34,869 nt of DNA from Rhodospirillales bacterium (GTDB lineage Bacteria > Pseudomonadota > Alphaproteobacteria > Reyranellales > Reyranellaceae): positions 1 through 34,869 of the forward strand of contig CANIRG010000012.1 in assembly GCA_947469635.1 (NCBI GenBank), given 5' to 3'. A model generated the notes under the pieces. It was not told the origin of the DNA. It saw only the letters and a list, made by a program, of their open reading frames with translations, and did no database searches. This document shows, in pieces, positions 1 through 34,869 of the stretch (its first letter is position 1; each line of letters opens with the position of its first letter). The position numbers and the translations under genes are program-made.

Positions 1-1
1 C

Positions 2-562
2 AACATGGGCGCCTACTACCTGATCGGTGGCGACCAGCCGCGGCGCGCCGGCAACGGCCATTTCGCCTCCGCGCCCAACAGCTCGTTCGATACGGCCAAC
101 GGCAAGATCTACATGGCCGTGGCCAACCAGAAGCTGTTCGTCGACACCTGCAAGGCGCTGGGCCATCCCGAATGGGCGACCGACCCGCGCTTCTCCACCA
201 TCGGCCAGCGCGTCGCCAACAAGCCCGAGCTCACGCGCCTGATGGAGGAGGTGCTGCGCACCGACACCAAGGAGAACTGGGCGCAGAAGCTGCGCCACCT
301 GCCGGCTGGGCCGATCCGCACCATGAAGGAGGCGCTCGACGAACCCGAGGTGAAGCGCCGCGGCATGCTCAAGACCTACAAGCACAAGCGCGTCGGCGAC
401 GTGCCGCTGATCGGCTCGAACTACCGCTTCTCCGACACCCCGGTCGACGACAGCCGCCCGCCGCCGTCGCTGGGCGAGCATACCGATTCGGTGCTGGCGG
501 AGATCGCGGGCATTGGCGCGGATGAGGTGACGGCGCTGCGCGGGAAGAAGATCATCGGCTGA
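2..562 (+). CDS. CaiB/BaiF family III CoA transferase, C-terminal part (5' truncated by window)
   Basis: The reading frame is already open at base 2 and runs to TGA at 560-562, so about 186 C-terminal residues are visible. The segment has the usual C-terminal layout of class III CoA transferases: a GNGHF...NSSFDTANG stretch, then IYMAVANQKLFVDTCKALG, a DPRFSTIGQRVANKPEL block, and the LPAGPIRTMKEALDEPEVKRRGM segment near the end. These enzymes move CoA between carboxylic acids. The catalytic Asp lies in the N-terminal half outside the window, so activity and substrate cannot be judged. The ATG at 5 is internal to the gene, not its start. Confidence 0.85.
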   Translation, partial: NMGAYYLIGGDQPRRAGNGHFASAPNSSFDTANGKIYMAVANQKLFVDTCKALGHPEWATDPRFSTIGQRVANKPELTRLMEEVLRTDTKENWAQKLRHLPAGPIRTMKEALDEPEVKRRGMLKTYKHKRVGDVPLIGSNYRFSDTPVDDSRPPPSLGEHTDSVLAEIAGIGADEVTALRGKKIIG

Positions 563-638
563 CGCCCAGAGGGATCTCGTCCTCGTCCATTCCTGAAAGC
601 TCGCAGTCGCCCGTAAGCTGGGATACCAATGCGACGCC

Positions 639-1793
639 ATGGCCGCCGTCGCCCCTGCTACCCTTCCCACCGGACGCGACATCCGTCTCGACCTGTTCCG
701 CGGGCTGGCGCTGTGGTTTATCTTCCTCGACCACATTCCCACCAACATCGTGAGCTGGCTGACGGTCCGCAACTACGGCTTCAGCGACGCCACGGAGATC
801 TTCGTCTTCATTTCCGGCTATACGGCCGTGATCGCCTATGGCCGCATGCTGGTGCGCGACGGCTGGCCGCTCGCCGCCGCGCGCATCGCCCGCCGCGTCT
901 GGCAGCTCTATGTCGCGCATATCCTGCTGTTCGTGGCCTTCACCGCGCAGATCGCCTGGGTGTCGACGGCCAAGCCGTCGCTGATCGCCGAGATGGAGCT
1001 GCTCGGTCTCGGGCACGATCCGTTCCGCGCGGTGCTGGAGGCGGCCCTGCTGAAGTTCCGCCCGGTCAATCTCGACGTCCTGCCGCTCTACATCGTCCTG
1101 CTGGCGAGCTTTCCCTTCGTGCTGCCGGCGATCCTGCGCTGGCCGGTCGCCGTGGTCTGCGTGTCGGGGGTGCTCTATGCGGCGACGTGTCACTTCGTGT
1201 GGAACCTGCCGGCCTATCCCGGCGACAAGGTCTGGTTCTTCAATCCTCTGGCGTGGCAGGTGCTCTTCTACATCGGCGCTGCCTGCGCGGCGGCGTCGCC
1301 GCGCCTGGCTTGGTTCGATCGATGGCGCCGGCCGCTCACCGTTCTGGCCGCACTCTATCTTTTATCTTCGGCCGTTATCGCCTTGTCCTGGCAATACAAT
1401 CCGCTCGGACGGCTGATCCCCGACTGGGTCGGCCGGCAGATCTACCCGATCGACAAGACCAATATCGACCTGCTGCGCGTTCTCCATTTCCTCGCGGTCG
1501 CCTGGCTGGTCCGCCTGACCGTGCCGCCCGATGCCCGTTTCCTGCGCTGGCCTGTTCTGCGACCACTTCGCAGATGCGGGGAGCACTCCTTGCAGGTATT
1601 CTGCCTGGGTACTTTCTTGGCGCTCAGCGGTCAGGTGGTTGTTTCTCACTATGAAGACTCAATCGTGTCCCAGATAGGCGTTAGCATCGCCGGCTTGGTC
1701 ATCATGTCCGCCGCTGCCTACGGTGCTGCGTGGTACAAGCGCAGCCCGGTCAAGGATACCAAACGCGGCCAGGCCCCGGAGGCGATAGCGTGA
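639..1793 (+). CDS. opgC: OpgC-family integral membrane acyltransferase
   Basis: This 384-residue polytopic protein opens with RDIRLDLFRGLALWFIFLDHIP, the first-helix signature of OpgC and related acyltransferase-3 membrane proteins, and continues with about ten hydrophobic segments (for example EIFVFISGYTAVIAYG and LYVAHILLFVAFTAQIAW). Family members succinylate osmoregulated periplasmic glucans at the cytoplasmic membrane. The catalytic His and Arg of the family are plausibly those of the first helix region (FLDHIP, LFRG). The gene ends in TGA at 1791-1793, overlapping the GTG start of an SGNH hydrolase, so the two are probably translationally coupled. No glucan synthase (opgG/opgH) is in view, so the acceptor is unknown; another secreted or surface glycan is possible. 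Confidence 0.85.
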   Translation: MAAVAPATLPTGRDIRLDLFRGLALWFIFLDHIPTNIVSWLTVRNYGFSDATEIFVFISGYTAVIAYGRMLVRDGWPLAAARIARRVWQLYVAHILLFVAFTAQIAWVSTAKPSLIAEMELLGLGHDPFRAVLEAALLKFRPVNLDVLPLYIVLLASFPFVLPAILRWPVAVVCVSGVLYAATCHFVWNLPAYPGDKVWFFNPLAWQVLFYIGAACAAASPRLAWFDRWRRPLTVLAALYLLSSAVIALSWQYNPLGRLIPDWVGRQIYPIDKTNIDLLRVLHFLAVAWLVRLTVPPDARFLRWPVLRPLRRCGEHSLQVFCLGTFLALSGQVVVSHYEDSIVSQIGVSIAGLVIMSAAAYGAAWYKRSPVKDTKRGQAPEAIA

Positions 1794-2554
1794 TCAGGAA
1801 CTTCGTCGTCGCTACGGTGTTGTCGATCATGGCCACCGCCCCGGCCTGGGCCGATATCCGCGATTGCCGCGCCACCCGCCAGCAGCTCGATCTCGGCAAC
1901 CCGCTGGAGATCGGCCGCGCCGCCGTGATCGAGGAGCGCGAGCTGCGCATCGTCGCCATGGGCTCGTCCTCGACCCAGGGCTACGGCACGACCAACCCGC
2001 AGTTCGCCTATCCCGCCCAGCTCAAGATGAAGCTGGAAGCGGCCATGCCCGGCATCTCGATCCACGTCTACAACAAGGGGATCGGCGGCCAGGATGCCGA
2101 GGAGATGACGGCGCGCATGCAGCAGGACGTGAAGCCCGAGCGCGCGCATCTCGTGGTCTGGCAGGTCGGCACCAACTCGGCGATCCGGCGCGATCCGCTC
2201 ACCAAGTTCCGCGAGAAGCTGCGTGCCGGCATCGATATCGGCCATTCGCTGGGCGCCAACTTCGTGATGATGAACCTCCAGTACGTCCCCGCCGTCGTGG
2301 CGCTTCCCGACGAGGAGGAATATGCGCGCGTGATGGCCGAGGTCGCCAAGGAGAAGGGCGCCGGCCTGTTCCGCCGCTTCGAGATCATGCGGTCCTGGTA
2401 CGACGACGGCATGCCCTATGCCCAGTTCGTCACCAACGACGGCCTGCACCTCAACGACTTCGGCCAGAAGTGCATCGGCAAGCTGCTGTCCAAGGCCATC
2501 CTCGACACGGTGCGGCCGGCGCAATTGACGGGAACGCCGATCCGGCCACACTGA
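1790..2554 (+). CDS. Exported SGNH/GDSL-family hydrolase
   Basis: Start chosen at GTG 1790, which overlaps the opgC stop by four bases (GTGA) and opens a clean signal peptide (IRNFVVATVLSIMATAPAWA, cleavage near residue 21). The mature protein has the SGNH blocks: GSSST around residues 58-62 (nucleophile Ser), GIGG near 97-100, GTNS near 127-130 (oxyanion Asn) and NDGLHLND near the C-terminus (Asp-x-x-His dyad). Total 254 residues, usual for a single-domain esterase/deacylase of this fold. Exported and coupled to a membrane acyltransferase, it probably removes or edits acyl groups on the same envelope polymer; that link is inference. An upstream ATG at 1730 in the same frame lies inside opgC and is unlikely. 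Confidence 0.83.
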   Translation: MIRNFVVATVLSIMATAPAWADIRDCRATRQQLDLGNPLEIGRAAVIEERELRIVAMGSSSTQGYGTTNPQFAYPAQLKMKLEAAMPGISIHVYNKGIGGQDAEEMTARMQQDVKPERAHLVVWQVGTNSAIRRDPLTKFREKLRAGIDIGHSLGANFVMMNLQYVPAVVALPDEEEYARVMAEVAKEKGAGLFRRFEIMRSWYDDGMPYAQFVTNDGLHLNDFGQKCIGKLLSKAILDTVRPAQLTGTPIRPH

Positions 2555-2580
2555 GGCCTTCTCTTCCGGAGGAAGGCTCA

Positions 2581-3357
2581 ATGAAGCGGCGGTTCGTCGA
2601 CCTGTCGATTTATCTCGAGAACGACGTCATTTCCGATCCGGTGCCGTTCGGCCCCAAGATCCAGTATCACAAGCACGAGAACACCGCGGCGCAGATCGCC
2701 CAGTTCTTCCCCGGCTTGAAGAAGGAAGACCTTCCCGACGGCGCCGGCTGGGCGGTGGAGAACGTCAACCTCTCCACCCACAACGGCACGCATCTCGACG
2801 CGCCCTATCATTTCCATCCGACGATGAACAAGGGCGAGCGCGCCATCACCATCGACGAGGTGCCGCTCGAATGGTGCTTCCAGCCGGGCGTGAAGCTCGA
2901 CTTCCGCGCCATGGAGGATGGCCACGTCATCACCGCCAAGGAAGTCGAAGCCGAGCTCGAGCGCATCGGCCACGAGCTGAAGCCGCTGGAGATCGTCGTC
3001 GTGAACACGCGCGCGGGCTCGCGCTACGGCAACAGCGACTATGTGAACTCCGGCTGCGGCATGGGCTACGACGCCACCATGTACCTGCTGGAGAAGGGCA
3101 TCCGCCTCACCGGCACCGACGCCTGGAGCTGGGACGCGCCGTTCTACTTCACCGCCCAGAAATGGGCCAAGGACCACGACCCGTCGATCATCTGGGAAGG
3201 CCACAAGGCCGGCCGCGACATCGGTTACTGCCATATCGAGAAGCTGCACAATCTCGAGGCGCTGCCGGGCGACGGCTTCACCATCTCCTGCTTCCCCCAC
3301 AAGATCTGCGGCGCCAGCGCAGGGTGGACCCGCGCGGTGGCGATCTTCGAGGAGTAG
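2581..3357 (+). CDS. Cyclase-family metal-dependent hydrolase (kynurenine formamidase-like)
   Basis: This 258-residue protein carries the cyclase-family metal signature His-x-Gly-Thr-His-x-Asp-Ala-Pro-x-His at residues 67-77, with a further His-Asp pair downstream (KDHDPSIIWEGHKAGRD). Family members include bacterial arylformamidases, isatin hydrolases and polyketide cyclases; all use the HxxxHxD site to bind a divalent metal. At about 258 residues with the long TGTDAWSWDAPF segment it looks more like the uncharacterised cyclase branch than the shorter KynB (about 210 residues). ATG 2581 follows a good Shine-Dalgarno (GGAGGAAG). It lies 26 bases after the SGNH hydrolase and may be co-transcribed. 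Substrate unknown. Confidence 0.85.
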   Translation: MKRRFVDLSIYLENDVISDPVPFGPKIQYHKHENTAAQIAQFFPGLKKEDLPDGAGWAVENVNLSTHNGTHLDAPYHFHPTMNKGERAITIDEVPLEWCFQPGVKLDFRAMEDGHVITAKEVEAELERIGHELKPLEIVVVNTRAGSRYGNSDYVNSGCGMGYDATMYLLEKGIRLTGTDAWSWDAPFYFTAQKWAKDHDPSIIWEGHKAGRDIGYCHIEKLHNLEALPGDGFTISCFPHKICGASAGWTRAVAIFEE

Positions 3358-3459
3358 CGGACGGCGACTATGGTCATCGCCGACGCAGCGAACCTGAGGA
3401 CGGCGGCCCAATCCACTCCAGAAATTTTATTTCTGCACACTTGGCAGAGACCGCGCCAC
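3358..3459. other. Convergent intergenic gap with AT-rich hairpin
   Basis: This gap separates the convergent cyclase and orphan genes. At 3419-3435 there is a perfect hairpin CAGAAAT-TTT-ATTTCTG (7-base arms, 3-base loop) in otherwise GC-rich DNA. It could end transcription from either side, but no long T-tract follows it, so a terminator role is only a guess. The hairpin also marks the left edge of the AT-richer island. Confidence 0.35.
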
Positions 3460-3951
3460 CTAGTGTGTCAATCGAGACTGCAGCTTCGCGTAAACATTCT
3501 CGACAATGTTCAGCAGCGCCTCGCGACCAGCGTCACCAACGTACTTTTGAGGAACCTTCAAGAGAGATAGCTTGATGTTCTCGTACATTGAGGCGAGCTT
3601 CGACTTCTCCGAGGAGAGTAACCACGTCGAGTAGTCGATGCTCAGTGCCACAGAGACCGCGTTTTCTTTTCGTTTGAAAGTCACGTGGTCGGGTGGAAGT
3701 GTCGAGATGGTTTGATCAATGACGTGAGGCGAAATCATCAAATGCCTCACGGGAAGCACCAGCTCCGTCCCCTTGATCGCAGTTGAAATTCCTTCTTCGA
3801 ACCATAGTGCGAATTTCCCCGTATCCAAGCCGACGGTCGCGAGGGGACGAATCAAGACTTGGAAAGGAGCGTCGACCTCCTCTCGACCTATCAAATGGCC
3901 AGATTTCTTCAACCTTTCGATGAGAATCTGTTCTCGCTTAGTAAGTGCCAT
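3460..3951 (-). CDS. Orphan hypothetical protein in AT-richer island
   Basis: This ORF encodes 163 residues beginning MALTKREQILIERLKKSGHLIGREEVDAPFQ. I do not recognise a family. The N-terminal 20 residues look like a short helix-turn-helix-like or coiled segment; the middle has alternating beta-like stretches (FQVLIRPLA, FALWFEEGI, VALSIDYSTWLL); the C-terminus is helical. No signal peptide or membrane segment. Codon use and base composition differ visibly from the neighbours (A/T-ending codons are frequent; GC near half by eye), which suggests recent horizontal arrival. There is no recognisable partner gene: it stands between the convergent cyclase and a block of palindromic repeats. An accessory or immunity-type gene is possible but nothing shows it. 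Confidence 0.6.
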   Translation of the reverse strand: MALTKREQILIERLKKSGHLIGREEVDAPFQVLIRPLATVGLDTGKFALWFEEGISTAIKGTELVLPVRHLMISPHVIDQTISTLPPDHVTFKRKENAVSVALSIDYSTWLLSSEKSKLASMYENIKLSLLKVPQKYVGDAGREALLNIVENVYAKLQSRLTH

Positions 3952-4333
3952 TTAGCATTCTCAGGGAACTTTGCTGAGCTGGCAGTCCGCCAGCGAGAAC
4001 AAGCTACAATGCGTGCCCGCAATTACAGCATCGCTGAATACTAACTTTTTTATCATTGCTGGGGGCGCGCCACTCCAGTGGCGCGTCATGCTTCGAGGAG
4101 ACAGAAGATCGCGCCACTGGAGTGGCGCGCCCCAGCGAAGAGCATGACCACCTCACCTTCCCATCGCTGCGCGATGGGCCCCTTCCTCTCCCCCGCTGCG
4201 CGGCGGAGAGGACCCTCGAAAGATGTGTCCACGCCGTAGCATTTGAATGGGGAGGTGGCGCGGTAGTCCGCGACGGAGGGGTCAGAAGCGCCAAATGGAA
4301 CTTCCGACCCCTCCGTCGGCATGGGACGGCCGG
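3952..4333. repeat. Intergenic repeat block with nested palindromes
   Basis: This 380-base gap holds no convincing gene. From 4058-4085 and 4110-4136 runs a near-perfect inverted repeat of about 27 bases, separated by 24 bases; each arm is itself a hairpin built on GCGCCACT-NN-AGTGGCGC. Further right are a small hairpin CCCATCG-CTGCG-CGATGGG (about 4160-4178), an imperfect one with arms CCTCTCC/GGAGAGG (about 4190-4216), and a 46-base element at 4272-4317 with perfect terminal arms GACGGAGGGGTC/GACCCCTCCGTC. The 46-base element recurs at 28973-29018. These are REP/BIME-like extragenic elements by structure. Confidence 0.7.
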
Positions 4334-4702
4334 CTACAGCCAGTAGCTCGGCACGTTGTAGTATTTGTCGACCTTGCGGCCGTAGTCCGAGGTCCAGCGG
4401 AAGTCGGTGTCGCGGTCGTAGCTCGGCGCGCCCTCGAGCATCGTCTTGTCGAGGTTGACGAGGTAGCCGCCCTTGCGCTCGTCGTAGTTCAGGGTCGACC
4501 AGGGCAGCGGGTGATGCTTGTCGCCGATGCCGAGGAAGCCGCCGAACGACATGACGGCATAGATGGCGCGGCCGCTCACCTTGTCGATCATGATGTCCTC
4601 GACGGTGCCGAGCTTCTCGCCCGCCATGTTGTAGACGCTGGTGCCGTTGACCTTCTCGGCCGCGATCAGCGGGCCGCTGGTGATGGTGGTGACGTCGGGC
4701 AT
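4334..4702 (-). CDS. PRC-barrel domain protein
   Basis: Start chosen at 4702 (MPDVTTITSG), directly after a strong Shine-Dalgarno (GAAGGAGGC); the frame stays open further upstream only by chance. The 122-residue protein has one PRC-barrel: SVYNMAGEKLGTVEDIMIDKVSGRAIYAVMSFGGFLGIGDKHHPLPWSTL is the standard signature of the short cytoplasmic PRC-barrel proteins common in alphaproteobacteria, followed by a Tyr/Asp-rich tail ending in YWL. Such proteins are small adaptors, often stress-induced, with no known catalysis. It is transcribed divergently from the broken HWE kinase; the 142 bases between them could hold promoters for both. Confidence 0.9.
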   Translation of the reverse strand: MPDVTTITSGPLIAAEKVNGTSVYNMAGEKLGTVEDIMIDKVSGRAIYAVMSFGGFLGIGDKHHPLPWSTLNYDERKGGYLVNLDKTMLEGAPSYDRDTDFRWTSDYGRKVDKYYNVPSYWL

Positions 4703-4844
4703 GGATGCCTCCTTCTGTTGGTGTGCATGTCCAACGTCCGCCGTCATACGGAAGTTGCCCGTCTGCCACACACCGTGACGGTTCGCTCGCGCACGGGGCA
4801 CGAGGCTTGCGACCGGTCGCGACCGGCGACACAGTTCCGCCGAC

Positions 4845-6959
4845 ATGTGGCGGCTTGCGCGAGGGGGAGCGGCATTCGAGACGGACGCGGCGGGGCCTAT
4901 TCGCACCGACCGCGCGGGCAGTCGCGTGCCCGGCCGGGCGAAGGCACCACGCACCGTCGCCGGCTGGCGCCTCACGACCTGGCTGCTGCTGTTCGGCGCC
5001 TGCCTCGTGGCGCCGGCGCTGGGCTTCGCCGGCATATTGATCGAGCGGCACTGGGTCGCGCAGCAGCGCGAGATCGAGCAGAGGCTGGAGCAGGTCGCGT
5101 CCGACCTCGCCTTCGATCTCGACCGCTTCCTGGAAAACACCATCGCGACCTTGAGCGTGATCGCCGAGACCTCGGATTTCTCGCCGCAGCAGATGCCGCG
5201 GCTGCACGAGCAGGCCGCGCGCTGGCTGGGGCCGCTCGGCCTGCATCTGCTGTTCCGCGACATCGGCGGCCAGCAGCTCATGAACACGCGCGTGCCGTGG
5301 GGCAGCCGCCTGCCCGCCTCGCAGCAGCCCGAGATCGATCCCGCCGTGCGCTCGACCCTGAAGCCGCACGTCTCCGACATGATCACCGGCACGGTCGCGG
5401 GCTAGGCCGTCGTCGCCATCACGGTGCCGGTGCTGACCGCGGGCCGGCTGACCGGTTTCCTGCATATGTCGATCAACCCGGAGCGCCTGCTCGACCTGGC
5501 GCGCGGCCAGGGCCTGCCGCCGCAATGGATCACCGGCATCTCCGACCGCAAGGGCATCGTCATCACGCGCCTGCAGGACCACCAGCGCTACGTCGGTACG
5601 CCGCTGCCCGACGAGCTGCAGATCCGCAGCCGGCAGACGGTCCGCGCCTTCCATACGGTCAATGTCGAGGGCGTCGAGACGATCCGTGCCGCACGCGTCT
5701 CGCGCGTCTCGGGCTGGCTGGTCTCGGCCAACGTGCCGCTTGCCGTCGCGCGCGCGCCGATGGTGGCCGAGCTGTGGTCGATGCTGGGCGCGGGCCTGGC
5801 GTTGCTGGCGCTGGTGGCCGGCCTCGCCTTCACCGTGGCGCGCTTCGTGTCGCGGCCGATCCAGGACATCGCCCGCTTCGGCACGCTGGTCGAGAACGAC
5901 GTGATCCCGCCGGCGCTGGCCTCGCCGCTGCGCGAAGCCAACGAGGTGTCGGCCTCCCTGCATGTCGCGGCCGAGCGGCTGCAGGAGCGCAACCGCGACC
6001 TGCGCGACGCGCTCGACCGCTTCAACGTGGCGCTGCGCGGCGCCGACATCCTGGTCTTCGCCCAGGACCTCGACCGGCGCCTCACCTGGATCAGCGACAG
6101 CACGGGCGACATGCCTGCCGAGATCATCGGCCGCCGCGAGGAGGATCTGCTGCCCGCCGGCTCGCGCTCCGAGGCGATCGCGCTCACGCGCCTGGCCATC
6201 GTCTCGGGTCAGGCGCAGGACCGCGAGGTCAAGGTCGGCAGGGGCGAGGACGCCCGCTTCTTCCGCGTCCGCGTCGAGCCGGTGCGCGACGCCGCGGGCG
6301 AGATCACGGGCCTGCTCGGCGTCTCGTCCGAGGTCACGCCGCACAAGCGGGCCGAGGAGCGCAACGAGTTCCTGCTGAAGGAGCTCGCCCACCGCTCGAA
6401 GAACCTGCTGGCCGTGGTGCAGGCGATCGCCTTCGAGACCCTGCGCTCGGGCCCGGTGGAAAGCTTCGGCAACCGTTTCGCCGGCCGCCTGCGCGCGCTC
6501 GGCAGCCTGCACGACCTCACGGTGGCCGGCGTCAACGACGGCGTCGAGCTTGGCGAGCTGGTGGCCTCGCAGCTCAGCCCCTTCGCCCAGATCGACGGCA
6601 CCCGGCTGCGCATCGAAGGCGCGAGCCTGCGGCTGAAGGCCCGCGCGGCCAATGCCATCGGCATGGCGCTGCACGAGCTTGCGACCAATGCCGCGAAATA
6701 CGGCGCGCTCTCCAACACCACCGGCATCGTCGCCATCGACTGGTCGATCGGCAGCGACGCCGACGAGGCCCGCCGGTTCCGCCTGCAGTGGCGCGAAAGC
6801 GGCGGCCCGCCCGTGGTCGAGCCGCAGCGCCGCGGCTTCGGCCGCCGCGTCCTGGTCGACATGGCCGCCGCCGAGCTTCTGGCCGAGGTCTCCCTCACCT
6901 TCCCGCCCGAGGGCGTCGTCTGGAAGATCGACGCGCCTGCCGCCACGCTGGAGCAGTGA
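4845..6959 (+). pseudogene. HWE-family sensor histidine kinase interrupted by in-frame TAG
   Basis: Two open stretches, 4845-5405 and 5424-6959, are in the same frame and separated only by TAG at 5403-5405; homology-like sequence continues straight across (VSDMITGTVAG, stop, AVVAITVPVLTAGRLTGF). Ignoring the stop, the product is about 704 residues: transmembrane helix near 44-66, a periplasmic dCACHE-like sensor, a second helix near 314-333, a HAMP-like linker, a PAS domain (about 390-500), then a kinase core. The core has the HWE marks: ELAHRSKNLLAVVQAIA (phosphoacceptor His), N-box MALHELATNAAKYGAL, and the WRESGGP Trp-x-Glu. No frameshift is seen, so this is either a young nonsense mutation or a base error. 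The 3' ORF alone would lack the first helix and half the sensor. The ATG at 4845 has no clear ribosome site; GTG 4926 is an alternative. Confidence 0.8.
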
Positions 6960-7225
6960 AACGGCTTTCCTTCCCCGTCATCGGGGGAAGGTAGGGAGGG
7001 GGAAAGCGACACGGCAAATCTGCGACGAGACGACCTCATGAAGCAGTCATGCTGCGACGGAGCTTCTGGCCGAGGTCTCTCCCACCTTCCCGCCCGAGGG
7101 CCCACCCGGGCGGGGCCCGGCACGGCAGACCACCCATGCGCGCGGCCAGTCTTGTCGGAAAACGGCGATCGCGCGAAGCTTGCCTGGGCGAGAGCTCACA
7201 GGACGAATCCGAGGGGAGCAATCTG
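6960..7225. other. Intergenic region with hairpin and partial duplication of kinase 3' end
   Basis: The first part has a hairpin CCTTCCCC/GGGGAAGG (6969-6976 and 6984-6991), a plausible transcript end for the kinase though without a T-tract. At 7060-7101 there is a 42-base copy (40 matches) of kinase coding sequence 6873-6914, encoding ELLAEVS in the original. No gene is supported here; the upstream extension of the next ORF to 7049 runs through the duplicated piece and is not likely coding. Confidence 0.55.
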
Positions 7226-7921
7226 GTGCGAGCGATCTTGGTTGCAGCGGCCGGCATGGCCGCGATGCTGATGGCCGGCGCGGCGTCGGCCGAGCCCAGC
7301 TTCGACTACGCCCGTGCCAGGGAGGTGACGGCGAACGGCGGGGTGATGGAAATCGCCTGGAGCGGCAACGGAAAGCAATCGCGGGCCGAAATCCGGTTCG
7401 GCGAGGATCCCGCCGTCTCGAGGTTTCGCGTGATCAACAATGTCGGCCTGTGCACCCGGGCGGCCGGCGAGCATGTGGGTCTGTCCTGCAGCGGTGCCGT
7501 CCACAATCTGCAGCCCGGAAAGAAATACTATTTTCGCGCCGCCGTGAAATGGCATGGCGCGGACGGCGAGCACGAGACGCTGGGACCCGTTGCGAGCTTC
7601 TCGACCGCCGCGGTCGAGCCGCGCACGCCGCCAGAGGTGGTCCAGCCACGTGTCGACGCCTATGCCGACACCTGGGCAAAGTTCGGCTACGCGGTCCATG
7701 GCTTCAACCGGAGCTTCCAGACGGGGGTGCGATGCCAGGCAGCCAACGTCCCGGCCGTTCAATCCGGGACCCAGAACCACGAGCCCTTTCTCGGGTACAG
7801 GGCAATCTACGTGCAAGTGAATGGCCTCAAGCCCTCCACTGCCTACACCTGCACCATCACGGCTGTTTCGGACGTCGGCACAGGGTCGGCCACGATCTCC
7901 GTGAAGACCGATTCGCCGTGA
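7226..7921 (+). CDS. Exported protein with fibronectin type III-like domains
   Basis: Start set at GTG 7226, which has a good ribosome site (GAGGGGAGC) and begins a signal peptide (RAILVAAAGMAAMLMAGAASA, cleavage before EPSF). The 231-residue protein looks like two beta-sandwich modules. The first (about residues 25-130) ends in LQPGKKYYFRAAVKWHGADGEHETLGPVASFSTAA and the second (about 135-231) ends in VNGLKPSTAYTCTITAVSDVGTGSATISVKT; both match the typical F/G strand pattern of FN3 domains (L.P.t.Y.~.~.A....G....). Four mature cysteines could form disulfides. No catalytic domain follows. Likely a secreted or periplasmic binding module; partner unknown. Convergent with the DM9-like gene. Confidence 0.7.
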   Translation: MRAILVAAAGMAAMLMAGAASAEPSFDYARAREVTANGGVMEIAWSGNGKQSRAEIRFGEDPAVSRFRVINNVGLCTRAAGEHVGLSCSGAVHNLQPGKKYYFRAAVKWHGADGEHETLGPVASFSTAAVEPRTPPEVVQPRVDAYADTWAKFGYAVHGFNRSFQTGVRCQAANVPAVQSGTQNHEPFLGYRAIYVQVNGLKPSTAYTCTITAVSDVGTGSATISVKTDSP

Positions 7922-7979
7922 GCTCCTCGCCTCACGCCTGGCAACGAGCGTCGGCGGGTGGGCTGAGCGACCGTCGTCC

Positions 7980-8501
7980 TCAGTCGCCGCGCACCAGCAC
8001 CCATTGATCCTGCGAGCCCTCCGGCTGCTCGGCAGCCGGGCAGCCTGACCCGTAGGCCTTCGGTTGGCTGGGTTCGCCGCGGTAATTGCCGATCCCGGGG
8101 ATGCCGCCTATCGAGCAGATGTAGCGCTGCATCCCGCGCGTGTACCGGTCCGGCACCACATCGAGCGCCGTGTTCCTGGGCATGACGGGCATGTTGCCAT
8201 CGATGACCGCCTTCACCCACTTGCCGCCCGCCGGCCCCGACACGGCGACCAGGAAGCGCAGGTTTTTCGTGCCGCTGTGAAGCTGGCCATCCTGGGAATG
8301 GCACTGGCCGTCGCGAAAGCTGCCGAGAAAAATGTGGGGAGCGTCGAAGGTGCAGACCGGCCGCTTCTTGCCGCCCGCACCCACCACCGCGTTGGCGGGC
8401 GGCGCGCCGGCGGACTCCCAGCGGTAGCTTTGCGCCTCCGCCGCGCCCGCCGCGAACGACAGGATCGCTGCCAGAATCGTTCGTGCCGTCACCATCATCA
8501 T
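7980..8501 (-). CDS. Exported DM9 (DUF3421)-like repeat protein
   Basis: Three consecutive ATGs at 8501, 8498 and 8495 follow GGAG; any could be the start. The signal peptide is VTARTILAAILSFAAGAAEAQ. The mature part contains two repeats of a DM9-like pattern, Trp - Gly - Pro - x - Ala-Val - Gly ... Tyr/Val-Cys: WESAGAPPANAVVGAGGKKRPVC and, about 70 residues later, WVKAVIDGNMPVMPRNTALDV...RYICSI. Between them is SFRDGQCHSQDGQ, like the GK..C...Y.G segment of DM9. DM9 domains bind mannose in invertebrate lectins; in bacteria the role is not established. The assignment rests on pattern only. About 173 residues, six mature cysteines. Confidence 0.6.
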   Translation of the reverse strand: MMMVTARTILAAILSFAAGAAEAQSYRWESAGAPPANAVVGAGGKKRPVCTFDAPHIFLGSFRDGQCHSQDGQLHSGTKNLRFLVAVSGPAGGKWVKAVIDGNMPVMPRNTALDVVPDRYTRGMQRYICSIGGIPGIGNYRGEPSQPKAYGSGCPAAEQPEGSQDQWVLVRGD

Positions 8502-8597
8502 CGATCTCCGCAATCCCTGTGTCTGATCGCACACACAGCATGGTTCGCGACATGCCACAATCGCAAACGGGCGCACATGAAGCGCGATTTGACTCAT

Positions 8598-8634
8598 GCC
8601 CCCTCCGTCGGCGTCATACCGCGACGGAGGGGGC
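8598..8634. repeat. Extragenic palindrome of the CCCCTCCGTC family
   Basis: Perfect 13-base arms GCCCCCTCCGTCG (8598-8610) and CGACGGAGGGGGC (8622-8634) with an 11-base loop. The right arm runs on into AGAGGCTCGATTTGGCG, which resembles the interior of the 46-base element at 28973-29018, and ends just before the ribosome site of the monooxygenase gene. Confidence 0.7.
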
Positions 8635-8664
8635 AGAGGCTCGATTTGGCGTGGGAGCAACGAC

Positions 8665-9750
8665 ATGCAGTTCGGACTGTTCGGCGGCGCCAGGACCAAG
8701 CGCGGCACGGGCCTGGAGGACAGCCAGGGCTACGAGAGCTTCATCGACTATGTGATCGAGGCCGACAGGCTGGGCTTCAAGCACCTGTTCATGGTCGAGC
8801 ATCACTTCACCGGCCAGGGCCAGGTCTCGGCCTCGATGACGGTGCTGGCCTATCTCGCCGCGCGCACCACCCGCATCCGCCTCGGCACCGCCGTCGTGGT
8901 GCTGCCGTGGCACAATCCGGTGCTGGTGGCGGAACAGGTGGCGACGCTCGACCTGCTGAGCGGCGGCCGCGTCGATCTCGGCGTCGGCAAGGGCTATCGC
9001 CAGGCCGAGTTCGACGGCTTCTGCATTCCCATGGCCGAGGCGAGCGAGCGTTTCGACGAGGCGATGGAGGTGATCCGCAAGGGCTGGACCGCGCACGAGG
9101 AGAGCGCCTCGGGCCGCTTCAGCCATCACGGCAAGCGCTGGCACTACGACGACATCGTGGTCGAGCCCGCGCCCTTGCAGCGCCCGCATCCACCGCTGTG
9201 GCTGGCCGCCGGCAGTCCCGACTCGATCCGGCGGGCGGCGCGCGACGGCTACAACCTCCTGCTCGACCAGCTCGCGCAGACCGACCAGATCGGCCGCCGC
9301 ATCGCGCTGTTCCGCGAGGAATGCGGCAAGGCCGGCCGCGCCTGGGACGCCAACATGGTGGCGACCGCGCGGCCGCTGCAGATGATCCACGGCGAGGCCG
9401 AGCGCGCCGCCGCCTGGGCCACGCGCAAGCGGGTCGTGGGCGTGATCGGCGACCTCGCGCGCGACGCGCTGCCGGCCCGCATCGAGGACGACACGGCACC
9501 GCTGCTCGGCACGCCCGACGAGGTGATCGCCCGCCTGCGCGAGCTCGAGGCCCTGGGCGCCACCAACATCCTGCTGGTCGACCCCAACGCCTCCGTCGCC
9601 AACCTCCAGGCCTTCGCCCGCGAGGTCATGCCGGCGTTCGCGGCAACGCGGCAGCAGTCGATCGTGCCGCTCGCCGGAACGGACCGTGGCGACCGGGGCG
9701 AGAACAGCACCGAGACGCTGCGCAAATTGCGCGACGAATGGGAGCGGTAG
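8665..9750 (+). CDS. LLM-class flavin-dependent oxidoreductase (luciferase-like)
   Basis: ATG 8665 follows GGGAG by eight bases; the frame upstream runs through the palindrome. The 361-residue protein shows the bacterial luciferase-like TIM barrel throughout: MQFGLFGG at strand 1, FKHLFMVEHHF with the active-site-region His, ARTTRIRLGTAVVVLPWHNPVLVAEQVATLDLLSGGRVDLGVGKGYRQAEF, and the C-terminal LLGTPDEVIARLRELEALGATNILL. This matches alkanal-monooxygenase-like enzymes using reduced FMN from a separate reductase, not encoded nearby. Substrate cannot be read from sequence. Monocistronic by context. Confidence 0.92.
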   Translation: MQFGLFGGARTKRGTGLEDSQGYESFIDYVIEADRLGFKHLFMVEHHFTGQGQVSASMTVLAYLAARTTRIRLGTAVVVLPWHNPVLVAEQVATLDLLSGGRVDLGVGKGYRQAEFDGFCIPMAEASERFDEAMEVIRKGWTAHEESASGRFSHHGKRWHYDDIVVEPAPLQRPHPPLWLAAGSPDSIRRAARDGYNLLLDQLAQTDQIGRRIALFREECGKAGRAWDANMVATARPLQMIHGEAERAAAWATRKRVVGVIGDLARDALPARIEDDTAPLLGTPDEVIARLRELEALGATNILLVDPNASVANLQAFAREVMPAFAATRQQSIVPLAGTDRGDRGENSTETLRKLRDEWER

Positions 9751-9906
9751 AAATGCCGGCAGCCTACGGATATCCCGTCAGTTGCCGGATCAGATCCGGA
9801 TGATATCCGTATAAAATCCGGTCGGAGCCGCCGGCGGCCGGTTATTCGCCTTGGCCATTGCCATAGTCGCATTGACATGAATTGCGATATACGCAATCAT
9901 GCGGCC
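9751..9906. other. Intergenic region with short palindromes and a promoter
   Basis: After the monooxygenase stop there is a cluster of related short inverted repeats around ATCCG/CGGAT, including CCGGAT-CAG-ATCCGG at 9785-9799 and GATATCC copies at about 9769 and 9812. The right end holds the promoter/operator described at 9872-9900. No coding sequence is supported. Confidence 0.45.
9872..9900 (+). promoter_or_regulatory. Predicted leaderless promoter with palindromic operator
   Basis: TTGACA (9872-9877), a 17-base spacer and AATCAT (9895-9900) make a sigma-70-like promoter. The expected transcription start falls at about 9907, exactly the ATG of the next gene, so the message would be leaderless. 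The spacer carries a perfect inverted repeat ATTGCG-ATATA-CGCAAT (9881-9897) between and touching the two hexamers, a classic position for a repressor site. Confidence 0.5.
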
Positions 9907-10434
9907 ATGCACACGCTCCTTCCGCGCCGCCCGGCCAGCCCGATCTTCCTCGCCCGCCGCCTCGCCGCCATCGCCTGGTTCGGCCCACCGCCCGCCTCGG
10001 GCTCGCGGCCGTGGCTGGTCGAGACCTGCCGCGCCGAGCTCGCCTGGGCGCTGGCCAACTGGCGGCTGCTGACCGGCACCGTCGAGGAGCCGGCCGCCAG
10101 CCGCGGCGGCGGCCCGCATCCCGCCGAGGCCCATCGCCTCCCGCATGAGCGGGACGCGGCGCGGGTGGTGAATTGCCATCTCCATGTCGACGTCGAAGGC
10201 TGGCGCATCCGCACCCTGCTGATGACGCTGCGCCGCCAGCGCCGCGCCGCCTGCGACGGCGAGCAGGCCGAAGCCTATCGGCTGAGCTGGATGGAGGCCG
10301 CGGCCGGCACGCTGGCGGACCTGGTCCTGCATCGCAATCGCCGACGGGTCGCCTGGAGCTGCTTCCTCGCCGCCTCGGCCGAGTATCGCCGCAGCCGGGC
10401 CGCCCTCGACGGCGCGCACCGGCTCGCTGCGTAA
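9907..10434 (+). CDS. Conserved-looking hypothetical protein, Arg/Ala-rich
   Basis: Start ATG 9907 is chosen because a promoter appears to end just before it; ATG 9877 in the same frame overlaps the -35 box. The 175-residue product begins MHTLLPRRPASPIFLARRLAAIAWFG. Nearly every third codon position is G or C, which supports coding on this strand rather than on the long antisense frame. It is rich in Arg, Ala and Trp, helical, with no membrane segment or signal peptide, and has one possible motif NCHLHVDVEGWRIRTLLM. I do not recognise the family. The palindrome in its promoter suggests it is a regulated gene. Confidence 0.55.
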   Translation: MHTLLPRRPASPIFLARRLAAIAWFGPPPASGSRPWLVETCRAELAWALANWRLLTGTVEEPAASRGGGPHPAEAHRLPHERDAARVVNCHLHVDVEGWRIRTLLMTLRRQRRAACDGEQAEAYRLSWMEAAAGTLADLVLHRNRRRVAWSCFLAASAEYRRSRAALDGAHRLAA

Positions 10435-10500
10435 GCAAGCCGACGCAACCTTCCTGCCCGGAGCCGAGTTGAATCGGACGAGGATTGGAAGGAAGCAACC

Positions 10501-10809
10501 ATGAATGCGTACGGCAAGGCTCTCGCCATTGCCGTCGCGGCGAGCCTGGCGGCGACCGTGGCAAATGCACAGTCGGCCAACGGCGGCGGCGCGGCGGGCA
10601 TCGGCAACACCGGCATCGGCAGCGGGATCGGTCCTGGCACCAATGTGCCGGGCGGGACCGGCTCGGGCGGCACGGGCCCCACCGTCCCGACCGCGCTCGG
10701 CCCGACGCCGCCCACCAACGCGGCCGATCCCACGCCGCCCACCACCAATCCCAACGCGCCCAGCCCCGGCACGCATGTCGGCGGCGCCGGCAGCGCCCCG
10801 CTTCGCTGA
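10501..10809 (+). CDS. Small exported Gly/Pro/Thr-rich protein
   Basis: ATG 10501 follows GGAAGGAAG. A signal peptide (MNAYGKALAIAVAASLAATVANA, then QSANGG) leads to about 79 low-complexity residues: a Gly/Ile/Ser part (GIGNTGIGSGIGPGTNVPGG) followed by a Pro/Thr part (TPPTNAADPTPPTTNPNAPSP), ending GSAPLR. No cysteine, no aromatic core, so probably disordered in the periplasm or outside the cell. The next gene encodes a similar small exported protein ending GAPLR, 16 bases downstream, so the two likely form an operon of related peptides. Confidence 0.7.
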   Translation: MNAYGKALAIAVAASLAATVANAQSANGGGAAGIGNTGIGSGIGPGTNVPGGTGSGGTGPTVPTALGPTPPTNAADPTPPTTNPNAPSPGTHVGGAGSAPLR

Positions 10810-10825
10810 AAGAGGAGGAGGAACG

Positions 10826-11083
10826 ATGCGTTGGCTTCTCGCGGCACTCCTGGTCGGTGCCCTGTCGATCGACTTCGTCAACAGCCCCGCCACCGGACAG
10901 ACCACCACCGGCAGCGACGGCGCCAGCACCGGCCCGACCTATCCCACGGCCGCGCCGCAGGTCGCGCGGCCCTCACCCGCGCCGTCGACGCCCTCGACCG
11001 ACCCGGCGGTCGCGCAGGCGCCGCAGCCCGAGTCGGCGGTGGCGACGGATCCCAACTCCGCACCCGGAGCACCGCTGCGCTAG
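10826..11083 (+). CDS. Small exported Pro/Thr/Ser-rich protein, paralogue of the gene before
   Basis: ATG 10826 follows a strong ribosome site (AGAGGAGGAGG). Of 85 residues the first 25 form a signal peptide (RWLLAALLVGALSIDFVNSPATGQ); the rest is Pro/Thr/Ser/Ala-rich (STGPTYPTAAPQVARPSPAPSTPSTDP in composition) and ends DPNSAPGAPLR. The tail matches the end of the preceding protein (NPNAPSP...GSAPLR), suggesting divergence from a common ancestor or a shared C-terminal signal. Function unknown. Confidence 0.68.
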   Translation: MRWLLAALLVGALSIDFVNSPATGQTTTGSDGASTGPTYPTAAPQVARPSPAPSTPSTDPAVAQAPQPESAVATDPNSAPGAPLR

Positions 11084-11121
11084 CGGCAGCGAGGCCATCC
11101 CTTTCAGGAAAGGACCAACCC

Positions 11122-11352
11122 ATGGCCGACATCGCCGAAACCACCGAGATGGTCCGCGACCATCGCCGAACCTTCGTCGCCTTCGAGCGCCTCATCCTGT
11201 TCGCCGTCCTGCACATCGTGCTGTCGCTCGCCTGCGTGGCGCTGGCCTTCGTCGGTCACGAGAAGCTGCTCGCGTTCCTCCTCTGGACCGGCGGCACGAT
11301 CGCGATGATCGTGGGCTTTGCAATAAGTGCCGGCTACTCAACGCACGAGTGA
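11122..11352 (+). CDS. aa3-type cytochrome oxidase subunit IV-like small membrane protein
   Basis: ATG 11122 follows AGGAAAGG. The 76-residue protein has a short cytoplasmic start (MADIAETTEMVRDHRRTFVAFERL) and two hydrophobic helices (LFAVLHIVLSLACVALAFV and LLAFLLWTGGTIAMIVGFAIS). The H-x-x-T-(F/Y)-x-x-F-x-R-L pattern before the first helix is that of the alphaproteobacterial aa3 oxidase subunit IV family, though classic members have one helix. No oxidase genes are nearby, so it may be an orphan member with another role. Confidence 0.55.
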   Translation: MADIAETTEMVRDHRRTFVAFERLILFAVLHIVLSLACVALAFVGHEKLLAFLLWTGGTIAMIVGFAISAGYSTHE

Positions 11353-11398
11353 AGCCGCAGCGCGAACAGCTCGAGAATGAGGCGGCGTTGCGCCCTTA

Positions 11399-11435
11399 CC
11401 CCCTTCACGAACGCGTGAAAGGATCGTGAAGGGGG
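11399..11435 (+). promoter_or_regulatory. Hairpin covering the ribosome binding site, with an alternative pairing
   Basis: CCCCCTTCACGA (11399-11410) pairs perfectly with TCGTGAAGGGGG (11424-11435). The right arm includes the Shine-Dalgarno (GGGGGAG, 11431-11437) of the gene starting at TTG 11446. The left-arm core TTCACG (11404-11409) can instead pair with a second CGTGAA at 11414-11419 (4-base loop), which would free the ribosome site. Two exclusive folds of this kind are typical of translational control elements. The structure might alternatively be a transcript end for the upstream gene. Confidence 0.45.
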
Positions 11436-11445
11436 AGTACGCGTC

Positions 11446-11838
11446 TTGTTTTCAATGTTCTTCGAGCCACGGCATCGAGTGCTGATGGTGCGCGTCACCG
11501 GCCTGTTCAGCTCGGAGGACATCGAAATTCACGACAGCACCGTCCTGAGCTTCCTCGCGCGCGAAGGCGAGGTGCGGGGCATCTACGATCTCAGCGCCGT
11601 GGAGACCGTGGCGGTGCCGGCCAGCAAGGCCGTGCAGCGCGGCCAGGCGCCGTCGATCATCGCCACCCGCGTGGTGGTGGTGGCGCCGCATTCCGCCGGC
11701 ATGGACTTCGTCCGCATCGTGCGCGAGCAGCAGCGGCTGGCCGGCCATCGCGAGCCCATCCTCGTCGAGACGCTGGAAGAAGCCTATCTTGCACTGGAGC
11801 TGGCCGACCCCCGCTTCGAGCCCGTGGAGGCCCGTTGA
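11446..11838 (+). CDS. SpoIIAA/STAS-like small protein
   Basis: TTG 11446 is preferred because GGGGGAG lies eight bases upstream; ATG 11455 is too far from it. The 130-residue protein has the beta-alpha alternation of SpoIIAA-like proteins: strand VLMVRVTGLFSSEDIEIH, strand VRGIYDLSAVETVAVPA, strand IIATRVVVVAPHSAGMDFVRIV, and a closing ILVETLEEAYLALEL helix. It resembles in layout the two proteins at 19065 and 23911. No conserved phosphorylatable Ser is obvious. Overlaps the next gene by four bases (TTGA). Confidence 0.6.
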   Translation: MFSMFFEPRHRVLMVRVTGLFSSEDIEIHDSTVLSFLAREGEVRGIYDLSAVETVAVPASKAVQRGQAPSIIATRVVVVAPHSAGMDFVRIVREQQRLAGHREPILVETLEEAYLALELADPRFEPVEAR

Positions 11839-12404
11839 TACGCATCCTCTCGCTGATCGCCCTTGGCCTCGCGGCGTCGCTGCCGGGCCGCGCGTCGCCT
11901 GCCGCCGCGGCCACGATCGGCGGCGTCGATCATGCGCCGCAGTACGACTTCTCCGAATTCTTCGCCGCCACCGATCGCAGGAATTTCCAGGCGATGGTCG
12001 CGGGCAACCCCTTCCCCGCCCTCGCCGACGCCGAGATGCGCGCCCGCCTTCTGCCGGTGCTGCAGGCCAACAAGCCGCGACCGCGCCTCACCTTCACCTA
12101 TGGGCCGACGGACACGCGTCCGTCCTATCGCCTCGTGCTGGTGTTCGACGCCGCCAACGACCTCGGCGCGGCACGCGTCTGCAACGGCGAGGCGCGCCAC
12201 CGGCCGGCGACGCCGGGCACCGTGCATGTCTTCGCCGTCTATTGCCGCAACGACCAGCCGCTGTCGCAGGCCACGGCCTGGACGGCGGCGACGGCGCCGG
12301 AGGATCGCCGCCTCGGCCGGCTTTTCACCGAGCTGTTCCTCGTGCTCTTCACCGACCAGCCGCTGCGCGACGACCGCCGTCATTTCCTGCCGTTCCGCCG
12401 ATAG
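11835..12404 (+). CDS. Exported hypothetical protein
   Basis: TTG 11835 overlaps the previous stop (TTGA), giving a signal peptide IRILSLIALGLAASLPGRASPAAAA with cleavage before TIGGV. The 189-residue product has a mature part of about 160 residues with the segment RPSYRLVLVFDAANDLGAARVCNGEA and a later VHVFAVYCRNDQPLSQATAWT; two cysteines that may pair. I recognise the overall look of an uncharacterised exported alphaproteobacterial family but cannot name it. Coupling to the SpoIIAA-like gene suggests joint expression. Confidence 0.65.
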   Translation: MIRILSLIALGLAASLPGRASPAAAATIGGVDHAPQYDFSEFFAATDRRNFQAMVAGNPFPALADAEMRARLLPVLQANKPRPRLTFTYGPTDTRPSYRLVLVFDAANDLGAARVCNGEARHRPATPGTVHVFAVYCRNDQPLSQATAWTAATAPEDRRLGRLFTELFLVLFTDQPLRDDRRHFLPFRR

Positions 12405-12467
12405 CGCACGATCCGTTCGATCGCTGACACAGGAGCGTGCTATGCTGGGCGGCGGGAGGACCCGACA

Positions 12468-13349
12468 ATGCCCCACACACTCGACATCGAGCCGCTGGAC
12501 GCCAGCTTCGGCGCGGTCGTCACCGGCTTCCGCATCGCCGAGCTCGACGACGCGAGCTGGCGCGAGCTTTACGCCACCTGGCTGAGATACGCGCTGCTGG
12601 TCTTCCCCGGCCAGCACCTCGCGCGCGCGGAGCAGATCGCCTTCGCCCGCCGCTTCGGATCGCTCGAGTTCGAGATGGCCGCCATCAGCAACGTGAAGTC
12701 CGACGGCACGCTGCGCATCGAAAAAGACAACGACGACATGATGAAGGTGCTGAAGGGCAACATGGGCTGGCATGCCGATTCGACCTACATGCCGGTGCAG
12801 GCCAAGGGCGCGGTGTTCAGCGCCGAGGTCGTGCCTTCGGTGGGCGGACGCACCGGCTGGGCCGACATGCGCGCGGCCTACGACGCGCTCGACGATATCC
12901 AGCGCGCCAGGGTCGAGCCTCTCTCGGCCTACCATTCGCTGCACTACAGCCAGTCCAAGATCGGCCATGCGCCCAAGGACAAGGGCCACGACGGCGAATA
13001 CAGCGGCTACGGCTTCCACGACGGGCCGGTGCCGCTGCGCCCGCTGGTCAAGACGCACCCCGAGACCGGCCGCAAGTCGCTGCTGATCGGCCGTCACGCC
13101 CACAACATTCCCGGCATGGAGCGCGGTGCCTCGGAGCGCTTCCTCGACGGGCTGGTCGAGTTCGCCTGCCAGCCGCCGCGCGTCTATCACCATCAATGGA
13201 CGCCGGGCGATGTGGTGGTGTGGGACAACCGCTGCCTGCTGCATCAGTCGACACCGTGGGACATGACCCAGCCGCGCGTGATGTGGCACAGCCGCATCGC
13301 CGGCGATCCCGCGAGCGAGACCGCAATTCTCCAGGAGGCCGCACAATGA
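12468..13349 (+). CDS. TauD/TfdA-family Fe(II)/2-oxoglutarate dioxygenase
   Basis: ATG 12468 follows GGGAGG. The 293-residue protein has the facial triad: His102 and Asp104 in GWHADSTYM and His259 in WDNRCLLHQSTPWD, and the 2-oxoglutarate-binding Arg in PRVMWHSRIAGD near 270. The N-terminal ALLVFPGQHLARAEQIAFARRFGSLE is the family's usual start. Members hydroxylate and cleave taurine, 2,4-D, alkyl sulfates or other carboxylates/sulfonates. The gene overlaps a Tat-exported amidohydrolase by four bases (ATGA), which suggests one catabolic route, but one enzyme is cytoplasmic and the other exported, so the order of steps is unclear. Substrate not assignable. Confidence 0.9.
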   Translation: MPHTLDIEPLDASFGAVVTGFRIAELDDASWRELYATWLRYALLVFPGQHLARAEQIAFARRFGSLEFEMAAISNVKSDGTLRIEKDNDDMMKVLKGNMGWHADSTYMPVQAKGAVFSAEVVPSVGGRTGWADMRAAYDALDDIQRARVEPLSAYHSLHYSQSKIGHAPKDKGHDGEYSGYGFHDGPVPLRPLVKTHPETGRKSLLIGRHAHNIPGMERGASERFLDGLVEFACQPPRVYHHQWTPGDVVVWDNRCLLHQSTPWDMTQPRVMWHSRIAGDPASETAILQEAAQ

Positions 13350-14461
13350 GCACGCCCATGAACACGCCCATGAACACCCGGCGCAGTTTCCTCAAGGCGG
13401 GCACCGCTGCCGCCACCGGCATCGTCTTCTGCGGCTGCGGCCTCCTGAAGGAGGCGCACGCCCAGCTGCCCGGCCGCAAGCTGCCGATCGCCGTCAGCGG
13501 CAAGCGCGTGAAGACGATCGACGTCCATGCCCACTGCCACTTCCGCGAGGTCGCGGCGGTGCTGGGCAACGATGCCGGCATCCTGACGCCGCCGGTGATC
13601 GGCGCGTCGGACGCCTTCATCCAGATCGACAAGCGGCTGAAGGCGATGGACGACCAGGCCGTCGACATGGCGGTGCTGTCGATCAATCCCTTCTGGTACG
13701 CCCGCGAGCGCGACCTCGCGGCCAAGATCGTGAAGATGCAGAACGAGAAGCTGGCCGAGCTGTGCGCCGCCAAGCCCGACCGGTTCGCGGCCTTCGCCTC
13801 GCTCACGCTGCAGGACCCGAAGCTCGCGGTCGAGGAACTCGAGCTTGCGATGAAGAAGCAGGGGCTGAAGGGCGCCGCGATCGGCGGCAGCGTCGCCGGC
13901 GTCGAGTTCTCGGACCCGAAGTTCCATCCGGTGTGGGCCAAGGCGCAGGAGCTGGGCGCGGTGCTGTTCATCCATCCCGCCGGCACGCCCGAGCTCGCCA
14001 AGCGCCTCTCCGGCAACGGCTGGCTGGCCAACACGATCGGCAATCCGCTGGAGACCACGATCGCGCTGTCGCACCTCATCTTCGAAGGCACGCTCGACCG
14101 CTTCCCGCAGCTCAAGGTCATGGCGGCGCACGGCGGCGGATACCTGCCGTCCTACGCCGACCGCTCCGACCATGCCTGCATGGTCGGACCCGCCGGCTGC
14201 GATCCCAAGATCAAGCTCGCCAAGAAGCCCAGCGAATATCTGAAGCAGATCTATTTCGACTCGCTGGTGTTCTCGTCGGAGGCGCTGCGCCATCTCAAGG
14301 TCCAGGTCGGCGCCGGCCAGCTCGTGATGGGCAGCGACCATCCCTACATCTGGCAGAACCACCCGGTCGACCACATCATGGACTGCACCTCGCTCACCGA
14401 CGACGACAAGCTCGACATCCTGGGCAGGACGGCCGCCAAGCTGCTCTACATCGCGGCCTAG
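13346..14461 (+). CDS. Tat-exported amidohydrolase (ACMSD-like, amidohydrolase 2 family)
   Basis: ATG 13346 overlaps the dioxygenase stop. The 371-residue protein begins with a Tat signal (NTRRSFLKAGTAAATG) and a Cys-containing stretch (IVFCGCGLLKEAHA). The mature domain has the metal motif VHAHCH near residues 58-63, IHPAG in the middle (third His), AAHGGGYLPSYADR and GSDHPYIW (catalytic Asp region), all as in 2-amino-3-carboxymuconate semialdehyde decarboxylase-like enzymes. These carry out non-oxidative decarboxylation or hydrolysis using one metal. The C-terminal ILGRTAAKLLYI is the family's usual end, so the gene appears intact. A pseudogene begins within a few bases after its stop. Confidence 0.88.
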   Translation: MSTPMNTPMNTRRSFLKAGTAAATGIVFCGCGLLKEAHAQLPGRKLPIAVSGKRVKTIDVHAHCHFREVAAVLGNDAGILTPPVIGASDAFIQIDKRLKAMDDQAVDMAVLSINPFWYARERDLAAKIVKMQNEKLAELCAAKPDRFAAFASLTLQDPKLAVEELELAMKKQGLKGAAIGGSVAGVEFSDPKFHPVWAKAQELGAVLFIHPAGTPELAKRLSGNGWLANTIGNPLETTIALSHLIFEGTLDRFPQLKVMAAHGGGYLPSYADRSDHACMVGPAGCDPKIKLAKKPSEYLKQIYFDSLVFSSEALRHLKVQVGAGQLVMGSDHPYIWQNHPVDHIMDCTSLTDDDKLDILGRTAAKLLYIAA

Positions 14462-14464
14462 CGG

Positions 14465-15358
14465 CTCCTGCGCGTCGCGCCCGCACTTTCGAGACCTCCA
14501 ATCCCGCCTGGGAGACCGTGCTGGGCTGGACCGAGGCCGAGGTCGCCCGCCAGTCGATCTTCGAGCTGCTGCATCCCGACGACCTCGACCGCACGCGGGC
14601 GCGCTTTCACGTGACGCTGGAAGGCAAGCCGACGCCGCGCTTTCCCACCCGCTATCGCTGCAAGGACGGCAGCTACCGCTGGATCTCCTGGCTCGCGGTG
14701 CCGGAGGACGGGCTGATCTATTGCAGCGGTCGCGACATCACCGACGAGGTGACGGCCAAGGAGGCGCACGCCCGCACGCAGGAGGCGCTGGGCCAGTCGC
14801 AGAAGATGGAGGCGGTGGGCCAGCTCACCGGCGGCATCGCCCACGACTTCAACAACATGCTGGCCATCATCACCGGCAGCCTCGACGTCGCGCCGCGCCG
14901 CCTGCAGCGCGGCGACACCGGCGTGCAGTCCTATCTCGACAATGCCCGCACCGGCGCGATGCGCGCGGCCGCCCTCACCCAGCGCCTGCTCGCCTTCTCG
15001 CGCCAGACGCCGCTCGCACCGCGCGTCACCGACCTGCTGCATGAGCGTGGCGGCCCTGCTGGAGCTCGGCTACACGGTGCATGCCGCGGCCAGCGGCGAG
15101 GAGGCGCTGCGGCTCTTCGAATCGCTCGGACGCATCGACATGCTGTTCACCGATGTCGTGATGGCGGGCATGACCGGCCGCCAGCTGGCCGATGCGCTGC
15201 GGGAACGGGCGCCTGGCCTCAGGGTGCTCTACACCACCGGCTACACGCGCAACGCCGTGGTCCACAACAACGTGCTCGATCCCGGCGTCGCCTTCCTGCC
15301 CAAGCCCTTCTCGGTGGCCGAGCTGGCGTCGAAGATGCGCGACGTGCTCGACGCCTGA
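14465..15358 (+). pseudogene. Remnant of PAS-hybrid histidine kinase with internal deletion
   Basis: Directly after the amidohydrolase stop, sequence in frame with 14467 reads as the latter part of a PAS domain (NPAWETVLGWTEAEVARQSIFELLHPDDLDRTRARF, RYRCKDGSYRWISWLAVP) and a HisKA domain ([47 protein letters not shown]). At about 15030-15045 the reading switches by one frame to the second half of a receiver domain (MSVAALLELGYTVHAAASGEEALRLFE, LLFTDVVMAGMTGRQLAD, LPKPFSVAEL), ending TGA 15356-15358. The whole HATPase domain and the start of the receiver (acidic pair) are missing, and the N-terminus with sensor is gone. No start codon or ribosome site fits the 5' end. It resembles the intact hybrid kinases at 30-35 kb in domain order. 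Confidence 0.8.
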
Positions 15359-15439
15359 GCAAACAAGGCGGTGCGGTGGTCAAGGTGTCGCAATTGCAAC
15401 GAACCGGAACATGCAGGTGCCGAACGCCGTTGGACCTGC

Positions 15440-15799
15440 ATGGCACAGAGCAATCCCCTCATCCTCGTGGTCGAGGACGACCCGCTCCTCCGCGAGGTGG
15501 CGGCCGGATACCTCGAGGACCGCGGCTTTGCGGTGCTGCAGGCGAAAAGCGCCGACGATGCCGTCCCCCTGCTGCAGACGCAGGAAGGCATCGGCGCCGT
15601 CTTCTCCGACATCCAGATGCCGGGCCGCATGAATGGCCTGGCGCTCGCCCACTGGATCTCCGACACCGTGCCCGATGTGAAGGTGCTGCTGACCTCCGGC
15701 CGGATCCCGCCCGGCGCCGCGCTCGGATGGACGTTGCTGCGCAAGCCCTACAACATGGCCGACGTCGAACGCCGGCTGCGCGCCATGATGGTCCCTTGA
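15440..15799 (+). CDS. Single-domain response regulator (receiver only)
   Basis: ATG 15440 opens 119 residues that are one REC domain: acidic pocket Glu12-Asp13-Asp14 (VVEDDPLLREV), phosphoacceptor Asp57 (FSDIQMPG), Ser86 (LLTSGR) and Lys102 (LRKPYN). No output domain. The RMNGLALA insertion in the loop after the Asp is common in alphaproteobacterial hybrid-kinase-associated receivers. It sits 81 bases after the kinase remnant and may once have been its partner. The frame is open back to 15371, but the extra residues (MRWSRCRNCNEPEHAGAERRW) are not receiver-like. A clear Shine-Dalgarno is lacking. Confidence 0.85.
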   Translation: MAQSNPLILVVEDDPLLREVAAGYLEDRGFAVLQAKSADDAVPLLQTQEGIGAVFSDIQMPGRMNGLALAHWISDTVPDVKVLLTSGRIPPGAALGWTLLRKPYNMADVERRLRAMMVP

Positions 15800-15830
15800 C
15801 CCCTCCGCCAGCGTAAGACGCCGACGGGTC
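15798..15830. repeat. Extragenic element between convergent genes
   Basis: The 41-base gap between the receiver gene and the ferredoxin gene holds GACCC/GGGTC arms. Read on the minus strand its first 24 bases match 28961-28984 at 23 positions (GCGTCTTACGCTG then the GGAGGGGTC core), so it belongs to the same dispersed family as the repeats at 4.3, 8.6 and 28.8 kb. Confidence 0.6.
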
Positions 15831-15840
15831 ATGGGCAAAG

Positions 15841-16134
15841 CTATCGCGCCAGCCAGGTGACGGTGACGTCGCTGCGGGGCTGGGCGCGGCAGGCCAGCGT
15901 CTGGCCGGCCTTGACCTGCTGCGGGCTGAGGGCGGCGTCGCCGCGCGGCAGCATCGATACCTTGCCGGCATCGAGATGGCTGGCGCAGGTGCCGCAATTG
16001 CCGGTGGCGCAGGAATAGGGAAAGTCGATGCCGGCGGCGACGGCGGCCTCGAGGACGGTCTGGGTCGCCGTGCAGTCGATCGTCTGCTGCGTGTTGGCGA
16101 TGGTCACGCGCCAGGACTGGGGCGAGCCCTTCAC
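15841..16134 (-). CDS. Plant-type [2Fe-2S] ferredoxin
   Basis: GTG start at 16134 overlaps the stop of the cupin gene (GTGA). The 97-residue protein has the cluster ligands Cys42, Cys47, Cys50 (SCATGNCGTC) and Cys82 (ACRAQPRSDV), with TVLEAAVAAGIDFPYSC before them. This is the fold of standalone ferredoxins and of the ferredoxin domain of oxygenase reductases; no flavin/NAD domain is attached. It probably feeds electrons to an oxygenase. Tight coupling to a mononuclear-iron cupin is notable because thiol dioxygenases do not normally need an electron donor. Confidence 0.9.
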   Translation of the reverse strand: MKGSPQSWRVTIANTQQTIDCTATQTVLEAAVAAGIDFPYSCATGNCGTCASHLDAGKVSMLPRGDAALSPQQVKAGQTLACRAQPRSDVTVTWLAR

Positions 16135-16718
16135 GACGGGGCCGCGTGACGGCGCGAGACGCTCGCGCGCACCGAGCCGAACTGCGGATGGTACCAGGCG
16201 ACCGAGGGGAAGCGCGCCAGCGCGTAGCCGTAGAGCGCGAGGCCGATCGCGGGCTCGTCGCCCTCGACCACCGTGCTGTGGATGTCGTGGTCGGCCATCG
16301 CCATGCCGGTGCCGGGCGCCACCAGCACCTCGCCCACCTGCTGGACCGTGGCCTTGCCCGCCACGGCGCCGTTGTCGGTGCGACGGAAAATCTTGTGGCG
16401 CTCACGGCCGGAGACGGCGGCGTTGATGCACCAGATGCCGTGGTCGTGCGGGGCCGCTTCCTTGCCCGGCAGGCCGATGGTGAGATAGAGGCCGTGGCCG
16501 TCGCCGTCCTCGACCAGCAGCGGATGGCTGCGGCCCTGGGCCAGCGGCATCTCGAAGTCGGCGCGCGGGAACAGCTCGGCCTTCGCGGCCAATGCCACCA
16601 GCTTCCGCTTCAGCGCATGCAGCGTCGAGGGCGTGATGCCTTCGGTCGCGGTGACGGCGTGCACGTCGGCGAGCAGCCTCGCGCAGGCCCGGTTGCGCTT
16701 GTCGAGGGCCAGGGTCAT
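16131..16718 (-). CDS. Cysteine dioxygenase-like cupin
   Basis: This 195-residue protein has the first cupin motif PHDHGIWCINAAVSGRERHKIF (His91, His93) and a later DHDIHSTVV (His144/His147), consistent with a 3-His iron site as in the cysteine / 3-mercaptopropionate dioxygenase family. The segment HPLLVEDGDGHGLYLTIGLPGKEAAP before the first motif fits that family too. It lies 7 bases downstream of a sensor gene and overlaps the ferredoxin gene, so the three look like one minus-strand operon. Substrate is likely a small thiol, but a different Fe-cupin oxygenase served by the ferredoxin is possible. Confidence 0.7.
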   Translation of the reverse strand: MTLALDKRNRACARLLADVHAVTATEGITPSTLHALKRKLVALAAKAELFPRADFEMPLAQGRSHPLLVEDGDGHGLYLTIGLPGKEAAPHDHGIWCINAAVSGRERHKIFRRTDNGAVAGKATVQQVGEVLVAPGTGMAMADHDIHSTVVEGDEPAIGLALYGYALARFPSVAWYHPQFGSVRASVSRRHAAPS

Positions 16719-16725
16719 GTCGGCC

Positions 16726-17859
16726 CTAGCGCCGCGGAATCGAGGAGCGGTTGCGGCCCATCGCCGAGGTCGATTCGATCACCCGCAGCACGTCGCGCAG
16801 CTCGGTGATGGTGTTGCCGGGCAGCGGCACGGAATCGCCGTTGGCGAAGGCCACGACGGCATGGCCGAGCTGGTACACGGCAAGGGCGATGCGGCCGGCG
16901 ATCAGCGTGCCGAGCAGCAGGCTCAGCAGCACGAAGCAGATGCCGCTCAGCACCAGGATGATCGCCGTCGACACCAGCGGCTCGTTCACCACCGTAGCAG
17001 GCACGGCGACGGCAGCGGTCCAGCCGGTGACCTGCGAGCGCAGGAAGGAATTCTTGACCTCGAAGCCCTCGCGCGTGATGACGTCGAACAGGCCGGAGGT
17101 CTGCTCGCCGCGCGCCGCATCGACCATCGGCTGCTGCGCCGTCGTGCCGACGTAGCTGTCGGGTTCCAGGCTGCGCGCGATGATGATGCCGTTGCGGTCG
17201 ACGACGCCGCCGCGCCAGCCCTCGCGCATCCCCGCCTCGGCGAACAGCCCCTGCAGCCGCTGCGGCGAGAGGGCGGCGCTCAGCACCATGACGATCTTGC
17301 CGTCCACCATCACCGGCACCGAGACGTAGAACAGGCCGGACCGGGGCGTCGGCCCCGCATGATAACCCGACACGAACAGCTTGCGGCCGCCCAGGACTTC
17401 CGGCACCCCGACGCGATCGCCGGGGGCGAAGCTGGCCTGGCGGTCGGCCGGCGCCGCCACCGCCAACCGCCCGGTGCGGTCGTAGAGGCCGAGCGCCTGG
17501 ACACCGCGGGCCATGGCATTGTCGGTGACCACGCGGACGAGGTTGGCATCGCCCGCCTGGAAGCCGGGCGAGATCGACAGACCGCCCAGGAAGCCGGCGA
17601 TCGACAGGACCTCGCGGTCGATGAGGTTGGTGACGTTGTTGGCGACATCCAGGCGCTGGGCCTCGATGGTCCGCCGCGCCGCATCGCCGTAGTACCAGGC
17701 GAGGACACCCGACAGTGCCAACATGGGGACGAGCGTCGCGGCCAGCAGCAGCAGCAGGTAGGAACGGATGGACATGAAACCGCGCGCCCACTTTGTCGTG
17801 CGCGACGTCTGCAAGATCGTCTCCGAACTCATCGGCACCACGCGGGCCACGAAGGCCAA
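16726..17859 (-). CDS. dCACHE-like sensor with HAMP-like tail and no kinase domain
   Basis: The 377-residue frame has a first membrane helix (SYLLLLLAATLVPMLALSGVLAWYY), a periplasmic double-CACHE-like sensor (IDREVLSIAGFLGGLS, GLYDRTGRLAVAAP, GGVVDRNGIIIARS, VTGWTAAVAVPATVVNEPL), a second helix (AIILVLSGICFVLLSLLLGTLIAGRIA) and a HAMP-like segment (QLGHAVVAFANGDSVPLPGNTITELRDVLRVIE). It then stops after about 17 more residues, where HWE or hybrid kinases of this type continue into PAS and kinase domains. Start uncertain: TTG 17859, GTG 17850, ATG 17832 and ATG 17775 are in frame; GGGGAG best serves 17850. Either a truncated kinase or a stand-alone sensor working with another kinase. Confidence 0.75.
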   Translation of the reverse strand: MAFVARVVPMSSETILQTSRTTKWARGFMSIRSYLLLLLAATLVPMLALSGVLAWYYGDAARRTIEAQRLDVANNVTNLIDREVLSIAGFLGGLSISPGFQAGDANLVRVVTDNAMARGVQALGLYDRTGRLAVAAPADRQASFAPGDRVGVPEVLGGRKLFVSGYHAGPTPRSGLFYVSVPVMVDGKIVMVLSAALSPQRLQGLFAEAGMREGWRGGVVDRNGIIIARSLEPDSYVGTTAQQPMVDAARGEQTSGLFDVITREGFEVKNSFLRSQVTGWTAAVAVPATVVNEPLVSTAIILVLSGICFVLLSLLLGTLIAGRIALAVYQLGHAVVAFANGDSVPLPGNTITELRDVLRVIESTSAMGRNRSSIPRR

Positions 17860-17895
17860 CGCTCCCCAATTGACTTCACGGCAGGCGAGCCTCGA

Positions 17896-18147
17896 TTAAT
17901 AAGGCTTTGGATCCTTGCCGTCCACCGACCAAATCCAGTCGAAGCGGAACACGGCCGACCCCTCGGGTACGTTGCCGAACGCAACCCTCATGGAATCAGG
18001 TCTCACCCCTTTGATCTCGATGACGTCGCCGTCATCGCCCAGCGCCTTCATGAGCCGGGTGACCTCTTCCTCGTCCGTGCAATTGGCGACGATCGGCGCC
18101 TTCACCAATCCATGGCGCGTGGTGACCTTGACTAGATATGCCGGCAT
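17896..18147 (-). CDS. Small hypothetical protein
   Basis: ATG 18147 (MPAYLVKVTTRHGLVKAPIVANCTDEEEV) follows GGGGGAG very closely; GTG 18216 is an in-frame alternative that adds 23 residues. The 83-residue product is acidic in the middle (CTDEEEVTRLMKALGDDGDVIEIKGV) and ends with FRFDWIWSVDGKDPKPY. No signal peptide or membrane helix. I do not recognise the family; a small alpha-beta fold is likely from the strand-helix-strand pattern. Confidence 0.55.
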   Translation of the reverse strand: MPAYLVKVTTRHGLVKAPIVANCTDEEEVTRLMKALGDDGDVIEIKGVRPDSMRVAFGNVPEGSAVFRFDWIWSVDGKDPKPY

Positions 18148-18299
18148 TTCTCCCCCGAGCCGAGCACCGACGGGCAAGCTCGCCTCAACCGTTTCCCCAA
18201 CCTGTTGGACCGACACTAGAGCAGGACCGCCGCCAAAGCCAGCGCCGCTCCCGGTTGCAGGGGCGGCGCCGGCTCGGCCCGCGCGATGGTGGAAACCGG

Positions 18300-18611
18300 C
18301 TACTGGAACCGGACGTTGCCGGCGGCATCGATGCTGACGGCCACTTCCTCATTGTCCTTCAGGGCCCGACCGCTCCAGGTGCCGTCCATCGAACGCTGCA
18401 GGCTGTTGATGCCCGAAAGCCCTTCGGCCCGCAGCCGCTCGCGCACCACCGCCTCCGCGCCGCTGGTGTTGGGCGCCGAGACGATGCCGTTGGGATTGTC
18501 GGGCGTGAAATTGGGCGCGCCGGAACTCGGGTGGCCCTTCTGGGCGTGCGCGACGCCGCCAAGGGCGACGGCGGAGACGATGGCTGCGAGCGCGACGATC
18601 GACGTCTTCAT
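18300..18611 (-). CDS. Small exported PepSY-like protein
   Basis: ATG 18611 follows GAGAGGAGC. A signal peptide MKTSIVALAAIVSAVALGGVAHA leads to an 80-residue mature part. Residues after about 50 (AEAVVRERLRAEGLSGINSLQRSMDGTWSGRALKDNEEVAVSIDAAGNVRF) follow the PepSY-like pattern: a helix with Leu/Gly, then Trp in a beta hairpin, then V.V..D..G.V. Such periplasmic proteins are common and mostly uncharacterised. The frame is open back to 18755 but no ribosome site supports the extension. Confidence 0.75.
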   Translation of the reverse strand: MKTSIVALAAIVSAVALGGVAHAQKGHPSSGAPNFTPDNPNGIVSAPNTSGAEAVVRERLRAEGLSGINSLQRSMDGTWSGRALKDNEEVAVSIDAAGNVRFQ

Positions 18612-18829
18612 GGGACTGCTCCTCTCGTTGCTGGGTGAAGATGCAACGCACGTCGATTTCTGCGAGTTGCTGCAAGCAACGGTACGATGCCGAACCGATG
18701 GTTGGTGATAGGTTGGTGACAAAAAGACGCCGGAAGGCTTTTCCATGGCGCACACAAAATCTTCTCAATTGAAGGCTTGCGACTGCCGCCCGATCGCGGT
18801 TGGATTGCAGCATGCAGCAGGAAGTGACG

Positions 18830-19045
18830 ATGCAACGCGGTTTGCTGGCGCCGCTCAGCCCCAATGAGCTGACGGCGCTGCGTCGCGTGGCCACCGGCAT
18901 TTCCAAGCCCAAGCACCTGCGCGAGACGTCGGTGGCCCGGCTCAAGTTGCTGGCGCTGGTCGAGGAGAGCGAAGGCCGCATCCGGCTGACCGCGCTCGGC
19001 CAACAGCGCTGCACGGAGCTGAGAGACAACGCCGCCGGCCGCTGA
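18830..19045 (+). CDS. Small winged-helix-like protein
   Basis: ATG 18830 has AGGAAG six bases upstream; TTG 18800 and ATG 18812 are weaker. The 71-residue protein (PLSPNELTALRRVATGISKPKHLRETSVARLKLLALVEESEGRIRLTALGQQRC) has the order helix, helix, recognition-like helix (VARLKLLALVEE) and a beta wing (GRIRLTALG) of a minimal winged helix-turn-helix. It resembles small uncharacterised alphaproteobacterial proteins of this type. It may bind DNA, but without dimerisation or sensing domains the role is unknown. Nineteen bases before the SpoIIAA-like gene, same strand. Confidence 0.6.
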   Translation: MQRGLLAPLSPNELTALRRVATGISKPKHLRETSVARLKLLALVEESEGRIRLTALGQQRCTELRDNAAGR

Positions 19046-19064
19046 TTCCCTGGGCCTTTCAGCC

Positions 19065-19433
19065 ATGCCCGTTCACTGGACGATCTCCCATCCCTCGCGC
19101 CTCGTCGTGGCCGTCGCCAAGGACGAGGTGACGGTGGCCGACATCGAGCAGTATTTCGCCGGCGTGACCGACGGCGGCGCCATGTCCTACCGCAAGATCT
19201 TCGAGATCACCCATACGCCTGATGCGCTCAACGAGGACAATCTGAAGGCGCTGGGCCAGCGCGTGATCTTCTACGCCCAGCACGGCCAGGTCGGCCCCGT
19301 GGCCATCGTGGCCGCCTCCGACGAAAGCTACGAGCAGGCCGAGATCTTCGCCGCCGCCGCCCGCGTGAGCCGCCCCCTCATGATCTTCCGCGAGCTCCAC
19401 GTCGCCCGCCGCTGGCTCGACGGGCAGGACTGA
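19065..19433 (+). CDS. SpoIIAA/STAS-like small protein
   Basis: A 122-residue protein from ATG 19065: strand RLVVAVAKDEVTVADIEQYFAGV, then SYRKIFEIT, an alpha-beta core GPVAIVAASDESYEQAEIFAAAA and the ending RPLMIFRELHVARRWLDG. It shares VTxxDxxxF, YRKI and the terminal (E/V)ARRWL with the protein at 23911, so the two are paralogues. SpoIIAA-like proteins act as small binding or anti-sigma-antagonist-type modules; no partner kinase or sigma factor is next to it. No clear ribosome site; possibly translated by coupling with the small gene upstream. Confidence 0.65.
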   Translation: MPVHWTISHPSRLVVAVAKDEVTVADIEQYFAGVTDGGAMSYRKIFEITHTPDALNEDNLKALGQRVIFYAQHGQVGPVAIVAASDESYEQAEIFAAAARVSRPLMIFRELHVARRWLDGQD

Positions 19434-19819
19434 CCTAATGCGCGGTCGCGTATGAAGTCGGCGCAGCCGACGGCTTCTCATCCCTTTCACATCTTTCGGA
19501 ATCACACGTCTCGACTTCTTCCCCTTCGCGGAGTCCGCGAAGGGAAGGACCCCCCATATGAATGGGGAGGGCTATCGCATATGAACCAAAATCCCGTCAT
19601 CCCGACCGGAGCTGAGCGCAGCGAGGCGAAGTGGAGGGACCTTTCTTGTGCCTCTGCCGGAATGAATAGGTCCCTCGACTACGCCGCCCTACGGGCGGCT
19701 TCGCTCGGGATGACGGGCAATTGGTCAAATGCGATAGCCCTGTATGAAGGGGGAGGAGAAGCCCGTTCCCGCAACCGCCCGCTTGGTCTAGCCTCGCGTG
19801 CGTCAATCGGGAGGTTTTC
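19434..19819. other. Intergenic region dominated by palindromic and MITE-like DNA
   Basis: Apart from the first 90 bases this gap is repeat DNA: a hairpin CCCTTCGCGGA-G-TCCGCGAAGGG at 19522-19544 and the 174-base inverted-repeat element at 19568-19741. The last 20 bases hold the ribosome site (GGGAGG, about 19809-19814) of the next gene. No protein is supported; short ORFs here run through the repeats. Confidence 0.6.
19568..19741. mobile_element. MITE-like element with 37-base terminal inverted repeats
   Basis: Left end 19568-19605 and right end 19705-19741 are near-perfect inverted repeats, each starting AGGGCTATCGCAT and ending at CGTCATCCCGA. The 174-base unit has no ORF and contains a further inner pair (GGGACCT / AGGTCCC). 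It is flanked by 14-base direct repeats TATGAATGGGGAGG (19557-19570) and TATGAAGGGGGAGG (19743-19756), one mismatch, which overlap the left tip by three bases and may be a target duplication. No transposase is nearby. Confidence 0.6.
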
Positions 19820-20620
19820 ATGCGCGTGCTCGGCCTGGCCGTCGTCGGATCGCTGATCTTCGCCACCAGCGCGATGGCGCAGAAATCCGTCGACCGGCTC
19901 TATGTCATGGACTGCGGCCACAATGCCGCGACCGACCAGTCGCGCTGGTCGCCCGGCGTAAACGTCGGCAAGCCGATCGAGCTGTCCGACAATTGCTACC
20001 TCATCCGCCACGGCACCCAGTGGCTGCTGTGGGACACCGGCTATCCCGACGCGGTGGCCGACAAGCCGCTGGAGAGCGCGGTCGGCAAGGCGACGCGGCC
20101 CAAGAAGCTCGCGGCGCAGCTGGCCGAGGTCGGCGTCAAGCCGGAGGACATCGCCTTCGTCGCGGTCTCGCACACCCACGGCGACCATGTCGGCAACGTC
20201 GACATGTTCCCGGCCTCGATGCTGTTGATCCAGAAGGCCGAGGCCGACTTCGCCTTCGCCGAGGGCAAGACCCCGCCCTTCAAGAAGGATCGGCCGACGA
20301 AGCTTCTCGCCGGCGACTTCGACGTGTTCGGCGACGGCAGCGTGGTCGTGCTGTCGACGCCCGGCCATACGCCGGGACACCAGTCGCTGCTGGTGCATCT
20401 GGCCAAGACCGGCTGGATCGTGCTGAGCGGCGATGCCGCGCACTTCAAGGACAACTGGGACAACCGGCGCGTCGCCTCGATGAACACCAGCCCCGAGCAG
20501 ACGGCCGCCTCCTACAAGCGCATCGCCGACACGCTGGCGGAGAAGAAGGCCGAGCTGTGGATCAACCACGACAAGCCGCAGAGCACGGCGCAGAAGCGCT
20601 CGCCGCAGTTCTACGACTGA
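19820..20620 (+). CDS. Exported metallo-beta-lactamase-fold hydrolase (AHL lactonase-like)
   Basis: ATG 19820 follows GGGAGG. A signal peptide (MRVLGLAVVGSLIFATSAMA, then QKSV) precedes a metallo-beta-lactamase domain: SDNCYLIRHGTQWLLWDTGYPD, the zinc motif SHTHGDHVGN (His118, His120, Asp122, His123), STPGHTPGHQSL, and GDAAHFKDNWDNRRVASMN. The order and spacing are like N-acyl homoserine lactonases of the AttM/AiiA group, here 266 residues with a signal peptide, so the enzyme would work in the periplasm or outside. Other lactones or esters are possible substrates. No LuxI/LuxR genes are in the window. Confidence 0.88.
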   Translation: MRVLGLAVVGSLIFATSAMAQKSVDRLYVMDCGHNAATDQSRWSPGVNVGKPIELSDNCYLIRHGTQWLLWDTGYPDAVADKPLESAVGKATRPKKLAAQLAEVGVKPEDIAFVAVSHTHGDHVGNVDMFPASMLLIQKAEADFAFAEGKTPPFKKDRPTKLLAGDFDVFGDGSVVVLSTPGHTPGHQSLLVHLAKTGWIVLSGDAAHFKDNWDNRRVASMNTSPEQTAASYKRIADTLAEKKAELWINHDKPQSTAQKRSPQFYD

Positions 20621-20925
20621 GGCGGGGAGCGCGACCGGCTGCAAGTAGCGACCCTAATAGGGAGCGCGCTGGCGCCAGCCTATGATGCCGGATATGGCTC
20701 GCCCCAGAGGATCGCCGATGCCGACCGATTATCCGCCGATTGCCCGCCGTCATGGCCGTTTCCGACCGTTTTACCCGATCTTCAGTTGAGGCACTATATC
20801 GTGTCGGATCAATGGGTTACAGGAAACGCGGCGATGGCCGGCCGCGACACCGTTTCAAAACGGGGAAAACCGCTCCCGGGTCGGCTGTCGTCGCCGGGCG
20901 CGCGCTGCCGGCGAAGATCTCCGCC
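20621..20925. other. Intergenic region, no clear gene
   Basis: The gap holds a perfect 12-base palindrome GCTGGCGCCAGC (20668-20679) and otherwise nothing definite. The frame of the next gene is open back to TTG 20740, with an ATG at 20812, so part of the gap could be coding if the gene starts earlier; the extra residues (MGYRKRGDGRPRHRFKTG) look neither like a signal peptide nor a helix-turn-helix. Confidence 0.4.
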
Positions 20926-21855
20926 ATGACCGCGGACATCGTCGTCGTGATGAAGAACCGGCTCAACCCGGCCTACGGCGGCGCGCTGGTGGGCGCGCGC
21001 AAGGCGGCGGCGCGCTTCGGCCTCACGCTCGCCGACACCGCGCCGGCGCTGGCCGACGATGTCGAGGAGCAGCGGGCGCTGATGGCGGAGACGATCGCCG
21101 CGCGGCCCAAGGCGATCGTGCTGCTGCCGGCCCATGAAAGCCGTCTCAACGACGCTGTCGGCGCGGCACATGCCGCGGGCATCCCGGTGTTCGTCATCGT
21201 GAGCAAGCCCACCGCGGCGGAGTGGATCACCCATGTCGGCTCCGAGCATGTCGGCATGGCGCACGATCTCGCGGTCTACCTGTTCGACCGGCTCCCGGAG
21301 GGCGGCAACATCGTCGTCATGGACGGTCATCCCGATTCGATCGCCACGCCCGAGCGCCACGAGGGTTTTATCCGTGCCGCCCGCGAGCGGCCCGGCATGA
21401 CGATCCTGGAGTCCGTCTGCGGCTGGTTCCTGCGCGAGCCGGCACGCGAGGCGGCCCGCGCGGTGCTTCAGCGGCACGCCAGGATCGACGGCATGCTGGT
21501 CGCCAACGACCTGATGGCGATGGGCGTGCTCGAGGCGCTTGCCGAAACCGGCCGCAGGCTCCCCGTCGTCAGCATCAACGGCACGCCCGAGGCGGTGACG
21601 GCGATCAAGGCGGGCGCGCTGCTGGCGACCGCGTCCTTCGACACGCTGGCCTTCGGCGCGCTCGCGACCGAGGCCGCCGCCCGCCACCTCGGCGGCGAGA
21701 CGGTGCCGCGCGAGCTGATCCTGCCGCCGACGATCATCGATCGCGGCAATTTCCGGCAGTGGGATCTGCCCTACGAGGCGCGGCCGATTCCCTCGTGGGA
21801 AGCAGCGCTGGCCCCGGCGGAACCGACCGGACGTCCGCCGCGTTTGCCCAGATGA
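20926..21855 (+). CDS. Periplasmic-binding-protein-like sugar-binding protein without signal peptide
   Basis: From ATG 20926 the 309-residue product is a type I periplasmic-binding fold: ADIVVVMKNRLNPAYGGALVGARKAAARFGLTL, IAARPKAIVLLPAHESRLNDAVGAAHAAGIPVFVI, EGGNIVVMDGHPDSIATPERHEGF, DGMLVANDLMAMGVLEAL, INGTPEAVTAIKAGALLATASFD. This matches ribose/galactose-type ABC substrate-binding proteins and LacI effector domains. No export signal and no DNA-binding domain is seen at any possible start, so the N-terminus may be lost or the protein is a cytoplasmic binder. No ABC permease or ATPase is adjacent. It overlaps the next gene by four bases (ATGA). Start uncertain. Confidence 0.8.
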   Translation: MTADIVVVMKNRLNPAYGGALVGARKAAARFGLTLADTAPALADDVEEQRALMAETIAARPKAIVLLPAHESRLNDAVGAAHAAGIPVFVIVSKPTAAEWITHVGSEHVGMAHDLAVYLFDRLPEGGNIVVMDGHPDSIATPERHEGFIRAARERPGMTILESVCGWFLREPAREAARAVLQRHARIDGMLVANDLMAMGVLEALAETGRRLPVVSINGTPEAVTAIKAGALLATASFDTLAFGALATEAAARHLGGETVPRELILPPTIIDRGNFRQWDLPYEARPIPSWEAALAPAEPTGRPPRLPR

Positions 21856-22634
21856 TGAAATCAGCCCTGGCCGCGATCCTGGCGGCGATGATGCCCCTGG
21901 CAGCTCTTGCCCAACCGCAGATCGCCGCCGCCGACAACTTCCCCTGCCCGCCCGGCCTGTCGAGCGCGACCCCGGCGCTGGGAGCGCCGGCGGTGATCCG
22001 CGTCTCGCAAGGCGCGGACCTGGGTCCGGCCTGGCAGGCGCCCCCCTGCACCGGCTGGGCGCCGGGCCCGGTGCGGCTGGTCATCTCCCTCACCCATCGC
22101 TTCAGCGGACCCGCGACGGTCGACGAGATCCTCACGCGGGCCGGCGCCGTGTCGACGCTGAAGACGGTGCAATACTGGTCGATCCACGGCAAGAAATGGC
22201 AGCCGATGCTGTCGGCCGCCGACCCGCTCGCGGGGCCGGACCGCAAGCAGAAGCGCGGCGACTTCACCGCCGAGGAGCTGCGCGCCGGCCGGCCGCTCTA
22301 TTCCCTGCTGAACGACAGCGGCCCGGCCAGCAGCGCGATCTTCCGGACCCGCCTCGTCAGCGTCGATGCCTCGACGGTGTCGCTGGAGCTGGAGAACGCC
22401 ACGATCATCAGCATGCTGGCGGTCACCCTGTTCAACCCCGGCGACATCAAGACCTTCTGCCGGATCGTGCGCCAGCCCGACGGCAGCTGGGCCTATCACG
22501 CCCTCGTCCGCATCGACGGCAGGGCCAATTCGCTGCTGCAGGGCGACGGCGGCTCCTACGTCAATCGCGCGGTCGCCTACATGCGGCACCTCTCGGGAAC
22601 GCCTACGGACGCGGAGCCGCCGGCGGTGCGGTGA
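21852..22634 (+). CDS. Exported hypothetical protein
   Basis: ATG 21852 (or 21855) overlaps the preceding stop. A signal peptide (KSALAAILAAMMPLAALA, cleavage before QPQIA) precedes about 238 residues. The middle has YWSIHGKKWQPMLSAADPL and FRTRLVSVDASTVSLELENATII, then VTLFNPGDIKTFCRIVRQPDGSWAYHALVRIDGRANSLLQGDGGSYVNRAVAYMRHL. This looks like an uncharacterised exported family (I think of the type labelled DUF6675) but I cannot confirm. It faces the GNAT gene with only three bases between their stops. Confidence 0.75.
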   Translation: MMKSALAAILAAMMPLAALAQPQIAAADNFPCPPGLSSATPALGAPAVIRVSQGADLGPAWQAPPCTGWAPGPVRLVISLTHRFSGPATVDEILTRAGAVSTLKTVQYWSIHGKKWQPMLSAADPLAGPDRKQKRGDFTAEELRAGRPLYSLLNDSGPASSAIFRTRLVSVDASTVSLELENATIISMLAVTLFNPGDIKTFCRIVRQPDGSWAYHALVRIDGRANSLLQGDGGSYVNRAVAYMRHLSGTPTDAEPPAVR

Positions 22635-22637
22635 GCC

Positions 22638-23078
22638 TCAGACGCCCCAGCGCTTGACGAGAAAGCTGCGGGCGTTGCCTTCGGGATAGTCGGCGATCTC
22701 GCCGAACACCTCGTAGCCCTTGCGGCGATAGAAGGCGCAGGCATCGGCGCTCAGGGTCTCGAGCCAGGCGCCGCGGCAGCCGCGCCGGCGCGCCTCCTCC
22801 TCGGCACGGGCGAGCAGGTCGCCGCCGAGCCCGCCCCGCCGCCTTTCCTCCGGCACGAAGATCAGCTCGACGAACAGCCATTGAAACGAGGTGCGCCCCC
22901 ACAGCCCGCCCACCACGGCCGTATCGCCCGGCACGTTCAGCAGCACCGCGAGCGGCCTCGCATCCGCCGGCCCGAGCATCCGGACGTTGAATGCCATCAG
23001 GCCGCGGGCAATGGCGTCGCGGGCGGAGGGTGGCGCTGCGTCGGTGAGGACAATCTCGACCGAGCTGCCGGACGTCAT
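22638..23078 (-). CDS. GNAT-family N-acetyltransferase
   Basis: ATG 23078 overlaps the stop of the upstream membrane-protein gene (ATGA). The 146-residue protein has the acetyl-CoA-binding core FVELIFVPEERRRGGLGGDLLARAEEEARRRGCRGAWLETLSADACAFYRRKGYEVFGEI: the (R/Q)-x-x-G-x-G/A loop is RRRGGLGG. The N-terminal RPLAVLLNVPGDTAVVGGLWGRTSFQW is usual for small GNATs. Substrate unknown. Longer upstream extension of the frame lies in the neighbouring gene and is not real. Confidence 0.88.
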   Translation of the reverse strand: MTSGSSVEIVLTDAAPPSARDAIARGLMAFNVRMLGPADARPLAVLLNVPGDTAVVGGLWGRTSFQWLFVELIFVPEERRRGGLGGDLLARAEEEARRRGCRGAWLETLSADACAFYRRKGYEVFGEIADYPEGNARSFLVKRWGV

Positions 23079-23833
23079 GTCACCCGTTCGCCACGGCGGT
23101 CGCGCCACAGGATCAGCAGGGCGAGCGTCAGCGCGCCGGTGAGGGCGGCGCTGAACGAGAGGCCGAGCGCCAGGTGCGGCTCCTTGGCGAGCAGGTCGGC
23201 GATCACCGTGCCGGCGGCGCGGACCGCGACCACGGTGAGCCAGTAGAGCAGCAGCCGATTGACGTCGATCACGCGATGCAGGCAGAAGACGACGAGCACC
23301 AGCACCGAGAGCAGCACCGACGCCCACACCAGCCCGAGCCGGAGGTTGACGCTGCAATAGTCGCCGACGATCGTGCCGAGCGAGCTTGCCACCACCATGG
23401 CGAACCAGTGGCCGGCGTCGGTCAGCGGGCGCGCATGGGGGCCGGGGCGGGCAATCATCAGCTCCGAGACGAGCAACGTCGCCTCCGAGCGCGAGATGAT
23501 CAGGGTGAGGACGAGCAGGACCCCCAGGCCCAGGATCACCCAGACCTCGCCCAGGCCCATGTCGACGAGCATGGAATCGGCGAGGTTGATCGATGCCATC
23601 GGGATGACGGCGATCACCAGCCAGTACCAGGCGTGGGTCGAGGATTTGTCGAACAGCTCCACGACCAGGATGGCGGCCACCACCAGCGCGACCACGAGCA
23701 TCGGCAGGCCGCGAACATGGCCGGCGCCCAGCAGGACCGTCGCGAGGTCGCTCGCGTTGGCGCCGAAGATGCTGACCATGCCGAACACGAACCAGTAGCG
23801 CAGGCCGAGGGACGGGACGTGCTTTTCCTGCAT
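23075..23833 (-). CDS. Polytopic membrane protein (COG4705-like)
   Basis: From ATG 23833 the protein has 252 residues and about seven to eight membrane helices. The opening VPSLGLRYWFVFGMVSIFGANASDLATVLL and the later repeat-like HWFAMVVASSLGTIVGDYCSVNLRLGL each hold a Gly...(A/G)D motif, as in the duplicated membrane proteins of the COG4705 group. No transport or catalytic role is known to me. GTG 23899 is an in-frame alternative that adds a hydrophilic stretch (HRRKEEQAIAPGCKSEISTGS). Coupled to the GNAT gene and divergent from the SpoIIAA-like gene. Confidence 0.75.
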   Translation of the reverse strand: MQEKHVPSLGLRYWFVFGMVSIFGANASDLATVLLGAGHVRGLPMLVVALVVAAILVVELFDKSSTHAWYWLVIAVIPMASINLADSMLVDMGLGEVWVILGLGVLLVLTLIISRSEATLLVSELMIARPGPHARPLTDAGHWFAMVVASSLGTIVGDYCSVNLRLGLVWASVLLSVLVLVVFCLHRVIDVNRLLLYWLTVVAVRAAGTVIADLLAKEPHLALGLSFSAALTGALTLALLILWRDRRGERVT

Positions 23834-23875
23834 CGAACCTGTCGATATCTCACTTTTGCAGCCCGGCGCAATGGC

Positions 23876-23904
23876 TTGTTCTTCTTTCCTGCGATGCACA
23901 TACT
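23876..23904 (+). promoter_or_regulatory. Predicted leaderless promoter
   Basis: TTGTTC (23876-23881), a 17-base spacer and CATACT (23899-23904) lie exactly six bases before ATG 23911, which has no Shine-Dalgarno. The same six-base distance is seen at the promoter before 9907, so a leaderless transcript is plausible. Confidence 0.4.
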
Positions 23905-23910
23905 GACGCG

Positions 23911-24288
23911 ATGCCCATCAGAATGACTGTTTCAGACCCTGACCGGATGATCATCGGGGTCGCCTCGGGCGTAGTGACCCTGACCGACCTCATCGAGTTC
24001 GCTCGAGGCATCGTGTCGGCGGGCAAGCTGCATTACCGCAAGATCGTCGACGTCAGCGCCGGCACGCTGGGCTTCACCCCGGAGGAGCTCGTGGCCTTCG
24101 GCGAGCTGGTGCGGGCAGCGCGCGGCGACAAGCCTCGCGGCGCGCTCGCCATCGTCACCCGGCGCGGCGACCTCGCCCGGCTGTTCGCCGATCAGCTGGC
24201 CGGCGGCGACCGGCCGGCGAAGGTCTTCGCCAGCATCCACGAGGCGAGGCGCTGGCTCGCCACCAACCCGCACGGCATCGGCGAGTAG
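23911..24288 (+). CDS. SpoIIAA/STAS-like small protein
   Basis: The 125-residue protein starts MPIRMTVSDPDRMIIGVASGVVTLTDLIEFARGIV, continues LHYRKIVDVSAGTLGFTPEELVAFGELV and GALAIVTRRGDLARLFADQL, and ends VFASIHEARRWLATNP. It is a clear paralogue of the protein at 19065 (shared VTxxDxxxF, YRKI, ARRWL) and similar in layout to the one at 11446. Cytoplasmic, single domain. Its promoter region is shared with the divergent membrane-protein gene. Confidence 0.7.
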   Translation: MPIRMTVSDPDRMIIGVASGVVTLTDLIEFARGIVSAGKLHYRKIVDVSAGTLGFTPEELVAFGELVRAARGDKPRGALAIVTRRGDLARLFADQLAGGDRPAKVFASIHEARRWLATNPHGIGE

Positions 24289-24361
24289 GGCCGAAGCTCA
24301 CGAGGCGGGCCTGGAGGTCCGCGGTCCGGATGAGGGTCGCTGCAGTTGAAATCTTCGCGCT

Positions 24362-25546
24362 CTAGGCCAGCGTCGGCACCCTGAGGCGGGTGATGCGCCA
24401 GAGCATGAGTCCCGAGGCGGCGAACAGGGCACAGGCGGCGGCGGCATTGGCGGTGAAGCCGGGATCGAAGGCATGGAGCCAGGCACCGGCCACGCCCGCG
24501 AGGCTGGCGCCGGTCTGGTAGATCACGTTCAGCACGGCGTTGAGGCTGCCGCGTTGCGCGGCGCCCACCACCAGCATGGCGCCGCCCAGGATCAGCGCCA
24601 GCATCAGGTCGCGGCAGAAGGCGAAGATGCCGTAGGCCACGGCCTGGAAGGCGAGATGGCCGGCGCCGAGGGGCACGGCCAGCACGACCGCGGCGGCCAT
24701 GATCGCGGCGAGCGCGCAGAAGCCCAGCGGATGGCGGAACAGGCCGGCCAGCCGGCCCGCCAGCAGCGCGCCCAGCAGGCCGCCGATCTCGCCGAGGAAA
24801 AGCATCGCGCCGATGGTGCCGGCGCCGCGGCCCGGCAGGCCGTTCTGCACCACCCAGCTCGGATAGAGGCCGAGGAAGACGAAGACCGCGCCTGACCAGC
24901 AGAGATAGGAAAGCAGCAGCAGCCGCGTGCCCGAATCGAGCGAGAGCGACAGCAGCCGGTCGCGGTAGGTGCGGGCCGTGACCGGCTGGCCGGCGAGCGC
25001 CATCCGGGGCGTGGGCGGCAGGCGCGACGCCGCGACGGCCAGCGCCAGGCACACCATCGCCATGGCCAGCAGCGGCAGCTGCCAGGCCAGCAGCCCGCCC
25101 GACACGACGCCCAGCGACATCGAGAGCAGGAAGGCGATCGGCGCCGCGGTCGTGACGTAGCCCGCGACGCGGGCGCGGTCGGCCGGCGGGACATAGTCGG
25201 CGATCGCCGCGAACACCGAGGCGCCGACCATCGGCATGAACAGACCGCTGGCGGCCCGCCCCAGCGCGATCAGCGCGGCGCTGCCCGCCACGGCGGTCGC
25301 CACGAACAGCAGCGCGCAGGCCGCCGCGCCGGTGACGATGAACCTGCGGCGCCCGAAGCGGTCGATGAAGGGCCCCAGCGCGAGGTTGCCGACCAGCGCC
25401 GTGACCGGAAACGCCGCCAGCACCAGCCCGGCCTGCGACGGCGTGAGCCCGATGTCCGCCTGAATGAAGGGCAGCAGCGGGATCATCATGGCGATGTTGA
25501 AATTGACGACGAAGAAGCCGGTCCAGAGGACGGAGACGAGAAACAT
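24362..25546 (-). CDS. MFS transporter
   Basis: This 394-residue protein has twelve hydrophobic helices and the major-facilitator motif A in the loop after helix 2 (LGPFIDRFGRRRFIVTG), with a weaker copy between helices 8 and 9 (LAGRLAGLFRHPLGF). Helix 1 (VLWTGFFVVNFNIAMMIPLLPFIQADIGLTPSQAGLVLAAFPVTALVG) is typical of drug:H+ antiporter-type permeases with twelve helices. Substrate not predictable. Start ATG 25546; a longer frame to 25679 is in another register and is a shadow. The 73 bases between its stop and the SpoIIAA-like gene's stop hold nothing notable. Confidence 0.9.
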   Translation of the reverse strand: MFLVSVLWTGFFVVNFNIAMMIPLLPFIQADIGLTPSQAGLVLAAFPVTALVGNLALGPFIDRFGRRRFIVTGAAACALLFVATAVAGSAALIALGRAASGLFMPMVGASVFAAIADYVPPADRARVAGYVTTAAPIAFLLSMSLGVVSGGLLAWQLPLLAMAMVCLALAVAASRLPPTPRMALAGQPVTARTYRDRLLSLSLDSGTRLLLLSYLCWSGAVFVFLGLYPSWVVQNGLPGRGAGTIGAMLFLGEIGGLLGALLAGRLAGLFRHPLGFCALAAIMAAAVVLAVPLGAGHLAFQAVAYGIFAFCRDLMLALILGGAMLVVGAAQRGSLNAVLNVIYQTGASLAGVAGAWLHAFDPGFTANAAAACALFAASGLMLWRITRLRVPTLA

Positions 25547-25588
25547 GACGGCAAAGGACCTCGACGCCGGCGCCGGCGCGCGGCGTGC

Positions 25589-25840
25589 CTATGAAGGCGA
25601 CGCGCGCTTGCGCAATGCGGCGACGACGCGATGCACATAGGCGACCGCGCCCAGCGCCAGCACGATGCAGACGACCCACACCAGCGTGCCGACCATGGCG
25701 GAGAGCGGCGGAACCGAGATCATCCCGAAGGCGAGGCCGAGGACGAAGTAGAAGATCATCGCGATCGCGAACAGCGCGACCACGCCATGCAGCAGCCCCT
25801 TGGCCACCACCTTGAACTCGCCGACGAGAATGTCCTTCAT
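25589..25840 (-). CDS. Small two-helix membrane protein
   Basis: ATG 25840 follows a strong ribosome site (GGAGGGGGG). The 83-residue protein starts MKDILVGEFKVVAKGLLHGVVALFAIAMIFYFVLGLAFGMI and has a second helix VGTLVWVVCIVLALGAVAYVHRVVAALRKR. No family recognised. It is 42 bases upstream of the MFS gene on the same strand and probably in the same transcript. Confidence 0.7.
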   Translation of the reverse strand: MKDILVGEFKVVAKGLLHGVVALFAIAMIFYFVLGLAFGMISVPPLSAMVGTLVWVVCIVLALGAVAYVHRVVAALRKRASPS

Positions 25841-25913
25841 CTCAATCCCCCCTCCGACGCAGCTGGCATCGGGTCCAGCCTGCTCCCTCGACCTCGGCGC
25901 GCGATCGCGCGCG

Positions 25914-27092
25914 CTACTTGCAGACGTCCATCGATCCCGGCGCGCAGACCCGGCCGTCGCTCCAGATGGCGCCCGTGAGATCGACGCCCCGGAAGCTGAC
26001 GCCCTCGAGAACCGCGTTCGTGAGGTCGATGCCGCGAAACTCGCCGCCCACCACGAAGGCGTCGCGGAGATCGGCTCCCTTCAAGTTGGCGTCCTGGAAC
26101 TTGGATACCTTCAGCGCGGCGCGGCGGAGATTGGCGCCCTGCAGGTTGGCGCCGCGCAGGTCGATACCGAGCAGCTGGATGCCCTCCAGATCGCTTCCCG
26201 CCAGGACGGCGCCCGCAAGGCTGGCGCCGCCCGACAGGTTGGCTCGCCTGAGCGTCGCCCCCTGCAGCTTGACGCCCGTCAGGTTGGCATTCAGCAGAAT
26301 GGCATCCGTCAGCACGGCACCGCGAAGATCGGCGCCGCTGAGGTCGGCCGACTCGAGAATGGCCCCCCGCAAGCTTGCCCCCTCGAGGTTGGCCGACTGG
26401 AGGCGGGCGCTCGTGAAGTTGACGGCCCGCAGGTCGGCGCCCTTCAAATTGGCGCCGTTCAGCCTGGCGCTGCTCAGGCTGGCGCCCTTCAGCTTGGCCA
26501 TCCGCAGGTCGCTCCCTGCCAGGTCGACGCCCCGCAGGGTGGCGAATTCGAGGTTGGCGCCCTCCAGGTCGGCGCCCTGGAGATCGGCGCTCGACAGCTT
26601 GACGCTCTGCAGGTTGGCGCCCTTCAGCTTGGCGTCCTTGAGCTTGGCGTGCTCCAGCTTGGCGCCGCGCAGGTCGACGCCGGCCAGCTGGGCGCCGGTG
26701 AGGTCGGCGGACTCGAGGACGGTCCCCTCCAGGTCAGCCCCCCGCAGGTCGGCACCCGCAAGGTCGGCGTCGGTGAGATCGGCGTCCGTCAGATCGGCGT
26801 CGCGCAGGTTGGCGCCGGCCAGAAAGGTCTTGGTGAGGTCCGCGCGGGCGAGCCTCGCGCCCTGGAGGTTCGCGGCCTCCAGGTGCACGCCCTCCAGGTC
26901 GGAATTCTCCAGGTTGATGCCCTGCAGGTTGGCCCCCGCAATATTTTGCTCCTTGAGGTCGGTGCCGGTCATGTCGCAGGCCCGCCAGTTCACGGCGGGG
27001 GCCGGAGGATCGCCGCACTCCGCCCGGGCAGCCATCGGCGCGCAGGCCAGCAGGACGCCGGCCAGGAAGCAGATGACGCTGATACGCTGCAT
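25914..27092 (-). CDS. Secreted pentapeptide-repeat protein with cysteine caps (copy 1)
   Basis: ATG 27092 follows GGGAG at seven bases; a signal peptide (MQRISVICFLAGVLLACAPMAARA, then ECGD) is clear. The 392-residue protein is almost entirely A(D/N)LxG-type pentapeptide repeats, about 65 units, so it should form a long right-handed quadrilateral beta-helix. The ends differ from the repeats: an N-cap with Cys-x12-Cys (CGDPPAPAVNWRAC) and a C-cap WSDGRVC then seven residues then Cys. These four are the only cysteines in the mature protein and are well placed for two disulfides. One register break occurs at LSGGASLAG. Same caps occur in the gene at 29125. Function unknown; pentapeptide proteins include DNA mimics, but an exported one cannot act on gyrase in its own cytoplasm. 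Confidence 0.9.
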   Translation of the reverse strand: MQRISVICFLAGVLLACAPMAARAECGDPPAPAVNWRACDMTGTDLKEQNIAGANLQGINLENSDLEGVHLEAANLQGARLARADLTKTFLAGANLRDADLTDADLTDADLAGADLRGADLEGTVLESADLTGAQLAGVDLRGAKLEHAKLKDAKLKGANLQSVKLSSADLQGADLEGANLEFATLRGVDLAGSDLRMAKLKGASLSSARLNGANLKGADLRAVNFTSARLQSANLEGASLRGAILESADLSGADLRGAVLTDAILLNANLTGVKLQGATLRRANLSGGASLAGAVLAGSDLEGIQLLGIDLRGANLQGANLRRAALKVSKFQDANLKGADLRDAFVVGGEFRGIDLTNAVLEGVSFRGVDLTGAIWSDGRVCAPGSMDVCK

Positions 27093-27193
27093 GTCGGTCT
27101 CCCATCCGTCACCGGCATCGAAGCACATGCCCATGATTGCCGCGACGGGCAACCGTCAATAGTGTCGGGTCGCAACTCGGGGAAGCCGCAACG

Positions 27194-28168
27194 ATGCACG
27201 CCTGTCCAGCTGGCTCGGCCTTCATGAAGATCGCACCGGCGGTCGCGGCCCTCGCGCTGTCGCTCGCCGCCGCCCCGGCGCCGGCACAGACCTACGACGA
27301 GTTGGCCAAGTGGTGCTATGACGAGTCGACCGACCGCCAGAGCCTCCAGGGATGCGACGCCGTCATCGCGGCGGGACGCGAGCATCCGACACGCCTCGCG
27401 GGGGCGCACTTCAATCGCGGCAAGGCGTACGAGAACCTGAACGAGCCCGAGCGCGCGATCGCCGATTACAGCGAGGCGATCAGGCTGCTGCCCAAGGCCT
27501 ATCCCGCCTTCTACGCCCGCGGCAACCAGTACAGGTTCACCGAGCGCTACGACCTCGCCCTCGCCGACTACGACCGGGCGATCGAGCTCAGCTCCGACTA
27601 CACCGACGCCTTCGCGGCACGCGCCGACACCTACTACGCCAAGGGGCAATACCGGCGCGCCATCGTCGACTACGACCGGGCGATCGAGCTGCGGCCGGCC
27701 GATGACCAATATGTCGGCGCCCGTGCCCGGACCTATGCCGCCGACGGGCAGCACGCCCGCGCCCTGCAGGATTACGACCGGGTCGTCGAGCTCGGCATGC
27801 GCGACGTCGAGACCCTCGGCGACCGCTGCTTCTCCCGCGCCATCGTGGGCCAGCTCCAGGAAGCGCTCGAGGACTGCAACGCCGCCCTGGAGAGCGTCCC
27901 CGACCTGCCCGAAAGCCTCGTGGGTCGCGGCCTCGCCCATCTCAAGCTCGGCCGGCTGGCCGAAGCCATCGCCGACTGGGACCTGGCCGTCGCGGCGGAC
28001 GCGCAGACCTGGAGCGCGCGCAAGCGAGCGATCGCCCTGTTCGGCCGCGGCGTGGCGAAACGCCGGACCGGCGACACGATGGGCGGCGACGCCGACATCG
28101 CCGCCGCGAGGGCGCTGCAGGCCGGCATCGCGGACGACTTCACGAAATGGGGCATCGGCGGGTTTTGA
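27194..28168 (+). CDS. Exported TPR-repeat protein
   Basis: ATG 27194 is preferred (GGGAAG nine bases upstream); ATG 27224 gives a shorter signal peptide (KIAPAVAALALSLAAAPAPAQ). The 324-residue protein has about seven tetratricopeptide units, seen as AHFNRGKAYENLNEPERAIADYSEAIRLLP, AYPAFYARGNQYRFTERYDLALADYDRAIELS, and on to SLVGRGLAHLKLGRLAEAIADWDLAVAA. Near the N-terminus WCYDESTDRQSLQGCDAVIAAG carries a Cys pair typical of exported TPR proteins of alphaproteobacteria. It should be a periplasmic protein-protein scaffold. Divergent from the first pentapeptide gene across about 100 bases. Confidence 0.85.
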   Translation: MHACPAGSAFMKIAPAVAALALSLAAAPAPAQTYDELAKWCYDESTDRQSLQGCDAVIAAGREHPTRLAGAHFNRGKAYENLNEPERAIADYSEAIRLLPKAYPAFYARGNQYRFTERYDLALADYDRAIELSSDYTDAFAARADTYYAKGQYRRAIVDYDRAIELRPADDQYVGARARTYAADGQHARALQDYDRVVELGMRDVETLGDRCFSRAIVGQLQEALEDCNAALESVPDLPESLVGRGLAHLKLGRLAEAIADWDLAVAADAQTWSARKRAIALFGRGVAKRRTGDTMGGDADIAAARALQAGIADDFTKWGIGGF

Positions 28169-28173
28169 CACGG

Positions 28174-28725
28174 ATGATGATGTGGCTTCGCTCCTACGGG
28201 CTGCCGATCGGCGCCGTCGCCGGACTGTCGGCGCTGGTCGCGGCATCGACCACCGTGGACGGCACCAGCTACGAGATCGCCTGGCTGCAGCCGGTCGCCA
28301 CCTGGGGCGGCACCGGCGGCAACAAGATCGACTATCAGCTCGTCTTCCTGCCGGACAAGGTGCGCGTGAAAGGTCCCGGCCTGCGCGACGTCGGCGGCTG
28401 CGAGGCAGCGGGGCTGGAAATTCCGAGGAACGGCGAGGCCAGGCATCAGTCGTCCGACGCGGCGACGAAGGTGACCATCGCCTACGCCATCGACGGCAGC
28501 ACGCATCGCATCACGCTCGCGACGACGGCGCGCCCGCCGAATGCCGCCGAACACACCGAGGTGTCCAGGCTCGACCTGAAGCTCGACGGAAATTCCTGCC
28601 GCCTGGTTTCCTACACACGGGGCGACACGTTGGCCCCCAGCGAAAACCTGGCCGGCGAGTTCCACTACAGATGCGTGCCCTTCCCGCTCCCGGCCTTCGA
28701 GGAAGGCCGCAGCTGCGAGGAATGA
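28174..28725 (+). CDS. Exported or membrane-anchored hypothetical protein
   Basis: Three ATGs (28174, 28177, 28180) start a 183-residue product five bases after the TPR gene, with no good ribosome site, so it is probably translated by coupling. The N-terminus (WLRSYGLPIGAVAGLSALVAASTTV) is a signal peptide or anchor. The mature part has three or four cysteines (VGGCEAAGL, GNSCRLVSY, HYRCVPF, GRSCEE) and beta-rich segments (TKVTIAYAIDGSTHRITLATT). No family recognised. Its place after the TPR gene and between two pentapeptide-repeat genes suggests a shared envelope role, which is inference. Confidence 0.7.
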   Translation: MMMWLRSYGLPIGAVAGLSALVAASTTVDGTSYEIAWLQPVATWGGTGGNKIDYQLVFLPDKVRVKGPGLRDVGGCEAAGLEIPRNGEARHQSSDAATKVTIAYAIDGSTHRITLATTARPPNAAEHTEVSRLDLKLDGNSCRLVSYTRGDTLAPSENLAGEFHYRCVPFPLPAFEEGRSCEE

Positions 28726-29124
28726 CACGACGAGATGGACGCCTCTCGACGACGGCCTTCCGCTGTCGGATTCACGTATTTGGCTGAGATGAAATCGGCC
28801 CTGCCTCCCTGCGCGAAGCGCGGGGAGGCGGCAGCGTCTTACCCGTGACCCCTCCGCCCTCGTATGACGAGGGCACCTCCCCTTGCTACGCAAGGGGAGG
28901 AAAGCTGCGTTCTCTAAACGAGCGGCCTTTCCTCCCTGCGCGAAGCGCGGGGAGGTGGCAGCGTCTTACGCTGACGGAGGGGTCGGAGGCTCCATTCGGC
29001 GCTCATGCCCCCTCCGTCGCCGTATGACGGCGCCACCTCCCCTTGCTACGCAAGGGGAGGAAAGCTGCGTTCTCTAAACGAGATGTGTGAATGTGATCGA
29101 TAGCGCCTCACGTCGAGATGCGGC
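28726..29124. other. Intergenic repeat region between convergent genes
   Basis: This 399-base gap is mostly repeat DNA (28804-29082, described separately) with short flanks of no evident function. It separates the convergent unknown gene and second pentapeptide gene. The short ORFs across it follow the repeats and have no ribosome sites. Confidence 0.6.
28804..29082. repeat. Composite extragenic repeat, two tandem copies
   Basis: Two modules repeat in tandem. Module one (hairpin arms CCTCCC.../...GGGGAGG followed by GGCAGCGTCTTA) is at 28804-28841 and 28931-28968. Module two, 49 identical bases with the hairpin CCTCCCCTTG/CAAGGGGAGG followed by AAAGCTGCGTTCTCTAAACGAG, is at 28874-28922 and 29034-29082. 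Between them at 28973-29018 is the 46-base palindromic element also found at 4272-4317 (opposite orientation). Confidence 0.75.
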
Positions 29125-30270
29125 CTACCTGCATTCCCCCTTCGAGCCGGCGGCGCAGAGGCGGCCGTCGCTCCAGGTTGCGCCGTCGAGCTTGGCGCCC
29201 CTCAGGAAGGCCTCCTGCGGCCTGGTGCCCGTGAGGTTGGCGCCCGACAGGTCGGCGTCCAGCAGATAGGCGCCCTCCAGGTCGACGCCCTGGAGGTTCG
29301 CCCCCGACAGCCTGGCCTCGGCCATCAGCGCCCCCTTCAGGCTGATGCCGCGCAGGTCGACGCCGCTCAGGTCGACGCGCTCGAGGACGGCACCCTCCAG
29401 CTTGGCGCCGTCGAGCTCGGCGCCGCGAAGATCGGCGCCCATCAGGAAGGCGCGCTGCAGGAGGGCGCCCTGCAGCCTGGCCTTCCGCAGGTTGGCGTCC
29501 ACGAGGGTGACGCTGGTGAGGTCGGCCTTGCGCAGGTCGGCGCCGGTGAAGACGGCGAGCGGCAGGTTGGCGCTCGACAGGTTGGCGCCCGCCAGCGTGG
29601 CTCCGGTGAAGTTCGAGGTCCGCATGTTCGCGCCCTCGAGATTGGCCGCCGAAAGGTCGGCGCCCGCGAGGTTGGCGCCCACGACGACGGCAATCGCCAG
29701 CCTGGCGCCCTGCAGCCTGGCGTTCGACAGGTCGGCGCCGCTCAGGATCGCGGTCTCCAGATCGACGCCGCGCAGGTCGGCGCCCGACAGGTTGGCCCGG
29801 GACAGGAAGGCGCCGGCGAGATTGACGCCCGTCAGCGTGGCACCCGCGAGGTTGCTGCCCTCCATGTTGGCATCGCCCACCTTGGCGTTCGTGAGGTCGG
29901 CGCCGGACAGGCTGGCACCCTTCAGGTCGGTAGCCATCAGGTTCGCGTGCGTGAGATCGGCCTTGTCGAGAACCGCCCCGCTGAGAAGCACGCCCGTCAG
30001 GATGGCGTGCGGGAGGCGGGCCTCGCGAAGGTTGGCGAGCTCCAGCCGGGCGCCTATCAGATGGGCCTTCGCCAGATCGGCGCCCTGCAGGTTGGTCCCC
30101 CGGAGGTCGGCCCAATCCAGGTCGGCATCGCGCAGGTCGGCGCCCGCCTTGTTGCAATCGCGCCAGTCGACGTCGGTCGCCGGCGGGTCGTCGCAGGCGG
30201 CCTGGGCGATCAGCGGCGCGCAGGCCAGCAGGGCGCCGGCCAGGGCCCGCCTCACGCTGCTGCATTTCAT
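29125..30270 (-). CDS. Secreted pentapeptide-repeat protein with cysteine caps (copy 2)
   Basis: ATG 30270 opens a signal peptide (MKCSSVRRALAGALLACAPL, IAQA, then ACDD). The 381-residue product is about 63 pentapeptide units of the A(D/N)LxxA type (DADLDWADLRGTNLQGADLA and so on). It has the same caps as the gene at 25914: Cys-x12-Cys at the mature N-terminus (CDDPPATDVDWRDC) and WSDGRLC plus seven residues plus Cys at the end. Again the mature protein has just these four cysteines. The central repeats differ in sequence, so the two are paralogues with conserved ends. No ribosome site as strong as that of copy 1 is seen. Confidence 0.9.
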   Translation of the reverse strand: MKCSSVRRALAGALLACAPLIAQAACDDPPATDVDWRDCNKAGADLRDADLDWADLRGTNLQGADLAKAHLIGARLELANLREARLPHAILTGVLLSGAVLDKADLTHANLMATDLKGASLSGADLTNAKVGDANMEGSNLAGATLTGVNLAGAFLSRANLSGADLRGVDLETAILSGADLSNARLQGARLAIAVVVGANLAGADLSAANLEGANMRTSNFTGATLAGANLSSANLPLAVFTGADLRKADLTSVTLVDANLRKARLQGALLQRAFLMGADLRGAELDGAKLEGAVLERVDLSGVDLRGISLKGALMAEARLSGANLQGVDLEGAYLLDADLSGANLTGTRPQEAFLRGAKLDGATWSDGRLCAAGSKGECR

Positions 30271-30354
30271 ATCAGGGCCCCCGGCTGGCGCGCGTCCGCG
30301 CCGCTCAATGCACACGACACGGCGATAGCGGTCAAGCCACCCCGCGGCGGTGGG

Positions 30355-30523
30355 GTTTGACACGCTGGGTAGAAGGGCCCACCGTTCTTTCGCCCGGCGG
30401 AGGCGCCTTCGGGCGTCTCCCGCGTTGGCAAACCAAGCCGCCCTCCGTTGGTTATAAGCGGATGCAGAGCAGCGATCGGTCACGACTGCTGCTGCACGCG
30501 TTGGGCGGCGACCAGGGAATTGC
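30355..30523 (+). promoter_or_regulatory. Leader of hybrid kinase 1, duplicated upstream of kinase 2
   Basis: From GTTTGACAC (30355) to the GTG at 30524 are 169 bases; the equivalent before kinase 2 is 33116-33283, 168 bases. Both share GTTTGACACG, TAGAAG-N-GCCCAC, CCTCCGTTG, ATAAGCGGATGCA and an almost unchanged last 60 bases. Copy 1 also has a 9-base stem with a TTCG loop (30399-30420) that is not kept in copy 2. A TTGACA -35 box is plausible, but a good -10 at 17 bases is lacking. Confidence 0.45.
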
Positions 30524-33079
30524 GTGGACCTCATCCAGAAGGACGCCAAACGGGCATCCGACCGCCGTGGCTCCGTACGATGGCGCATTGCCGTGCTGTT
30601 CGGGACAGGCGCCGCGCTGACGGCCGGGGTGCTGGCGGCTCTGCTGCTGCAGCTGCGCGCCGACGCCATCGCCGCCAGCCACAAGCTCCTCACGGCAGTC
30701 GCCCAGCTCACCGACGAGCAGACGTCGCGCACCCTGCAGAACGTCGAGCAGGCGCTATTCAACGCCGAGGCGATCCTTGCCGCGGCGGACCTGTCGGCGG
30801 CCTTCCCGCCGAGCCTGACCGGCGGTGTCCCCGTCGGCGCCGGCTCGATCGACAGCGAGCTCCGCAAGCTGGTCGAGGAACGGCCCTATCTCGCCGTGAT
30901 GCGCGTGCTCGACCGGCACGGCCGCGCCATCCACGGCAGCGACACCGGCTACACCGGCATCGACCTTTCCGACCGGGCCTACTTCACCGAGCGCCGCGAC
31001 GGCCGCGAGACCGGCTTCAAGTTCGACCTGCCCATCCGCAACCGGGTGGCAGGCAAATGGATCATCCCCGCGACGCGGACCGTGCGCACGACCAGCGGCG
31101 ACTTCGCCGGCGTGATCGTCGCCGCCATCGATCCGCTGTTCTTCCACCGCGTCTGGGCACTCGACGAGGAGATTCCCAGGCTCTCCATGACCCTGTTCCG
31201 TGCCGACGGCGTGATGTTGATGCGCAGCCCGTTCAGCGAGCGGCTCATCGGCACCTCCTACAGCAGCGAATATGTCTTCCGTCAGGTGCGCGCGGGCGTC
31301 CGCGCCGGCACCTTCCAGAACAGGAGCAGCGTCGACGGCGAGATGCGCCTGTTCGCCTTCCGCCAGCTCACCGCCTATCCCGACCTGGTCCTCGTCACCG
31401 GCCAGGGCATGGACCAGGCGCTGGCCGCCTGGTGGCGCATCCTGTGGATCGTGGTGTCCAGCTGGACCGTGGCCGCGCTGATCGTGGGCGCGCTGACGCT
31501 GTGGCTGGCGCGCGAGTGGAAGGCCCGCCATGACACCCAGACCCGCTACCGCACCCTGTTCGACGCCAATCCCTACCCGATGGTGGTGATGGACCCGCCG
31601 ACACGGAGGTTCCTCGACGTCAACGACGCCGCGGTGACGGAATATGGCTGGTCGCGCGAGGAAGCCCTGAAGATGACCGCCGACGATCTCTATACCCCCG
31701 AGGATCTGGTGGCGGTCTCGGCGGTGCGCCGGCAGGGTGTGTCGGAATCGGTCCGCGTCATCCCCGGGCTGCGCCATCGCCGCAAGGACGGCACCGTCTT
31801 CGACGTCGAGCTGCACACGCGCGGCATCGACCTCGACGGCAGGGCCGCCATATTGACCACGGCCGAGAACGTGAGCCCGCGCCACGCCGCCGAGGCGCAG
31901 CTACGGCAGGCGCAGAAGATGGAAGCCGTGGGCCAGCTCACCGGCGGCATCGCCCACGACTTCAACAACATCCTGATGGTGATCCTGGCCAACGCCGATG
32001 CCCTGCAGGAGGACGAGGCCACCCTCGATGCCGCGACGCTGGCCCTGCGCCTCGAGCAGATCTCCCAGGCCGTCCTGCGCGCGTCGGACCTCACCCGCCA
32101 GCTGCTCACCTTCTCGCGCAAGGCGGACCTCATGCCCCGCCACACCGACCTCAACGAGCTGGTGTCGGGCACCGGCAAGCTGCTGCGCCGCGCATTGGGC
32201 GAGCATATCGAGATCGACTCGGTGCTGGTCGGCAATCTGTGGACCGTCAACGTCGACCGCGCCCAGCTCGAGACGGCGCTGGTCAATCTCTGCGTCAACG
32301 CCCGCGACGCCATGCCCGACGGCGGCAAGCTCAGGATCGAGACGCGCAACGTCACCCTCGACAAGGACAACATCACGCAGGCCACCGACGTCGCACCCGG
32401 CGACTATGCCATGATCGCCGTCACCGACACCGGCAGCGGCATGTCGGCCGAGGTGCGGGCCAAGGTGTTCGAGCCCTTCTTCACGACCAAGGAGGTCGGC
32501 AAGGGCACGGGTCTCGGCCTCAGCATGGTCTATGGATTCATCAAGCAGTCCAACGGCCACATCACGATCCACAGCGAGCCCGGACGTGGCACCACCTTCA
32601 GGCTCTACCTGCCGCGCAGCCACGGCCTGCGGGAAGATGTGGCGATGCAGCCGACGGCGCCCATGGCGCGCGGCAGCGAGCGCATCCTGGTCGTCGAGGA
32701 CGAGCCGCAGGTCCGCGCCAGCGTCGTGCAGCAGCTGCGAAGCCTGGGCTACGACGTGGCCGAGGCGGCCAACGGCGCCGCGGGGCTGGCGGCATTCGCG
32801 GCGGCGCCCCTGCCCTTCGACCTGCTGCTGACCGACCTCGTCATGCCCGGCCCGCTCGGCGGCAAGGCACTCGCCGACGAGGTGACCCGCCGCTGGCCGA
32901 AGTCGAGCATCGTCTTCATGTCGGGCTACACCAGGAATACGGCGTTGCACGACGCCGAGCCCGGCGCCGAGGTGCTGCTGCTGAGCAAGCCGTTCCGCAA
33001 GCGCGATCTGGCGCGGATCGTTCGCCTGGCACTGGACGGCCCCGGCTCCCCCGACAGCGTGCTCCCGGAGGCGGCGTAA
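30524..33079 (+). CDS. Hybrid sensor histidine kinase (dCACHE-PAS-HisKA-HATPase-REC), copy 1
   Basis: GTG 30524 follows AGGGA. The 851-residue protein has a membrane helix (about 22-44), a periplasmic dCACHE-like sensor (about 45-300; [33 protein letters not shown]), a second helix (about 307-329), a PAS domain (about 340-460), HisKA with phospho-His478 in [11 protein letters not shown], HATPase (N-box [29 protein letters not shown]) and a receiver with VVEDEP and phospho-Asp771 (LLTDLVMPG) and LSKPF. All catalytic residues are present. It probably passes phosphate through its own receiver to an unlinked regulator. The frame is complete and a second copy follows 204 bases later. Confidence 0.93.
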
Positions 33080-33283
33080 GCCGCGGACATGGCTCTTTGT
33101 TAGTCACAGGCGAGCGTTTGACACGTGACGTAGAAGCGCCCACGGCTTTTTCCCGGCGGACGGCACCTTAAAGGGTCCTTGCGTCGGAACAGTACGCACC
33201 TCCTCCGTTGACATAAGCGGATGCAAAGCATCGATCGGTGACGACTGCTGCTGCACGCGTTGGGGTGGCGACCAGGGAATCGC
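33080..33283 (+). promoter_or_regulatory. Intergenic gap with duplicated leader of kinase 2
   Basis: The gap between the two kinases. From 33116 it is the copy of the leader before kinase 1; the last 80 bases are the most alike (CCTCCGTTG, ATAAGCGGATGCA, GACTGCTGCTGCACGCGTTGG). This shows that the duplication carried its regulatory region, so each kinase can be expressed on its own. Confidence 0.45.
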
Positions 33284-34869
33284 GTGGACGTCATCGAGAG
33301 CGATCCCCTGCCGGCATCCAAGCCTCGTGGCTTCGCGCGGCATCGCGTCGCCGTGCTGTTCTGCTCGGGGACCGCGCTGACGGCCGCCGTGCTGGCGGGC
33401 CTGCTGCTGCAGCTTCGCGCCGACGCCATCGCCGCCAGCTACAAGCTTCTGACGGCCGTCGCGCAGCTCGCCGACGAGCAGACGTCGCGCACCCTGCAGA
33501 ACGTCGAGCAGGCCCTGTCGAGCGCCGAGGCGATCCTTGCCGAGGCGACGCTGCCGGCCACCTTCCCGCGGCCGCCGACCGGCGTCGAGTCGGTCGATGG
33601 TGAACTCCGGAAGCTGGTCGACGAGCGCCCCTATCTCACCCTGATACGCGTGCTCGACGCGCGTGGCCGCGCCGTCCATGGCAGCGACACCGGCTATGCC
33701 GGGATCGATTTTTCCGACCGGACCTATTTCACCGACCGTCGCGACGGCCGCGAGAGCGGCTTCAAGTTCGACCTGCCGATCCGCAGCCGGGTGGCCAGGC
33801 AATGGATCATTCCCGCCGCGCGGACCGTGCGCACGGCCGGCGGCGAGTTTGCCGGGGTGATCGGCGCCGCCATCGATCCCCTGTTCTTCACCCGCGTCTG
33901 GGCGCTCGAGGAGGAGATTCCGACGCTCTCCATGACCCTGTTCCGCGCCGACGGCATCATGATGATGCGCAGCCCGTTCAACGAAAAGTTCATCGGCGTG
34001 TCGTATGGCAGCTTCCACGTCTTCCAGCAGATCCGCGCGGGCGTCCGTGCCGGGACCTACCAGAACAGGAGCACCGTCGACGGCGAGATCCGGCTGTTCG
34101 CCTTTCGCCAGCTCGCCGCCTATCCCGACCTGGTCCTCGTCACCGGCCAGGCCATCGATCAGGCGCTGGCCGCCTGGTGGCGCATCGTGTGGATCGTCGT
34201 CTCCGGCTGGATCGCCGCCACGCTGATCGTAGGCGGGCTGACGCTGTGGCTGACGCGCGAATGGAAAGCGCGCCTCGACTCGCAGATCCGCTATCGGACG
34301 CTGTTCGACGCCAATCCCTATCCCATGGTGGTGATGGACCCGGCGACGCGGACCTTCCTCGACGTCAACGATGCCGCGGTGAAGGAATATGGCTGGTCGC
34401 GCGAGGAAGCCTTGAAGATGACCGCCGACGATCTCTATACCCCCGAGGATCTGGCGGCGGTCTCGGCGGTGCGCCGGCAGGGTGTGTCGGAATCGGTCCG
34501 CATCATCCCCGGGCTGCGCCATCGCCGCAAGGACGGGACCGTCTTCGACGTCGAGATGCACACGCGCGGCATCGACCTCGACGGCAAGGCCGCCATATTG
34601 ACCACGGCCGAGAACGTGAGCCCGCGCCACGCCGCCGAGGCGCAGCTACGACAGGCGCAGAAGATGGAGGCGGTGGGCCAGCTCACCGGCGGCATCGCCC
34701 ACGACTTCAACAACATCCTGATGGTCATCCTGGCCAACGCCGATTCGCTGCAGGAGGACGAGGCCACCCTCGATGCCGCGACGCTGGCCCTGCGCCTCGA
34801 GCAGATCTCCCAGGCCGTCCTGCGCGCGTCGGACCTCACCCGCCAGCTGCTCACCTTCTCGCGCAAGGC
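33284..34869 (+). CDS. Hybrid sensor histidine kinase, copy 2 (3' end outside window)
   Basis: GTG 33284 matches the start of copy 1 in position and context (AGGGAATCGC). The frame is open to the window edge, 528 codons, with no stop. Domain order matches copy 1: first helix (VAVLFCSGTALTAAVLAGLLLQL), dCACHE-like sensor, second helix (WWRIVWIVVSGWIAATLIVGGLTLWL), PAS and HisKA with phospho-His473 ([11 protein letters not shown]). The sensor differs from copy 1 at many residues and lacks four residues near 95, while PAS and HisKA are almost identical even at DNA level. HATPase and receiver presumably follow beyond the window. Confidence 0.9.
   Translation, partial: MDVIESDPLPASKPRGFARHRVAVLFCSGTALTAAVLAGLLLQLRADAIAASYKLLTAVAQLADEQTSRTLQNVEQALSSAEAILAEATLPATFPRPPTGVESVDGELRKLVDERPYLTLIRVLDARGRAVHGSDTGYAGIDFSDRTYFTDRRDGRESGFKFDLPIRSRVARQWIIPAARTVRTAGGEFAGVIGAAIDPLFFTRVWALEEEIPTLSMTLFRADGIMMMRSPFNEKFIGVSYGSFHVFQQIRAGVRAGTYQNRSTVDGEIRLFAFRQLAAYPDLVLVTGQAIDQALAAWWRIVWIVVSGWIAATLIVGGLTLWLTREWKARLDSQIRYRTLFDANPYPMVVMDPATRTFLDVNDAAVKEYGWSREEALKMTADDLYTPEDLAAVSAVRRQGVSESVRIIPGLRHRRKDGTVFDVEMHTRGIDLDGKAAILTTAENVSPRHAAEAQLRQAQKMEAVGQLTGGIAHDFNNILMVILANADSLQEDEATLDAATLALRLEQISQAVLRASDLTRQLLTFSRK

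What the first reader, a model, noticed from the sequence alone, without database searches (positions are those of the whole stretch)
25914..30270. Pair of secreted pentapeptide-repeat proteins with matching cysteine caps around a TPR gene
Two exported proteins made of about 65 pentapeptide units each carry the same end modules: Cys-x12-Cys at the mature N-terminus and WSDGR(V/L)C plus seven residues plus Cys at the C-terminus. They have no other mature cysteine. The repeats between differ, so the caps are under constraint. Best-known pentapeptide proteins are cytoplasmic; disulfide-capped beta-helices made for the periplasm or the outside would be a distinct structural class. An exported TPR scaffold and a Cys-containing exported protein lie between them, suggesting an envelope assembly. 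The disulfides and the assembly are inference.
Basis: partly seen in the sequence, partly recalled or inferred. Interest (0 to 1): 0.62.

Follow-up and report, generated by a model that had tools for sequence, protein, structure and literature searches.

The report
Long cysteine-capped secreted beta-helix proteins
Two exported rod-shaped proteins share the same cysteine-bearing end caps because they are stretched relatives of a widespread family of small secreted bacterial proteins; capped envelope proteins of this sort are already known, but these unusually long, paired versions are a new variant.

Summary
P1 (25914-27092, minus) and P2 (29125-30270, minus) are exported pentapeptide-repeat proteins with matching caps: Cys-x12-Cys at the mature N-terminus, WSDGR(V/L)C-x7-Cys at the C-terminus, no other mature cysteine. 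AlphaFold2 gives P2 a beta-helix along its whole length (pLDDT 94).

The caps recur in 147 distinct proteins, 134 with exactly 111 residues between caps. A search with the N-cap alone found both C-cap cysteines in 29 of the 30 loci read. P1 and P2 fall instead in a length-variable group (11 proteins, 5 genomes) outside the fixed-length group in a caps-only tree. Adjacent capped genes recur in three other genomes.

The TPR and unknown genes do not look like partners: no match at E<0.05 in 96 fetched neighbourhoods, 91 holding a fully capped gene.

The 'distinct structural class' is largely in print: Caulobacter YjbI/PerA is a secreted outer-membrane pentapeptide protein with cysteine pairs flanking its helix (PMC12864828). 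Disulfides remain unshown. P1/P2 lack YjbI's charged C-terminal tail, so they are not filed as YjbI. New variant of a known kind.

The parts
25914..27092 (-). P1, exported capped pentapeptide-repeat protein, 392 aa (mature 368)
27021..27092 (-). P1 probable signal peptide, 24 aa, ending ARA (contains LLAC, possible lipobox)
   Evidence: sequence; cleavage site judged by eye, no signal-peptide program available
26976..27017 (-). P1 N-cap, CGDPPAPAVNWRAC (Cys-x12-Cys)
25920..25964 (-). P1 C-cap, WSDGRVCAPGSMDVC
29125..30270 (-). P2, exported capped pentapeptide-repeat protein, 381 aa (mature 357)
   Evidence: AlphaFold2
30199..30270 (-). P2 probable signal peptide, 24 aa, ending AQA (contains LLAC)
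   Evidence: sequence; judged by eye
30154..30195 (-). P2 N-cap, CDDPPATDVDWRDC
29131..29175 (-). P2 C-cap, WSDGRLCAAGSKGEC
27224..28168 (+). TPR protein with probable signal peptide, 314 aa; neighbour, not shown to be a partner
28174..28725 (+). 183-aa protein of no known family with hydrophobic N-terminus; neighbour, not shown to be a partner
28800..29085 (.). copy of a dispersed palindromic intergenic repeat (75 matches in this genome, both strands and the window's own copy counted)

Best explanation
P1 and P2 are secreted pentapeptide-repeat beta-helices closed at both ends by conserved cysteine-bearing caps. They are long members of a length-variable group that lies outside a widespread alphaproteobacterial group whose members nearly all have the same short helix. 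Most likely each protein crosses the inner membrane by Sec, folds into one rigid four-sided rod (about 16-17 coils, roughly 8 nm at a recalled 0.48 nm per coil, against about 3 nm for the short group), and the two cysteines of each cap pair with each other and seal the otherwise open ends against unfolding, edge-to-edge aggregation and proteolysis. By analogy with Caulobacter YjbI/PerA the rod sits in or on the outer membrane and serves as an envelope structural or stress-sensing element. Shown here: anatomy, confident fold prediction, cap conservation, length classes, no conserved partner genes. Inferred: export route, disulfides, location, function. The TPR and 183-aa genes are most likely unrelated neighbours.
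For: Caps, signals and four cysteines; PF00805; AlphaFold2 mean pLDDT 94.1 for P2 and 97.9 for a short relative, cap blocks about 85-97; nearest solved folds are pentapeptide beta-helices. C-cap profile: 90 of 289 class genomes at E<=0.1; 25 of the 29 non-window loci fetched there also have the N-cap. N-cap profile alone: C-cap in 29 of the 30 best loci, all 31 genes read having exactly four cysteines; 26 of 27 loci when genomes used to build the profile are left out. Core of exactly 111 aa in 134 of 147. Caps-only tree: 69 rows, all but two with a 111 core, form one group (93/98); P1, P2 and nine other length-variable proteins lie outside. YjbI: secreted, outer-membrane, cysteine pairs at both ends (PMC12864828, sections 5, 14, 18 read).
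Against: No coordinates were available, so cysteine distances in the models were not measured. Residues 85-87 of the P2 model have pLDDT under 50. YjbI cysteines react with maleimide in cells, read by the authors as accessible reduced cysteines, and changing all four to serine does not stop zinc-induced turnover; which lanes had DTT is not stated in the text read. [quoted passage not shown] The Caulobacter YjbI sequence was not obtained, so homology of its caps is untested. The tree rests on 65 columns, its bootstrap had not settled, the 93/98 fork falls short of the tool's star, and the G733 rows are long branches. The signals may be lipoprotein signals.
Confidence: 0.55

Rival explanations
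1. P1, the TPR protein, the 183-aa protein and P2 form one envelope assembly encoded together.
For: All four look exported and are contiguous; TPR proteins often act as scaffolds (general knowledge).
Against: Opposite strands; no TPR or 183-aa homologue at E<0.05 in 95 fetched neighbourhoods, 90 of them with a fully capped gene (one TPR match at E=0.066 in L138), nor in the G733 locus (35-residue match, E=0.13). The 183-aa gene occurs in 2 of 61 genomes. TPR relatives, a generic repeat family, are found in 46 of 61 genomes of the genus at E<=1e-30, the own one included, whereas capped proteins are convincing in only the window's genome of 65.
Confidence: 0.06
2. The cap cysteines are metal (for example zinc) ligands or redox-active thiols rather than disulfides; the protein is a surface stress sensor whose cap state is read out.
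For: YjbI is removed on zinc stress and its cysteines react with maleimide; the fixed spacings x12 and x7 would suit either.
Against: The 4CS YjbI variant still turns over with zinc; 146 of 147 homologues have exactly four cysteines between and including the caps, which fits paired oxidised cysteines in an oxidising compartment.
Confidence: 0.2
3. P1 and P2 are lipoproteins (signal peptidase II cutting at LLAC), anchored to the outer membrane, the cap cysteines being a separate feature.
For: Both signals carry LLAC; two relatives with the C-cap (L067, L073) have LAGC.
Against: A-x-A one residue before the first cap cysteine in P1, P2 and, by eye and not counted, many relatives that have no cysteine in the signal; L at -2 is an unusual lipobox (recalled).
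Confidence: 0.25
4. Cytoplasmic gyrase-protecting proteins like Qnr or MfpA.
For: Same fold family.
Against: Probable signal peptides; scores far below the Qnr and MfpA cut-offs.
Confidence: 0.02

Closest known systems
YjbI / PerA (CCNA_01968), secreted pentapeptide-repeat protein of Caulobacter crescentus (PMC12864828, named sections; PerA also in PMC7690452, passages)
   Same: Secretion signal, quadrilateral beta-helix (predicted in both), one conserved cysteine pair at each end, four cysteines.
   Different: YjbI is 183 residues and needs lysines at its C-terminal tail; P1/P2 are 392 and 381 residues and stop one residue after the last cysteine. The YjbI sequence was not compared.
Fixed-length capped pentapeptide proteins of Alphaproteobacteria
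   Same: Same N-cap (C-x12-C with V-x-W) and C-cap (W-x-D-G then C-x7-C), four cysteines.
   Different: Core of exactly 111 residues in nearly all; P1/P2 cores are 337 and 326. No family name was sought for the short proteins themselves; P1 and P2 match only repeat families in Pfam and NCBIfam.
Rfr32 of Cyanothece (PDB 2F3L, 2G0Y) and the Arabidopsis lumenal protein (3N90)
   Same: Lumenal pentapeptide beta-helices with a disulfide-stabilised C-terminal cap (PMC8145042, passages).
   Different: Their N-terminal ends were not compared.

Membership tests
PF00805 Pentapeptide | Score over the gathering cut-off | tested here: met
   295 and 290 bits against 20.2
PF00805 Pentapeptide | Quadrilateral beta-helix | tested here: met
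   P2 only, prediction: strand residue about every fifth position, mean pLDDT 94.1, residues 85-87 under 50; best PDB matches are pentapeptide helices. P1 was not modelled
YjbI-type sPRP (PMC12864828, section 18) | Secretion signal | tested here: met
   By eye, 24-residue signals; no predictor run
YjbI-type sPRP (PMC12864828, section 18) | Two conserved cysteine pairs flanking the helix | tested here: met
YjbI-type sPRP (PMC12864828, section 18) | Charged C-terminal tail required for function | tested here: not met
   P1 ends CK, P2 ends CR, one residue after the last cysteine
YjbI-type sPRP (PMC12864828, section 18) | Outer-membrane surface location and silencing of UzcSR/ChvGI | not testable with these tools
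   needs experiment
YjbI-type sPRP (PMC12864828, section 18) | Sequence homology of the caps to Caulobacter YjbI | not tested
   YjbI sequence was not obtained
Alr5209 family (NCBIfam NF052603) | Score over the curated cut-off | tested here: inconclusive
   277.6 and 191.5 bits against 125, so formally over it, but summed over 7 and 6 repeat stretches of a 113-position model, the best lying mid-helix
Qnr / MfpA / HetL | Score over the curated cut-off | tested here: not met
   P1/P2: Qnr 107.6/93.5 of 240; MfpA 108.6/101.1 of 360; HetL 184/252.2 of 260, P2 being just under

The most novel reading that the evidence does not exclude
There is a group of cysteine-capped secreted beta-helices in which the caps are kept but rod length is free to change, often encoded as adjacent genes of unequal length, beside a group whose rod length is frozen at 111 core residues; the long rods could act as rigid spacers or rulers in the envelope, lengthened largely by whole helix coils (7 of 11 cores differ by multiples of 20 residues).
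Probability: 0.2. Interest if true: 0.62.

Novelty: new variant of a known kind. Interest (0 to 1): 0.42.

Why it matters
Secreted pentapeptide proteins are poorly understood; the paper of 2026 on Caulobacter YjbI gives one a clear envelope role. This work gives sequence signatures for both caps, shows that they travel together across many alphaproteobacterial families, that one group keeps its helix length fixed almost to the residue, and that another tolerates rods about three times longer. That makes it testable what the caps do and whether helix length is matched to something in the envelope. In the sequence search of solved structures, no best-matching stretch covers both C-cap cysteines.

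Tried and rejected
Assembly with the TPR and 183-aa genes: not supported. Recent internal DNA duplication as origin of the long helices: no direct repeats of 45 bases or more found by an ungapped search. Contig from another organism: argued against by a dispersed repeat with 75 matches in the genome; the genome itself is listed at 88.43% complete, 4.26% contaminated. Whole-coil lengthening: of the 11 variable-group cores, 106, 126, 126, 186, 186, 206 and 326 are 6 modulo 20, but 143, 170, 212 and 337 are not, and 212 and 206 come from sister genomes; suggestive only. Defence-system annotation: none for P1, the TPR and the 183-aa protein; P2 was not scanned. Plasmid searches matched 686 and 340 records; in the second list only a Tistrella mobilis replicon (51% over 99% of the query) looked like a family member by coverage, and the others were not inspected. 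The N-cap profile in 398 genomes of the phylum matched 11, nine of the window's class and two of other classes: G733, which has capped genes, and G470, in which my pattern found no capped frame. Rows dropped or not counted: L080_156, a regex artefact of a protein already counted as L080_141; proteins with another N-cap (L051, L053, L067, L073, L076, L084) or another C-cap (L246, L254, L257, L259); loci where my pattern found nothing (in one search: L090, L105, L109-L115, L132, L155, L157). Of the 99 genomes matched only the 30 fetched loci were read; many weaker matches there align only with the repeat half of the profile. The weak matches in G070 and G030 were not inspected.

Full report
What is there. 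Two minus-strand genes, P1 (25914-27092) and P2 (29125-30270), encode exported pentapeptide-repeat proteins of 392 and 381 aa. After 24-residue signals (judged by eye) the mature chains start E/A-C, carry Cys-x12-Cys, run through about 67 and 65 pentapeptides, and end WSDGR(V/L)C-x7-C plus one basic residue. There are four mature cysteines in each, all in the caps. They are 49% identical over an alignment of 402 columns. Pfam finds pentapeptide repeats and no cap family. Between them, on the plus strand, lie a TPR gene (27224-28168) and a 183-aa gene without a Pfam, NCBIfam or PADLOC match (28174-28725), then a copy of a dispersed palindromic repeat (28800-29085; 75 matches in the genome, both strands and the own copy counted), which argues that the contig belongs to this genome.

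Structure. AlphaFold2 with an alignment of P2, P1 and 12 related proteins gives P2 a helix with a strand residue about every five positions along the whole chain, mean pLDDT 94.1; residues 85-87 fall under 50, and the cap blocks are at about 85-97. A short relative gives 97.9. P1 was not modelled. Foldseek's best matches are pentapeptide beta-helices: HetL, synthetic solenoids, Qnr, MfpA. Cysteine distances could not be read because coordinates are not released to the session. A profile of ten short relatives matches 31 distinct PDB sequences at E<=0.01, but the best stretches end at or before profile position 134 of 143; the C-cap cysteines are at positions 134 and 142, so no best stretch covers both.

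The caps elsewhere. A 25-residue C-cap profile built from P1 and P2 alone matches 90 of 289 genomes of the class at E<=0.1, of which 51 (my hand count of the table) have E<=0.001. Of the 29 non-window loci fetched with that search, 25 also have the Cys-x12-Cys N-cap; the other four have a different N-terminal cysteine pair (L051, L053) or look like lipoproteins (L067, L073). In reverse, an N-cap profile without C-cap information matched 99 of 385 genomes at E<=0.001; of the 30 loci fetched, 29 have the C-cap with both cysteines, and all 31 genes read there have exactly four cysteines. In the one miss, L211, the frame seems broken: the N-cap and C-cap matches on that contig lie in different frames. 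Three of the 30 loci are in genomes used to build the profile; without them it is 26 of 27. Named hosts include Azospirillum, Paramagnetospirillum, Kiloniella, Roseospira and Telmatospirillum. Over the phylum, 11 of 398 genomes matched the N-cap profile at E<=1e-5, two of them outside the class.

Length classes. Pooling the loci and dropping one regex artefact gives 147 distinct cap-to-cap proteins. The core between the second N-cap cysteine and the C-cap tryptophan is exactly 111 residues in 134: 67 of 67 first seen in the genome-contig scan, which favours that length, and 67 of 80 first seen through the genome search. Exceptions are 106, 110, 117, 126 (twice), 143, 170, 186 (twice), 206, 212, 326 (P2) and 337 (P1). 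One protein (L092) has five cysteines from cap to cap, the other 146 four. The two G733 proteins have slightly different cap spacings (x9 in the C-cap; x13 in one N-cap). A tree of caps plus adjoining residues, with no information on length, groups 69 rows (support 93/98; all with a 111 core except one of 110 and one of 117) and leaves outside them 11 proteins: P1, P2, and those of G139 (106), G174 and G445 (126, 186, and 212 or 206) and G733 (143, 170). G174 and G445 also hold fixed-length copies inside the 69 (L097, L243), so the two groups are paralogues there. The tree has 65 columns, an unsettled bootstrap and many weak forks. In G174 and G445 two capped genes are adjacent on one strand, and in G733, from another class of the same phylum, two capped genes and a third with a C-cap only by my pattern lie in a row. 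So adjacent capped genes recur without the TPR and 183-aa genes.

Neighbours. tblastn of the TPR and 183-aa proteins against 95 fetched neighbourhoods (0.94 Mb; flanks limited by contig ends; 90 hold a gene with both caps by my patterns) found one TPR match at E=0.066 and no match to the 183-aa protein at E<=0.1; the G733 locus gave a 35-residue match of the 183-aa protein at E=0.13. The 183-aa protein has relatives in 2 of 61 genomes: the own genome, which has a second copy, and one of 36 others of the genus. TPR relatives at E<=1e-30 occur in 46 of 61 genomes of the genus, the own one included, but TPR is a generic repeat. The C-cap profile matches only the window's genome convincingly among 65 of the genus; two weak matches (E 0.002 and 0.004) lie in frames of 70 and 52 aa and were not inspected. 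The pair therefore looks acquired by, or kept only in, this lineage (inference).

What is known. PMC12864828 (EMBO J 2026; abstract, sections 5, 14, 18, 29 and passages read) describes Caulobacter YjbI (CCNA_01968, also PerA): 183 residues, Sec signal, AlphaFold beta-helix with a cysteine pair at each end, outer-membrane location, control of two envelope-stress two-component systems and of antibiotic sensitivity. It lists three conserved features; P1/P2 meet the signal and the cysteine pairs and fail the charged tail, so they are not filed as YjbI, though they may work like it. The maleimide experiment there is read as two surface-exposed and two shielded reactive cysteines; the text read does not say which samples needed DTT, so for me it neither proves nor excludes disulfides. 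PMC7690452 (passages read) calls PerA a surface-exposed outer-membrane protein and possible receptor of the Cdz toxin. PMC8145042 (passages read) reports lumenal pentapeptide proteins with a disulfide in a C-terminal helical cap. My five literature searches (listings seen) showed no title or abstract on these cap motifs or on long capped proteins; most subscription papers are not in that library, including the PerA paper.

Verdict. What seems new is the elongated, length-variable group beside a length-frozen one. Mending the counts did not require a change of odds.

Noticed in passing
28800-29085: Palindromic intergenic repeat with 75 matches in the own genome; lies between the 183-aa gene and P2.
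   Followed up: partly
L254, L257, L259 (also L246): Secreted-looking pentapeptide proteins with the same type of N-cap but another C-terminal end, CGDxxTxLPxGLxxPxxWPC; possibly the rhizobial YjbI type, not tested.
   Followed up: partly
L051, L053, L076, L084, L067, L073: Proteins with the same C-cap but a shorter N-terminal pair, about Cys-x7-Cys or Cys-x8-Cys; L067 and L073 look like lipoproteins with a long tail after the C-cap.
   Followed up: no
L262:7276-9586: Three pentapeptide genes in a row in a genome of another class: two with both caps and a third with a C-cap-like end.
   Followed up: partly
25918-27162 and 25800-27227, plus strand: Long open frames opposite P1, as expected from a GC-rich repeat; no evidence that they are genes.
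   Followed up: no
30524-33079 and about 33100-34630: Hybrid histidine kinase with dCache, PAS and receiver domains beside P2; antisense translations show that the stretch after it resembles it, so a second such kinase may run off the window.
   Followed up: no
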